Shown: positions 1-51,919 of the stretch, one piece after another
Layout: each line of letters starts with the position of its first letter
Numbering within the stretch: the first letter of the stretch is position 1
NCBI GenBank assembly: GCA_030524125.1
Contig: JAUNHB010000001.1
Span: forward strand, 1 to 51,919
DNA length: 51,919 nt
Origin: Eubacteriales bacterium
GTDB taxonomy: Bacteria > Bacillota > Clostridia > Lachnospirales > Lachnospiraceae
Reading direction: 5' to 3'
Notes under the pieces: model-generated
Told to the model about the DNA's origin: nothing
Database searches by the model: none
What the model saw: the letters and a program-made list of their open reading frames with translations, nothing else
Translations under genes and position numbers: made by a program

Positions 1-52
1 TGCAAATGGCTGCCCGTGCGAGCACGGCAGCCGCTTGCAGGGCGTATCGCAC

Positions 53-89
53 AAAAACCGGGGAGACGCAGTGACGCGTCTCCCCGGTT
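53..89 (-). terminator. Rho-independent terminator of the polysaccharide operon
   Basis: A 14-bp GC-rich stem (AACCGGGGAGACGC paired with its complement) is followed, in the minus direction, by a run of five T. It lies just past the stop of the GtrA gene and closes the long rfb/wzm/wzt transcription unit. A second hairpin (positions 1-39, arms around GGCTGCC) lies beyond it and has no T-tract. Confidence 0.85.
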
Positions 90-101
90 CTCTTATTTTT
101 C

Positions 102-494
102 TTATGCCCGCTTCTTTTCGATAAACAGCTTCCTCGTGATGAAGTTATATACCATGACCACCGCCGTGGCTCCCACCTTGGAGATCATGTAGTGGATCCC
201 CATCCGGTCCGTGGCCAGCCACATGCACAGCTCGTTGATCCCCAGTCCCACGATGCTCAAAAGGACAAAGACCACGAACTGACTTCGCTTGTCCGCGTTC
301 TTGTCGGTCTCGAACACAAAGCTGACGCTCAAAATATAGTTGACGGTGACGGACACCGTGAACGAGACCGCGCTGGAGATCAGATGATGGATCGAAAAGA
401 CCTCCGTCAGGAACACCATGATCCCCCAGTCGATAAAGAAACAAAGAAATCCCACAAATCCGAATTTAATGATCTGTTCTATTAATTTTCTCAT
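102..494 (-). CDS. GtrA family membrane protein
   Basis: This 130-residue, four-helix membrane protein has the GtrA signature: an N-terminal KFGFVGF segment followed by an FxIDWGI stretch, then three further hydrophobic spans and a basic tail. GtrA-like proteins are thought to flip, or help present, polyprenyl-phosphate-linked sugars across the cytoplasmic membrane for cell-surface glycosylation. It is the last gene of the polysaccharide operon, 6 nt after the SGNH hydrolase and just before a strong terminator. A separate GtrB-type polyprenyl-phosphate glycosyltransferase is not visible in this window, so its sugar donor is unknown. The Shine-Dalgarno sequence is weak, which suggests translational coupling to the gene upstream. 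Confidence 0.85.
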   Translation of the reverse strand: MRKLIEQIIKFGFVGFLCFFIDWGIMVFLTEVFSIHHLISSAVSFTVSVTVNYILSVSFVFETDKNADKRSQFVVFVLLSIVGLGINELCMWLATDRMGIHYMISKVGATAVVMVYNFITRKLFIEKKRA

Positions 495-500
495 ACTCCG

Positions 501-1727
501 TTAATTCTCCCACTGTGCTTTCGTTCCGCAGATCACGCTGTAAAGGCAGTCCGCGATCTGCTCATACCCGGCTCTTCCCGGGTGGACGGCGTCCGTCGGC
601 ACCTCCTGCATTACGTCTGAATGCGGATTCACCGGCTCCTCCGTCGTATCAAAATTGTTGGCGCTGTCATGGCAGATGGCCGCCGGCACGAAGTACAGGT
701 TCTCCTCGTCCTCCAGCGTCTCCTCCAGATAGGTCATCAGGTGGAACACCTTCTGGTCCTCCTCGTATTTGTACCGGTCCCCGTAGAGGGCGTAGCCGTC
801 CTTGTTCCACGAGCCGATCCCGTCCTGATTGGCCGGATAGATCGTATGGACCAGATAGATCGGAAGCTCCGGGTCGCTCTCGTGGATATTTTTCACGATC
901 GCGATGATGTTGTCCCCGTTGGGCGCCGGATCCTCCTCGATGCCGTTGGTCCCGAGAAAGAGCTGCACCGCGTCCGGATGGAAGCCTGTCTTTTCTTTAT
1001 AATATTCCCAGTCAAAACTCCCGGTCCGCGCGTTGTAGAAGGGCTGCACCTTCTCATAGGGCTCGTCGTTGGTGTAGGGCGTATCCGACAGATAGTCCGC
1101 CGCGGAAAACCCTCTGCGCGCCTCGGTCAGAGAGCCGCCCACGCCTCTCGTTCCCATATAGACGATGTTTCCGTCCGTCAGCTCGTTCAGCCGCTCGTAG
1201 GTGGCCGTGCTGCACGACAGGCTGTCCCCGATGGTCAGAAGCGAGAAGCTCTTCTGCTCCTCGTCCAGATCCTTCACGATCTTCAGCGTAGTGGACACGG
1301 TGGCCACCTGCGCCCCGTTGTCGTCGAAGATCGTGAAGATCAGCGGATAGTCCCCCTCCAGCTCGTCGGTCCCTGTGATCGAAAACTTTCTCTGCATATT
1401 CTTCCCGACGGCGCAGGTCCATTTCACATTGTACTCCTCGATCCGGGTTCCCAGAGACGAGATCTGGCTGTTGTACAGCTCCAGCGTCACGCCGGACGCC
1501 ACATAGATCTGCTCCGGCAGAAAGAGCTGCACGCTGCTGAACAACCCTTCGTCGTTCTGCACGACGCCTTTGGCGTCCAGCCGTTCGTTCAGCCTTTTCA
1601 CCTCGTATTCCCTGGCCAGCTCGTGCACCACCAGCACCGCTCCCAGAAAGAGGCAGCAGACCGTCAGCGCAAGGATGATGCTGCGGTAGGCGCTCCTTAT
1701 GACCTTCTCCCGTTCTACTCTCTTCAT
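501..1727 (-). CDS. Membrane-anchored SGNH/GDSL hydrolase
   Basis: This 408-aa protein has an N-terminal signal-anchor (about residues 14-36), a beta-rich region (about 60-155) and an SGNH/GDSL hydrolase domain. The nucleophile block reads TIGDSL (Ser169), a GTN block follows near residue 258, and the catalytic Asp379/His382 pair lies in DAVHP close to the C-terminus. Enzymes of this type attach or remove acetyl or other esters on surface glycans. Its place between a double glycosyltransferase and GtrA suggests it edits the polysaccharide made by this operon outside the membrane. The substrate cannot be read from sequence. The start is supported by AAAGGAG a few bases upstream, 16 nt after the glycosyltransferase stop. 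Confidence 0.8.
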   Translation of the reverse strand: MKRVEREKVIRSAYRSIILALTVCCLFLGAVLVVHELAREYEVKRLNERLDAKGVVQNDEGLFSSVQLFLPEQIYVASGVTLELYNSQISSLGTRIEEYNVKWTCAVGKNMQRKFSITGTDELEGDYPLIFTIFDDNGAQVATVSTTLKIVKDLDEEQKSFSLLTIGDSLSCSTATYERLNELTDGNIVYMGTRGVGGSLTEARRGFSAADYLSDTPYTNDEPYEKVQPFYNARTGSFDWEYYKEKTGFHPDAVQLFLGTNGIEEDPAPNGDNIIAIVKNIHESDPELPIYLVHTIYPANQDGIGSWNKDGYALYGDRYKYEEDQKVFHLMTYLEETLEDEENLYFVPAAICHDSANNFDTTEEPVNPHSDVMQEVPTDAVHPGRAGYEQIADCLYSVICGTKAQWEN

Positions 1728-1743
1728 GGCTCTCCTTTAAACG

Positions 1744-3636
1744 CTAAAAACGCAGGGTAAAATCTGAATAGTCCAGCGAAAAGTTGGGATTGTAGTAGGG
1801 ATCTCCCGCCTCCAGCTCGGCCTTCCATTTTTCCCGGAAATGGGCGCATTCCCGCTCGTAGCGGCGAAGCTTCTCGCCCTCCTCCATCCCTCTTGTCTTC
1901 GACTCATAGTGGTAAAGCTCCGCGAAGGGCGTAAAAATATTGAGATACCCCTTTCTGCGGATCTTGAGGCAGAAGTCCACGTCGTTCAGCGAGATCGTGA
2001 ACGTCTCGTCGAGACCGCCCACCTCGTCGTAGACGCTGCGCTTCACCATCAGGCAGGCCGCCGTCACCGCCGTCACGTCCTGCGCGTAGCAGAGCCGTCC
2101 CATATAGCCCAGATGCGCCTTCGGCATCTTATAGTGGGTATGGCCCGCCGACCGGTGGGCTCCCAGCCCGATCACGACGCCCGCGTGCTGGATCGTATCG
2201 TCGTCGTAGTAAAGCTTGGCTCCCACGGCCCCCACGTCCTTTCTCTGGGCGTACATCAAAAGCTGCTCCATCCAGTCGGGCGTGATCACCTCGGTGTCGT
2301 TGTTCAGAAACAGCAGATAGTCTCCCTTCGTGAAGGTCACGCCGAAATTGTTGATCTTCGAGTAATTAAATTCTCCTTCATAGGTCTCGATCCGCACGTC
2401 CGGAGCCTGCGAAAGCTCCTTGTAGTAATCGAAAATGCTCTGCTGTGTGCTGTTGTTCTCCACGACGACGATCTCGTACCGTTTCCACATGGATTTTTCG
2501 CGGATGGACGAGACGCACCGCCTCAGATCCTCCACGTGATCCTTGTTGGGGATCACGATGCTGATCAGCGGTTCCCCCTCGATGGGATAGCGGATCTGGA
2601 AAATAGTCGGGAACGCCCGGGTGCTCTCCACCTGGACCTCCACGCCGTAGTAATCCCGCATATGATCGTGCACCGCCCGCTTGGCCGCGTCGATAGCGTA
2701 CGTCTTCGCGCCGATGTCCGCCGCCACCGAGGCCGGATGGGATCTCCAGTAATAAAGGATCTTCGGGATATGCTGTACGTTCCTCGCCTCCTCTGTCAGA
2801 CGCAGGATCATGTCGTGGTCCTGACTTCCGTCGTACTCCGGTCGGAACAGCCCGGTCTTCTCGAGAAGCTTTTCGTCAAACACCGAGAAATGGCAGATAT
2901 AGTTGTTGGCCCGCAGATTGTCCGGCGAGTAGTCCGGCTTAAAGTGCAGGACGATCAGGTTGTCCAGATCAGGGGACGTAAACGTGGCTTCGTCCGTGTA
3001 CACATAGTCCGCGTCCTTCTCACAGATCACCTTCATGCACTCGAACAGAAGGCTTGGGTGCATCACATCGTCATGGTCGAAGAGGCCGATATAGTCCCCG
3101 GTAGCCATGGAGAAGCAGACGTTGGTGTTTCCGGAGATGCCGAGGTTTTTCTCAATCTTCTCATACCGGATCCGTCCGTCCTTCTGCGCGTATTCCCCGC
3201 AGATCCTTCCCACGTCGCCGTGCTTTTCGTCGCTTCCGTCGGCCAGACACAGCTCCCAGTTCCGGTACGTCTGTCCTGTCACCGACTCGATCATCTCCCG
3301 GAGAAATTTTTCGGGAGTGTTGTAGAGCGGCACCAGAATGCTGATCTTGATGTCCCGCGGAAATACGGTCTCCTCCTGGCGGCGTCTCTCCTCCGCGTCC
3401 GGAAAGCTCTTCGTCCCGAAGTCCAGCCGCTTTGAGGCCTCTCCCCGCTTCTGTCTCCAGCGCTTATACATTCCCCGGAAGCCGCCGTAATGGATGTAGG
3501 CGTTTTTCGTTCTTATGACAAAATGCACCGCCACCCGCAGGGGCTTGGAGAGCTTCCAGTACCATGTGTCCCGGACGCCGTCAAACCGCGGATCCCTGTG
3601 CGCGGGCAGCTCTGTCCTCTTGTTTTCTTCACTCAT
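1744..3636 (-). CDS. Tandem GT2 glycosyltransferase (two GT-A domains)
   Basis: This 630-aa cytosolic protein has two consecutive family-2 glycosyltransferase domains. The first begins at KISILVPLYN and contains a GLFDHDD metal/nucleotide-binding motif. The second begins at ISIVIPNKD and contains LFLNNDTEV. Such double GT2 enzymes usually build the repeat unit or backbone of a surface polysaccharide from nucleotide sugars at the inner membrane face. The start codon overlaps the stop of the methyltransferase-kinase gene (ATGA), so the two are translationally coupled. It is the only glycosyltransferase inside the operon, so the glycan may be chemically simple, or other transferases lie elsewhere. 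Sugar specificity is not predictable here. Confidence 0.88.
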   Translation of the reverse strand: MSEENKRTELPAHRDPRFDGVRDTWYWKLSKPLRVAVHFVIRTKNAYIHYGGFRGMYKRWRQKRGEASKRLDFGTKSFPDAEERRRQEETVFPRDIKISILVPLYNTPEKFLREMIESVTGQTYRNWELCLADGSDEKHGDVGRICGEYAQKDGRIRYEKIEKNLGISGNTNVCFSMATGDYIGLFDHDDVMHPSLLFECMKVICEKDADYVYTDEATFTSPDLDNLIVLHFKPDYSPDNLRANNYICHFSVFDEKLLEKTGLFRPEYDGSQDHDMILRLTEEARNVQHIPKILYYWRSHPASVAADIGAKTYAIDAAKRAVHDHMRDYYGVEVQVESTRAFPTIFQIRYPIEGEPLISIVIPNKDHVEDLRRCVSSIREKSMWKRYEIVVVENNSTQQSIFDYYKELSQAPDVRIETYEGEFNYSKINNFGVTFTKGDYLLFLNNDTEVITPDWMEQLLMYAQRKDVGAVGAKLYYDDDTIQHAGVVIGLGAHRSAGHTHYKMPKAHLGYMGRLCYAQDVTAVTAACLMVKRSVYDEVGGLDETFTISLNDVDFCLKIRRKGYLNIFTPFAELYHYESKTRGMEEGEKLRRYERECAHFREKWKAELEAGDPYYNPNFSLDYSDFTLRF

Positions 3637-5756
3637 TTTCCTGTCCTCTTTAACTTTTTCAAAAGCCTAAACGGGGCGCTCTGATAGATGCGTTCCGCCG
3701 TCCTCACCCGGTTCAGAAGGTTCATGCACGCGTATGCCGCGTCGGGGGCCATGGGCTGCACGGTCAGCTCCGCATAGAGCCGGTCCGTCCCCTCCACGAT
3801 GCCGGACACGGTGATCTGCGGATCGTCGGTCGTATAGAGGATCCCTTCCCGCTCCAGCTCCCTGCCGTTGTGGCTCCATGCCGGCCCGTACGTGCCTCCC
3901 AGCTCCCCGAGCAGGCGCTTCACCTTCACGATGCACGGCCCCTCCGCCGGATCGATCCTGAGGGCGCGCGTCCCCGCCGGGAGCAGGAGCGTCAGGCGGA
4001 TCAGCCCCTCCTTGTCCGGCTCCGTGCGGATCCAGAAGCTGTCCGCCTCCGAAAATCCCGCTCCGCAGTCCGCGTAGATCTGCATCCGGAGGCGGTCTCT
4101 CTCCCGCAAAAGCTCCGGAAGCGGCAGAGTCTCTCCCGCCGTGTGCAGATACTGCTCCCCGATAGTCACCGTCCCGTCCAGAAGCCAGCGCTGGAAGTGA
4201 TGTTCCATCTCCCCGAAGATCCGCTCCTCCTCAGAGGAAATGCCCAGCTGCGCCATAAAGCCCAGCCCCTGAAGCTCCTCCCGGCTGTTCAGATAGAGGG
4301 ACAGCGCCCGCCACAGCAGATATTCCGTCGGGACCTGCACCTCGAACGTCCACTCGTAGTCGAACACCTGCACGCCGTCCGCCGTCTCCATCAGGTTCCC
4401 GAAGATCCAGTCCAGATTGGTGTACCGGGTTCCCTCGTAGGCCTTGGAAAACTCCGGATTTCCGAACATTTCCACGAAGCGCGCGCTCTTCTCGAAGGGC
4501 TGCAGCACCCCTTTCGCGCAGGCCGTCAGAAGCCTCCGGTAGTCCAAAAGGGCCGACGTCAGCCCCGCGTAGTCCTTCCGGCTCCGAAGCCCGTCCAGCC
4601 GCTCTTCGAGAGTCTGGCCTTTGAGAAATTCAAAGCAGGCCGCGCCGTCCGAGAGCCCGCACCGGTTGAAATGCAGCCCGCACGCTCCCCACTGCCGCTC
4701 CAGCTCCTCCTCCCAGCGCTTCATCGCCTGCACATGGGGCACAGCCTCCTCTGACACCGGGAGCTTGCGCACCACTTTCCGCCCGTCCCGCTCCGCGATG
4801 TCCGTCCGGATCATAAAGCGCTCCGCCCGGTCGTTGGAGTACTTCACGTAGAGCGGCAGCTCTTCCTCTCCGGCTCCCGCCACCACGAGAAAGGCGTTGG
4901 AAAACTCCGGAAAGCGGCCGTCCCGGATCAACTCGTCGTACACCCGCTCCTCGTCGAAGAGAAGCAGCCGCTCTCCTTCAAAATTTCTGAGGTTCCGGTT
5001 CAGCTCCCCCGCTTTGGGAAGCCACCGGTCGGAGTAGAGGCTCGAGGGGAACCACCGCTCCGGATACGGGTAGTAAAAAAGCGCGTCCCCAAGGCCGCTC
5101 TTCTCCAGAAGCTCCTGAAGCTCCCTGCGGGAAAGTCCCTCTCCCCGGCCCTGCGGCCCGTCAAAATAGCGCCCGGTCGCGGGATCCGCCGCTCCGGCCC
5201 AGTATTTCAGGCCGAACCGGTTGTCGGCCGCCAGCACGATGCGCCCGCCCGCCTTCCGGTATCGCAAAAGCCTCTCCAGCGCCTGACGCTTCGGATCATC
5301 CCCTTTAAAATATCTGCCCGCCTGCGCGAGAAGTCCGGGGGCGACGATCCAGTCGAAGCTCTCGCCCAGACGCTCCAGCGTTTTCCACGGATCTCCCGCA
5401 TAGACGGTCAGGTTTTCCACTTCCCTGTGCCTCTTTGCCAAGATCCGGCCGCGCGCGAGGCTCTCCCCGACGCACACTGTCCGGCCGGCCTTTTTGGCGA
5501 AGCCTCCCGTCAGCTGGCCAGTGTCCGCGCCAAACTCCAGCACCGTATCCTGCGCCCCGATGGGTAGCCACTCCGTCAGATTGGCCCGCAGATGGGACAG
5601 GTGATAGAGCGCGGCCCAGTCCGGCGCTTCGGCTCTCTTACAGTCAAAGCCCCCGTCCACCAGCCCCTCGATCCGGGCGTCCTCCGGGGACGGAGCCTGA
5701 AGCGCCGTCTCCGCCTCCTCGTATATGAGCGTCACATTTCCATACCGTTCCTGCAT
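3633..5756 (-). CDS. Methyltransferase-kinase fusion, WbdD-like chain terminator candidate
   Basis: This 707-aa protein starts with a class I SAM-methyltransferase domain (motif I VLEFGADTG, residues 72-80). At about residues 295-490 lies a kinase-fold region with the pattern NLDWIFGN (Asp449, Asn454) followed by FDYEW (Asp466), matching the catalytic-loop Asp/Asn and metal-binding Asp of phosphotransferases. The last 200 residues look beta-rich. The order methyltransferase then kinase, and the overall length, match WbdD of E. coli O9a, which caps the growing polysaccharide with a phosphate and methyl group and so sets chain length. In WbdD the tail is a coiled coil; here it is not. Its neighbours wzm and wzt are the expected partners. 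The WbdD assignment is my inference from architecture and context. Confidence 0.7.
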   Translation of the reverse strand: MQERYGNVTLIYEEAETALQAPSPEDARIEGLVDGGFDCKRAEAPDWAALYHLSHLRANLTEWLPIGAQDTVLEFGADTGQLTGGFAKKAGRTVCVGESLARGRILAKRHREVENLTVYAGDPWKTLERLGESFDWIVAPGLLAQAGRYFKGDDPKRQALERLLRYRKAGGRIVLAADNRFGLKYWAGAADPATGRYFDGPQGRGEGLSRRELQELLEKSGLGDALFYYPYPERWFPSSLYSDRWLPKAGELNRNLRNFEGERLLLFDEERVYDELIRDGRFPEFSNAFLVVAGAGEEELPLYVKYSNDRAERFMIRTDIAERDGRKVVRKLPVSEEAVPHVQAMKRWEEELERQWGACGLHFNRCGLSDGAACFEFLKGQTLEERLDGLRSRKDYAGLTSALLDYRRLLTACAKGVLQPFEKSARFVEMFGNPEFSKAYEGTRYTNLDWIFGNLMETADGVQVFDYEWTFEVQVPTEYLLWRALSLYLNSREELQGLGFMAQLGISSEEERIFGEMEHHFQRWLLDGTVTIGEQYLHTAGETLPLPELLRERDRLRMQIYADCGAGFSEADSFWIRTEPDKEGLIRLTLLLPAGTRALRIDPAEGPCIVKVKRLLGELGGTYGPAWSHNGRELEREGILYTTDDPQITVSGIVEGTDRLYAELTVQPMAPDAAYACMNLLNRVRTAERIYQSAPFRLLKKLKRTGK

Positions 5757-5786
5757 GCCGCCGCCTTTCCTCGGATCCGGCGCGGC

Positions 5787-7067
5787 TTACGCCTTTTCCA
5801 CCGTGATGACCGAATTCATATCATAAAATCCCACCGTGTCCTTATCGGAAAGCACGGTCATGCCCACCAGATCGTACAGCCGGTGGTACACCTTAAACTC
5901 GTCTCTGTCGTACCCTGTGCAGCCAAGCGAGATCAGATAGTCCCCGCCCTGCAGGTCGATGCGCTGGGTGTAGGTGACGATCCGGGTCTCCCCGGCCTCC
6001 ACCGTCCCCGTCTCCACCCGCTCGAACATGGTGTTGGTGCCGGTAATGTCCGTCCCCTGCTTGTTGCGGATCGTGATCGTGAAAATCGGGTTTTTCACCT
6101 GCTGATGAAAATAAAGCTTCGCCTTCACCTGACAGGTAGAGCCCTTCTCCACGATGCCGGAATACTGTCCGTACTGGTCGATGATGCAGAAATCCACGAT
6201 CTCCGCCTGCCGTTCGCCGTAGTCCAGAAGCGTCGGGTTGATCTCGAAATGCTCCTTCCACGCTTTCCCGTCCGGCATCTGCTCTTTGATGGAGCTCTGA
6301 CCGCTGACGTCCTCCAGCGTCTCCTCGTCCAGCTGATGGACGAGAAGCTTCTTATACATATTGACCATGTCCTTCGGAGTGCCCTCCGCCAGCTTGACGC
6401 CCTTGTTCAGCAGGACGACCCGATCGCAGTATTTGGCGATGCTGGTCAGGTCGTGGCTCACGAACAGGATCGTTTTGCCAAGCTTTTTAAACTCCTCGAA
6501 CTTGTGGTAGCATTTGGCCTGAAAGAACACGTCTCCCACCGACAGCGCCTCGTCCACGATCAGGATCTCCGGATCGATATTGATGGCCACCGCAAAGGCC
6601 AGACGGACGAACATACCGCTCGAATAGGTCTTGACCGGCTGATGGATAAATTCGCCGATGTCGGCAAAGTCCAGAATATCCTGAAGCTTCCGGTCGATCT
6701 CCTCCTCGGAGAATCCCAGCATCGTACCGTTTAAGTAGACGTTTTCGAGGCCCGTGTACTCCATGTTAAAGCCGGCCCCCAGCTCCAGAAGGGCGGAGAT
6801 GCGCCCGTTGATCGTGAGCTTTCCGCCGGTGGCGCCCAGCACGCCGGTGATGATCTTCAGGATCGTGGATTTCCCGGATCCGTTGACGCCAATGATGCCG
6901 ACGGTCTCCCCCTGCCGGATCTCCATGCTCACGTCCCGCAGCGCATAGTGCTCGGTGTAGCATTTCTTCTTCGTCAGCCCGAGGGAATCCTTCAGCCGGT
7001 CCCGGTTGCGGTTGTACAGCTTGTATATTTTCGTAATATGCTCTAATTTGATGGCTTCGCTGCTCAT
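5787..7067 (-). CDS. wzt: Polysaccharide ABC exporter, ATP-binding subunit with C-terminal glycan-binding domain
   Basis: The 426-aa protein has an ABC ATPase (Walker A GVNGSGKST, signature YSSGMFVRLAF, Walker B ILIVDEAL, switch His in VSHDLT) in about residues 1-250. A C-terminal beta-sandwich of the Wzt type follows from about residue 270 to the end. Wzt with this tail binds the modified non-reducing end of a finished polysaccharide before export. That fits the methyltransferase-kinase encoded 30 nt downstream. I place the start at the ATG preceded by GGGAGG (minus strand, about 8 nt upstream). An in-frame ATG 33 nt further upstream would overlap wzm and has no ribosome binding site. Confidence 0.93.
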   Translation of the reverse strand: MSSEAIKLEHITKIYKLYNRNRDRLKDSLGLTKKKCYTEHYALRDVSMEIRQGETVGIIGVNGSGKSTILKIITGVLGATGGKLTINGRISALLELGAGFNMEYTGLENVYLNGTMLGFSEEEIDRKLQDILDFADIGEFIHQPVKTYSSGMFVRLAFAVAINIDPEILIVDEALSVGDVFFQAKCYHKFEEFKKLGKTILFVSHDLTSIAKYCDRVVLLNKGVKLAEGTPKDMVNMYKKLLVHQLDEETLEDVSGQSSIKEQMPDGKAWKEHFEINPTLLDYGERQAEIVDFCIIDQYGQYSGIVEKGSTCQVKAKLYFHQQVKNPIFTITIRNKQGTDITGTNTMFERVETGTVEAGETRIVTYTQRIDLQGGDYLISLGCTGYDRDEFKVYHRLYDLVGMTVLSDKDTVGFYDMNSVITVEKA

Positions 7068-7083
7068 GCTTCGCTCCCTCCCG

Positions 7084-7896
7084 TCACAGTACGTCCGCAA
7101 AATGAATCTTCAGCCGCCTGAACACGCCGCTTCCCACGACCCAGAGCAGGATCGTCACGGCCCAGAAGTAAAGGTTCATCCAGCCGAGGCTTGCGATGGA
7201 GCCGGTCTGGAAGAGGGTCGCCCGGTAGCCGTAGACGATGTAACAGAGCGGATTTAATTTCAGCACGATCAGGACCGGATATTTGACCAGCAGATCCTCC
7301 AGCGACCACATGATCGGCGTCATCCAGATGCCGACCTGCAGGAAGATGTTGATGATCTGGCTCAGATCCCGGAAAAATACGACCAGCGAGCTGGTCAGCA
7401 TGCAAAGCCCCGTCACGAACAGCATGAGGCAGCCGCTGAAATAGACGAGCTTCAGCGTATGAAGTCCCGGCCAGTAGCCGTACAGCGCGAACAAAAGCAG
7501 CATGAACGCCACGAAAAACACATGGATGAACAACGCCGCAATGGTCTTCACCAGCGGCAGAATGTCGATGTTGAAGACCACCTTTTTCACAAGATAGCTA
7601 TATTCCAGCAGGGCGTTCGTCCCGTTGCTGAGGCTCTCGGAAAAATAAAACCACGGCACGATGCCGCTGACCAGCCACAGGACGAACGGGACGCTGATGC
7701 CCTTTTTCAGCTCCGCCGTGGCGTTGTTGAGGCCGATCTGGAACACGAACCAGTAGACCAGCACGATGACCACCGGCTGGATCATCGCCCACACCACGCC
7801 GAAATAGGAGCCCGCATACCGGGTCTTGAAGTCGTTTTTGGAAAGCTTCCAGATCAGCCTGCGGCTCTCCCAGAAATCTTTTATCATATGGACCAT
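7084..7896 (-). CDS. wzm: Polysaccharide ABC exporter, permease subunit
   Basis: This is a 270-aa ABC-2 type permease with about six hydrophobic segments. The N-terminal motif DFKTRYAGSYFGVVWA is typical of Wzm/TagG permeases that export polyprenyl-linked O-antigen, teichoic acid or capsule-like glycans. It is paired with wzt, which starts 16 nt after its stop. The chosen start has AAGGAGAG about 6 nt upstream and lies 11 nt after the rfbC stop. A longer reading frame begins inside rfbC but lacks a ribosome binding site. Together the pair indicate an ABC-transporter-dependent rather than a Wzx/Wzy-dependent glycan. Confidence 0.93.
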   Translation of the reverse strand: MVHMIKDFWESRRLIWKLSKNDFKTRYAGSYFGVVWAMIQPVVIVLVYWFVFQIGLNNATAELKKGISVPFVLWLVSGIVPWFYFSESLSNGTNALLEYSYLVKKVVFNIDILPLVKTIAALFIHVFFVAFMLLLFALYGYWPGLHTLKLVYFSGCLMLFVTGLCMLTSSLVVFFRDLSQIINIFLQVGIWMTPIMWSLEDLLVKYPVLIVLKLNPLCYIVYGYRATLFQTGSIASLGWMNLYFWAVTILLWVVGSGVFRRLKIHFADVL

Positions 7897-7907
7897 AGGG
7901 TCTCTCC

Positions 7908-8459
7908 TTACCTTTTCAGTTCTTTGATGCCGCCCCACTTATGGTCCTTCTCGGAGATCGTAAGCTCCATCCCCTCGGGGATCGGCCAGTCCACGCCGAT
8001 GTCCGGATCGTCCCACGCAAGGCCGCCCTCGTCTCCCGGATGATAGAAATCCGTACATTTGTAGGCGAACTCCGCGTAGTCCGACAGCACGAGGAAGCCG
8101 TGGGCAAAGTGTTTCGGGATAAAGAACTGCTTCTTGTTCTCCGCCGAGAGGCGCACGCCGAACCACTGTCCGTAGGTGGCGGAGCCGGGCCGAAGATCCA
8201 CGGCCACGTCGAACACCTCGCCGCTCACGACCCGCACCAGCTTGTCCTGCGGATACTGGATCTGGAAATGCAGGCCGCGCAGCACGCCCTTCTTGGACGC
8301 GGACTGATTGTCCTGCACGAACTCCATGTCGATGCCCGCCGCCGCATAGTCGTTATAATTATAGGTTTCCATGAAATACCCGCGCTCATCCCCGAACACC
8401 GCCGGAGTGATGATCTTCAGCCCCTCGATCCCGCAGGTCTCAACTGTTATCTTTCCCAT
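7908..8459 (-). CDS. rfbC: dTDP-4-dehydrorhamnose 3,5-epimerase
   Basis: This 183-aa RmlC-family cupin matches the family length. It carries the expected stretches GYFMETYN, DNQSASKKGVLRGLHFQ (with the catalytic His of RGLHFQ) and FAHGFLVLSD. It converts dTDP-4-keto-6-deoxy-glucose to dTDP-4-keto-L-rhamnose, the third step of dTDP-L-rhamnose synthesis. It sits between rfbA and wzm in the polysaccharide operon. The reductase for the last step (rfbD) is not in the window. Confidence 0.95.
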   Translation of the reverse strand: MGKITVETCGIEGLKIITPAVFGDERGYFMETYNYNDYAAAGIDMEFVQDNQSASKKGVLRGLHFQIQYPQDKLVRVVSGEVFDVAVDLRPGSATYGQWFGVRLSAENKKQFFIPKHFAHGFLVLSDYAEFAYKCTDFYHPGDEGGLAWDDPDIGVDWPIPEGMELTISEKDHKWGGIKELKR

Positions 8460-8478
8460 CTTTCCAATCCTTCCTGTC

Positions 8479-9348
8479 TTACAGCCCGTTGGCCACGTCC
8501 GTCAGGTACTGGCCGTAGGCGGTCTTCATGAGAGGCTCCGCCAGCTTCAGGAGCTGTTCTTTGTCGATAAAGCCTCTGCGGAACGCGATCTCCTCGATGC
8601 AGGAGATGTAGAGCCCCTGCCGTTTCTGGAAGGCCGCCACAAAGTCCGCCGCGTCCAGAAGCGCGTCGTGGTTGCCCGTGTCCAGCCACGCAAAGCCTCT
8701 GCCGAGGGTCTCCACCCGGAGCGTTCCCCTGCGCAGATACTCGTTGTTGATGCTGGTGATCTCGATCTCCCCGCGCGCCGAGGGTTTGACGTTTTTCGCG
8801 ATCTCCACCACGTCGTTGTCGTAGAAGTAGAGTCCCGGGACCGCGTAGTTGGACTTCGGATGTTCCGGCTTCTCCTCGATGGAGACGGCCATGCCGTTTT
8901 CGTCAAATTCTACCACGCCGTACTCTCTCGGATCCCGCACATAGTATCCGAAGATCGTGGCCCCCTGCTCCTGCGCCGCCACTCTTCTGAGCACCTGCGA
9001 GAAGCTCTGTCCGTAGAAAATATTGTCCCCGAGGATCAGCGCCACGCTGTCCTTCCCGATAAAATCCGCGCCGATGAGGAACGCGTCCGCCAGCCCTCTG
9101 GGCTGCTCCTGCACGGCGTACTCGAACCACATCCCAAGCTGCGTCCCGTCTCCCAGCAGCTCCTCGAAGACCGGCAGGTCTCTCGGCGTAGAGATGATCA
9201 GCACCTCCCGGATGCCCGCCAGCATCAGAATGGACAGCGGATAATAGATCATGGGCTTGTCGTAGACCGGCATGATCTGCTTGGATACCGCCTTCGTCAG
9301 CGGATAAAGTCTCGTGCCGGAGCCTCCGGCCAGAATGATACCTTTCAT
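8479..9348 (-). CDS. rfbA: Glucose-1-phosphate thymidylyltransferase
   Basis: The 289-aa protein is a full-length RmlA. It has the nucleotide-binding [11 protein letters not shown] motif at residues 8-18, the [17 protein letters not shown] segment and the LGDNIFYG motif. It makes dTDP-glucose from dTTP and glucose-1-phosphate, the entry step to dTDP-rhamnose and related 6-deoxyhexoses. It lies 19 nt upstream of rfbC and about 60 nt downstream of the beta-propeller gene. The ribosome binding site is weak (GGGGGATC about 10 nt upstream). Confidence 0.96.
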
Positions 9349-9408
9349 ATCGTTATGATCCCCCTTCTATTCTTGATCCGTTAGTTACGATTCCTTTTTT
9401 CTCTTCGC

Positions 9409-10467
9409 TCACTCCGGACTGTCCGCCTCCGATGGAAGCGTCCGCATGAGAAAATCACAGTCCGTCAGGAAATTTCTCGCAAACAGGAACGAAAGCTCTC
9501 CGCCCCGCTCCTTCACTTCATAGAGCCGCACCGACTCGTTGTCCGGCATGTCCGACCGCTGGTAGAGCGCAACCGGCTGAAAATCCGCCGTATAGTCGCA
9601 GTAGTAGACGGACGCGCCCTGATAGCTCTCCCCGACGCAGTCCCGGTCGCTGCTCACATAGAGTCTCCAGCCGTCCGCCGTCCGCTCGCAGGACGCCATC
9701 TCGTTGTCCGCCTCGTCGGGCAGCAGCTCCAGCGGCCCGCTCCAGCCGCCCTCCGGATCCTCCGAGGTCATGACGCAGATCCGTGACGGTCCCTTGTCGT
9801 AGTCCTCCATCTCGAAGAAATAATAAAATACGCCGTCCTCATAGCGGATGTCCCCGTCCTCGAGGTTCTGCTTCCGGCTGATGATATCCGTCACGTACTC
9901 CCAGCTCTCCAGATCGTCCGACCGGTACAGCTTCACCGTGTAGACGCCGTTGTCGCCCTCCGGGTCCGGGTTGTTGATCGTCCCTTCGATCTCCGTGTTG
10001 GTCAGATAATACCGCCCGTCCGCCTCCACGAGGATCGGGTCGATGGCCAGAGTCCCGCTGGTCACGGCGATCCGGTCGTCCAGCAGTCCTCCGCCTGCGT
10101 CCAGCCGCAGGATGTGCGTCTCGTTGCTGTGGTTACTGTAAGCCACCGTCCATACGTCCTGTTCATCCTCCGCCTGCATCCCCGGCGTATTTCCGCCGTC
10201 ATCCTCCATCACATAGATCCACGACGCGCGCAGTCCGTCCAGACGCCCCGTCTCCTGCCCGTTCAGGTCCAGAATGCGGATCTCCTCGTCCACGCTGGTG
10301 ATGATCCTCTCTCCCAGAAACTTGGCGTCCGCGTTGTGATACTGCGGGAGCGTAAAGCCGTTCTGCCCGCCCCCCGCCCGGTCCGTCTTCTGCGCAAAAA
10401 GAGCCAGACCGGCGATCAGGATTCCGACCGCCGGCGCCGCCAGCTTTTTATTGATACATCTCTTCAT
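9409..10467 (-). CDS. Secreted or membrane-anchored beta-propeller-like protein of unknown function
   Basis: This 352-aa protein has a basic N-terminus and one hydrophobic segment (about residues 10-26), so it is secreted or anchored outside the membrane. The rest is beta-strand-rich and contains blade-like blocks such as SDDLESWEYV, DGDIRYEDGVFYYFFEM and SRICVMTSEDPEGGWSGPL. These recall the five-bladed propellers of GH43/GH32-type proteins, but I cannot identify a catalytic triad with confidence. It sits between rfbB (20-bp overlap with its 3' end) and rfbA, an unusual place for such a gene. It may bind or trim the exported glycan. The start lacks a clear ribosome binding site, suggesting coupling to rfbB. 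Confidence 0.65.
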   Translation of the reverse strand: MKRCINKKLAAPAVGILIAGLALFAQKTDRAGGGQNGFTLPQYHNADAKFLGERIITSVDEEIRILDLNGQETGRLDGLRASWIYVMEDDGGNTPGMQAEDEQDVWTVAYSNHSNETHILRLDAGGGLLDDRIAVTSGTLAIDPILVEADGRYYLTNTEIEGTINNPDPEGDNGVYTVKLYRSDDLESWEYVTDIISRKQNLEDGDIRYEDGVFYYFFEMEDYDKGPSRICVMTSEDPEGGWSGPLELLPDEADNEMASCERTADGWRLYVSSDRDCVGESYQGASVYYCDYTADFQPVALYQRSDMPDNESVRLYEVKERGGELSFLFARNFLTDCDFLMRTLPSEADSPE

Positions 10468-11524
10468 AATATTTCTGATAGTCTCCGCTGGTCACGTTCT
10501 GCATCCATTCTTCGTTCTCGAAAAACCACTGGATCGTCTTGCGGATCCCTTCCTCAAACATCGTCTCCGGATACCAGCCGATCTCCGCCTTGATCTTGTC
10601 CGGCGCGATGGCGTAGCGGCGGTCGTGGCCTTTTCTGTCCGTCACGTAGGTGATCAGCTTCTCGGAGACCAGCTCCTTTCTCGGATCGCCGTCCGGCAGC
10701 ATCTCCTGCAGCGTGTCGAGAATGATGTGGATGATCTGGATGTTCTGCTTCTCATTGTGTCCGCCGATGTTGTAACGCTCGCCTAAGCGCCCCTTTTCCT
10801 GAACCATGTCGATGGCCTTGGCGTGATCATCCACATAGAGCCAGTCGCGGACGTTTTTCCCGTCCCCGTAGACCGGCAGCGCCTTCCCCTGAAGGGCGTT
10901 GTTGATCACCAGCGGGATCAGCTTCTCCGGGAACTGGTACGGGCCGTAGTTGTTGCTGCAGCTCGTGATGTTGCACGGAAATTTGTACGTGTCGAAATAC
11001 GCCTTCGTCAGCATATCCCCGCTGGCTTTGCTGGCCGAGTAGGGGCTGTGGGGAGAAAACGGCGTCGTCTCATAGAAATAATTGTCCCCGTCCTCCAGAG
11101 AGCCGTACACCTCGTCGGTGGATACATAGAGAAACTTCTTGTCCTCCCGGTAGGAGCCGTCCGGCAGCTCCCACGCGGCCTTCGCCGCGTTCAGCATGAC
11201 CAGCGTTCCCAGCACGTTCGTCTTCACGAAGACCTCCGGGTTCTTGATGCTGCGGTCCACATGGCTCTCCGCCGCGAAATGCACTACCCGGTCGATGTCG
11301 TTCTCCTCGAAGATCCTCGTGATGGCCGCACTGTCGCAGATATCCGCCTTCACGAACGTATAGTTGGAGCGCTTCTCCACATCCTTTAAATTCTCCAGAT
11401 TTCCCGCGTAGGTCAGGCAGTCCACGTTGATGATGCGGATCTGGTCGCCGTACTTGCGGAACATGTAGTGGATGTAATTGGAACCGATGAATCCGGCTCC
11501 TCCCGTTACGAGATAGGTTCTCAT
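10448..11524 (-). CDS. rfbB: dTDP-glucose 4,6-dehydratase
   Basis: This 358-aa extended SDR enzyme has the NAD-binding TGGAGFIGSNY motif at the N-terminus, VVHFAAESHVDRSI in the middle and the catalytic YSASKASGD (YxxxK). It removes water from dTDP-glucose to give dTDP-4-keto-6-deoxy-glucose. It is the first gene of the operon, behind a consensus sigma-A promoter. A clear GGAGG lies just upstream of the start. Confidence 0.96.
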   Translation of the reverse strand: MRTYLVTGGAGFIGSNYIHYMFRKYGDQIRIINVDCLTYAGNLENLKDVEKRSNYTFVKADICDSAAITRIFEENDIDRVVHFAAESHVDRSIKNPEVFVKTNVLGTLVMLNAAKAAWELPDGSYREDKKFLYVSTDEVYGSLEDGDNYFYETTPFSPHSPYSASKASGDMLTKAYFDTYKFPCNITSCSNNYGPYQFPEKLIPLVINNALQGKALPVYGDGKNVRDWLYVDDHAKAIDMVQEKGRLGERYNIGGHNEKQNIQIIHIILDTLQEMLPDGDPRKELVSEKLITYVTDRKGHDRRYAIAPDKIKAEIGWYPETMFEEGIRKTIQWFFENEEWMQNVTSGDYQKYYEEMYQ

Positions 11525-11612
11525 GAAATTTCCTCCGTCGTCTTATTGTCTTCTTCCATTTTCGCAGCCCCATGGACGCAAAACGCCCTTGGTTTCCGCT
11601 GCATTTGGGTTG

Positions 11613-11641
11613 ATTATAACATCAATGAGGTTTGATTACAA
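11613..11641 (-). promoter_or_regulatory. Sigma-A promoter of the rfbB-gtrA operon
   Basis: On the minus strand the -35 box TTGTAA (11641-11636) and a perfect -10 box TATAAT (11618-11613) are separated by 17 bp, about 90 nt before the rfbB start. The leader between them contains no obvious terminator-like hairpin. Confidence 0.8.
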
Positions 11642-11667
11642 GTTTTTGGTTCGTCACTGTTCACGGG

Positions 11668-11831
11668 GTAACAGTTCAGCCCGCGCCATTCGCAAAGCCG
11701 CGCTGACGCGCTCCCCGCCGCTGCGCGGCTATCTTTGCTCATGACTCGGCGCTCCCTCAGCCGGGGGCAACAGGCTCAAATTCGTGCAAGCACGATTTGG
11801 GCCTGTCACTCCCGGCTGGCTGAGCTGTTAT
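11668..11831. mobile_element. R2a: MITE-like dispersed element
   Basis: A 164-bp element with imperfect terminal inverted repeats (GTAACAGTTCAGCC at the left, GGCTGAGCTGTTAT at the right). Its interior closely matches the copy at 29199-29363, including CGCAAAGCCGCGCTGACGCG and a hairpin around TTCGTGC/GCACGA. It encodes no protein. Its right end forms the last codons and the stop of the ArnT-like gene. I find no clear target duplication here, so the copy may be older. Confidence 0.75.
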
Positions 11832-13317
11832 CAATTAACATGTACTGCCCGTTGTCCGCCAGCACCCGGCAGGAGGAAAGCTCTGGATAGTCCTCCAGAA
11901 ACGGGATCGACAGGATGAGAAGCGCGTCCCCCTCGTCCCGGAGAAAGGCCTCTGCGCCGCCGTCCCGGCAGTCCAGATCCCCCTCCAGCATGGCGAGGAG
12001 CCGCATGTTCTGCTCCCACGTCTCTGTGTTGGCGTAGAGGAACGGATCGTAGGCGTCCAGATAGACGGTCCTGCCCGCCAGATCGCCGTCCCGGTCAAAC
12101 TGCTCCGACACAAAGGTCTGAAGGTCGTTCCCCCGCGCGCCGCGCACGTTGTCCGCATAGTTTTCCCACACAAAGCGGGCGCTTCCGGCCGCCAGCAGAA
12201 GGCCGCTGGCGAGCATCAGAGCCCCCGGCGCCTTTTCCATGCGAAGGAAGGACGACACAAACACCGCGGCCAGCAGGCATAAGGGCACGATGCACGGATA
12301 GACGTACCACATAAGCTTCGTGGAGACGGCGGAAAATCCAAGGAGCGGGACCAGCAGCCACAGAAGAAGCCCGCACAGATCCGCGTCCGGCAGCGGAGAG
12401 TCCTTCTTCCGAAGCGGACGGATCCAGAGGACGAGAATCCCCAGCAGCACCGCCAGCGTCAGCCAGCCGTAAATATAGTCAAAATTCCAGAAGATCGAGG
12501 TCAGGTAAAAGGAAAACGGAGCGCCGTGCCCCTCCAGACCGCCCGAGGCCGTCCGCCCGGCGATGTCCGCCGCATACATTTCCCGGAAAAACGTCAGCCC
12601 GTCGTACTGGCAGCGGAAGACGGCCCATAGAAGGACCGGCAGGAACGCGCAGCCCAAAAACAGAAGAAAGCGCCCCGCCTTCATCCGCTTAAACTCTCCG
12701 GTCATCAAAAGAAAGAGTCCTCCTACGGCCGCGATCATGAGCGCGTGAAAGCTCTTCGTCAGAAACGCGAGCGCGAAAAACAGGCCGCACAGAGAAAGCA
12801 TCCTCCCGTTTTTCCCAAGCTTCAGCATACAGAGCATGGCCAGCGTGAAGAACAGAAGGTACAGGCTGTCCGCGTCCCCCGCCCGGACCAGATGCGCCTT
12901 GAACGGAAAATAGTTGGCGCACAGAAAGACCATCGTCAGAAGCGAGGCGAGCTTTCCGTACCTTCTGGCAAACAATCCGGCGCACACGCACGTGATCAGG
13001 TACGCCAGCGCGGAGAAAAACCGAAGGCCCACGGCGTTGTAGCCAAACAGCGCGAACCCCGCCGCCACGGACCAGAAGGAAAGGGGAGGCTTTACGTTCC
13101 AGTAATCCGGTTCGCCCAGATAAGTGTTGACCAGATAATTGCCGCTTTGCAGCATCTCATAGGCGGAGATCCCGTGCCTTGCCTCGTCCCACGAGTCGAT
13201 GGCCTTCACGCCCAGACACCGGAAGCACAAAAACGCCGCCGCGCAGACCAGCGCCGCAAACAGGATCGGATAATATGTCTCAGTCAGCCCAAGCAGGCTG
13301 CGATACGCACGTTTCAT
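11806..13317 (-). CDS. ArnT/PMT-like membrane glycosyltransferase (GT39/GT83 type)
   Basis: This 503-aa integral membrane protein has about 10-12 hydrophobic spans. An early acidic loop reads DSWDEARHG, the usual catalytic-loop position in GT-C fold enzymes of the ArnT/PMT group, which use polyprenyl-phosphate sugars as donors on the outer face of the membrane. It has its own promoter and lies upstream of the rfb operon in the same orientation, so it probably decorates lipids or surface glycans. The start is preceded by GGGGAGG; a longer frame reaching back over the promoter is not used. The last residues, NSSASRE and stop, are encoded by repeat element R2a. Confidence 0.85.
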   Translation of the reverse strand: MKRAYRSLLGLTETYYPILFAALVCAAAFLCFRCLGVKAIDSWDEARHGISAYEMLQSGNYLVNTYLGEPDYWNVKPPLSFWSVAAGFALFGYNAVGLRFFSALAYLITCVCAGLFARRYGKLASLLTMVFLCANYFPFKAHLVRAGDADSLYLLFFTLAMLCMLKLGKNGRMLSLCGLFFALAFLTKSFHALMIAAVGGLFLLMTGEFKRMKAGRFLLFLGCAFLPVLLWAVFRCQYDGLTFFREMYAADIAGRTASGGLEGHGAPFSFYLTSIFWNFDYIYGWLTLAVLLGILVLWIRPLRKKDSPLPDADLCGLLLWLLVPLLGFSAVSTKLMWYVYPCIVPLCLLAAVFVSSFLRMEKAPGALMLASGLLLAAGSARFVWENYADNVRGARGNDLQTFVSEQFDRDGDLAGRTVYLDAYDPFLYANTETWEQNMRLLAMLEGDLDCRDGGAEAFLRDEGDALLILSIPFLEDYPELSSCRVLADNGQYMLIDNSSASRE

Positions 13318-13345
13318 GGAACCCTCCCCTTTTTCCTTTTTGTCC

Positions 13346-13374
13346 AATATAGCATGGGGAAAGGAAAAAGTAAA
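13346..13374 (-). promoter_or_regulatory. Sigma-A promoter of the ArnT-like gene
   Basis: On the minus strand TTTACT (13374-13369) and TATATT (13351-13346) are 17 bp apart, about 30 nt before the ATG. A single R2-like end (GGGCTGAACGGTT, 13389-13401) lies just upstream. Confidence 0.6.
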
Positions 13375-13425
13375 CGGCGGGCTGAACCGGGCTGAACGGT
13401 TCCCGTCCGCGCGCCGACAGGGGTC

Positions 13426-13454
13426 TTGCATTTTCTCCCGGAATATCGTATATT
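13426..13454 (+). promoter_or_regulatory. Sigma-A promoter of the CorC/HlyC gene
   Basis: TTGCAT (13426-13431) and TATATT (13449-13454) are separated by exactly 17 bp, about 50 nt before the TTG start. The same promoter may serve the dehydratase genes downstream, since I see no terminator between them. Confidence 0.7.
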
Positions 13455-13502
13455 ATTGTCTAACTGTACATTATTTTTATAAGTAAAAGGAGTGAACTTA
13501 CA

Positions 13503-14825
13503 TTGGACTCAAGTGATGCCATACAGGTGCTGATATTGATTGCCCTGATTGGTTGTTCTGCCTTCTTCTCCGCATCGGAGACAGCCCTGCTGACGGTCAG
13601 TAAGATCCGGGTCAGGAATCTCGTGGAGGACGGCGACAAACGCGCCCTCACGCTCTCGAAGGTGATCGAGGATCACGGAAAAATGCTGAGCGCGATCCTG
13701 ATCGGAAACAACATCGTAAATATTGCCGCGTCCTCTCTTGCGACGATCATGGTGACCAGATGGCTTGCGGGAACCGGCCTTGCGGCTGTGGCCGCGGGTA
13801 TCTCCACCGGAGCGATGACGCTTCTCGTCCTCGTCTTCGGAGAGATCACGCCCAAGACCAACGCCACGATCCGCGCGGAGCGGATCGCCCTTGGCAACGC
13901 CCGGATCATCTATATCTGGATGCAGATCGCCACGCCTCTGATCTTCATTATGAACCGTCTGTCTCTGGGGATTTTATTCCTTATGAAAGTGAATCCCAAC
14001 GAAAAACCCGACAGCTACACGGAGGAGGATATCCGCACCATCGTGGACGTCAGCCATGAGGACGGCGTGATCGAGCCCGAGGAACGGGAGATGATCAACA
14101 ACGTGTTCGATTTCGGAGACGCCACGGCGAAGGATATCATGGTCCCCAAGGTGGACATGAGCTTTCTGAACGTCAATTCCACTTATACCGAGGTCATCGA
14201 CCTGTACAGCGAGGATCATTTCACCCGCTATCCGGTGTACGAGGACACGACCGACAACGTGATCGGCATGCTCAACGTGAAGGATCTGCTCCTCTACGAG
14301 GACAAGGAGCATTTCAACGCGCGCAACGTCATGCGCGACGTGCTCTTCACGCACGAATATAAAAAGACCTCCGACCTTCTGTTCGCTATGAAGAAAAGCT
14401 CCACCAACATGGCCATCGTGCTGGACGAATACGGCGTCACGGCCGGTATGGTCACGATGGAGGATCTGCTGGAGGAGATCGTCGGCGACATCCGGGATGA
14501 GTACGACGACGACGAGGAGCAGCTCGTCTGCCGCATCTCCGATCTGGAGTACGTGGTGGCAGGAGCCATGAGTCTTGACGATCTGAACGACAGTCTGGAG
14601 CTGGAGAAAAGAGGGCTTGCGCTGGAGTCCGAGGACTACGACTCCATCGGAGGCATCGTCATCGAGCTTCTGGACCGCCTGCCCGAGGTCGGCGATCAGG
14701 TCGTCACCGAAAACGGGATCCGTCTGGTGGTGGATTCCGTGGAGAAGAACCGGATCAGTCAGGTACATCTCTACCTTCCGGAGCCGCCGGAGAAAAGCGA
14801 CGCTCCGAAGGAACAGTCCAAGTAA
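13503..14825 (+). CDS. CNNM/CBS/CorC-HlyC membrane protein
   Basis: This 440-aa protein has the usual three parts. A CNNM (DUF21) membrane domain with the FFSASETALL motif covers about residues 1-185. A CBS pair follows at about 200-325 (KDIMVPKVDM ... GVTAGMVTMEDLLEEIVGDI). A CorC/HlyC domain lies at about 345-430. Proteins of this family are linked to Mg2+ or Co2+ export and homeostasis; the older name hemolysin is misleading. Translation starts at TTG, preceded by AAAGGAG about 10 nt upstream; there is no ATG near a ribosome binding site. The next gene starts 21 nt after its stop. Confidence 0.92.
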   Translation: MDSSDAIQVLILIALIGCSAFFSASETALLTVSKIRVRNLVEDGDKRALTLSKVIEDHGKMLSAILIGNNIVNIAASSLATIMVTRWLAGTGLAAVAAGISTGAMTLLVLVFGEITPKTNATIRAERIALGNARIIYIWMQIATPLIFIMNRLSLGILFLMKVNPNEKPDSYTEEDIRTIVDVSHEDGVIEPEEREMINNVFDFGDATAKDIMVPKVDMSFLNVNSTYTEVIDLYSEDHFTRYPVYEDTTDNVIGMLNVKDLLLYEDKEHFNARNVMRDVLFTHEYKKTSDLLFAMKKSSTNMAIVLDEYGVTAGMVTMEDLLEEIVGDIRDEYDDDEEQLVCRISDLEYVVAGAMSLDDLNDSLELEKRGLALESEDYDSIGGIVIELLDRLPEVGDQVVTENGIRLVVDSVEKNRISQVHLYLPEPPEKSDAPKEQSK

Positions 14826-14846
14826 TTGAAGGAGGTTTTCCATATT

Positions 14847-15335
14847 ATGGGAACGATTTTCAGATTTCATACCGATGTGGATACGGATCAGATCATTGCG
14901 TCTCAGTATCTGCTCTTCCCGACCGTGGACGAGATGAAGGCCCACGCCTTCGAGTCTCTGGACCCGGATTTTGCGTCAAAGGTACAGCCGGGCGATTTTG
15001 TGGTGGCCGACGAGAATTTCGGCTGCGGCTCCTCCAGAGAGCAGGCTCCCGCCGTCTTAAAGGCGCTGGGCGTCCGCGCCGTCGTGGCGAAATCCTTTGC
15101 CCGCATCTTTTACCGCAATTCCATCAACATCGGCCTTCCGGTCATCGTCTGTAAGGACCTGTACGACCATGTGAAGGACGGCGACCAGATGGAGCTGTCC
15201 CTGTCCGAAGGGATCGCCCGCGTGAACGGTCAGGAATTTGTCTGTACCAAGCTGCCCCCCTACATGCAGAGCATTCTGGATCAGGGCGGACTGATCGCAT
15301 CTCTGAATCAGGAGGAGGAAGCCACATGGGAATGA
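14847..15335 (+). CDS. leuD: Aconitase-family dehydratase small subunit (LeuD-like), copy 1
   Basis: This 162-aa swivel-domain subunit has FHTDVDTDQIIASQYLLF at the N-terminus and the NFGCGSSREQAP signature. In this family the loop after DTDQII helps choose the substrate; here it reads YLLF, not the YLRT of homoaconitases. It pairs with the large subunit that starts inside its 3' end (10-bp overlap). The start is the ATG with GAAGGAGG 11 nt upstream. 3-Isopropylmalate dehydratase is the default annotation. However, leuA, leuB and the rest of the leucine pathway are absent nearby, and a second, different pair follows directly, so another hydroxy-diacid is possible. Confidence 0.8.
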   Translation: MGTIFRFHTDVDTDQIIASQYLLFPTVDEMKAHAFESLDPDFASKVQPGDFVVADENFGCGSSREQAPAVLKALGVRAVVAKSFARIFYRNSINIGLPVIVCKDLYDHVKDGDQMELSLSEGIARVNGQEFVCTKLPPYMQSILDQGGLIASLNQEEEATWE

Positions 15336-16576
15336 CCATCGCAGAAAAAATCATAGCCCGCGCCGCAGGCGTGGATGTTGTAAAGCCGGGCGATATCCAT
15401 ACCGTGGAGGTGGACCGGCTGATGAGCAACGACGGGACGACGCACCTGACCATTGATATGTACAACCAGAAGCTGCGCCATCCGCGCATCGCCGACCCGG
15501 ACAAACTGGTCTGGATCGTGGATCACAACGTCCCGGCCGACAGCCCGAAGACCGCGGCGTCCCAGAAGAAAATGCGCGATTTTGCCAGAGAGCACGGCAT
15601 CACCTTCTATGAGGGCAAGGGCGTCTGCCACCAGATCATGATGGAGCGCCACGTCTGTCCCGGAGAGCTGATCTTCGGCGCAGACAGCCACACCTGCGCC
15701 TACGGCGCGCTGGGAGCCTTCGGGACCGGCGTGGGCTGCACCGACTACCTGTACGCCATGGTGACCGGGAAGTCATGGGTGCTCGTGCCGGAGACGCTGC
15801 GCTTCAACCTGCACGGACAGCTGCCGGAGGGCGTCTACGCCAGAGATCTGATCCTGACTATCATCGGACAGATCGGGGCGAACGGAGCGAACTACAAGGC
15901 GATGGAATTTGCCGGGGACGGCCTTGGGACGCTGTCCATGAGCGACCGCATCGCCGTCTGCAACCTGTGCGTGGAGGCCGGGGCCAAGACCGCCCTCATG
16001 GAGGTGGACGATGTCGCCCTCTCCTACCTGCACGAACACGGAAGAGAGCCGAAGGCCTGCTATGCCAGCGACCCGGACGCGGTCTTCGCGGCGGTCTATG
16101 ACATCGACCTTTCCTCCATCGCGCCCATCGTCGCAAAGCCTCATTTTGTGGACAACGTCTGCCCGGCAAAGGAGGCCGCGGGCATACGAATCGACGAGGC
16201 GTTCCTTGGCTCCTGCAACAACGGCAGGATCGAGGATCTCCGGGTCGGGGCCGCTATCCTCAAGGGCCGCAGAGTCCATCCGCTGGTGCGCTTTCTGGTC
16301 GTCCCGGCCAGCCTGACCGTCTACGAGGAGGCGCTGAAGGAGGGCCTTATCCAGACTTTCATGGAGGCCGGAGCCATCGTCATGAACCCCAACTGCAGCG
16401 TCTGCTGGGGAAGCTGTCAGGGCGTCATCGGCGAGGGCGAGACGCTGATCAGCACCGGGACCCGCAACTTTAAGGGCCGGGCCGGACACAAGGATTCCTA
16501 TGTCTATCTGGCCAGCGCGGCCACCGTGACCGCCTCCGCCGTCATGGGCGAGATCGCCACGGCGGATATGCTGTAG
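15326..16576 (+). CDS. leuC: Aconitase-family dehydratase large subunit (LeuC-like), copy 1
   Basis: This 416-aa protein has the [4Fe-4S] ligands of the aconitase superfamily: one Cys in FLGSCNNGR and two in NPNCSVCWGSC. FGADSHTCAYGALGAF lies in the N-terminal half. The length fits the short bacterial/archaeal LeuC class. The second cluster motif (CSVCWG) departs from the common CGPCLG form, so the substrate may differ from isopropylmalate. The start overlaps the small-subunit gene and has AGGAGGA upstream. It would act as a heterodimer or heterotetramer in the cytosol to interconvert 2-hydroxy and 3-hydroxy acids. Confidence 0.85.
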   Translation: MGMTIAEKIIARAAGVDVVKPGDIHTVEVDRLMSNDGTTHLTIDMYNQKLRHPRIADPDKLVWIVDHNVPADSPKTAASQKKMRDFAREHGITFYEGKGVCHQIMMERHVCPGELIFGADSHTCAYGALGAFGTGVGCTDYLYAMVTGKSWVLVPETLRFNLHGQLPEGVYARDLILTIIGQIGANGANYKAMEFAGDGLGTLSMSDRIAVCNLCVEAGAKTALMEVDDVALSYLHEHGREPKACYASDPDAVFAAVYDIDLSSIAPIVAKPHFVDNVCPAKEAAGIRIDEAFLGSCNNGRIEDLRVGAAILKGRRVHPLVRFLVVPASLTVYEEALKEGLIQTFMEAGAIVMNPNCSVCWGSCQGVIGEGETLISTGTRNFKGRAGHKDSYVYLASAATVTASAVMGEIATADML

Positions 16577-16613
16577 GCTGCAAAAGACTTCCCTCAAAGG
16601 AGACAGAACTATC

Positions 16614-17111
16614 ATGAACGAGACATTTACCGGAAGGGTATGGGTGCTGGGGGACGATATCGACACGGACATCATCATCCCCACCGAATACCTCGCCTTA
16701 AAAACTGTACAGGATATGGCCCCCTACGCCTTCTCGCCCCTGCGGCCGGAGCTGGCGGGGCAGATCCGGCCGGGAGACATCCTCGTGGCCGGGAAGAACT
16801 TCGGCTGCGGCTCCTCCAGAGAGCAGGCCCCGGAGATCATCAAGGCGCTGGGGATCCGCTGCGTGATCGCCGGCTCCTTCGCCCGCATTTTTTTCCGCAA
16901 CTCCATCAACAACGGACTGCTGCTCATCGAAAACGCCGAGCTCCATGACGCGGTCAGGGAGGGCGACGAGCTTCAGGTGACCGTGGGCGAAAAGATCGTC
17001 TGCGGCGGCAGGGAATACGCCGTCGCCGCGCTTCCGCAGAACCTGATGGACATCATCGACGCGGGCGGGCTTGTGAAAGCCATGCGCCGCCTGAACGGAC
17101 TGGAGGACTGA
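16614..17111 (+). CDS. Aconitase-family dehydratase small subunit, copy 2
   Basis: This 165-aa LeuD-type subunit has DDIDTDIIIPTEYLAL and KNFGCGSSREQAPEII. It is clearly related to copy 1 but well diverged: the substrate loop is YLAL instead of YLLF. AAAGGAGA precedes the ATG. It starts 37 nt after the copy-1 large subunit, and its partner large subunit starts 4 nt after its stop. The divergence suggests the two pairs act on different substrates rather than being a recent duplication. Confidence 0.82.
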   Translation: MNETFTGRVWVLGDDIDTDIIIPTEYLALKTVQDMAPYAFSPLRPELAGQIRPGDILVAGKNFGCGSSREQAPEIIKALGIRCVIAGSFARIFFRNSINNGLLLIENAELHDAVREGDELQVTVGEKIVCGGREYAVAALPQNLMDIIDAGGLVKAMRRLNGLED

Positions 17112-17115
17112 GGCT

Positions 17116-18372
17116 ATGGGACAGACTATCATTGAAAAGATCATCAGCCGGAACACCGGCCTTGCCGTGCATCCCGGCGATATCGTCACCGTCCATGTGG
17201 ACCGCGTCATGATCCACGATATTTTTATTCCGTTTGTAGCGGAGAAATTTGAAGAGATGGGCTTCTCCCGGCTCTGGGATCCGGATAAGGCCGTGCTGAT
17301 CTACGACCATCTGGTTCCCGCCAGCCAGGTGGACGACACGAGACATTTCCACATCGGAAACGCCTTCGCCGAAAAATACGGCATGGAACACGTCCACCGC
17401 AGCGACGGCATCTGCCATCAGCTTATGACCGAGGCGCTCTACGTGCGTCCCGGGGACGTCGTGTTCGGAACGGACAGCCACACCACCACCTACGGCTGCG
17501 TGGGCGCGTTCTCCTCCGGCATCGGCTACACGGAGATGGCCAGCATCCTCGGGACCGGCTCCATGTGGATCCGGGTCCCGCAGACGATCCGGGTGGTCAT
17601 CGAGGGCGAGCTTCCCCAAAACGTGACCTCCAAGGACATCATCCTGACGCTGATCGGGGATCTGAAGGCCGACGGCGCCACCTACCAGGCGCTGGAATTT
17701 TGCGGGGATACGGTGGAGCGCATGAGCGTGGCCAGCCGCATGACCATGTCCAACATGGCCGTGGAGGCCGGTGCGAAATGCGCGCTGTTCACGCCGGATG
17801 AAAAGACCGCGGAATACTGCCAGATCGAGCTGACAGACAAGGAGCGCTCCCTGACGGGCGACCCCGACGCCGTCTACGCGCGCACGATCCGCTACCGCGC
17901 GGAGGACTTTGTGCCGGTCATGGCCTGCCCGTCGCAGGTGGACAAGATCCGCCCGGTCAGCGAGCTTGCAGGAACCCCCATCGATCAGGTGTTCATCGGA
18001 TCCTGCACCAACGGCCGTCTGGAGGATCTCCAGCGCGCCGCCGCCGTTCTGGCAGGCAAAAAAGTCGCCCCGTTCGTGAAGCTGATCGTGACTCCGGCGA
18101 GCCGGAAGATCTACGAGCAGGCGACGGCGGACGGGACGCTGCTTACTCTGGCGGAAGCCGGAGCCATCATCACCCACCCAAGCTGCGGCCTGTGCTGCGG
18201 CCGCACCGGCGGCATCCTAAGCGACGGCGAGCGGGTGGTCGCCACCAACAACCGCAATTTTCTCGGACGAATGGGAACCTCCAAGGTGGAGATCTTCCTC
18301 GCCTCCCCGGCTACTGCCGCCGCCTGTGCGGCCGCCGGGCAGATCGTCGTCCCGGAAGCAGACACCCTGTAA
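17116..18372 (+). CDS. Aconitase-family dehydratase large subunit, copy 2
   Basis: This 418-aa protein has cluster ligands in FIGSCTNGRLEDL and HPSCGLCCGRTGG, plus FGTDSHTTTYGCVGAF. The extra cysteine in CGLCCG and the lack of the usual CLGxxxGVL pattern separate it from copy 1 and from standard LeuC. Family relatives include isopropylmalate, homoaconitate, dimethylmalate and methylcitrate-type dehydratases, so I do not assign the substrate. The gene is followed 12 nt later by a Gfo/Idh/MocA oxidoreductase that may be part of the same pathway. Confidence 0.82.
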   Translation: MGQTIIEKIISRNTGLAVHPGDIVTVHVDRVMIHDIFIPFVAEKFEEMGFSRLWDPDKAVLIYDHLVPASQVDDTRHFHIGNAFAEKYGMEHVHRSDGICHQLMTEALYVRPGDVVFGTDSHTTTYGCVGAFSSGIGYTEMASILGTGSMWIRVPQTIRVVIEGELPQNVTSKDIILTLIGDLKADGATYQALEFCGDTVERMSVASRMTMSNMAVEAGAKCALFTPDEKTAEYCQIELTDKERSLTGDPDAVYARTIRYRAEDFVPVMACPSQVDKIRPVSELAGTPIDQVFIGSCTNGRLEDLQRAAAVLAGKKVAPFVKLIVTPASRKIYEQATADGTLLTLAEAGAIITHPSCGLCCGRTGGILSDGERVVATNNRNFLGRMGTSKVEIFLASPATAAACAAAGQIVVPEADTL

Positions 18373-18384
18373 AGGAGAAAACAT

Positions 18385-19356
18385 TTGAAAATCGGAATCA
18401 TCGGAGCCGGCGGCATCGCCGGCACAATGGCTGCCACAGTCAGCCGCATGGACGACGTCACGCGCTGCGCGGTGGCCTCCAGAGATCTAACGAAAGCCCG
18501 CGCCTTTGCGGAAGCCTACGGCTTTGAAAAAGCGTACGGCTCCTATGAGGAACTCGTATCCGACCCGGAGGTGGACTTCGTCTACATCGCCACGCCCCAC
18601 TCCCACCACTTTGAGCATGCCGCCCTCTGCATCCGCCACAGCAAGCATGTCCTGTGCGAGAAGGCGTTTACCATGAACGCTGCGCAGGCCGAGGAGCTGT
18701 TCCGGCTGGCCGGGGAGCACGGCGTGCTGATCACGGAAGCCATCTGGACCCGCTATATGCCCTCCCGCAGGATCATAAACGAGCTTCTGGAGGAAGGCGT
18801 CATCGGCGAGGTCCGGACGCTGACCGCCAACCTCTCCTACCGCATCTGCCAGAACGAGCGCATCGTGCGTCCGGAGCTGGCCGGAGGAGCCCTTCTGGAC
18901 GTGGGCGTCTATCCGCTGAACTTTGCTCTGATGCATTTCGGAAACGGCTATCAGAGCATCTCCTCCTCCGCCGTCATGACCGACACCGGCGTGGACGGAC
19001 AGAACTGTCTGACGCTCGCATGGCCGGACGGCCGCTTCGCCGTGCTGAACTCCGGCATCTACGGCGAGTCCGACCGCCGCGGCACCTTCTACGGCTCGGA
19101 GGGCTACATGGTCGTGGAGAACATCAACAATCCGGAGGAGATCCTGATCTACGACAACTCCCACCGCCAGATCCGGCGCGTGGAGGTGCCGGAGCAGATC
19201 AGCGGCTACGAGTACGAAGTCCGCGAGCTCATGAACTGCATCCGCCGGGGAGAGAAAGAGTGCCCGTCCATGCCCCACGCGGAGACGCTGCGGGTCATGC
19301 GGATCATGGACGGCCTCCGGAGCGAGTGGGGGATCGTCTACCCGCAGGAACGGTAA
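18385..19356 (+). CDS. Gfo/Idh/MocA family NAD(P)-dependent oxidoreductase
   Basis: This 323-aa protein has an N-terminal Rossmann fold (KIGIIGAGGIAGTMA), a YIATPHSHHFEHA segment and the family motif HVLCEKAFTMN, in which Lys is the catalytic residue. A C-terminal beta-sheet domain follows. Members oxidise or reduce sugars, inositols and related polyols. It starts at TTG with AAAGGAG 7 nt upstream and is the last gene of the plus-strand cluster with the two dehydratase pairs. The nearest terminator lies about 15 nt after its stop. The exact substrate is unknown. Confidence 0.87.
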   Translation: MKIGIIGAGGIAGTMAATVSRMDDVTRCAVASRDLTKARAFAEAYGFEKAYGSYEELVSDPEVDFVYIATPHSHHFEHAALCIRHSKHVLCEKAFTMNAAQAEELFRLAGEHGVLITEAIWTRYMPSRRIINELLEEGVIGEVRTLTANLSYRICQNERIVRPELAGGALLDVGVYPLNFALMHFGNGYQSISSSAVMTDTGVDGQNCLTLAWPDGRFAVLNSGIYGESDRRGTFYGSEGYMVVENINNPEEILIYDNSHRQIRRVEVPEQISGYEYEVRELMNCIRRGEKECPSMPHAETLRVMRIMDGLRSEWGIVYPQER

Positions 19357-19370
19357 CAACACAAATTTTC

Positions 19371-19418
19371 AAAAAAAGATCGTATGCACCGTCCGTCTGA
19401 TGCATACGATCTTTTTTT
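19371..19418 (+). terminator. Bidirectional terminator between convergent genes
   Basis: A perfect 18-bp stem (arms built on GATCGTATGCA) has seven A on one side and seven T on the other, with a 12-nt loop. It serves the oxidoreductase gene and could also act on transcripts from the opposite strand. R1-C starts at once after the T-run. Confidence 0.9.
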
Positions 19419-19419
19419 A

Positions 19420-19548
19420 TGCAATAGAAAATTCCACCGAATTTCCTATTGCACAAAAAGACGCTCCGCGGGATCGCACTGCGGCGGATCGGAAGCATGT
19501 CGCTAAAGCGACCCGCCGCAGGCGGAGAATCCTGCGTCGCAGGATTCT
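19420..19548 (+). repeat. R1-C: multi-hairpin dispersed element
   Basis: A 129-nt element that can fold into three parts. P1 is TGCAATAG...CTATTGCA. A central arm pairs CTCCGC with GCGGAG and CTGCGGCGG with CCGCCGCAG, capped by GTCGC-taaa-GCGAC. P5 pairs AGAATCCTGCG with its complement and is followed by T-rich DNA. Two further copies lie at 28324-28450 and 33379-33514. It sits directly after the terminator of the plus-strand gene. Confidence 0.8.
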
Positions 19549-19556
19549 TTTTTATC

Positions 19557-20498
19557 TTACTTTTTTTTCAGGCGCACCACGTTCCCGTCGACGCTCAGTC
19601 CGCTGACGCTGCGCAGAAAGCCGGAGATACGGCTGTATCCGTAATCCTTCAGGTCGAATCCGCTGTACCGGTTTTTCAGCTCCTCGTTGATCATGGACAG
19701 ATTATCGACCACGCCGCCGTTTTTGCGGATGATGGACAGCACCTCGTGCTCGATCTTTTCCCGGGAGATCTCCTCGCTCTTGCCCACGCGGTAATGATTG
19801 TTCTCCCGGTGAACCTTCAGGATCGGCACCTCCTCGGTCAGAAAGACGCTGAGCTTGGAATAGCCGTAGTTTCGCACGTCAAAATCCGGGAACTTGTCCG
19901 ACAGGCGCTGCCCCACCAGACCCAGATCCAGCTCGCCGCCCCCCGACTCGTTGAGCATGGTCAGGATAGCGTTGCCCACGTTGTCGATGCTGGTCACGCT
20001 GTTGCTCCCGCTGCACGCCGAGCTGGCGGCGCTCTCCTGCGCCTCCGTCTCCTTGTTGGCCTCCCCGATCAGGTCCAGATGCACAAACTTGTTGCAGGCC
20101 CTCGTCAGAGAGACGGGCGTCTTGGACTCTCCCATGCCCAGCACATACTTCTTTTCCTCGCGAAGGCGCATGGCCAGCCTCGTGAAATCGCTGTCGCTGG
20201 TCACGAGACAGAACCCGTCCACCTTGTTCTGATACAGCAGGTCCATGGCGTCGATCACCATGGCCATATCCGTGCTGTTTTTTCCGAAAGTGTAAGAAAA
20301 CTGCTGAATCGGCGTCACAGAATATTCCAGAAGCGTCTTCTCCTTCCAACCGTTCTCCTTCGACCAGTTGCCATATATTCTGCGGCATGACGCGAAGCCG
20401 TATTTCTCCAGCTCGTCAAAGATCACCTGTACATATTTGGCGCTGACGTTTTCCGCGTCAATCAACACTGCAAACTGCAATTTTTCTTCCATTTCCAT
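19557..20498 (-). CDS. NYN-domain ribonuclease-like protein with two OST-HTH (LOTUS) domains
   Basis: The 313-aa protein begins with a NYN/LabA domain of the PIN-like nuclease fold (about residues 8-150). Conserved acidic residues lie in VLIDAEN, NSTDMAMVIDAMD and LVTSDSDF. A Ser/Ala-rich linker is followed by two LOTUS/OST-HTH modules (about 170-240 and 245-312), marked by FPDFDVRNYGYSKLSVFL and YSGFDLKDYGYSRISGFL. LOTUS modules bind RNA, so this is probably a cytosolic RNA-binding or RNA-cleaving factor. It is the last gene of a likely three-gene operon with an EamA exporter and a sigma-like protein, 15 nt after the latter. GGAGAGG precedes the start. Confidence 0.9.
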   Translation of the reverse strand: MEMEEKLQFAVLIDAENVSAKYVQVIFDELEKYGFASCRRIYGNWSKENGWKEKTLLEYSVTPIQQFSYTFGKNSTDMAMVIDAMDLLYQNKVDGFCLVTSDSDFTRLAMRLREEKKYVLGMGESKTPVSLTRACNKFVHLDLIGEANKETEAQESAASSACSGSNSVTSIDNVGNAILTMLNESGGGELDLGLVGQRLSDKFPDFDVRNYGYSKLSVFLTEEVPILKVHRENNHYRVGKSEEISREKIEHEVLSIIRKNGGVVDNLSMINEELKNRYSGFDLKDYGYSRISGFLRSVSGLSVDGNVVRLKKK

Positions 20499-20513
20499 AA
20501 TTCCTCTCCAAAT

Positions 20514-21272
20514 TTAAGTGTGACTGTCCGCCGTCTCGATCAGCTCTCCCGCGATCCGCAGAAGATCCTCGATCTCCTCCAGCGACATATCAAGGTAAAG
20601 GGACAGCTCCTCGGGCGAGACCTGACGGCCCAGCTCCTCCGTCAGCCCGGTGACGGACTCCGCCAGCCTGTTGAGCTTCTCCGTGATCTCCTCGCCCGTG
20701 CTCTTCTCCCCTTCGTGAAGGTCCAGCGCCTCCCGGATGGCCCGGCGGATCTCCCGCTCCAGATGCGCCTCCCCGGTCAGCCCTTCCTCCATGAGGCCCA
20801 GCGTGTCCAGACCGATCAGAAGGCCGAGACTGCCCTCCTGCACCAAATCCTGCAAAAGCAGCCCCCGGTGCGCGTAAGTCTGTGCGATCTCCAGCACCCT
20901 GTCCATATAGTGTTCTGTCAGAAGCCGTCTGGCTTCCTTCTCTCCGCCCGCAGCCCGGTCAAAAAGCGCCTCCAGCGCCTCCGTCGGCTGCCGGCATATC
21001 TGTCTGCTGTCTTTTTTGTACTGTTTTAAAAACTCCTGCTCCTCCTCCGTGTAGGGCGTCTCCTCCTGTCCGGGAAGCTTCACTTCCTCCACGCCCTCCA
21101 CGCGGATGTGCTTTGACGCCAGATAGGCGTAGATCAGTCCAAGCTGCTCTTCGTCAAGCTCCATGTCCGTCAGAAACCCCGCCACGTCCTCCCGGGTCAG
21201 CGTTCCGTCCTTCTTCTCCGCACAGGCGGCCAGCGCCGCCAGCGCCGTCCGGAATCTGGTCTGCTCATCCAT
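20514..21272 (-). CDS. Sigma-70-like protein lacking region 4
   Basis: In this 252-aa protein the N-terminal 75 residues resemble the acidic region 1.1 of housekeeping sigma factors (TREDVAGFLTDMELDEEQLGLIYAYLASKHIRV). Residues from about 115 carry region 2.1-2.2 (RRLLTEHYMDRVLEIAQTYAHRGLLLQDLVQEGSLGLLIGL). The part that should melt and read the -10 box is degenerate. A region-3-like helix set (RQVSPEELSLYLDMSLEEI) ends the protein, and no region 4 follows. It may bind core polymerase without normal promoter recognition, or be a decayed sigma factor. AGGAGGG lies about 11 nt before the start, 15 nt after the EamA stop. Confidence 0.7.
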   Translation of the reverse strand: MDEQTRFRTALAALAACAEKKDGTLTREDVAGFLTDMELDEEQLGLIYAYLASKHIRVEGVEEVKLPGQEETPYTEEEQEFLKQYKKDSRQICRQPTEALEALFDRAAGGEKEARRLLTEHYMDRVLEIAQTYAHRGLLLQDLVQEGSLGLLIGLDTLGLMEEGLTGEAHLEREIRRAIREALDLHEGEKSTGEEITEKLNRLAESVTGLTEELGRQVSPEELSLYLDMSLEEIEDLLRIAGELIETADSHT

Positions 21273-21287
21273 CGGTCTTACACCCTC

Positions 21288-22229
21288 CTAATTCTGAACG
21301 CCGGCCGCTGCCGTCCGACTCTTTTGTTCCCTTTTCTGATTCAGCGAGATGATAAACACGGTGGACAGCACGAACACAAAGCCCACAAGATCCACCGCCT
21401 GAAACTGCACCTTCAGCCACACGACAGAGCTGACCGTGGCCGCCACCGGCTCGATGCAGGCCAGCATGCTGGCGTTGGACGCGCCCACCGTCTGCACGCC
21501 GGTCAGGTAGAGGTAAAACGCCGTGATCGTCCCCAGCAGGATGATCACCGCCATCGCCGCTACCGTCTGGACGTCCACCGTCGCCCGCACCGTCCACGGC
21601 CTCCGAAGGACCATGAGCACGAGGCCGCCCAGAAGCATGCCCCACCCCAGCGTCAGAAGCGTGGAATACTTTTTCATCAGATACGCGGGCTGCAGCGTGT
21701 AGACTACCAACGCCACCGCCGAGACCATTCCCCACAGGAGCGCCCTGACCGGTATGGCCAGTTCGGACACATTTCCGTGGGTGGCCAGAATAAAGGTCCC
21801 GAGCATGGAGCAGAACAATCCCGCCAGCTCGTACAACTTCGGCTTCCTCCTGCTGCGGGCGCACAGATAGACCAGTATCATGGCCGGGCCGGTATACTGG
21901 AGCACCGTCGCCGTCCCCGCATTGGAGTACTGGATCGTCGTAAAATAAGAATACTGGCAGAGCATCATGCCCACGAGCGCAAAGATCAGGATGTCCCTTC
22001 TTCCTCTCGGCTCCCGCCAGAGCTCCAGTACCCCGGAGCCGCTCTTCACCGTCAATGCCAGAAGGATGATCGCTCCGGCCCCGGTCAGACGCAACGGGAC
22101 CAGCCAGTCTGAAGTCACATTTTTATACTGAAACAAAAACTGCCCGCAGCTCCCGCACAATCCCCAGAGCGTCCCGCCCAGCAGCGTAAACGCAATTCCC
22201 AAAGCCTGTCCGTCTTTTCTGTCTTTCAT
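21288..22229 (-). CDS. EamA/DMT-family transporter
   Basis: This 313-aa protein has ten hydrophobic helices arranged as two EamA repeats, typical of drug/metabolite exporters. Conserved spots include GGTLWGLCGSCGQFLF in helix 1 and the helix-end stretches NAGTATVLQYTGPAMILVY and NASMLACIEPVAATV. The substrate cannot be inferred. It is the first gene of the EamA/sigma-like/NYN group. I chose the second in-frame ATG because AGGAGG lies 9 nt upstream; the first ATG directly abuts that sequence. Confidence 0.88.
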   Translation of the reverse strand: MKDRKDGQALGIAFTLLGGTLWGLCGSCGQFLFQYKNVTSDWLVPLRLTGAGAIILLALTVKSGSGVLELWREPRGRRDILIFALVGMMLCQYSYFTTIQYSNAGTATVLQYTGPAMILVYLCARSRRKPKLYELAGLFCSMLGTFILATHGNVSELAIPVRALLWGMVSAVALVVYTLQPAYLMKKYSTLLTLGWGMLLGGLVLMVLRRPWTVRATVDVQTVAAMAVIILLGTITAFYLYLTGVQTVGASNASMLACIEPVAATVSSVVWLKVQFQAVDLVGFVFVLSTVFIISLNQKREQKSRTAAAGVQN

Positions 22230-22408
22230 CCAAATCATCCTCCTGCCCGTACGCCGGTCTTTTTACCGATGTTACCATCATACTCCATCCGCGCAAAAAA
22301 ATCCAGCAAATCCTGTCGGGCCGGGGCCGGGCTTTCCGGCGGCCAGTAGCAAACGCCCCCGCGCCTCATATACTGTCATAAAAGGAATTTGAGAAATCAG
22401 GGGAATCT

Positions 22409-23128
22409 ATGGCGACAAAAATAGTAGTGGACGCCGGGCACAACGGGCTTGGCGACCCCGGCGCGGTCTACAACGGAAGAAGGGAGAGCGACGACGCCCT
22501 CCGGCTGGCTCTCGCCGTGGGAGAGATCCTGTCCCGCGGCGGATACGACGTGGATTACACGAGAACCGGAAACATCAGCCAGTCGGTCGCGCAGAAGGCC
22601 CAGCTCGCCAACGAAGCCGGGGCGGATCTCTTCGTCTCGATCCACCGGAACATGGGAACCTATCCCGGACAGTACCACGGCGTCCAGACCCTTCTCTACG
22701 ACCTGAACGGACTGAAGCTCACCATGGCGGAAAACATCAACAAAAATCTGGAGGGGCTGGGCTTCCGCAACATCAACGTGGACGCAAGGCCCAATCTGGC
22801 CGTGCTGCGCAGAACGAAAATGCCCGCTCTTCTGGTGGAGGCCGGATTTCTGGACAGCGAAAAGGACAACCGGCTCTTCGACGACCGCTTCGACGAGATC
22901 GCTCAGGCCATCGCCGACGGGATCATGGATACGCTGACCGACGCGCAGGCGCATGCGGACGGCGCAGGCCCCGCCGCCCCCGCTCCGTCCCCCGGCGCTC
23001 CCTCCTCTCCCGCAGAACGGCCCCTCTACCGGGTGCAGGTAGGCGCGTTCTACAACCTCCAGAACGCCGTCGATCTGGAGCAGGAGCTGAAACGCATGGG
23101 CTACAACACGTGGATCGTGACGGTGTAG
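22409..23128 (+). CDS. N-acetylmuramoyl-L-alanine amidase with SPOR domain, no signal peptide
   Basis: This 239-aa protein has a full Amidase_3 domain (residues 3-178) with all four metal/catalytic residues: His11 (VDAGHNG), Glu26, His79 (SIHRN) and Glu144 (VEAGF). A Pro/Ala-rich linker leads to a C-terminal SPOR module (about 205-239, YRVQVGAFYN), which binds glycan strands stripped of stem peptides. It cleaves the amide bond between MurNAc and the peptide. There is no signal peptide, as in phage endolysins and in some amidases released on mother-cell lysis. The gene stands alone, convergent with rarA and only 18 bp away. Confidence 0.9.
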   Translation: MATKIVVDAGHNGLGDPGAVYNGRRESDDALRLALAVGEILSRGGYDVDYTRTGNISQSVAQKAQLANEAGADLFVSIHRNMGTYPGQYHGVQTLLYDLNGLKLTMAENINKNLEGLGFRNINVDARPNLAVLRRTKMPALLVEAGFLDSEKDNRLFDDRFDEIAQAIADGIMDTLTDAQAHADGAGPAAPAPSPGAPSSPAERPLYRVQVGAFYNLQNAVDLEQELKRMGYNTWIVTV

Positions 23129-23146
23129 CGCGGATATTTCCGCAGA

Positions 23147-24466
23147 CTACTCCCTTTCCCTCAGCCTCCGCAGCCGCTCTGCGATCACCTTCTCATAGCC
23201 GATGTCTGTGGGATGGTAGAACGTCCTTCCCACCAGCTCGTCCGGCAGATACTGCTGCTTCACGTAGTGCTCCGGATAATCGTGGGCGTACAGATAGCCG
23301 TCCCCGTGCCCCAGCTTTCCGGCGCCGCTGTAATGCCGGTCCTGAAGGTGGGACGGGACGGAGGCCGTCGTCGTCCGGACCGCCTCCATGGCCTCGTACA
23401 CCGCGTTGCAGGCCGCGTTGCTCTTGGGCGCTCCCGCCACATAGGACACGGCCTGCGACAGGATGATCTGGGCCTCCGGCATCCCCACGCGCTCCACGGC
23501 CTGCGCCGCGGCCACGGCCACCTGAAGCGCCTGCGGATCCGCGTTTCCCACATCCTCCGAGGCGCAGATCATGATCCGCCGGGCGATAAACTTAATGTCC
23601 TCCCCCGCGTAGAGCATTCTCGCCAGGTAGTAGACGGCCGCGTCCGGGTCGGAGCCCCTCATACTCTTGATGAACGCGGAGATCGTGTCGTAGTGGTTGT
23701 CGCCGCCCTTGTCGTAGCGGACGACTTTCTTCTGGATGCACTCCGACGCCACGGCCAGCGTGATATGGATCTTTCCGTCCCCGCTTTTTTTCGTGGTGAG
23801 GACGCCAAGCTCCAGCGCGTTCAGCGCGTTCCTCGCGTCTCCTCCCGCGATGTCCGCAAGGAAATCCAGAGCGTCCTCGTCCGCCTCCGCCCCGTAAGCG
23901 CCCATGCCCTTCTCCACGTCGGTCAGCGCCCGCACGAGAAGCTTTCTGATGTCGGCAGGCTCCAGCGCCTTCAGTTCAAAGATGATCGAGCGGGAGATAA
24001 GCGCTCCGTTCACCTCAAAATAAGGATTTTCCGTGGTGGCTCCGATGAGGATCAGCGTGCCGTCCTCCACAAAGGGCAGGAGATAATCCTGCTGACCCTT
24101 GTTGAACCGGTGGATCTCGTCCACAAAGAGAATCGTCCGCTTTCCGTACATGCCAAGGTCGTCCTTCGCCTGACGGACCACCTCCTCCATATCCTTTTTT
24201 CCCGCCACCGTGGCGTTGATCTGGGTAAACCCGGCGCTGGTCGTGTGGGCGATCACCTTTGCGATGGTCGTCTTGCCGGTTCCGGGCGGGCCGTAAAAAA
24301 TGACGGAACGCAACTTATCCGCCTTGATAGCCCGGTAAAGCAGCGTGTCCTTTCCTATGATATGCTGCTGTCCCACGATCTCCTCCAGCCGCTCCGGTCT
24401 CATGCGGGAGGCCAGCGGCGCTTCGGACTTCATCGTGTTCGTTCTCATATAGTCAAACAGATCCAT
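23147..24466 (-). CDS. rarA: Replication-associated recombination protein A (MgsA/RarA AAA+ ATPase)
   Basis: This 439-aa clamp-loader-like ATPase has Walker A GPPGTGKTT, Walker B LFVDEIHRF and the sensor GATTENPYFEVN. The C-terminal tetramerisation region contains GAPKSNAACNAV and LPDELVGRTFYHP, typical of the family. RarA acts at stalled replication forks and binds single-stranded DNA-binding protein. The start is the ATG with AAAGGAGGG about 8 nt upstream; a frame nine codons longer has no ribosome binding site. Its promoter region is interrupted or bordered by element R2c. Confidence 0.95.
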   Translation of the reverse strand: MDLFDYMRTNTMKSEAPLASRMRPERLEEIVGQQHIIGKDTLLYRAIKADKLRSVIFYGPPGTGKTTIAKVIAHTTSAGFTQINATVAGKKDMEEVVRQAKDDLGMYGKRTILFVDEIHRFNKGQQDYLLPFVEDGTLILIGATTENPYFEVNGALISRSIIFELKALEPADIRKLLVRALTDVEKGMGAYGAEADEDALDFLADIAGGDARNALNALELGVLTTKKSGDGKIHITLAVASECIQKKVVRYDKGGDNHYDTISAFIKSMRGSDPDAAVYYLARMLYAGEDIKFIARRIMICASEDVGNADPQALQVAVAAAQAVERVGMPEAQIILSQAVSYVAGAPKSNAACNAVYEAMEAVRTTTASVPSHLQDRHYSGAGKLGHGDGYLYAHDYPEHYVKQQYLPDELVGRTFYHPTDIGYEKVIAERLRRLRERE

Positions 24467-24527
24467 GGGGGTTCCCTCCTTTTGGCTTTTCATTTCTGCA
24501 GACGGTATGTTATGATATAGAAAAAAC

Positions 24528-24606
24528 GTAACAGTTCAGCCATGCATCTCGAAAGCCCGCTGCTTCGCAGCTCTACTCCATATTTCCCGCATGGCTGAAC
24601 AGTTAC
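24528..24606. mobile_element. R2c: short MITE-like element
   Basis: A 79-bp element whose ends, GTAACAGTTCAGCCATGC and its complement, match over 17 of 18 bases. It is flanked by GAAAAAAC on the left and GAAAAAGC on the right, a 7-of-8 match to an 8-bp target duplication. The short interior does not match R2a/R2b. It lies in the divergent control region between rarA and the HAD gene. Confidence 0.75.
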
Positions 24607-24634
24607 GAAAAAGCAACGAAAGGAGCAGTCTGCT

Positions 24635-25297
24635 ATGCGCTATGAAGCAGTCATTTTTGATATGGACGGCGTCATCTTCGACTCCGAACGGCTGGTGACG
24701 GAAGCCTGGAAGGAGGTGGCCTCCCGCCGCGGCATCCCGGACATCGAAGAGGTATGCATCCAATGTCTGGGCATCAACGCGGCCCTGACCCGGGAAACCT
24801 TCCTCCGGCGCTACGGAACGGCGTTTCCATACGAAGAATGTCAGAAGGAGGTGTCCGATCTCTTTCACTCCCGCTACGACGGCGGCCGTCTTCCCACCAA
24901 GCCGGGAGTGCGCCGTCTCCTCACCTATCTGTCCGAAAACGGATGGCTCGTGGGGCTGGCCTCCTCCACCCGGCGCGCGGTCGTCACTCAGGAGATCACG
25001 GACGCTGGGCTCCTTCCCTTTTTCGGCACGCTGACCTGCGGCGACATGGTCTCCCGCAGCAAGCCGGAGCCGGATATTTTCCTGAAAGCCTGTGAAAATC
25101 TCGGAGTCGAGCCGGAAAGAGCCTTCGCCGTGGAGGATTCCTTCAACGGCGTCCGAGCGGCGAGCAGGGCGGGAATGACGCCGATCATGGTGCCCGACAT
25201 GGCCGCCCCGGATGAAGAGATGCGCCGACTGGCCCATGTGATCCTTCCAACCCTCGTGGACGTCAGAGACTGGCTTCAGAGGCTTCCGTCAGATTAA
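24635..25297 (+). CDS. HAD-superfamily phosphatase/phosphoglucomutase-like hydrolase
   Basis: This 220-aa protein has the HAD motif I FDMDGVIFD (both Asp present), a helical cap, LASSTRR (motif II), SKPEPDIFLKA (motif III Lys) and FAVEDSFNGVRAA (motif IV). This layout belongs to the beta-phosphoglucomutase/phosphoglycolate phosphatase group. The C-terminal tail is typical in length. Substrate assignment is not possible from sequence. A clear AAAGGAGC lies upstream of the start. It stands alone between R2c and the ferredoxin gene. Confidence 0.88.
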   Translation: MRYEAVIFDMDGVIFDSERLVTEAWKEVASRRGIPDIEEVCIQCLGINAALTRETFLRRYGTAFPYEECQKEVSDLFHSRYDGGRLPTKPGVRRLLTYLSENGWLVGLASSTRRAVVTQEITDAGLLPFFGTLTCGDMVSRSKPEPDIFLKACENLGVEPERAFAVEDSFNGVRAASRAGMTPIMVPDMAAPDEEMRRLAHVILPTLVDVRDWLQRLPSD

Positions 25298-25320
25298 GCA
25301 GTCAAAATTTTCGCTTCTTT

Positions 25321-25336
25321 TGTTGTTATGACAACA
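25321..25336 (+). promoter_or_regulatory. Crp/Fnr-type operator upstream of the ferredoxin gene
   Basis: A perfect 16-bp palindrome TGTTGT-TATG-ACAACA. A good -10 box, TATACT, lies at 25358-25363, while the -35 region is poor. With a start site about 7 nt after the -10 box, the palindrome would be centred near -41.5, the standard place for a Crp/Fnr-family activator. The regulator is not in the window. Confidence 0.6.
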
Positions 25337-25435
25337 TACTTTTCGGTCTGTTTTCATTATACTGTGTTTCAGAGAGGCGGGCAAGCGCTATTTCGACGCC
25401 CGGCCTCCGCAGGACAAAGAGGAGGAATTTATTTT

Positions 25436-26215
25436 ATGATTCGCAGGATCATTCAGATCGATACAGAAAAATGCAACGGCTGCGGCCTCTGCGCCAGCGC
25501 CTGTCAGGAGGGAGCCATCGGCATGGTCGACGGCAAGGCCGCGCTTCTGCGGGACGACTATTGCGACGGCCTCGGCAACTGCCTGCCCGCCTGTCCTACC
25601 GGAGCCATCTCCTTCGTGGAGCGCGAGGCGGCCGCCTACGACGAGGAAGCCGTGCTGGCCAACCAGAGGAAGGCGGCAAAAGCCACCGCGCCCGCCCACC
25701 CCGTCCACGCCTGCCCCGGCTCCGCGGCGAAAACGCTTCGTGAAGCTGCGCCCGCAGTCCAAGTCCACGCCTGCCCCGGTTCCGCGGCAAGGGCGCTGCG
25801 GGAGACAGGGACGGCGACGGCGACGGCGGCTGGCGCGCGGGAGGACATCCCTTCCGAGCTTCGCCAATGGCCGGTACAGATCAAACTCGTCCCCGTCACC
25901 GCTCCGTATTTTGCGGGAGCCGATCTTCTGATCGCCGCGGACTGCACCGCCTACGCGTACGCCGCCTTCCATCAGGAGTTTCTCCGGGGACGCATCGCCC
26001 TGATCGGCTGCCCGAAGCTGGACAGCGTGGACTACACGGAGAAGCTGACGCAGATCCTGTCCGAAAACGACATCAGAAGTCTGACGGTCGTCCGCATGGA
26101 GGTCCCTTGCTGCGGCGGGATCGAGCGCGCGGCTCTCGCCGCGCTGAAGGCCAGCGGCAAACGGATCCCCAGACAGGTCGTGACCGTGTCCGTCGACGGA
26201 CGGATCCTCGACTGA
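25436..26215 (+). CDS. Ferredoxin-like 4Fe-4S protein with conserved C-terminal domain
   Basis: In this 259-aa protein, Cys13, 16, 19 and 23 form one complete 4Fe-4S motif. The second motif (Cys43, 49, 53, in CDGLGNCLPACP) lacks one of the usual cysteines. An Ala-rich linker contains two copies, 20 residues apart, of HACPGSAA. The C-terminal domain has the family stretches WPVQIKLVPVTAPYF, ADLLIAADCTAYAYAAFH and VPCCGGIERA. Related small ferredoxin proteins accompany hcp (hybrid-cluster protein) in anaerobes under HcpR control, but hcp is not seen here. The start is the ATG with GAGGAGG 10 nt upstream. A role in electron transfer under nitrosative or redox stress is an inference. Confidence 0.8.
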   Translation: MIRRIIQIDTEKCNGCGLCASACQEGAIGMVDGKAALLRDDYCDGLGNCLPACPTGAISFVEREAAAYDEEAVLANQRKAAKATAPAHPVHACPGSAAKTLREAAPAVQVHACPGSAARALRETGTATATAAGAREDIPSELRQWPVQIKLVPVTAPYFAGADLLIAADCTAYAYAAFHQEFLRGRIALIGCPKLDSVDYTEKLTQILSENDIRSLTVVRMEVPCCGGIERAALAALKASGKRIPRQVVTVSVDGRILD

Positions 26216-26223
26216 GCCGCAGG

Positions 26224-26263
26224 CATGGGCGGCGCGAAAAGGTTCCTTTTCGCGCCGCCCATG
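26224..26263. terminator. Perfect 40-bp palindrome between convergent genes
   Basis: Two 19-bp arms (CATGGGCGGCGCGAAAAGG and its exact complement) are separated by only TT, and no T-tract follows. It lies between the ferredoxin stop and the stop of the ABC permease. It may end transcription from both sides, its internal TTTT/AAAA aiding release, but it could also act as a cruciform or transcript-end stabiliser. Confidence 0.6.
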
Positions 26264-26293
26264 TTCCAAACCCTCTCCTGCACGACGGCCGCG

Positions 26294-27142
26294 TCACTCG
26301 AGGTTCAGCCTTCTCGTCAGAACGTACTCTGTGACGAGATGGCACACGGCGATCTGCACAGCCGCAAAGAGCAGAAGCGCCAGCAGGAAGACTGTGAGGA
26401 AGAAGCCGCTGCTGCTTTCCAGCACATCCAGAAGACTCTGTGGCACAGCCAAGTTCAGAAGGATCCCGCCTGCGCTGGCCGCCACCGAAGCGACTACATT
26501 GATCCCCACATAGCTGACGAACGATCCGGCTACCCGGTGCCCCTCAAACAGCTGTCCGAGCGCCATAGACGCATACAGGATATAGACGCCGGACGCCGTA
26601 TCCACGAGGATCAGAAGAATCAGCAGCAGGATGATCGGAGTCGTGAAGCCGCCCAGCTCCTGCAGTATTCTGTCCCACATCTCTCCCATCGCCCAAAAAG
26701 CGTTTCTGAGCGCAAACCGGGAGGCTCCTGCAAAGAGGAGAAGGGCCGAGATCACGGCTACCAACCCGCTGATCAGATTCACGATCGTCGCGGTGATCCC
26801 CTTTGCAGTGATCAGCTGCCATGTCCGGACCGGAAGCGTGAACATCAGATACCCTTCTTCCTTCAAAAGTCCGTTCCAAAACCGCTGGATCACAAGGATC
26901 AGAGTGACAACGAACATGGCGATCACCACGCTGACAAACAGCAACCCTGTCACCATCATCAGGATCTGTCCTCCTCTGGATTCCACCAGATCCGTCCAGA
27001 AGCCGTTCTGCCCGTAGGACGCCTCCACGAGTCCCCGGATCGAAAAGCTGAACAGCAGCGCGAGGATCGGCGCCAGCAGCCATAGCGGCGCAAACACCCG
27101 AACCATGGATTTCATGTCATATTTGATCAGTTTTTTCAGCAT
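26294..27142 (-). CDS. ABC-2 type permease of a GntR-linked transporter
   Basis: This 282-aa protein has six hydrophobic segments. The N-terminus, LKKLIKYDMKSMVRVFAPLWL, is typical of ABC-2 permeases in YtrA-type cassettes. It pairs with the ATPase encoded directly upstream; the two genes overlap by a few bases. The start ATG has GGAGGTGA about 7 nt upstream. In relatives such cassettes answer cell-wall-acting compounds or export peptides, but the substrate here is unknown. Confidence 0.87.
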   Translation of the reverse strand: MLKKLIKYDMKSMVRVFAPLWLLAPILALLFSFSIRGLVEASYGQNGFWTDLVESRGGQILMMVTGLLFVSVVIAMFVVTLILVIQRFWNGLLKEEGYLMFTLPVRTWQLITAKGITATIVNLISGLVAVISALLLFAGASRFALRNAFWAMGEMWDRILQELGGFTTPIILLLILLILVDTASGVYILYASMALGQLFEGHRVAGSFVSYVGINVVASVAASAGGILLNLAVPQSLLDVLESSSGFFLTVFLLALLLFAAVQIAVCHLVTEYVLTRRLNLE

Positions 27143-27867
27143 TTCCACTCACCTCCGCCATAAGGAGCCGTCCGGAATTCGTCCCGGAACAGTTCGTCCA
27201 CAGATTTCCCTTCCTTTTCCCGAATGTCGTCCACCATCTCCTGACGAACCACTTGCCCGTCCTGAAGGAACACGACCTCGTCCAGCACCCGCTCCACATC
27301 GGAGATCAGATGGGTGGAGATCAGCACCGTCCCTTCCGGATTGTAGTTGTTCAGGATCGTCGTCAGAATAAAATCTCTCGCCGCCGGGTCCACGCCCGCG
27401 ATCGGTTCATCCAGCAGATACAGCCGCGCCTTCCGGCTCATGACCAGAATGAGCTGCACCTTTTCTTTCGTGCCCTTGGAGAGCGTCTTCATCTTCAGAC
27501 CCGTGTCGATCTGAAGCTCCGCGCACATCTTTTCCGCCCGCTCCCGGTCGAAGTCTTCGTAGAAATCCGCAAAGAAATCCAGCAGGTCGTCCACCCGCAT
27601 CCAGCCTGCAAAATACGGCTTGTCGGGCAGATAGCTGACGATCGACTTCGTGTGGACGCCCGGCTCCTCGTTGTCGATGGCGACGACTCCCTGATCCGGC
27701 TTCAAAAGTCCGTTCAAAATCTTGATCAGAGTCGTCTTCCCCGATCCGTTGGGCCCCAGAAGTCCCACGATCCGCCCGCTCTCCAGCTGGAGATCCACTC
27801 CCCTGAGCGCCGGCCTTCGGCCGTAGCTTTTCCACAGATCATGACACTGTATCAATATCTCGCTCAT
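27136..27867 (-). CDS. ABC transporter ATP-binding protein of a GntR-linked transporter
   Basis: The 243-aa ATPase has Walker A LLGPNGSGKTTL, the signature LSKGTKEKVQLIL, Walker B LYLLDEPIAGVDP and a switch His in ISTHLIS. The signature motif LSKGTKEK is the variant common in YtrB/EcsA-type ATPases. It starts one base after the GntR stop (TAAaATG), with GGAAAGGGG upstream, so regulator, ATPase and permease form one operon. Confidence 0.93.
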   Translation of the reverse strand: MSEILIQCHDLWKSYGRRPALRGVDLQLESGRIVGLLGPNGSGKTTLIKILNGLLKPDQGVVAIDNEEPGVHTKSIVSYLPDKPYFAGWMRVDDLLDFFADFYEDFDRERAEKMCAELQIDTGLKMKTLSKGTKEKVQLILVMSRKARLYLLDEPIAGVDPAARDFILTTILNNYNPEGTVLISTHLISDVERVLDEVVFLQDGQVVRQEMVDDIREKEGKSVDELFRDEFRTAPYGGGEWKC

Positions 27868-27868
27868 T

Positions 27869-28225
27869 TTATTTTCCCCTTTCCAGCAATTCCACTGCCT
27901 GTTCCCGCGTGTAGCCAAGCTCTGCCGCCGCTTCAAAATACTGGTCGATGATCCCCTGCGCCAGCGCGGTCCTCATCCCTTCCAGCACCCCTTCGTCCTC
28001 CGTCACAGTCCTTCCCGTCGTCCGGTTGGTCTCCGACAGCCCGGAGGCGTCCAGCCCGGCCAGCGCCCGCTGCATCGTATTCGGGTTCACGCCCGCCTCC
28101 GCCGCCAGCTCCCTGACGCTTGGCAGCCGCTCTCCCGCCTTATACCATCCCGACAGAATCCGCCGGGTGAGCTGTTCCTGAAGCTGTATCCAGATTGGTC
28201 TGCTGTCATCCAGTTTCCATTCCAT
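27869..28225 (-). CDS. GntR-family regulator, YtrA type
   Basis: This 118-aa protein has an N-terminal winged helix (PIWIQLQEQLTRRIL ... LPSVRELAAEAGVNPNTMQRAL) and a short helical tail without a ligand-binding domain, the YtrA subfamily layout. It probably represses its own operon with the downstream ABC transporter. A strong promoter and an overlapping palindrome lie just upstream. Confidence 0.92.
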   Translation of the reverse strand: MEWKLDDSRPIWIQLQEQLTRRILSGWYKAGERLPSVRELAAEAGVNPNTMQRALAGLDASGLSETNRTTGRTVTEDEGVLEGMRTALAQGIIDQYFEAAAELGYTREQAVELLERGK

Positions 28226-28256
28226 CTTTTCGCCCCTTTCTTGTATGACTGTATTT

Positions 28257-28278
28257 TTGTACTAATTATTTAATACAA
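28257..28278 (-). promoter_or_regulatory. Probable operator of the GntR cassette
   Basis: An imperfect palindrome with outer arms TTGTA and ATACAA around an AT-rich centre touches the downstream edge of the -10 box, as expected for autorepression by the GntR protein. Confidence 0.55.
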
Positions 28279-28306
28279 TAATACTGTATGATCTTCCGAA
28301 TGTCAA
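28278..28306 (-). promoter_or_regulatory. Sigma-A promoter of the GntR-ABC cassette
   Basis: On the minus strand a perfect TTGACA (28306-28301) and TATTAT (28283-28278) are 17 bp apart. The start codon is about 55 nt downstream, with AAAGGGG before it. Element R1-B ends about 18 bp upstream of the -35 box. Confidence 0.85.
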
Positions 28307-28323
28307 CCTTTTTTTATTTCAAA

Positions 28324-28450
28324 AGAATCCTGCCGCGCAGGATTCTCCGCCTGCGGCGGGTCGCTTAAGCGACATGATTCTATTCCGCCGCAGTGCGATC
28401 CTTGCGGAGCATTTTTGTATCATAGGACGTACTTTCCTATGATACAAAAA
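28324..28450 (-). repeat. R1-B: multi-hairpin dispersed element
   Basis: Reading on the minus strand, it begins with P1 (TTTTTGTATCATAGGA paired with its complement). The CTCCGC/GCGGAG and CTGCGGCGG/CCGCCGCAG central arm follows, capped by GTCGC-ttaa-GCGAC, and it ends with P5 (AGAATCCTGC...GCAGGATTCT). It starts inside the T-run of the spoIIIAH terminator and ends at the GntR promoter. Confidence 0.8.
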
Positions 28451-28481
28451 AATCCCCCGGATCTGTCCAAATCCGAGGGAT
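28446..28481 (-). terminator. Terminator of the spoIIIA operon
   Basis: An 11-bp stem (ATCCSTCGGAT-type arms, 8-nt loop) is followed on the minus strand by seven T, about 30 nt after the spoIIIAH stop. Confidence 0.85.
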
Positions 28482-28508
28482 CTCCAAATCTTTTTATGTT
28501 CTCACACC

Positions 28509-29180
28509 CTAATCTCCCGACACCGGCGTGATCGTGATGTTCGCCGCCTCGATCCCGGTCTTGCGCTTCACGATGTCCTCGATCTGCGCCCGCTGGGAGT
28601 CGCTGACCTGCGTGCTGCTGACTACCACGTCCGCGCAGGAATCGCTGATGCTGACCACCACGTCGTCAAAGCCCTGCGCGGCCAGAAGCGTCTCGGCGGC
28701 CAGCTCTTTCTCGGCCACGTCGGTCATCTCCACCATCTCGTCGATGGCTCCCTGCTTCTGCTCGTCGGTGATGTCGGCGCTGTTGATAAGCTCCATGAGG
28801 ATCTCCTTGTTTCGGGAACGAGTCTGCTCCCTCGTCACTCTCGCCTCCGACACCAGTCCCGCCCCCGCCGTACTGCTGGCCAGCACGGTCTCGCCGGCGT
28901 CTTCTCCGGCATCGGCCGTCTCCGCATCGTAGTCCTCGTCGAGACTGGCGATGTCTCCCTGCTCCTCCCCGGTTCCGGCGTAAATGTCCTCATCGGAGAT
29001 GTCCGACGCCAGCGAGAGTTCCCCGGAATCCTCCACGGAAGCGCTGCCCGCGCTCAGGAGCGCTCCGTCCAGCGTGGTGCCCGAATAATTCAGGTAGCCG
29101 GCCACCGCGATCATGGCCGCCAGCGCGGTGATGATCATCTGGTTTTTCTTGAATACAGGTTTTTTCAACAACTGCTTCAC
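28509..29180 (-). CDS. spoIIIAH: Stage III sporulation protein AH
   Basis: This 223-aa protein has one N-terminal membrane helix (about residues 13-32, MIITALAAMIAVAGYL). An acidic linker and a C-terminal YscJ/FliF-like ring-building domain follow (SRNKEILMELINSADITDEQK ... EDIVKRKTGIEAANITITPV). SpoIIIAH sits in the mother-cell membrane and binds forespore SpoIIQ to form the channel across the engulfment space. Translation starts at GTG with GGAGGG 7 nt upstream. That signal is the same one that would have coupled it to spoIIIAG before element R2b inserted between them. Confidence 0.95.
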   Translation of the reverse strand: MKQLLKKPVFKKNQMIITALAAMIAVAGYLNYSGTTLDGALLSAGSASVEDSGELSLASDISDEDIYAGTGEEQGDIASLDEDYDAETADAGEDAGETVLASSTAGAGLVSEARVTREQTRSRNKEILMELINSADITDEQKQGAIDEMVEMTDVAEKELAAETLLAAQGFDDVVVSISDSCADVVVSSTQVSDSQRAQIEDIVKRKTGIEAANITITPVSGD

Positions 29181-29198
29181 TTGCTTCCCTCCATTTTC

Positions 29199-29363
29199 GC
29201 AACCGTTCAGCCCGCGCCATTCGCAAAGCCGCGCTGACGCGCTTCCCGCCGCTTGCGCGGCTGTCTTTGCTCATGATCCGGCGCTCCCTCGGCCGGGAGC
29301 GGCAGGCCTCCATTCGTGCAGGCACGATTCCGTCCTGTTATTCCCGGCCGGCTGAACTGTTGC
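29199..29363. mobile_element. R2b: MITE-like element inserted between spoIIIAG and spoIIIAH
   Basis: A 165-bp element with 14-bp terminal inverted repeats matching at 13 positions (GCAACCGTTCAGCC and GGCTGAACTGTTGC). It is flanked by the exact 8-bp direct repeat CCATTTTC (29191-29198 and 29364-29371). No coding frame is shared with R2a. The 8-bp duplication and GYAAC ends recall the IS66 family, but no transposase is present. Its right end encodes the last eight residues and stop of SpoIIIAG. Confidence 0.9.
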
Positions 29364-29886
29364 CCATTTTCATTATTTTAATCTTATGAGGCTCGATGCC
29401 AAATAATGCCTGCGCCGCCTCCAATATATCCGACTGCACCGACGTGCTCCCGCCCCCCTGCGCGATCACCAGCACTCCCGTCACCTTCGGGTTGGTCCGG
29501 GACGATATGTACGGCGTCCGGTCCCCGTCGGTCTCCTCGTAGACCGTCTCCTCCTGCGTGCCGTCCGAGGACCTGCTCTTGTCCTTCTCCACCTGTTCTT
29601 CTCCCGTGCCCTCAAAGGTCAGCATGACGCGCACCTCCCCCACTCCCTCCACCGAAGCGAGCAGCTCTTCGAGCCTGCGTTCCATGCGGGTCCCGTAGTC
29701 CGCCTCCCCAGCCGGTTCCCCGGCCTCCTGATCCTCCGAGATCTCCTGCTCCGTCTCCTCCTTTCGCTCCGCCGGAAGGGCGATCACCGCCAGCAGAAGC
29801 CCCGTAAGCACCAGGATCAATAGCTGCTCCTTTCCGGGCGGCCAGTATTTTTTTCTTAACTTCCCGTACCATTCCTTCCCGGTCAC
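29338..29886 (-). CDS. spoIIIAG: Stage III sporulation protein AG, C-terminus altered by a MITE
   Basis: This 182-aa protein has a membrane helix (about residues 19-38), an acidic linker and the SpoIIIAG ring domain (RLEELLASVEGVGEVRVMLTFE ... VTGVLVIAQGGGS ... EAAQALFGIEPHKIKIMKM). SpoIIIAG forms a large ring in the mother-cell membrane of the forespore channel. The start is GTG overlapping the spoIIIAF stop (GTGA), with GGAGGAG upstream; an ATG 18 nt earlier lacks a ribosome binding site. The last residues, GNSSAGRE, come from R2b. The ancestral end reconstructed from the flanks is EGSK with a GTGA overlap into spoIIIAH. Confidence 0.92.
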   Translation of the reverse strand: MTGKEWYGKLRKKYWPPGKEQLLILVLTGLLLAVIALPAERKEETEQEISEDQEAGEPAGEADYGTRMERRLEELLASVEGVGEVRVMLTFEGTGEEQVEKDKSRSSDGTQEETVYEETDGDRTPYISSRTNPKVTGVLVIAQGGGSTSVQSDILEAAQALFGIEPHKIKIMKMGNSSAGRE

Positions 29887-30113
29887 TCCAGCTCCTCCTC
29901 CCATTCCAGCATCTGCGTCAGCGCCTGCTCATCCATCTGCTCCGCCAGCCGGAAGATCCTGAAAACGGGCTGCAAGAGAAGCACGACCAGGAGAAGACCC
30001 AGATAAAATTTTACATATTTTTCATAGCCTGTTCCGGGCAGCAGGTTCAGCACCACCTGCTCCAGCAGGTAAAATACCGCCACCACCCGGACCATCTCCA
30101 GAATTTCCTGCAT
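29883..30113 (-). CDS. spoIIIAF: Stage III sporulation protein AF, short form
   Basis: At 76 aa this is far shorter than the B. subtilis protein (about 200 aa). It keeps the two N-terminal membrane helices (FYLLEQVVLNLLPG and YVKFYLGLLLVVLLLQPVF), then only about 25 residues, ending LEWEEELE. The soluble domain is missing. The stop is precisely coupled to the spoIIIAG GTG start, so the gene looks settled in this form rather than freshly frameshifted. Position between spoIIIAE and spoIIIAG is the main evidence for its identity. Confidence 0.8.
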   Translation of the reverse strand: MQEILEMVRVVAVFYLLEQVVLNLLPGTGYEKYVKFYLGLLLVVLLLQPVFRIFRLAEQMDEQALTQMLEWEEELE

Positions 30114-30135
30114 CCCGCTCCCTCCCGCGCCGCCT

Positions 30136-31167
30136 TCAGCGCCCCGTCATCATGGTAGCCAGCGCCACCGTCAGGAGAAACAGCACCAGCACCGTGAACA
30201 CCGTCTGGAACAAAAGTCTCATGCCGCACGCCATTCCCGCCAGACATCCTGTGATCCGCTCGTCCGACACCGGCTGCAGCACGGCGGCCAACAGATAGTA
30301 GACCGCCATGATGATCCCCAGCTTGACCAGCGGGACCATGCACAGAAGGATCAGCGCCGCCAGCGCCGCCGCCCCGACGCCGTTTTTGATCAGCATGGCG
30401 GAGCCGAGCACCATATCCGTCACCGAGCCGGACACGTCCCCCACGCCCGGCACCATCTGAAGCCCCCGGCTTACGCTCATGGCCCGGAACGCGTCCGCCG
30501 CCGGGGAGATCATCCCCTGGATCATATGAAATCCCATGACGATCGCCAGCGCCGCCTTCAGGCTCCACCCCACAAGAAGCTCCATAAGCTCCGCGAACCG
30601 TCCAAGCCTCGCCTCCTTTGAAAGGTGGTTGGCCAGGACCAGCAGCACATAGATCTCCACGCAGGGCAGGACAAAGAGCTCCAGAAAGCGCTGCAGCGCT
30701 GAGACGAGCAGCAGGATAAATTCGTAATATACTCCCGCCGACATGGTGTACGAGGTCAGCATCATGGCTAAAAAATACGCGGGGGCCAGCGCCGTCATAA
30801 AGCTTCGCATGGCTCCCAGCACGTGCTCCGCCACCTGCAGGCTGCTCCGGAAGGAGGCGATCAGGATCAGAAACAAGATCATGTAGATCATGCAGAAGCT
30901 GATCTGCGAGACGTTTTTGTTCTGGAATACGTCTGCAAAGTGGATCAGCACCGCCGCCGCGACGGCCAGGATCAGAATGTGCACCCAAAGCTGCTTCTGT
31001 TCCAGAAGCTCCCGGAACAAAAGCTTCTGAAACGCTTCCGCAAGACTGCTCCACGAAAAAATGCTCTCTCCTGAGGCGCCCTTTTCCGCCATGTCCTGAA
31101 AATTCACGACGCCTCCGAGCATCTCGTCCAGAACCTCCTGAAGCTCTCCGAAATCAATCTCTCCCAT
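30136..31167 (-). CDS. spoIIIAE: Stage III sporulation protein AE
   Basis: This 343-aa polytopic membrane protein has eight or so hydrophobic segments and the family stretches GVYYEFILLLVSALQRFLELFVLPCVEIYVLL, GMISPAADAF and GLQMVPGVGD. It is a membrane component of the SpoIIIA-SpoIIQ feeding channel. The chosen start has GGCGGAG close upstream. With it the protein lacks the N-terminal signal peptide seen in Bacillus, and no hydrophobic stretch exists further upstream in frame either. Confidence 0.93.
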   Translation of the reverse strand: MGEIDFGELQEVLDEMLGGVVNFQDMAEKGASGESIFSWSSLAEAFQKLLFRELLEQKQLWVHILILAVAAAVLIHFADVFQNKNVSQISFCMIYMILFLILIASFRSSLQVAEHVLGAMRSFMTALAPAYFLAMMLTSYTMSAGVYYEFILLLVSALQRFLELFVLPCVEIYVLLVLANHLSKEARLGRFAELMELLVGWSLKAALAIVMGFHMIQGMISPAADAFRAMSVSRGLQMVPGVGDVSGSVTDMVLGSAMLIKNGVGAAALAALILLCMVPLVKLGIIMAVYYLLAAVLQPVSDERITGCLAGMACGMRLLFQTVFTVLVLFLLTVALATMMTGR

Positions 31168-31202
31168 ATTTCTCCGCCCTCTTTTCTCTGACGCCGGATC
31201 TC

Positions 31203-31586
31203 CTACGGAGCCAGAAACGTCCGGATCGTGTCCAGAAGCGCCGTCAGCACCGGGATGCTCACCGCAAGCACCGACAGCTTTCCGAACATCTGGATCTGCC
31301 CCGCGATCGTCTGATAGCCCGCATCCTTGCACAGATCCGACGCAAACTCCGCGATATAGGTGATCCCGATGATCTTCAGCAGAATACGGACATAGCCCGC
31401 GCGGATCGGCAGGCTCTCCCTCACCGCCTCGATCCCCTCGATGACCGTCCGGAGACTGTCGGTCACCTGAAGAAAGATCAGAAGACTCACGCCCAGACAG
31501 AGATAGACGCCGTACTCCGGCTTCAGCGCCTTCAGCTGCTGGGCCATCAGCACGCCTGCGATCCCGATCATGGCAATGCGGATCAT
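31203..31586 (-). CDS. spoIIIAD: Stage III sporulation protein AD
   Basis: This 127-aa protein has about four membrane segments and the family motif YLCLGVSLLIFLQVTDSL, followed by LLKIIGITYIAEFASDLCKDAGY. The length matches the family. AAAGGAGG lies 7 nt before the chosen ATG. It follows spoIIIAC by 19 nt. Confidence 0.95.
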   Translation of the reverse strand: MIRIAMIGIAGVLMAQQLKALKPEYGVYLCLGVSLLIFLQVTDSLRTVIEGIEAVRESLPIRAGYVRILLKIIGITYIAEFASDLCKDAGYQTIAGQIQMFGKLSVLAVSIPVLTALLDTIRTFLAP

Positions 31587-31605
31587 GGCGGATCCTCCTT
31601 TCCCC

Positions 31606-31800
31606 TCAGAGTGTGAACAGCTGCTGCATGGTCTCAAACAACTGGTACACGTACGGAATGATCCAGAACAGCACCAGCAAAAGCCCTGCCAGACTGGTCA
31701 GAAACGCCTGCTCCTCCCGCCCGCTGTGCTTTAATACCTGAGACAGCACAGAGACGAGAATGCCCACGGCGGCGATCTTAAATATCAAGGCTTCACTCAT
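31606..31800 (-). CDS. spoIIIAC: Stage III sporulation protein AC
   Basis: This 64-aa protein has two membrane helices, with KIAAVGILVSVLSQVLKHSGREEQA being the family hallmark. The start is the second in-frame ATG, because GGAGG lies 5 nt upstream of it and the resulting length is typical. Confidence 0.95.
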   Translation of the reverse strand: MSEALIFKIAAVGILVSVLSQVLKHSGREEQAFLTSLAGLLLVLFWIIPYVYQLFETMQQLFTL

Positions 31801-31872
31801 CGCTACCTCCATCCTGTCCTTTTTGTTGGCGGCCCCTCAGCCGCGGCACAGCCTCCCGCGTCCGCCTGCCGG

Positions 31873-32391
31873 TCAGAGAAGGAGGAGCACGATCGCCGCG
31901 CCTCCCAGCGCCCCCAGATACCGGTAGAGTCTCCTCCTGCTGTCCGCCGTCTCCTTTGCCTGTGCGAGGGCCGCCTCCAGCCGCCGCTCGTAGTAGCGAA
32001 GCGTCTCCAGCTGCATCGTCACATCCAGATACCCCAGCATGGATCCCAGCTCCTCAAGCTCCTTAAGCTCCCCGGCGGACAGCCGAAGGCGTCCCCGGAT
32101 CCTCCTTACATTTCTCTCCCAGATCCCCGACGCGGTGGCTCCGCTCCGGCTTTCCAGCTCTCTGGCCGTCTCCCGGAAAAAATCGGAAAAGGGCTCGTTC
32201 GCCTCCTCGCCCAGACGCCGGAACGCGTCCGGAAGCGGCTGCCGGACACACCGGATCTCCCCCTGGAGCAGGAGCGTCAGCCGCTGGAGCTCCTGGATCT
32301 GAGCCGTCCTCTGATCCAGCTCCCGGGCCATGGAATTTCCGATGCCCGTCGTCCCGGCCAGGATCAGACACATTCCCGCCGCCTTCAGCAA
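31873..32391 (-). CDS. spoIIIAB: Stage III sporulation protein AB
   Basis: This 172-aa protein has an N-terminal helix (GMCLILAGTTGIGNSMA), a long helical region with EIRCVRQPLPDAFRRL, and a C-terminal membrane helix (YLGALGGAAIVLLLL), the usual plan. It starts at TTG inside the end of spoIIIAA, with GGGAGGG 9 nt upstream. A gap of 72 nt separates it from spoIIIAC. Confidence 0.92.
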   Translation of the reverse strand: MLKAAGMCLILAGTTGIGNSMARELDQRTAQIQELQRLTLLLQGEIRCVRQPLPDAFRRLGEEANEPFSDFFRETARELESRSGATASGIWERNVRRIRGRLRLSAGELKELEELGSMLGYLDVTMQLETLRYYERRLEAALAQAKETADSRRRLYRYLGALGGAAIVLLLL

Positions 32392-33290
32392 AGCGTCCTA
32401 CCCTCCCTGTCCGCGATCCGCTCCACCACCCCAGGAGGCCCTTTGGACCGCAGAAATACATACCGTTCAAACATTCCCTCCCCGGTCAGCTCCCGGAGCA
32501 CCGGCTTTCGCAAAAGCTCCTCCATGGAACCGCCGTGCACCGTGGCCAGAAGAACGCACCCGCAGTTCATGGCGTAGCGGAGCGCGTCGGCGTCGTCCCG
32601 GCCTCCGATCTCATCCACGGCCACCACCTTCGGCGCCATGGAACGGATCAGCATCATCATACCCTCGGCCTTCGGGCAGGCGTCCAGCACGTCGGTCCGA
32701 AGCCCCACGTCGCTGCCCGGCTCCCCCCGGCATGTCCCGGCGATCTCTGAGCGCTCATCCACCAGCCCCACCGTCATGCCCGGCTTCGTCAAGCTGCCGT
32801 TGGATATCTGCCGGATGCAGTCCCGAAGGAGCGTCGTCTTTCCCTTTCCGGGCGCCGACGCGATCAGCGTGTGGCAAAGCCTGCCGTCCTGCCACAGATA
32901 CGGCAGCACCCCGTCCCCGCAGCCGGCGACCTGTCTGGCAAACCGGATATTCAGAGAAGAAATATCGGTCATCGTGCGGATCCGCCCGTTTTCCAGTATC
33001 ACCCTGCCCGCCAGCCCCACCCGGTGCCCGCCGGGCAGAGAGAGAAAGCCCTGCCGGATCTCGTCCTCGTAGGCGTAGAGCGAATAGTTTCCAAGATAAG
33101 CCAAAAGCTCCTGAAGCTCCTGCCGGTCCACGCTCCTTCCGGACAGCCGCTCCCGCCCTTCGCACCATGCGGCCACCGGCCTGCCCACCCGGATCCTGAT
33201 CTCCTGAAGTCCCTGCTCCTCCACGTTCATCTGTCTCAGCGCCTCCCTAAGCTTCTCCGGGAAGAGCGAAAAAATCCTGTCTCTCTGCAT
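32385..33290 (-). CDS. spoIIIAA: Stage III sporulation protein AA (secretion-type ATPase)
   Basis: This 301-aa ATPase of the type II/IV secretion superfamily has Walker A SAPGKGKTTLLRD, VDERSEIAGTCRG and MAPKVVAVDEIGG (Walker B region), then LATVHGGSMEELLRKP. It powers the SpoIIIA channel from the mother cell. AAGGAG precedes the ATG. It is the first gene of the operon, behind a SigE-like promoter. Confidence 0.96.
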   Translation of the reverse strand: MQRDRIFSLFPEKLREALRQMNVEEQGLQEIRIRVGRPVAAWCEGRERLSGRSVDRQELQELLAYLGNYSLYAYEDEIRQGFLSLPGGHRVGLAGRVILENGRIRTMTDISSLNIRFARQVAGCGDGVLPYLWQDGRLCHTLIASAPGKGKTTLLRDCIRQISNGSLTKPGMTVGLVDERSEIAGTCRGEPGSDVGLRTDVLDACPKAEGMMMLIRSMAPKVVAVDEIGGRDDADALRYAMNCGCVLLATVHGGSMEELLRKPVLRELTGEGMFERYVFLRSKGPPGVVERIADREGRTLC

Positions 33291-33310
33291 GTTGTCCCAC
33301 TCCTTATCTC

Positions 33311-33338
33311 AATATATGAGCGCGGACAGGTTTTATTC
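33311..33338 (-). promoter_or_regulatory. SigE-like promoter of spoIIIA
   Basis: On the minus strand GAATAAA (33338-33332) and CATATATT (33318-33311) are 13 bp apart, about 20 nt before spoIIIAA. The -10 matches the SigE form CATAnAnT, in line with SigE control of this operon in other spore-formers. Confidence 0.6.
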
Positions 33339-33378
33339 TAAAGAATCGCGGCCAGCTCACAGGGTGTATTGCGTAAAC

Positions 33379-33514
33379 AGAATCCTGCGACGCAGGATTC
33401 TCCGCCTGCGGCGGGTCGCTTTGGCGACATGTTTCCGATCCGCCGCAGTGCGATCCTCGCGGAGCGTTTTTGTGTTATAGGAACATTACGGAGTGATTTC
33501 CTATAACACAAAAA
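33379..33514 (-). repeat. R1-A: multi-hairpin dispersed element
   Basis: On the minus strand it starts with P1 (TTTTTGTGTTATAGGAA and complement, 14-nt loop). The central arm (CTCCGC/GCGGAG, CTGCGGCGG/CCGCCGCAG, GTCGC-caaa-GCGAC) and P5 (AGAATCCTGCG/CGCAGGATTCT) follow. It begins in the T-run of the pnp terminator and ends about 40 bp before the SigE-like promoter of spoIIIAA. Confidence 0.8.
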
Positions 33515-33534
33515 GGGCGGCCTCTCGGCCGCCC
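33510..33534 (-). terminator. Terminator of pnp
   Basis: An 8-bp all-GC stem (GGGCGGCC, loop of four) is followed by five T on the minus strand, about 20 nt after the pnp stop. Confidence 0.9.
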
Positions 33535-33552
33535 CAGTTCGTACGATATTTT

Positions 33553-35643
33553 TTATTTCTCCTTGCAGTCCTTGATGGAGAAGCTGATCCTTCCCATCTT
33601 GTCCTTGCCGAGGCACACGACCTTCACCATGTCGCCCAGCGTCAGCACATCCTCCACGCGGTTGATGCGCTCTTTGGCGATCTTGGAGATGTGGACCATG
33701 CCCTCTTTTCCGGGAGCAAACTCAAGGAATGCTCCGAACTCCTTGATGCTGACGACCTTGCCCGTGAACACCTGTCCTTCCTCGAAGTCGGTCACGATGA
33801 TCGTGATCAGATCCTTTGCCTTGTCCATCATGGCCTTGTCCGTGCCGCAGATAGACACCGCTCCGTCGTCGTTGATGTCGATCTTGACGCCGGTCTGCTC
33901 GATGATCGCGTTGATAGTCTTGCCTCTCTGGCCGACCACATCGCCGATCTTCTGCGGATCGATCATCATCTGGATGATCTTCGGCGCATACTGTCCGACC
34001 TCTTTTCTCGGTTCCGCGATGGCCGGCTTCATGCACGTGTCCATAATGAACATTCTCGCCTCGCGGCATCTGGCGATGGCTCCCTCCACGATCGGTCTGG
34101 TCAGTCCGTGAATCTTAATGTCCATCTGGATCGCCGTGATACCGTCGGTCGTACCGGTCACCTTAAAGTCCATATCGCCGAAGAAATCCTCCAGACCCTG
34201 AATATCGGTCAGAAGCACAAAATCGTCGTCCGTATCTCCGGTCACCAGTCCGCAGGAAATACCTGCCACCATTTTCTTAATCGGTACGCCCGCCGCCATC
34301 AGGGACATGCAGGACGCGCAGGTGGATGCCATGGACGTGGAACCGTTGGACTCGAACGTCTCGGACACGCAGCGGATGGCGTACGGGAACTCCTCCTCGC
34401 TGGGGAGCACCGGGATCAGCGCTCTCTCCGCCAGCGCCCCGTGGCCGATCTCGCGGCGTCCCGGGCCTCTGGAGGGCTTCGTCTCTCCCACAGAATAGCT
34501 GGGGAAGTTGTAGTGGTGCATATATCTCTTGCTGACTTCGTTCTCGTCCAGTCCGTCCAGTCTCTGCTGCTCGGACAGGGGAGCCAGCGTACACACGTCG
34601 CAGATCTGCGTCTGTCCGCGGGTAAACATGGCGGAGCCGTGCACTCTCGGGATGATGTCCACCTCAGCCGCCAGCGGGCGGATCTGGGTGATCTCGCGTC
34701 CGTCCGGACGCTTGTGATCCTTCAGGATCATCTTGCGGACCGTCTTCTTCTCATACTGGTAGACTGCCTCTCCCAGCACAGCCAGCCACTCCTCGTTCTC
34801 AGCGAACGCCTCGGTCAGCTTGTCAGTCAGCACGCGGATATTTTCCTCGCGGGTCTGCTTGTCGTCGGTGAACACCGCCGTCTCCATCTCTTCGGGCGGT
34901 ACGATCTCCCTGATCGCCGCGAACAGCTCCTCCGGAACCGCGCAGCTCGTGTACTCGTGCTTCGGCTTTCCGACCTCGGCCACGATCTTGTCGATAAACG
35001 CGATGATCTCCTGATTCACGCCGTGCGCCATGTAGATCGCCTCGATCATCTTGTCCTCCGGGATCTCGTTGGCTCCGGCCTCGATCATGATGACCTTCTC
35101 TCTGGTGGAAGCCACCGTCAGGTTCAGGTCGCCGCATTTCCACTGCTCCTGGGACGGGTTGACCACAAATTCGCCGTCGATCATGCCGATCTGCGTCATG
35201 GCGCAGGGGCCGTCGAACGGGATATCCGAGATGCTGGTGGCGATGGCCGCTCCCAGCATAGCCACCAGCTCCGGACGGCAGGACGGATCCACGCTCATCA
35301 CCATGTTGTTGAGCGTCACGTCGTTTCTGTAATCCTTCGGGAACAGCGGGCGCATGGGGCGGTCGATGACGCGGGACGTCAGGATCGCGTTCTCGGACGC
35401 CTTTCCCTCTCTCTTATTAAATCCGCCCGGAATCTTTCCGACCGAATACATTTTTTCCTCGAACTCCACGCTCAGCGGGAAGAAATCGATGCCGTCCCTC
35501 GGCTTGTCCGACGCGGTGGCGGTGGACAGCACGACGGTGTCGCCATAGTGCATGAACGCCGCGCCGCTTGCCTGCGCGGCTACCCGGCCGATGTCGACTC
35601 TCAGAGTTCTTCCGGCCAGTTCCATTGTGTAACTTTTGTACAT
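33553..35643 (-). CDS. pnp: Polynucleotide phosphorylase
   Basis: This 696-aa protein has the full family plan: two RNase PH domains (the second with SSMASTCASCMSLMAAGVPI), an alpha-helical linker, a KH domain (IIDPQKIGDVVGQRGKTINAIIEQTG) and an S1 domain (GQVFTGKVVSIKEFGAFLEF ... GMVHISKIA). It degrades RNA from the 3' end with phosphate. AAAGGAG lies before the ATG. It lies downstream of rpsO as in many bacteria. Confidence 0.98.
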   Translation of the reverse strand: MYKSYTMELAGRTLRVDIGRVAAQASGAAFMHYGDTVVLSTATASDKPRDGIDFFPLSVEFEEKMYSVGKIPGGFNKREGKASENAILTSRVIDRPMRPLFPKDYRNDVTLNNMVMSVDPSCRPELVAMLGAAIATSISDIPFDGPCAMTQIGMIDGEFVVNPSQEQWKCGDLNLTVASTREKVIMIEAGANEIPEDKMIEAIYMAHGVNQEIIAFIDKIVAEVGKPKHEYTSCAVPEELFAAIREIVPPEEMETAVFTDDKQTREENIRVLTDKLTEAFAENEEWLAVLGEAVYQYEKKTVRKMILKDHKRPDGREITQIRPLAAEVDIIPRVHGSAMFTRGQTQICDVCTLAPLSEQQRLDGLDENEVSKRYMHHYNFPSYSVGETKPSRGPGRREIGHGALAERALIPVLPSEEEFPYAIRCVSETFESNGSTSMASTCASCMSLMAAGVPIKKMVAGISCGLVTGDTDDDFVLLTDIQGLEDFFGDMDFKVTGTTDGITAIQMDIKIHGLTRPIVEGAIARCREARMFIMDTCMKPAIAEPRKEVGQYAPKIIQMMIDPQKIGDVVGQRGKTINAIIEQTGVKIDINDDGAVSICGTDKAMMDKAKDLITIIVTDFEEGQVFTGKVVSIKEFGAFLEFAPGKEGMVHISKIAKERINRVEDVLTLGDMVKVVCLGKDKMGRISFSIKDCKEK

Positions 35644-35683
35644 ATTCTGTATCTCCTTTCAGATTTGCTGTGCCTTGCGGCTT

Positions 35684-35766
35684 AGTGGAAGATACCGAAA
35701 CTACTGAAAAATACAGACGCCCTCAGCTTCTGTGCTTTTCAGTGGTCTCGGGGCTTATCTTCCACT
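35684..35766 (-). promoter_or_regulatory. Long hairpin in the rpsO-pnp leader
   Basis: An 83-nt segment folds into one long stem: AGTGGAAGATA with its complement, then an inner arm ending in TTTTCAGT, then an ACAGA/TCTGT top. It starts right after the rpsO terminator and ends about 40 nt before pnp. In E. coli a comparable pnp-leader stem is cut by RNase III and used for PNPase autoregulation; the parallel here is by position and shape only. Confidence 0.6.
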
Positions 35767-35794
35767 AAAAACAGGGCGGAGAAAGCTCCGCCCC
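35767..35794 (-). terminator. Terminator of rpsO
   Basis: The stem GGGCGGAG/CTCCGCCC with a 4-nt loop is followed on the minus strand by TGTTTTT. It begins 9 nt after the rpsO stop. Read-through would be needed for pnp to share the rpsO promoter, as I see no clear promoter between them. Confidence 0.88.
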
Positions 35795-35802
35795 TTGGTT
35801 TC

Positions 35803-36069
35803 TTATTTTCTAAGACCTAATTTTGCGATCAGCGCACGATATCTCTCGATATCCGTTTTCTTCAGATATGCCAGCATACCGCGTCTCTGTCCTACCATCT
35901 TCAGAAGTCCTCTTCTGGAGTGATGATCCTTCTGGTTCACCTTCAGATGCTCGGTCAGCTCCTGGATTCTCGCGGTCAGGATCGCCACCTGTACCTCCGG
36001 TGATCCGGTGTCTCCCTCGCAGCGTCCGTACTCGGCAATGATCGCCTGCTTCTTTTCCTTAGAAATCAT
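35803..36069 (-). CDS. rpsO: 30S ribosomal protein S15
   Basis: This 88-aa protein matches the family length and carries [17 protein letters not shown] and the signature [22 protein letters not shown]. It binds 16S rRNA in the platform of the small subunit. AGGAGG lies before the ATG. The leader upstream contains GC-rich pairings that could form an S15 autoregulatory structure. Confidence 0.98.
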
Positions 36070-36158
36070 GTTGCTTCCTCCTGTTCTTCTAAACGCCGGT
36101 CATCAAGGGCCGGTCGGAGTGTCCAGACTCTGAATGACGGCTGATTTCATACTCTGTT

Positions 36159-36187
36159 ACTCTAACATAAAGCGCGCCCTTTGTAAA
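36159..36187 (-). promoter_or_regulatory. Probable rpsO promoter
   Basis: On the minus strand TTTACA (36187-36182) and TAGAGT (36164-36159) are 17 bp apart. The -10 box is weak. The roughly 85-nt leader to rpsO contains GAGT/ACTC and GCCG/CGGC pairings followed by a CCGG-cornered hairpin. Confidence 0.45.
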
Positions 36188-36202
36188 GTACTTTTGCTGC
36201 GC

Positions 36203-36285
36203 CAGCTTTTGCCAGTCGGGAGCGGCAGGACAAAATCGTGCTCTCACGAATTTTGATCTGTTACTTCCGGCTAAGCGGTCACATT
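36203..36285. repeat. R2d: diverged right half of an R2 element
   Basis: The segment from TCGGGAGCGGCAGGA through a TCGTG/CACGA hairpin to CTTCCGGCTAAGCGG follows the right half of R2a/R2b in order and spacing, with many changes. It lies between the rpsO promoter and the promoter of the secreted repeat protein. No left end or flanking duplication is seen. Confidence 0.5.
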
Positions 36286-36318
36286 TTCATTTTCCCGGTA
36301 TTGCCCGCCCCAAGTCAC

Positions 36319-36347
36319 TTGAAAACCGACGGCGGGAATGGTATTCT
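36319..36347 (+). promoter_or_regulatory. Sigma-A promoter of the secreted repeat protein
   Basis: TTGAAA (36319-36324) and TATTCT (36342-36347) are separated by 17 bp, about 44 nt before the TTG start. Confidence 0.6.
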
Positions 36348-36390
36348 ATAAGCAGAAACAAAACGGATGATCTATATGGAGGTGACAACA

Positions 36391-36885
36391 TTGAGATTCA
36401 AAAAAGTAAAAATGCTGCTGTGCGCTCTGAGCGCCGCATTCCTGTGCTCCGCTTTCGCAGCGATCCCCGCCGAAGCCGCGACGGCCTTCGACTACAACTA
36501 TTATTACTGGAAATACCCCGATGTAGCCGTAGCGCTCGGTTTTGATCCAGGGGCGCTGTTTGAACACTACGAGAATTTCGGCATGGCGGAGGGACGCTAC
36601 CCCAACGCGCAGGCCGAGTGGCGCGCGGCGGCCGGACATGTGGACACCGTGGAAGAGCGGACCGCATTTCTCATGCAGATCCCGCCCGCGGATCCTGACA
36701 ACGCGGACAGCGACCTGCCCAAGCTCGATCCCATCTACTATTACAATACCTATCCGGACGTGGCCGCAGTCGTCGGCAACAACGCGCAGGGACTGCTGGA
36801 GCACTATTTTGCCCACGGATACAGCGAAGGACGGCTCGCCTTCTACGGCGCCGAACCCTGCACGGAGGTACAGACCTCCTATTGA
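36391..36885 (+). CDS. Secreted protein with two YYxxYPDVA repeats
   Basis: This 164-aa protein has a clear signal peptide ending near AEA (about residue 30). Two 38-residue repeats follow: one around YYYWKYPDVAVALG...LFEHYENFGMAEGR and one around YYYNTYPDVAAVVG...LLEHYFAHGYSEGR. The same kind of repeat occurs in larger clostridial surface proteins, where its ligand is unknown. It starts at TTG with a near-perfect GGAGGTGA 5 nt upstream. The in-frame ATG codons upstream of it overlap or precede that signal and are less likely. It lies 64 nt before panE. Confidence 0.8.
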   Translation: MRFKKVKMLLCALSAAFLCSAFAAIPAEAATAFDYNYYYWKYPDVAVALGFDPGALFEHYENFGMAEGRYPNAQAEWRAAAGHVDTVEERTAFLMQIPPADPDNADSDLPKLDPIYYYNTYPDVAAVVGNNAQGLLEHYFAHGYSEGRLAFYGAEPCTEVQTSY

Positions 36886-36949
36886 TCGTCCGTGAGAGGA
36901 CGCTCTCGGAACGAACTGCCAAAAACTGAAAAGAAACGAGGGATACAGT

Positions 36950-37888
36950 ATGAAGATCGCCATCATCGGAGCAGGCGCCATGGGATGCCTCTACGGCGCT
37001 TATCTGAGCCGGAACAACGAGGTCACCATGATCGACTCCTACGAGCCTCAGGTCCGGGCCATCAATGAGCACGGAATTTCCGTCACCGAATGCGACGGCA
37101 GCGTCGTCCGTTACCCGGACGTCAGAGCCTGCCTGTCCGGAGAATGCAACGAGCAGCCCGGACTTGTCATTTTATTTGTCAAGTCCACCTACTCCAAAGC
37201 CGCTCTGGACGCCAACCGGGCGCTGTTCGGCCCCGGCACCATCGTCATGACGCTCCAGAACGGAGCGGGAAACGACCGCATGATCGCCGGTTACGCTGAC
37301 GCGAAAAATATCATCATCGGAACGACCAAGCACAACTGTGTCAATCTCGGGAACGGCTGCTGCCGTCACTCCGGGGTCGGACTCACGACCATCGGCAGCA
37401 ACCATGATTCCCATGACATTCTGGAGACGGCAGCCGCGCTGTTCAACGAGAGCGGGCTGGAGACGGACATTTCCGACGACATCCAGCGCATCATCTGGAG
37501 CAAGCTGTTTGTAAATCTGTCCATCAACACCTTTACGGCCATCACCGAGACGCCCATCGGCTATATGCTGGAAAACAAGTACGCCTGGGATTTTGCCAAG
37601 CGCCTTGTCTACGAGGCCGTGGACGTAGCCGAGGAGGACGGCACCTACTTCGACCGCCGGGAGGTGCTGGAATCTGTGCGTCAGGTATGCGAAGCCGCCA
37701 AGGACGGCTACTCCTCCATGTATCAGGACCGGAAGCGGGGCGTCAGAACCGAGATCGACGCCATCAACGGAGCCATCGTGGAGCAGGCCAAGATCTACGG
37801 CGTTCCCGTCCCGTACAACTCCCTCATCGTGGATCTGATCCACGCCATGGAAGGGGCGGACGCCTACCGGCGGGAGAAGGAAGGGTAA
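36950..37888 (+). CDS. panE: Ketopantoate reductase family protein (PanE/ApbA)
   Basis: This 312-aa protein has an N-terminal Rossmann fold (KIAIIGAGAMGCLYGAYL), the TLQNGAGN motif and a C-terminal helical domain with the catalytic-site stretch IIWSKLFVNLSINTFTAI (Lys and Asn). Family members reduce 2-dehydropantoate to pantoate with NADPH for coenzyme A synthesis, but paralogs of other function are common. No panB or panC is near. Confidence 0.82.
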   Translation: MKIAIIGAGAMGCLYGAYLSRNNEVTMIDSYEPQVRAINEHGISVTECDGSVVRYPDVRACLSGECNEQPGLVILFVKSTYSKAALDANRALFGPGTIVMTLQNGAGNDRMIAGYADAKNIIIGTTKHNCVNLGNGCCRHSGVGLTTIGSNHDSHDILETAAALFNESGLETDISDDIQRIIWSKLFVNLSINTFTAITETPIGYMLENKYAWDFAKRLVYEAVDVAEEDGTYFDRREVLESVRQVCEAAKDGYSSMYQDRKRGVRTEIDAINGAIVEQAKIYGVPVPYNSLIVDLIHAMEGADAYRREKEG

Positions 37889-37897
37889 TTTTTACGC

Positions 37898-37930
37898 AGC
37901 GAAAAGGCCCCTCTCCGGGGCCTTTTCGCT
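37898..37930. terminator. Bidirectional terminator between panE and the GH32 gene
   Basis: A perfect 14-bp stem, AGCGAAAAGGCCCC with its complement and a 5-nt loop, lies between convergent genes. Its internal TTTT/AAAA segments fit termination in both directions. Confidence 0.85.
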
Positions 37931-37947
37931 GTTCCTGCAAGCATCGT

Positions 37948-39423
37948 CTATTTTGTGATCTGTACGTCGTAAAATTCCACGCGGGCATCCTGCGCCAGAA
38001 TTCCGACCTCATATTCCGGCCGGGCATAGACCCGGTAGGTAAAGGCCGCCTGTTCTCCTGCAAACACCTCCACCATATCCCTGTCCACAAGGATCTTGAT
38101 GTCGATCGCCTCTCCCTGGCGGATGGCGAAGGGCTTCTCCGCCACCCGCACGCCGTCGGGGCCGGGATCCGTGGCAGGCGGCACGGCCTGACAGGACTGC
38201 ACCCAGAACGGATCAACCGCCATGGGAAGATTCAGGAGCGACACCCGCTGCATGGCCGGATCAAACTCCAGCAGCAGGCATCCGCTGGCCTCCCGGTCCG
38301 ATTTCAGCAGGATACCGAAGTGATCGTGCATCTCCCATGGGCGGATCCTGCACCGGAGCAGAAAGCGCTCCTCCCCGTGCTCAAAAAATCCATAGCTGCA
38401 GGTTCCAATGGAATCCAGCTCAAAACCATTGTCTCCGTACCGCTTCGGCTGTCCCATCACCGGCACATAGTTCCACGTAACCGGCTCCGTGAACGCGCGG
38501 ACATATTCCTGCGGCATCTTCACGTCCAGCTCCCCGTTTTCGTCGGGAACCACCTCGTGAGGCACGCAGAAGGTCCCGCCCCAGTACCACTCTCCCGTGT
38601 CGCTTCTGTCCGCCCGGTCGTGGATCCACGCAAAATAGAATCTGCGGCCCGCGTCGTCCTGCATGGATTTTGCCGCGTAGAACCTGCGGCCTCCGATGCC
38701 GTCTTTCTTCGGCTTCCTCCACGGACCAAAGGGCGATTTTGCCATGCGGTAGATCGTATTTCCAAATTCCGAGAATCTGGAGTAGGAAAGATACCAGTTG
38801 TCCCCGATCTTGTACATCTCCGGGCATTCCGGGCAGTTGGTATGCCCAGCCGAGTAGAGCGGCCCGTAGTAATCCCATTTTACCAGATCTGTCGAGCGGT
38901 ACAGCACGACGCAGCCCCTGCGCGTCACCGGCATATCCAGTCTTCTGGCGGAAATGAGGATCCAGTAGCACCGGTCCTCTTCATTATAGAAAACGTAAGG
39001 ATCTCTCCAGTCCAGCTTCTCATACAGCTCGATCATGGGCGTGATAACCGGATTCGCCGGATCCTTCGTCCAGCTGATGCCGTCGTCGCTGACCGCATGA
39101 CAGATGGTCTGCTGATATTCCGCGCTCAGGCAGTATCCCGTATAGAACGCATGGTATTTCCCTTCCCCGTAGATCACCGAGCCGGTCCACACGCCGGAAG
39201 CGTCCGGTTCGTCCCCTTCTCCGGGGTAAATCGCCGTGGGAAGCTCCGTCCAGTGCACCAGATCGTCCGACACGCAATGGCTCCACGTAGTACGCAGTCT
39301 CGCCGGATAGACGGTGGTTCCCGGAGGGGAGGTCAGCGAAAAAATATGATACTGGCCGTCATGGTAGAAGGGGATCGCATCCCCCGTAGAATCTGCAAAA
39401 GACATTTTCCGAAATAGATTCAT
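37948..39423 (-). CDS. Cytosolic GH32-like beta-fructosidase
   Basis: This 491-aa protein has a five-bladed propeller plus C-terminal beta-sandwich layout. The three acidic positions of GH32 can be placed: Asp15 in TGDAIPFYHDGQYHIF (nucleophile), Asp in DWRDPYVF and Glu in NCPECPEMY (acid/base). The classical WMNDPNG motif around the nucleophile is lost, so this is a divergent subfamily. There is no signal peptide, so it acts on an imported substrate. It is the last gene of the CUT2 operon, 32 nt after the permease. AAGAGG precedes the chosen ATG. A fructosyl-containing sugar is a likely but unproven substrate. Confidence 0.82.
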   Translation of the reverse strand: MNLFRKMSFADSTGDAIPFYHDGQYHIFSLTSPPGTTVYPARLRTTWSHCVSDDLVHWTELPTAIYPGEGDEPDASGVWTGSVIYGEGKYHAFYTGYCLSAEYQQTICHAVSDDGISWTKDPANPVITPMIELYEKLDWRDPYVFYNEEDRCYWILISARRLDMPVTRRGCVVLYRSTDLVKWDYYGPLYSAGHTNCPECPEMYKIGDNWYLSYSRFSEFGNTIYRMAKSPFGPWRKPKKDGIGGRRFYAAKSMQDDAGRRFYFAWIHDRADRSDTGEWYWGGTFCVPHEVVPDENGELDVKMPQEYVRAFTEPVTWNYVPVMGQPKRYGDNGFELDSIGTCSYGFFEHGEERFLLRCRIRPWEMHDHFGILLKSDREASGCLLLEFDPAMQRVSLLNLPMAVDPFWVQSCQAVPPATDPGPDGVRVAEKPFAIRQGEAIDIKILVDRDMVEVFAGEQAAFTYRVYARPEYEVGILAQDARVEFYDVQITK

Positions 39424-39455
39424 CTGGCGTTTACCTCTTTTCATCAAAAATGCGG

Positions 39456-40457
39456 CTATGCGGCCTTTTTCTTCTTCATCAGCGTCAGCCTGCCCTTCTG
39501 TGCGTCCAGCAGAACCGCGCAGGCGATGATCAGTCCTTTTACGATCAGCTGCCAGTAGGAGCTGACGCCGATCAGATTGAGACCGTTGGAAATGATCCCG
39601 ATGACCATGGCGCCGAACACCGTGCCGCTGATATGTCCCTTTCCTCCCGACATGGAGGTTCCTCCCAGCACGCAGGCCGCGATGGCGTCCAGCTCATAGC
39701 CGTCGCCCACCGACGGCTGCCCGGAATACATTCTCGAGCAGAGCACCAGACCGGCAAAGGCCGACAGAAGGCCGGACAGCGTAAACACGATGATCTCCAC
39801 CTTTTTGATCGGAACGCCGGACAGTCTTGCCGCCTCCCGGTTGCCGCCGATGGCGTACACATAAGTGCCGAATCTGGTCTTTCCCAGCACAAAGCTGAAC
39901 ACGGCGATCAGGACTACCATATACACAACCGGAAGCGGGATCACATTCAGGAAATACCCTGTTCCGATGGACACGAAGAAGGAATCCGTGATACGTGTGG
40001 ACTGTCCGCCGGAATAGACGTAGGCGATGCCGCTGCACACGTTCATCATCGCCATCGTAATGATGAATGCCGGAACCCGGAAGACCGCAACGATGCTGCC
40101 GCTGACCAGTCCGGCCAGCGTGCCGAGGATCAGTCCGAGCACGATGGCTACGCCGACCGGCATTCCCTGATTGACTGCAAAGCCCACCGTCAGAGTGCCG
40201 CTCATGGCCACGATAGCTCCCACGGAGAGGTCGATATGCCCGAGTATGATGATCAGTGTCATGCCCAGCGCTATGTAGGTGTTGATCGAAATCTGCCTCA
40301 GCACCGATATGAGGTTGTTGGGCGTCAAAAACTTATCGGTAGCCAGCGACACGATCACGCACATGATGACCAGTACCGCAATAATTCCTGTATTTCCTTT
40401 AAATATAGCCGCCAAAGGGTTGGCGGAAACGACCGGTTTACTGTTTTTCTGATTCAT
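39456..40457 (-). CDS. CUT2 sugar ABC transporter permease (RbsC-like)
   Basis: This 333-aa protein has about ten hydrophobic segments and the family stretches GMTLIIILGHIDLSVGA, GLVSGSIVAVFRVPAFIITMAMM and the EAARLSGVPI cytoplasmic loop. It forms the membrane pore with the ATPase encoded just upstream (20-bp overlap). The start ATG has GGAGGAG 9 nt upstream. Confidence 0.94.
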   Translation of the reverse strand: MNQKNSKPVVSANPLAAIFKGNTGIIAVLVIMCVIVSLATDKFLTPNNLISVLRQISINTYIALGMTLIIILGHIDLSVGAIVAMSGTLTVGFAVNQGMPVGVAIVLGLILGTLAGLVSGSIVAVFRVPAFIITMAMMNVCSGIAYVYSGGQSTRITDSFFVSIGTGYFLNVIPLPVVYMVVLIAVFSFVLGKTRFGTYVYAIGGNREAARLSGVPIKKVEIIVFTLSGLLSAFAGLVLCSRMYSGQPSVGDGYELDAIAACVLGGTSMSGGKGHISGTVFGAMVIGIISNGLNLIGVSSYWQLIVKGLIIACAVLLDAQKGRLTLMKKKKAA

Positions 40458-41955
40458 AGCTTTCCACTCCTCCTGCTGCATATTTCATAATCTCTTCCTG
40501 ACTGAGTTCGTCCTTGGACAGAGTCCCCACAAGCCTTCCTTCCCGGACAACGCACACATTGTCGCACATATTGATGATCTCCGGCAGCTCGCTGGATACC
40601 ATGATGATCGCGATGCCGGACCGGGCAAGCTCGTTGATCGTGGAATAGATTTCAAATTTTGCGTTTACATCTACGCCTCTGGTCGGTTCGTCAAGAATCA
40701 GCACATCCGGTTTTGTCGCCAGCCATTTGGCCAGCACCACCTTCTGCTGGTTTCCGCCGGACAGACTTCCCGCCTCGATTTGCGGGGAAGCGGCCTTGAT
40801 CCGCAGCTTCTGGAAATACTCCTCGATGGCCGTCTTTTTCTTTCTCTCGCTGACCGCGATGCCGCTCATGTAAAACCGGAGCGAAGCCAGCGTCAGATTG
40901 AACGCCACGCTTCCTCCCAGCACAAGCCCCTGCTTCTTGCGATCCTCCGGAACAAGCGCGATCCCCGCCTTGATGGCCGCCATGGGATTTTTAAAGCTCA
41001 CTTTCCTGCCGTGCAGGAGGATCTCTCCGGACTGATAAGGCCGCGCTCCAAAGATACTCTCCATGATCTCGCTCCTGCCCGCTCCCACCAGCCCCGCAAA
41101 CCCGAGGATCTCTCCTCTGCGGACCCGAAAGCTGACATTCTCAAAGGTTCCCTGGCTGGTGAGTCCTTTGACTTCCAGAGCCGTCTCCTCCTGTGACAGA
41201 TCCTTAAAATCACGGGCGTAGAAGCTCTCCAGATCCCGACCCACCATCATGGCCACCAGCTCGTTGGGATTTGTCTCGCGGGTGACGCGCGTCCCCACGT
41301 ATGCTCCGTCACGGATGACCGTCACCCGGTCGGAGATCCTGAACAGCTCCTCCATCCGGTGAGAAATGTAGATGATGCTCACCTTCTTTTCCTTCAGCGT
41401 GGCGATGATCTCAAAGAGCTGCTCCACCTCCTCGCTGGAGAGGGACGAGGTCGGCTCGTCCATGACGATAATGCTGCCGTTGAAGGACACCGCCTTCACG
41501 ATCTCCACCATCTGCTGCTGCGCGATGGTGAGGTTTTCCACAATTTCCTCCGCACGGATGTCCACCCCCAGCGAGGCGATCATCCCGGCGGCTCTCCGGT
41601 TCATCTCCTCCATGTCCACCATGCCGTTTTTTACAAGCTCTCTCCCCAGAAAAAGATTCTGGGCCACCGTCAGATACGGCACCAGCACAATCTCCTGATG
41701 GATGATCCCGATCCCGTTTTCCCGCGCCTCCGGCACGTTACGGATCCTGACCTCTTTTCCTCTGATCCGGATCGTCCCGCTGTCCGGCTGATGAATCCCT
41801 CCCAGCACCTTGATCAGCGTGGATTTTCCCGCGCCGTTCTCCCCAAGCAAAGCGTGCACCTCGCCCAGCTCCAGCGAAAAATCAATTCCGCTCAGCGCGT
41901 AAATACCGGAGAAGCTTTTCTTGATATCTTTCATCTCCAGAACCGTTTGTCCCAT
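40438..41955 (-). CDS. CUT2 sugar ABC transporter ATPase with two ABC domains (RbsA-like)
   Basis: In this 505-aa protein the N-terminal domain has Walker A LLGENGAGKSTL, signature LTIAQQQMVEI and Walker B IIVMDEPTSSL. The C-terminal domain has a degenerate Walker A (GLVGAGRSE), signature LSGGNQQKVVLAKWL and ILDEPTRGVD. This is the normal pattern for ribose/galactose-type importers. GGAGG lies upstream of the chosen ATG; a longer frame has no ribosome binding site. Confidence 0.95.
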   Translation of the reverse strand: MGQTVLEMKDIKKSFSGIYALSGIDFSLELGEVHALLGENGAGKSTLIKVLGGIHQPDSGTIRIRGKEVRIRNVPEARENGIGIIHQEIVLVPYLTVAQNLFLGRELVKNGMVDMEEMNRRAAGMIASLGVDIRAEEIVENLTIAQQQMVEIVKAVSFNGSIIVMDEPTSSLSSEEVEQLFEIIATLKEKKVSIIYISHRMEELFRISDRVTVIRDGAYVGTRVTRETNPNELVAMMVGRDLESFYARDFKDLSQEETALEVKGLTSQGTFENVSFRVRRGEILGFAGLVGAGRSEIMESIFGARPYQSGEILLHGRKVSFKNPMAAIKAGIALVPEDRKKQGLVLGGSVAFNLTLASLRFYMSGIAVSERKKKTAIEEYFQKLRIKAASPQIEAGSLSGGNQQKVVLAKWLATKPDVLILDEPTRGVDVNAKFEIYSTINELARSGIAIIMVSSELPEIINMCDNVCVVREGRLVGTLSKDELSQEEIMKYAAGGVESYESEKQ

Positions 41956-42067
41956 AGTTTTCCTCCATCCAAGACAAATGCGGCGGTGAAACCACCACCG
42001 CATCCGCCATATTCTGTCAAAGCAGTTTCCCAGTCCGCCTTGCGTCTGCTGTCATGCACCGCTGCGC

Positions 42068-43087
42068 TTACTGCCAGTCTGTCAGAGTTTCCTCCGCAAT
42101 GTCTTTCGTCACAAGGAAGGAATCCAGATATACCTTTTTGTCGCCCAGCTCCGTATCTCCGCCGAGGTATTTTACCGCCGCGTCATAAGCATACTCGGCG
42201 ATCTGGATCGGGACCTGCGCCGCCACCGCGGAGAATTCGCCGTCCAGAAGCGCCTGTTTCCCGTCCGGGGAAGCGTCGATGCTGTACACACCGATGGAGC
42301 CCGTCTTGTTCGCCGCCTTCACCGCAGCCGCCGCGCCCAGCGCCGACGGGTCGTTGATGCAGAAGAACGCCTCCAGATCCGGGTTCGCGATGATGATGTC
42401 CTCCGCAAGGGAGAGGGAGGTATCCAGAGCCGCCTCGCCGTCCTGCTGCGCCACAATGTTGAACTTATCCGCGTTCTCTCCAAGTCCGTCCATAAATCCG
42501 TTCACGCGGTCCACGCAGCTTTCGTTGGACGGGAAGTCCAGCACAGCGATGTCCGCTCCGTCCGGATAGTCCTCCGCCATCTGCGCCCCTACCAGCTGTC
42601 CTGCCATATAGGCGTTGGTTCCCACGAACTGCGTCACAAAGCTCTCGATGTCCTCGTCGATGACCGCCGTGTCCACATTAAAGATCGGGATGCCGGCCGC
42701 CTGGATCTCCGCCAGTCCCGACGTGATGCCCGCCGAATCTACCGGAATGATGAATACCGCGTCGTAACCGCTGTTTGCCACATCGGACAGCTGGCTTAAC
42801 TGGGTGTTCAGATCATAATCCGGATCCAGACAGGTGTAGGAAATCCCCGCCTCCTCGCACAGGCTGCTGAACGTAGCGTCCATGGAGCTCTGGAAGGTGT
42901 TGTTCAGCGTGTTCGTGCAGAACGCAAACGAGAGATCGGAAGCAGCTTCCTCATTTCCGTCTTCCGCAGCCGCTTCCGTGTCCGCCGAAGCGCCGCTCCC
43001 TTCCTGCGTGTCCGATGCAGCGCCGCAGCCTGCCGCCATAGAAGCCGTCATGCAAAGGCAAAGACTCCATACAACTAACTTTTTCAT
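42068..43087 (-). CDS. Sugar-binding lipoprotein of the CUT2 importer (RbsB-like)
   Basis: This 339-aa protein has an N-terminal lipoprotein signal with cysteine in MAAGCGAA. An acidic Ser/Ala-rich linker is followed by a periplasmic-binding-protein type I domain (FAFCTNTLNNTF ... VFIIPVDSAGI ... AFFCINDPSALGAAAA). It captures the sugar outside the cell. It is the first gene of the importer operon. AGGAGG lies 9 nt before the start. The promoter region upstream carries four copies of a LacI-type operator. Confidence 0.94.
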   Translation of the reverse strand: MKKLVVWSLCLCMTASMAAGCGAASDTQEGSGASADTEAAAEDGNEEAASDLSFAFCTNTLNNTFQSSMDATFSSLCEEAGISYTCLDPDYDLNTQLSQLSDVANSGYDAVFIIPVDSAGITSGLAEIQAAGIPIFNVDTAVIDEDIESFVTQFVGTNAYMAGQLVGAQMAEDYPDGADIAVLDFPSNESCVDRVNGFMDGLGENADKFNIVAQQDGEAALDTSLSLAEDIIIANPDLEAFFCINDPSALGAAAAVKAANKTGSIGVYSIDASPDGKQALLDGEFSAVAAQVPIQIAEYAYDAAVKYLGGDTELGDKKVYLDSFLVTKDIAEETLTDWQ

Positions 43088-43136
43088 TTGTAATTCCTCC
43101 TGACCTGTTTGATTCTTCATTTTTGCCCCACGCTAT

Positions 43137-43148
43137 TTTTACGTAAAT
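43137..43148. promoter_or_regulatory. LacI-type operator O1
   Basis: TTTTACGTAAAT, centred at 43142.5, in the transcribed leader of the importer operon. Confidence 0.7.
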
Positions 43149-43169
43149 TCAAGTCGTGCAGCTCGTTTT

Positions 43170-43181
43170 CTTTACGTAAAA
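43170..43181. promoter_or_regulatory. LacI-type operator O2
   Basis: CTTTACGTAAAA, centred at 43175.5. It touches the -10 box of the importer promoter and covers the likely start site. Confidence 0.72.
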
Positions 43182-43208
43182 ATTATCATTTTTTCGCATA
43201 AAAGTCAA
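43182..43208 (-). promoter_or_regulatory. Promoter of the CUT2 importer operon
   Basis: On the minus strand TTGACT (43208-43203) is followed after 15 bp by GATAAT (43187-43182); an alternative -10, TAATTT, gives 17 bp. Operators O2 and O3 flank it on either side. Confidence 0.6.
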
Positions 43209-43220
43209 CCAGAAATCTGT

Positions 43221-43232
43221 TTTTACGTATTT
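43221..43232. promoter_or_regulatory. LacI-type operator O3
   Basis: TTTTACGTATTT, centred at 43226.5, just upstream of the -35 box. It is the weakest of the four copies. Confidence 0.6.
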
Positions 43233-43292
43233 TTCATCATTTATCACAATTATCTTCTCGGTTTTTTGCCATATCGGTCATCAGTTTTTTAC

Positions 43293-43306
43293 TTTTTACG
43301 TAAAAA
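43293..43306. promoter_or_regulatory. LacI-type operator O4
   Basis: TTTTTACGTAAAAA, a perfect 14-bp palindrome centred at 43299.5. It coincides with the T-run of the regulator gene's terminator. Confidence 0.7.
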
Positions 43307-43347
43307 CAGCCTGTGGGATTGGATATGCCAATCTCACAGGCTGTTTT
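43293..43347 (-). terminator. Terminator of the LacI-type regulator gene
   Basis: A long stem (ACAGCCTGTG, then GATTGG with complements, one mismatch, 5-nt loop) is followed by five T on the minus strand, so the regulator and the importer are separate transcripts. Its T-run overlaps operator O4. Confidence 0.88.
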
Positions 43348-43400
43348 CAGATTTTTCAACAAAGAGCTCGCCCCTTCTCCGCCTTCTTATCCATCCAGAA

Positions 43401-45431
43401 TCACGCTTGCGGGAACGACTCCGGCATCGACTCATGGAAAATTTCCTTCCATGCCCTCCTAAGCTGCCCCGGTTCGATGGCGTAGGGCTGCACTCCCACG
43501 TATTTTGGCACCGACTCGTCCACCAGAGATTTTGCCGCCGCCAGAGCCGCCGCCCGGCCCTGCTCATAAAACCGCTGCGTGCTGATCCCCTTCACGATTC
43601 CCTCCTCCATGCAGCGGGCGATCTCCGGCCCCAGGTCCGTCGTAAACACAGCGATATCCTCCCGGCCCAGCTCCTTAAGCGCTCTGATCGCCCCGAGGGC
43701 CGGCTGATCCCAGCTCACATACAGCGCCTGGATCTCCGGGTGCGCCTCCACCATATCCCTGCACACCTGGTAGGCATTCCCGATCTGTCCAAATCCCCTG
43801 CTGGTGACGATCTCCACATTCGGAAAGCTGTCCAGCGCCTTCTCCGCAGCCGCGTCTCTCTCCCTCGTCCCGTAGAAAATCGCTCCATGGTTCAGGAATC
43901 CCACTTTCCCCTGTTCCTTTCCCCTGAAATATTCGCCCAGCATACGCCCAGCACTGGTTCCGTTTTCCGCCTCATTTACAGAGACGCACGACACATAGCT
44001 GTTTCTTCCGATCTCCTCCGGCAGATTGCTGATAAATACCAGCTTGGATACAGACGCCAGTTCCCGAAAACGATCCGCCGTTTTTTTATCGTCTGCCGGC
44101 ACCGCGATCACCGCGTCAGGCTTCTGCACCAGAATCCCCTGAAGCTGCATATTCTGAAGCTCCGGGTCAAAGTGCGCGTCCATCACAGAGATCACGTCGA
44201 TCCCATACCGCTCCAGTTCGTCCCGAATCCCCTTCTCATGGAGTTCTGCCCATGCCGTCCCTGTGTAATGAAAGGAGATCGCTACCCGGTACCTTCTTGT
44301 CCGAAGCCTTCGTTTCTCTTCCTGTGAGAGCGTGATTTCAGACGGGGACACCGCTTTTTCCCCACAGGGACCGTTCTCCAGCATCCTCGTGGACTTTCTC
44401 ACATGAAGAGACACTTCTCCGCATCGCTCTCTTGTGATGACTCTGCCCATGGAAATTTTTTCAAACAGCATGGCGGCCGCCAGATTTCCCAGTCCCTCTA
44501 CGTCTCTTTCCAGCGTGGTCAGCGGAGGATCGATCAGCTCCGTCCACATCTCGTCCCCGAAACCGATGACCGACAGCTCCTCCGGACATTTCAATCCCAT
44601 GTTCCGGATCGTTTTCATAAGCTGTGTGGTCAGCCGGTTCCCTCCGGCGATCACCGCGGTAGGCATGACTCTCCGGAGCGCTCTTTGTATGATATTCTGA
44701 CATTCCTCCTCCGTTTTCCCAAGATCCACATCCACCATATTGGCGTCGCCAGCGTTCATGTGATGCTCTCTCAACGCATCTAAAAATCCTCTGGTCCGTT
44801 CTTCCTTTGTGGTCGTCTCTGCCTTTTCCCGGAGAAACAGGAGATTTTTGTGCCCGGATCCGATCAGATATGTGGTTCCCTCAAAAAGCGCCTTGCGATC
44901 CTGAAAAGTTACCGAATCGATCTGTTCCCCCAGAATATTCCGTTCCATACACACAAAAGGCACGTTGGACATAATCAGTTTCCTGTAATTTCCCGCCTCA
45001 TCGCTGACCGGCACATGAAGGATCCCCGCCACCTTCTTATTTACGATCAGACTTTCCAGCAGCTGCTGTTCTTCGGCAAGATTGTCATCTGTGATGACGA
45101 TCATGAACTGGTACCCCCTTGCGCTGACCTGCTTTTTCAACACCATCGCCATATTTCTGTACACTGCGCTCACAATATTAGGAAATACTCCCACGATCAC
45201 GGAGCCTCTTCCTATCTTAAGCTTTCGCTCTCGATTTTCCACCTTTTCAATGTATCCCGTCTCCTTTATGATCGCCATGACCCGCTCTTCCAGCTCCGGG
45301 CTCACATACCGGGTACGATTGATCACATGCGATACCGTTGCGATGGATACGCCCGCCATGGACGCAATTTCCTTTGTGGTTATCCTGCCCTCTCCCATAA
45401 CTTTGCACTTTCTGAATCTATGTAGTAACAT
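43401..45431 (-). CDS. LacI-family regulator with an added second sugar-binding domain
   Basis: This 676-aa protein is about twice the usual LacI length. It has a LacI helix-turn-helix (TTKEIASMAGVSIATVSHVINRTRYVS) and a first LacI-type sensor domain ending near ERCGEVSLHVRKST. A charged linker leads to a second complete periplasmic-binding-like domain, from YRVAISFHYTGTAWAELHEKGI through PDAVIAVPADDKKTADRF to QALYVSWDQPALGAIRALKELG. The second domain resembles the RbsB-type protein of the importer next door but has no signal peptide, so it senses ligand in the cytosol. The start used has AGGAG 4 nt upstream; an ATG 11 codons later fits the family length better but lacks a ribosome binding site. 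Confidence 0.88.
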   Translation of the reverse strand: MLLHRFRKCKVMGEGRITTKEIASMAGVSIATVSHVINRTRYVSPELEERVMAIIKETGYIEKVENRERKLKIGRGSVIVGVFPNIVSAVYRNMAMVLKKQVSARGYQFMIVITDDNLAEEQQLLESLIVNKKVAGILHVPVSDEAGNYRKLIMSNVPFVCMERNILGEQIDSVTFQDRKALFEGTTYLIGSGHKNLLFLREKAETTTKEERTRGFLDALREHHMNAGDANMVDVDLGKTEEECQNIIQRALRRVMPTAVIAGGNRLTTQLMKTIRNMGLKCPEELSVIGFGDEMWTELIDPPLTTLERDVEGLGNLAAAMLFEKISMGRVITRERCGEVSLHVRKSTRMLENGPCGEKAVSPSEITLSQEEKRRLRTRRYRVAISFHYTGTAWAELHEKGIRDELERYGIDVISVMDAHFDPELQNMQLQGILVQKPDAVIAVPADDKKTADRFRELASVSKLVFISNLPEEIGRNSYVSCVSVNEAENGTSAGRMLGEYFRGKEQGKVGFLNHGAIFYGTRERDAAAEKALDSFPNVEIVTSRGFGQIGNAYQVCRDMVEAHPEIQALYVSWDQPALGAIRALKELGREDIAVFTTDLGPEIARCMEEGIVKGISTQRFYEQGRAAALAAAKSLVDESVPKYVGVQPYAIEPGQLRRAWKEIFHESMPESFPQA

Positions 45432-45512
45432 TGCTCTCCTGCACAGCCGCAATGTCCGTAATTCTCTATTAAATTACCATATTTTATCCAAAATAACAAT
45501 CAAATGGCAGTC

Positions 45513-45555
45513 AAATGCCTCCGGCTGGAAGATTTCTTTCCAACCGGAGGCATTT
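45513..45555 (-). terminator. Terminator of clpB
   Basis: A long stem (AAATGCCTCCGG and TGGAA with complements, one mismatch, 7-nt loop) lies 25 nt after the clpB stop. The trailing ATTTG is only weakly T-rich. Confidence 0.75.
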
Positions 45556-45580
45556 ATATCGCTTACTTCCCACCTCTGTT

Positions 45581-48163
45581 TTATTTTGTCCGGATCACAA
45601 GGCCGTCGCCTTCCCGGTCCACTACCATGACGCTTCCCGCGTGCACTTCGCCGGACAGGATGTATCTGGCCGCCATGGTCTCCACATTTTTCTGCAGATA
45701 CCGCTTCAGAGGCCGCGCGCCGTACACCGGGTCGTAGCCGTTCTCGACGATGTAGGCCTTCGCCGCGTCGGTGAGCTCGATGGTCAGCTCCTTCTCCTCC
45801 AGTCTCCGGTTCACATCCGCCATCATCAGATCGATGATGTGGCTGATGTTGTCCTTCGTCAGCGGCTTAAAGAGGATCGTCTCGTCCAGCCGGTTCAAAA
45901 ACTCCGGACGGAAGTGGGCCCTCAGATCGTTCATGACCTGCGCCTCGCACTCCGGCCGGATATCGCCCTTCTCGTCGATGCCGTCCAGAAGATACGTGGA
46001 GCCGATGTTGGAGGTCATGATCAGGATCGTATTTTTAAAGTCCACGGTCCTCCCCTGCGAATCGGTGATCCGGCCGTCGTCCAACACCTGCAGAAGGACG
46101 TTGAAGACGTCCGGATGAGCCTTCTCCACCTCGTCGAAGAGCACCACGGAGTAAGGACGTCTCCTGACCGCCTCGGTCAGCTGGCCGCCCTCCTCGTATC
46201 CCACATATCCGGGAGGCGCTCCGATCAGTCGGGACACGGAGTATTTCTCCATGTACTCGCTCATGTCGATGCGGACCATATTCTGCTCATCGTCGAAGAG
46301 GCTGGCCGCCAGCGCCTTGGCAAGCTCGGTCTTTCCCACGCCCGTAGGCCCAAGGAACAAAAACGAGCCGATGGGCTTAGACGGATCTTTGATGCCCGCC
46401 TTGGAACGGATGATGGCGTCCGTCACCTTCTGCACGCCCTCGTCCTGCCCGACCACGCGTTTGTGAAGTTCCTCGTCCAGATGGAGCGTCTTGTTGCGCT
46501 CGCTCTCGGTCAGCTTCGCCACCGGAATGCCGGTCCACCGGGAAATGATCCTCGCGATCTCCTCGTCGGTGACGCTCTCGTGGACGAGAGACAGATCTTT
46601 GTTTTTGACCTTCTCCTCCTCATCCTCCAGCGCTTTTTGAAGCTCCGGCAGACGGCCGTACTGAAGCTGAGCCGCCTTTTCCAGATCGTAGCCCTGCTGC
46701 GCCAGCTGGATCTGCTTGTTCACGTCCTCGATCTCCTCGCGGAGCCTGGACAGATTTTCCACCGATTTCTTTTCGTCGTCCCACTGCGCTTTTTTGTTGG
46801 TAAACTCATCCCGAAGCTCCGCCAGCTCCTTCTGAAGGCTTTCCAGACGGTCCTGGCTGAGCCGGTCCGTCTCCTTTTTCAAAGCGGCTTCCTCGATCTC
46901 CAGCTGCAGCACCTTCCGGCGCAGCTCGTCCAGCTCGGTGGGCATGGAATCCAGCTCGGTCTTGATCAGCGCGCACGCCTCGTCCACCAGATCGATGGCC
47001 TTATCCGGCAGGAACCGCTCGGAAATATACCGATGGGACAGAGTCGCCGCCGCCACCAGCGCCGAGTCGGTGATCTTCACGCCGTGGAACACCTCGTAGC
47101 GCTCCTTTAAGCCTCTCAGAATAGAGATCGTGTCCTCCACCGTAGGCTCATCCACCAGCACCTGCTGGAAACGCCGCTCCAGCGCCGCGTCCTTCTCGAT
47201 GTACTGGCGGTACTCGTCCAGCGTCGTCGCGCCGATGCAGTGAAGCTCGCCTCTTGCCAGCAGCGGCTTCAACATATTGCCCGCGTCCATGGCTCCCTCG
47301 GTCTTGCCTGCGCCCACGATCAGATGGAGCTCGTCGATGAACAGGATGATCTGTCCCTCGCTCTTTCTTACCTCCTCCAGCACCGCTTTCAGACGCTCCT
47401 CAAACTCGCCCCGGTACTTGGCTCCGGCCACGAGCGCGCCCATATCCAGCGCAAATACCTTCTTATCCTTCAATCCCTCCGGCACGTCGCCGCGGACGAT
47501 CCGCTGGGCCAGCCCTTCCACAACGGCAGTCTTGCCGACGCCGGGCTCTCCGATCAGCACCGGGTTGTTCTTCGTTTTCCGGGACAGGATGCGGATCACG
47601 TTGCGGATCTCCGCGTCCCTTCCGATGACCGGGTCGAGCTTCTGTTCTCTCGCCCGCTCCACCAGATCGTAGCCATATTTGTTCAGCGTGTCGTAAGTGG
47701 CCTCCGGGTTGTCGCTGGTCACTCTCTGGTTTCCGCGAACCGTGGAGAGCGCCTGCAAAAATTTGTCCCGCGTGACGCCGTTTTCTTTAAACAACGTCTT
47801 GACCGCAGGGCTCGGATTGTCCAGCAGCGCCAGAAACAGATGCTCCACAGACACATACTCGTCGCCCATGCGCTTCGCCTCGTCCTCGGCGCTGATCAGC
47901 GCCTTGTTCAAATACTGGCCCACATAAGGCTGCCCGCCGGACACCTTCACCCGCCGGTTCAGCGCCTGCTCCACCTGCTCCCGGAAATACGCCTCGTCGA
48001 TCTCCATCTTGGAGATCAGTCTGGCGATCAGGCTTTCCTCCTGCGTCAGCAGGCTGTACATCAGGTGCTCCTGCTCGATCTCCTGATTGCCGTACTCCAT
48101 GGCGATCTTCTCCAGATTGTTGACCGCCTGCATGGATTTCTGCGTAAATTTCTGTATATTCAT
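45581..48163 (-). CDS. clpB: ATP-dependent chaperone ClpB
   Basis: This 860-aa protein has an N-terminal Clp_N domain, AAA+ domain 1 (Walker [14 protein letters not shown]), a long coiled-coil middle domain (about residues 395-525), AAA+ domain 2 ([15 protein letters not shown]) and a ClpB-type C-terminal domain. The M-domain and the lack of a ClpP-binding loop mark it as the disaggregase, which works with DnaK. The start is the ATG with GAGGAGG upstream. It is a single-gene unit under heat-shock control. Confidence 0.98.
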
Positions 48164-48234
48164 ATGCTCGCCTCCTCGCATAACCGGCATCGGATGCCCG
48201 ACGCCGGAGGTATCATCTTTTTTGTTCTAAACGT

Positions 48235-48263
48235 ACTATAACATATGTTGTTAGCACTGTCAA
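48235..48263 (-). promoter_or_regulatory. Sigma-A promoter of clpB
   Basis: On the minus strand a perfect TTGACA (48263-48258) and TATAGT (48240-48235) are 17 bp apart. The -35 box lies inside the CIRCE operator. Confidence 0.88.
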
Positions 48264-48277
48264 GAGGCGAGTGCTAA
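48251..48277. promoter_or_regulatory. CIRCE operator (HrcA binding site)
   Basis: TTAGCACTG, a 9-nt spacer, then GAGTGCTAA: 17 of 18 consensus positions of TTAGCACTC-N9-GAGTGCTAA. The one change (C to G) lets the -35 TTGACA fit inside the site. HrcA binding would block polymerase until heat shock. Confidence 0.95.
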
Positions 48278-48354
48278 TTTCTTTTTAAGCAAGTACTACT
48301 TGACTTCCCGGAAAAATCAACTCTCAAACCCGGCTTTTTCGGTTTTCCTGATGA

Positions 48355-48792
48355 TCAAATTTCCTCGTCATCGTCATCCCAGTCCGGGTACTGCTTAACT
48401 CCTCCTTTAGACTTGATCACTTTTGATGATGTACGTCTTGCTTCGTCAGAGATGCCCTGAACCGTGATCACGAACATCCAGTCGTCCCCAAAGTCATAGT
48501 GCAGAGAAAATTTCTGTCCCTTAGCCAAGTTCATATTCCCTATTTCGATATCTGTTGACCGACCATCCTCCAACCCGAACCATGGATCTGGATTGCATCG
48601 GTAGCTCCACTTACTGCCATACATACGGTTATCCATATTAAATTCATAGAGATGCTCATGTACGAAATCAAAAGCATTCATGATGTCCTCACACAAATCA
48701 TCCAGCGTATCCTTCCCGGATATCTCCAAAACCCGGTAGACATCCCTGCCCAGTCCCTTAGGATAAACCTTTAAAGTGTACCGTTTACTCAT
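48355..48792 (-). CDS. Plasmid pRiA4b ORF-3-like (TnpR-passenger family) protein
   Basis: This 145-aa protein has the family stretches TLDDLCEDIMNAFDFVHEHLYEFNM and KGQKFSLHYDFGDDWMFVITV, ending in an acidic tail (DWDDDDEEI). Members are common on mobile and accessory DNA, and their function is not known. AGGAGG for its start lies in the end of the preceding winged-helix remnant, so the two are probably co-transcribed. The base composition is more AT-rich than in the core genes around it. Confidence 0.8.
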   Translation of the reverse strand: MSKRYTLKVYPKGLGRDVYRVLEISGKDTLDDLCEDIMNAFDFVHEHLYEFNMDNRMYGSKWSYRCNPDPWFGLEDGRSTDIEIGNMNLAKGQKFSLHYDFGDDWMFVITVQGISDEARRTSSKVIKSKGGVKQYPDWDDDDEEI

Positions 48793-48797
48793 TTTCC

Positions 48798-49061
48798 TTA
48801 TCCTCCGTCTCTACCGCTTTTTATAAGCCATTTTCCCTTTCGGTTATTACCTTCCCGAACAACTATATTTTCCTTTTGCAGTTTAGACAACAATCTCTTG
48901 ATTGTAGGAACGGATACCTCCATTTGTCCATAATCAAAGGAATACATCTCATCCAACGGTACAATAATCCGAAATACGTCTCCCTCCACAAACTTTGGAT
49001 CTTTGCCCGAATAGAATTTACTGTACTTAGATTCTAATCTATACATGATAGTAATACCCAA
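48798..49061 (-). pseudogene. C-terminal remnant of an AlbA_2-type ATP-binding regulator
   Basis: An 87-codon frame begins LESKYSKFYSGKDPKFVEGDVFRIIVPL, which matches the tail of large AlbA_2/RecG-like transcription-regulator proteins. A winged helix follows (VSVPTIKRLLSKLQKENIVVREG). The AlbA_2 and ATP-binding parts are absent. There is no good ribosome binding site, and upstream DNA is AT-rich with no continuing frame. It is most likely debris, though a short winged-helix protein starting at MYRLES cannot be excluded. Confidence 0.6.
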
Positions 49062-49219
49062 GATTCCCAGTTATATGTTATTTCAGTTATCAGGGATATG
49101 TTCGCCTTTTGTCCCATCGCCATTTCTAATCCCTCTATACCGCCCTGTTTGATAAACTCATTATAGTATACAGCCACAAATTTCTCAATGCTTATGCTGC
49201 CTGTCAGGACGAAACTCCC
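49062..49219 (-). other. AT-rich spacer with gene debris
   Basis: The minus strand holds an open stretch of about 60 codons without a start (reading IEKFVAVYYNEFIKQGG, then GLEMAMGQKANISLI). It follows the TAG of the lipoprotein gene in the same frame and runs into the remnant downstream. I recognise no family. It may be a fragment of a lost gene. Confidence 0.35.
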
Positions 49220-49819
49220 CTACAAAATATGGTTAAGACAGCCATCGGATGCGCCATAAGCAAAATGAATGATCTGGCCTGCGGCATATTCTTCCGCCAT
49301 TTCCGTAAATTCCTGCTCTGTGGAGTCCTGTTCTTCTGTGCCGAGAATACAGGTATAATGCGCGTTGCCGTTGTCGTCAAATGTTTCATAAACGCCTTTT
49401 TCCAGATACAGGACGCCGTCTTCTTCTGATACCGCATATTTTTCTATATGATGTCCGGATGCGGCGTAGATACCGTCTTTGGAAAAGGAGACGGGGTATG
49501 CCGTCCCTTCGCTCATGACAGTTCCAAGCTTCTCAGGCTTCGTTCCCGTATAATAATACACATCACAGGCGACGGCTGCCTGACTTTCAGAACCCGCGTC
49601 ATAGATCCTGTCGGAAGTAACGAAGACATGGCAGGAGTACTCCATTTCCAGGAGCGCATAAGCATCCTCGTCTCCCAGATCGGCGATCAGGGAGACGTAG
49701 AGGTTTTCGTCCCCCGAATCGACGGCGGCAGCTCCGCAGGCTGTCAGGCAGATGCCGATCATGCTAAGTATGATCAGACCGATGATCGTCCCCGCAAATG
49801 GTATCGTTGTTTTTCTCAT
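49220..49819 (-). CDS. Small lipoprotein of unknown function
   Basis: This 199-aa protein has an N-terminal signal with lipobox cysteine in GICLTACGAA, then a beta-rich soluble domain (YSCHVFVTSDRIYDAGS ... YYYTGTKPEKLGTVMSEGTAYPVSF) without known motifs. It overlaps the 3' end of the XRE regulator gene by 56 bp, so the two are an operon and possibly a regulator-effector pair. AAAGGA lies about 11 nt before the start. I do not recognise the family. Confidence 0.7.
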   Translation of the reverse strand: MRKTTIPFAGTIIGLIILSMIGICLTACGAAAVDSGDENLYVSLIADLGDEDAYALLEMEYSCHVFVTSDRIYDAGSESQAAVACDVYYYTGTKPEKLGTVMSEGTAYPVSFSKDGIYAASGHHIEKYAVSEEDGVLYLEKGVYETFDDNGNAHYTCILGTEEQDSTEQEFTEMAEEYAAGQIIHFAYGASDGCLNHIL

Positions 49820-50351
49820 GGCATACCGATTCCTTTCTTTTTTCTGAAATATTGATCAAAATATAAGCGCCGCATAACAAAATCCCGATTCCCGTCAATA
49901 TAATGGCGGGTGCAAGAAGACTGAAGTAATCGACGGGAGCATATGCATACTGACCAGTTACGATATATCGGTACATCATATACTCCATGCTTTCTGCCAC
50001 ATTGCTCAGTGATGCAAGAAACAATGCAGCCATGATTCCTATGACAAGGAAAAACAGACCGCCAAGCAACAGAATGGTCATATACTGCATGCGTCTGTGG
50101 ATTTTTATCAGATCCTCCAGTGAAATGCCTTCTTTCGGTTTATGTTCCATTTCCCCTCCCTTCTCCATAAAATCATCCAGAGAAATCTGAAAAAACCGGC
50201 ATAGTGCTACGGCACTTTCCAGATCAGGGGAAGAAGTTCCTTTTTCCCATTTGGAGATGGTCTGTCTGGATACATGGATTTTTTCTGCCAGTTCTTCCTG
50301 CGTCATTCTTGACATTTTTCTAATCTTACTGATTTTTTCTCCGATCTTCAT
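49764..50351 (-). CDS. XRE-family regulator with two membrane segments
   Basis: In this 195-aa protein residues 1-60 form a helix-turn-helix of the XRE/Cro type (MTQEELAEKIHVSRQTISKWEKGTSSPDLESAVAL). A linker and two hydrophobic segments follow (about 90-112, MTILLLGGLFFLVIGIMAALF, and about 145-170, LLAPAIILTGIGILLCGAYIL), so it is a membrane-tethered DNA-binding protein. GGGAGGG precedes the chosen ATG. Together with the overlapping lipoprotein gene it may sense a signal at the cell surface. Confidence 0.85.
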   Translation of the reverse strand: MKIGEKISKIRKMSRMTQEELAEKIHVSRQTISKWEKGTSSPDLESAVALCRFFQISLDDFMEKGGEMEHKPKEGISLEDLIKIHRRMQYMTILLLGGLFFLVIGIMAALFLASLSNVAESMEYMMYRYIVTGQYAYAPVDYFSLLAPAIILTGIGILLCGAYILINISEKRKESVCHEKNNDTICGDDHRSDHT

Positions 50352-50547
50352 CGTTCCCTCCCAAGACAAAGCTGCTTCGCACTTTCGATTTTAGAATCAA
50401 AAGACATTTTTGGCAAGGAACGGATGTTAACATTCGCGCTAAATATGATGACAATCCTTCATGTAGAAAATCTGCTGACGGGAGAATGAAAAAAACCGTG
50501 ATGGTCGGAAACATATCATTACATAAGAATTTCACTTTCGTATTCAT
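50326..50547 (-). CDS. Doubtful small ORF with a strong ribosome binding site
   Basis: A 73-codon frame starts at ATG with GGAGGTGG 5 nt upstream and overlaps the start of the XRE gene. The sequence (MNTKVKFLCNDMFPTITVFF...) matches no family I know. The strong ribosome binding site is the only support. It may be a leader peptide or the head of a lost gene. Confidence 0.25.
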   Translation of the reverse strand: MNTKVKFLCNDMFPTITVFFILPSADFLHEGLSSYLARMLTSVPCQKCLLILKSKVRSSFVLGGNDEDRRKNQ

Positions 50548-50737
50548 CAATCCACCTCCGCATCAAAATACAAAAAGCGGGATAAAACCCTGATCGGTCT
50601 TATCCCGCTTCCACAAGCTTTTTGACTGCAAATCCTCTGACAAGCGTTTGTATTGTATAGCATGGACAAATTTCAAAGTCCAATTATGATAAAAGATTTC
50701 CCGGGGTATTGCAACAGTTCAGCCCCCGCCCTTTTCT
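50352..50737. other. Intergenic stretch between phoU and the XRE gene
   Basis: It holds the doubtful small ORF near the XRE start, the phoU terminator (50572-50610) and a lone R2 end, GCAACAGTTCAGCC (50711-50724), 14 nt after the phoU stop. The remainder, AT-rich DNA between 50611 and 50710, shows nothing I can assign. Confidence 0.6.
50572..50610 (-). terminator. Terminator downstream of phoU
   Basis: An 11-bp stem, AAGCGGGATAA with its complement, is followed on the minus strand by five T. It lies about 130 nt after the phoU stop and probably ends the pst-phoU operon. Confidence 0.8.
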
Positions 50738-51385
50738 CTATTCCTTGGTCCTGTGCTCTCCCGTCACGGAGTACTCCACCCACTCCGCGATATTGACCAC
50801 ATGGTCGCCGATGCGCTCGAAGTATTTCGCGATCATCATCATGTCGATGCACAGCTCTCCCTGCGTCGGGTTTTGCCCGATCAGCTGGATCAGCTCGTCC
50901 TTGATCTGATTGAACAGATCGTCCACCTGGTCGTCCGCCTCCATGACTCTTCTTGCCAGAAGAAGATCCTTTTTCACAAAAGCCGTGATGCTGTCGGTGA
51001 GCATCTGCATGGACGCCTCCGCCATCTGCTGGATATGCACATGATGGGTCAGGTCGCTTCCCTCCAGAAATTTTGTGATATCCGCAATGTCCGACGCCTG
51101 ATCGCCGATCCGCTCCATGTCGGAGATCAGTTTGAGCGCTGCGGAAATATTTCTCAGATCCCTCGCCACCGGCTGCTGCTGAAGCAGAAGCTTCATGCAG
51201 AGCGTCTCGATCTCCCGCTCCTTGTTGTCGATCTCGTACTCGGCCAGAAACGCTTTCTGCCGCGCCTGTTTGTCGGATTTCAGTAGGGCGGTCATGGCGT
51301 CCGCCACCGCCTCCTTGCACAGCGCTCCCATCTCGATCAGATCCTCGTTCAGCCGCTCCAGCTGCTGGTCAAATTTATTTCTCAT
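50738..51385 (-). CDS. phoU: Phosphate-specific transport accessory protein PhoU
   Basis: This 215-aa protein has two PhoU three-helix repeats with the metal-binding motifs EIDNKEREIE and ERIGDQASDIA in the first half and ERIGDHVVNIAEWV in the second. It damps Pst phosphate uptake and PhoR signalling when phosphate is plentiful. The start is the ATG following the pstB stop, with GGAAGG about 13 nt upstream; a TTG four codons earlier overlaps pstB. Confidence 0.95.
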   Translation of the reverse strand: MRNKFDQQLERLNEDLIEMGALCKEAVADAMTALLKSDKQARQKAFLAEYEIDNKEREIETLCMKLLLQQQPVARDLRNISAALKLISDMERIGDQASDIADITKFLEGSDLTHHVHIQQMAEASMQMLTDSITAFVKKDLLLARRVMEADDQVDDLFNQIKDELIQLIGQNPTQGELCIDMMMIAKYFERIGDHVVNIAEWVEYSVTGEHRTKE

Positions 51386-51389
51386 ATCG

Positions 51390-51919
51390 TCAACCAAACC
51401 TTCCTGTAATGTAATCCTCCGTCCGCTTGTCCGCGGGCATGGAGAACAGTTTTTCCGTCTTGTCGAACTCGATCACCTCTCCCAGAAGGAAGAAGGCCGT
51501 GTTGTCGGAAATACGGGCCGCCTGCTGCATGTTGTGGGTCACCATGATGATCGTGTAATCCTTTTTGAGCTCCATGGCCAGATCTTCCACTTTGGAGGTG
51601 GAGATGGGATCCAGCGCGGACGTCGGCTCGTCCATCAGAAGCACGTCCGGCTGCACTGCCAGCGCGCGGGCGATGCAGAGTCTCTGCTGCTGGCCGCCGG
51701 ACATGCCGAGGGCGCTCTTTTTCAGCCGGTCTTTCACCTCGTCCCAGATGGCTGCCCCGCGAAGGGATTTCTCCACGATGTCGTCCAGCTTCGCCTTGCT
51801 GTGGATCCCGTGCGTGCGGGGGCCGTAGGCGATGTTGTCGTAGATGCTCATGGGGAAGGGATTCGGCTTCTGGAATACCATGCCGACCCGCTTTCTCAAG
51901 AGGTTCACATCCATGTTTT
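51390..51919 (-). CDS. pstB: Phosphate ABC transporter ATP-binding protein, partial
   Basis: Only the C-terminal 175 or so residues are in the window; the gene continues past the right edge. Visible are [25 protein letters not shown] (Q-loop region unique to PstB), signature [16 protein letters not shown], Walker [14 protein letters not shown] and switch [11 protein letters not shown]. The N-terminal Walker A lies outside. phoU follows directly, giving the usual pstB-phoU order. Confidence 0.95.

Follow-up and report, generated by a model that had tools for sequence, protein, structure and literature searches.

The window analysed here is the whole stretch of 51,919 nt from an Eubacteriales bacterium of the Lachnospiraceae (GCA_030524125.1, contig JAUNHB010000001.1, positions 1–51,919), whose genome is a draft assembly of 95 contigs that is 80 % complete. 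The spoIIIA operon lies on the minus strand of the window, and its genes AA to AG were named via NCBIfam, with the scores of AB, AD, AE, AF and AG (the last against TIGR02830) remaining under the respective cut-offs. The NCBIfam profile comparison gave no match for spoIIIAH, which was therefore identified by its position and its similarity to sister sequences. The genome also contains spoIVA with no internal stop. At the 3′ end of spoIIIAG, a short repeat separates this gene from spoIIIAH. The features of this junction, and a second copy of the same repeat family in the window, are listed below.

28509..29180, minus strand: spoIIIAH, GTG start at 29180; frame open, with 67–82 % identity to 12 sisters (mean 77 %)
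29187..29192, minus strand: GGAGGG Shine–Dalgarno sequence of spoIIIAH, kept; its first two G (29192–29191) lie in the spoIIIAH-side duplication copy
29191..29198, no strand: target-site duplication copy CCATTTTC, spoIIIAH side (read from the sequence and supported by the empty site in relatives)
29199..29363, minus strand: MITE-like element of 165 bp; its folded interior aligns with Clostridiales-1 on the minus strand, which is the strand of the spoIIIA operon
29199..29212, plus strand: left terminal inverted repeat GCAACCGTTCAGCC (read from the sequence and the end-site scan)
29216..29282, minus strand: structured 3′ domain, consisting of a AUGAGCAAAG ... CUUUGCGAAU stem that encloses two hairpins; pairs formed: 18 of 18
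29291..29349, minus strand: hairpin 1 (apex CGUGCCUGCACG); pairs formed: 20 of 26, the minimum among 40 copies of this genome
29350..29363, minus strand: right terminal inverted repeat, GCAACAGTTCAGCC on the minus strand (read from the sequence and the end-site scan)
29364..29371, no strand: target-site duplication copy CCATTTTC, within the spoIIIAG coding end (read from the sequence and supported by the empty site in relatives)
29338..29886, minus strand: spoIIIAG, its GTG start at 29886 sharing GTGA with the stop of spoIIIAF; stop TAA at 29340–29338
11668..11831, minus strand: second family copy; the upstream PMT_2 glycosyltransferase (locus L019) ends DNSSASRE in it

The spoIIIAG/spoIIIAH junction and its empty site in relatives

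The 14-bp inverted ends of the element are identical at 13 of 14 bases, and the two copies of CCATTTTC that surround it form an exact 8-bp match, so that the MITE-like insertion described in the original prediction is read directly from the sequence. The element shows properties of a MITE, i.e. a length of 165 bp, no transposase gene, paired inverted ends, a target-site duplication of constant length and many dispersed copies. As had also been proposed, the insertion provides a new in-frame tail and stop; SpoIIIAG now ends ...KIKIMKM-GNSSAGRE, followed by TAA, and the last eight residues together with the stop are encoded by junction and element sequence. From this stop, the GTG of spoIIIAH lies 157 nt further on. 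Removal of the element and one 8-bp copy yields ATTAAAATAATGAAAATGGAGGGAAGCAAGTGAAGCAG, i.e. the C-terminus KMEGSK* with a GTGA overlap, and the same overlap is seen, as claimed, at the spoIIIAF/spoIIIAG junction (29886–29883).

Among 17 genomes of the genus, spoIIIAG was located in 15 including the genome studied, which leaves 14 sister junctions for comparison. The element is missing at all 13 readable ones, the fourteenth (L037) being masked by Ns, and among the 15 loci R1, a model of the element, matched at the own locus only (a copy within the Ns of L037 could be missed). The GTGA overlap occurs at 9 of the 14 junctions, three of which (L035, L038 and L039, from three sister species) carry the rebuilt empty site verbatim, from ATTAAAATAATG through AAGTGAAGCAG. 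A GGD tail is found at four others, in three cases with TAA followed directly by GTG and in one (L045) with TAAGTA. The last SpoIIIAG residues vary among relatives (EGSK, EETK, EGTQ, GGD, K, I, NQ, KQTT and SHESS), and an NSSAGRE tail was absent from all 36 parsable loci of 55 further ones, some of which belong to sister genomes (19 were unparsable). The comparison of relatives thus returned the predicted empty site. The refuting observations named in the original prediction were not encountered: the spacer is absent from all 13 readable sister junctions, and the NSSAGRE tail from the 36 further loci. The insertion in the spoIIIA operon is confirmed.

Copies and folded interior of the repeat family

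At least 51 places in the own genome match the element (by our count, 42 near full length and 9 fragments), a lower bound because only 40 of 190 first-look candidates were scored. End-like sites with at most one mismatch number 218 in this genome, compared with 5 for the reversed pattern used as a control. The abundance of the family in Lachnospiraceae is patchy; the element sequence matched 6 of 61 genomes searched and the exact end pattern 82 of 299 genomes of the family Lachnospiraceae, the own genome included in both counts, and six others hold 74–165 sites.

Target duplications were assessed in 40 elements that had been selected for exactly matching end pairs in six other genomes, of which one (G324) contributed 27. 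An exact 8-bp duplication accompanies 25 of the 40 and a 9-bp match none, while the flanks are alike at 7–8 of 8 positions in 33, compared with 0.75 % for swapped flanks. At many own-genome copies a duplication is not clearly recognizable, as would be expected if these copies were older. The family ends mostly read GTAAC, the spoIIIA copy having GCAAC. The latter scored 169.8 bits on the minus strand against R1, although it is among the sequences from which the model was built, and shows 88.8 % identity to a hand-typed family consensus. It differs by 19 bases from the own-genome consensus, a divergence reached or exceeded in 7 of 40 copies, itself included. A recent jump is therefore thought unlikely, since the spoIIIA copy is among the more diverged of the 40.

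Several other arrangements of the repeats were observed. Head-to-tail arrays comprise three copies at L073 (481–961) and two at L076 (527–835), the second cut by the contig end, and L074 and L075 carry more neighbouring or broken copies. Another palindromic repeat is nested within the element in 366- and 367-bp forms (L071, 504–869; L070, 523–889). The window itself contains a 79-bp element (24528–24606) with family ends (GTAACAGTTCAGCC / GTAACTGTTCAGCC) and a different interior, and in other genomes there are forms of only 31 to 42 bp with such ends (L165, L162 and L150). At 36199–36344 in the window, R1 matched with 39.0 bits on the plus and 24.6 bits on the minus strand, possibly indicating a related or merely palindromic repeat. 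A second repeat family lies on both sides of the spoIIIA operon (28321–28427 and 33376–33482; 88 % identical, same orientation) and matches 36 places in the genome, fragments counted.

The interior of the family was examined in an alignment of 58 of 71 full-length copies (40 of 44 from the own genome and 18 of 27 from G324, G271, G019 and G107). The family structure, which was drawn by hand from the same alignment, is formed in 89.8 % of cells. Pairs changed on both sides number 33 of 57, and the corresponding cells amount to 223, against 64 ± 7 in shuffles and 26–89 when the structure was slid. On the operon strand, G-U cells exceed A-C cells by 174 to 88 overall. Without the end helix the counts are 155 to 48, and by difference the helix itself shows the reverse relation (19 to 40). 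This excess favours rather than proves a role as operon-strand RNA, because related copies are not independent.

Gene 3′ ends were located relative to 44 own-genome copies by gene calls from a simple codon model. Within −30 to +15 nt, a window set post hoc, a gene ends at the RNA 5′ end of 14 copies and at the opposite end of one; when the window was widened to +30 nt, the counts were 14 and 4. In other genera, among copies of known orientation, they were 8 and 2 (p about 0.11; L277, L282 and L294 were dropped, their orientation being undefined). One more own-genome gene (L086) ends 103 nt inside a copy. Of eleven listed frames ending at copies, ten were scanned against Pfam, and eight contain a known domain, namely two PMT_2 glycosyltransferases, a queuine tRNA-ribosyltransferase, a pyridine nucleotide-disulphide oxidoreductase, a phosphoglucomutase-type C-terminal domain, NUDIX, RNase H and a histidine phosphatase; the Pfam scan of the L022 and L030 frames gave no domain, and these may be false frames. 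The stop is supplied by or formed at the copy in nine genes, spoIIIAG and the eight with a Pfam domain, three of the latter ending in NSSASRE or FSSASRD.

Effect of the insertion and competing explanations

The GGAGGG site of spoIIIAH is whole and still stands at its native distance from the start, its first two bases being supplied by the GG of the 8-bp duplication. In predicted folds with and without the element, this site and the start codon are about equally, and mostly, paired. Passing ribosomes would help to open such a start in the ancestral overlap, and hence a loss of translational coupling between spoIIIAG and spoIIIAH is plausible on this model. In the original prediction, the insertion was held to have broken coupling. 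This reading is supported in part: the GTGA overlap is lost, but with GGAGGG kept and the predicted pairing similar, a functional break or altered stoichiometry would be no more than a possible consequence. Another possible way to sustain spoIIIAH could be an internal promoter, by analogy with Clostridium difficile, in which spoIIIAG-AH is driven by one according to the available text of PMC4605598. A scan of 28950–30200 revealed two terminator-like sites, both on the plus strand and one of them inside the element (29248–29261), and none on the operon strand within the element. A promoter-like site (10/12; chance expectation 0.3) was seen on the operon strand at 29402–29375, within spoIIIAG just upstream of the element.

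The altered tail is unlikely to matter much, because the residues after KM vary among relatives. The conservation of SpoIIIAH is ordinary (own mean identity of 77 %, compared with 73–83 % for 12 sisters). Among 14 SpoIIIAG sequences, that of the own genome resembles the others least (59 % against 61–68 %), which weakly allows for relaxed constraint; since the tested part of SpoIIIAE is also the lowest (71 % against 72–77 %), the whole lineage may be somewhat fast. The effect of the insertion on sporulation is probably small.

The explanation held to be very probable is the transposition of a non-autonomous element from a MITE-like family of the Lachnospiraceae into spoIIIAG. The sequence comparison shows that it entered the codon four places ahead of the original stop, duplicated 8 bp, converted EGSK to GNSSAGRE and abolished the spoIIIAG/spoIIIAH GTGA overlap but left GGAGGG in place. 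The mover would be a transposase that recognizes the GTAACNGTTCAGCC ends in trans. SpoIIIAG would work with its new tail, because the replaced residues are not conserved, and spoIIIAH would be initiated de novo at its own ribosome site in place of restart, perhaps at a lower yield. The insertion would then have been kept as nearly neutral. The locus thus documents, base by base, how a mobile repeat has rewritten the 3′ end of a gene for a sporulation channel and spared the ribosome site of the next gene.

It is hardly credible that the 165 bp represent an ancestral spacer lost in the sister species, given that the 13 readable sister junctions lack the element, that 9 have the tight GTGA overlap and that these 165 bp recur throughout the genome as a repeat, with inverted ends and a duplication. 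The mis-splicing of a repeat into the contig deserves consideration in a draft genome with many repeat copies, but it would not be expected to duplicate exactly 8 bp or to leave the two flanks aligned in register with the operon of the sisters, and such an artefact is judged highly improbable. Spread by hairpin-templated or REP-type copying, with no transposase involved, would accommodate the hairpin-rich, tandem and nested copies as well as the outcome of the IS66 search described below, in which no transposase with family ends was found. Constant 8-bp target duplications beside paired 14-bp ends are, however, the mark of a DDE-type transposase, and their occurrence in several genera makes this route improbable.

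More weight, though still that of an unlikely alternative, is given to domestication, in which the sense-strand fold in the spoIIIA mRNA would set mRNA stability or processing between spoIIIAG and spoIIIAH and be kept by selection. The strong covariation of the family (both partners changed in 33 of 57 pairs), the G-U excess outside the end helix (155 to 48), the clustering of gene 3′ ends near the RNA 5′ end (14 of 44 own-genome copies against 1 opposite) and the intact 3′ domain of the spoIIIA copy (18 of 18 pairs) would all agree with such a role. On the other hand, hairpin 1 has decayed further in this very copy than in the rest of the 40 (20 of 26 pairs), the end helix shows the opposite G-U to A-C relation (19 to 40), the insertion was seen in one species only, and no terminator-like site was found on the operon strand of the element. 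Moreover, the distance window behind the 3′-end count was set post hoc, and the contrast is smaller at +30 nt (14 vs 4) and in other genera (8 vs 2, p about 0.11).

Relation to known mobile elements and structured RNAs

The GTAA end and the 8-bp duplication are defining marks of IS66, and the search for a mobilizing transposase was accordingly directed at this family (PF03050); no transposase with family ends was found in it. The own genome lacks IS66, as do 8 of the 16 others that were searched (G069, G114 and G324 among them), and three of these eight have more than 100 end sites. No GTAACNGTTCAGCC-like end pair was detected in 27 IS66 loci (16 + 11), where single end-like sites with one mismatch occur at L058 and L187. 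Sister genomes contain complete IS66-type elements (L054 and L056) whose 16-bp ends (GTAAGCGTCAAATAAG) and 8-bp duplications are both exact, and the copies with recognizable ends (L054, L056 and L177) begin with GTAAGCG. They resemble the family in the initial GTAA and the duplication length but differ in the rest of the end. IS66 was rejected as the mobilizer, since for all the fit of ends and duplication no IS66 locus has paired family ends and half of the 16 genomes are devoid of it. An autonomous copy was also sought by end spacing among 92 exact ends in G324, which gave short pairs, mostly of 100–166 bp, and no longer pair enclosing a gene.

The folded interior of the family resembles the Rfam family Clostridiales-1 (RF01699), described as probably an RNA and probably not cis-regulatory in the available portion of Weinberg et al. 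2010 (PMC2864571). The spoIIIA copy aligns with RF01699 from end to end on the operon strand, at 17.3 bits (E about 0.093–0.14) against a gathering cut-off of 48. Matches were obtained in 7 of 20 loci searched (20.8–41.8 bits, all below 48, the top value belonging to a family copy), those of family copies being always on the same strand, whereas the full-length copies L190, L193, L206, L219, L221 and L225 from other genera gave no match at E 1. In comparison, a different repeat in L089 (297–449) scored 38.2 bits against RF01699, a microRNA family matched a long hairpin in L218 with 42 bits, and R1 gave 35.3 bits to the wrong strand of the genuine copy at 11668 and 39.0 bits to the site at 36199. 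Because hairpins and palindromes score comparably, scores of 17–42 bits alone do not prove kinship, which renders the link tentative, and the argument leans on strand agreement and shared core letters. In the reciprocal search of 27 Clostridiales-1 loci, R1 gave 16 matches in 13 loci, 11 loci being matched on the copy and its own strand. Five matches remain, of which two fall on additional Clostridiales-1 copies in L252, one on a second copy near L253, one at L233 (81–121, adjoining the fetched copy) and one at L251 (39–153, other strand).

The likeness consists of the same strand and order of hairpin 1 (CGUGCUUGCACG apex, bulged A) and the AUGAGCA ... UGCGAAU stem, and the best sign of it is these core letters (AUGAGCA, UGCGAAU and CGUGCUUGCACG); in addition, RF01699 aligns end to end with some family copies. 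The differences are the missing third hairpin (33–34 model positions are skipped) and the ends, with an 8-bp duplication in the family and an apparent 5-bp one in Clostridiales-1. The family is thus tentatively regarded as Clostridiales-1-like but not assignable to RF01699.

Bona fide Clostridiales-1 occurs in high copy number; it matched 65 of 120 genomes of the family at E 1e-3, 53 of them above the cut-off, and has 18 matches in the own genome. Its loci (L228–L254) mostly show TGAT...ATCA ends, in many cases approximately 30 nt past the Rfam model. An exact 5-bp duplication accompanies 7 of the 17 copies with a right end found, compared with 1.7 % for swapped flanks; the end pattern missed the right end in 10 of 27 copies, and in L239, L241 and L250, whose ends it mis-set, a 5-bp duplication fits by eye. 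The Clostridiales-1 copies themselves look mobile from these sequence features. In the titles and abstract starts covered by the literature search, neither the element family nor Clostridiales-1 was described as mobile, and a search for GTTCAGCC with inverted repeat found no description of the element family there.

A broader and rather doubtful reading is that a conserved, folded RNA module has spread through Lachnospiraceae by at least two transposition systems and lies in sense at gene 3′ ends, where it would give a stop and a portable 3′-UTR. The two systems would be, with the same doubt, one of GTAACNGTTCAGCC ends and 8-bp duplications and one of the TGAT...ATCA Clostridiales-1 form with apparent 5-bp duplications. 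If this were true, Clostridiales-1, so far an orphan candidate sRNA, would have to be counted among mobile elements, and the insertion in spoIIIA would exemplify the rewiring of an operon by it. The present observations may link a large MITE family of gut bacteria with an unexplained Rfam sRNA candidate, and they open to test the claim that Clostridiales-1-type RNAs are mobile elements with a conserved fold and that several genes end in donated sequence.

Small mobile repeats at gene 3′ ends have also been reported in other hosts, the sequences of which were not compared with the present family. The available text on the Coxiella burnetii MITEs QMITE1 and QMITE2 (PMC5896051) describes overlaps of 1–50 bp with the 3′ ends of functional genes and one case in which 33 C-terminal residues are provided. 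Likewise, the enterobacterial RU-1 and RU-2 repeats (127 and 168 bp) are fused to gene 3′ ends, in one instance with deletion of the native stop, as stated in the accessible part of PMC2759123. Gene tails made by MITEs are therefore already known, and what is new here is that the MITE is a structured, Clostridiales-1-like one.
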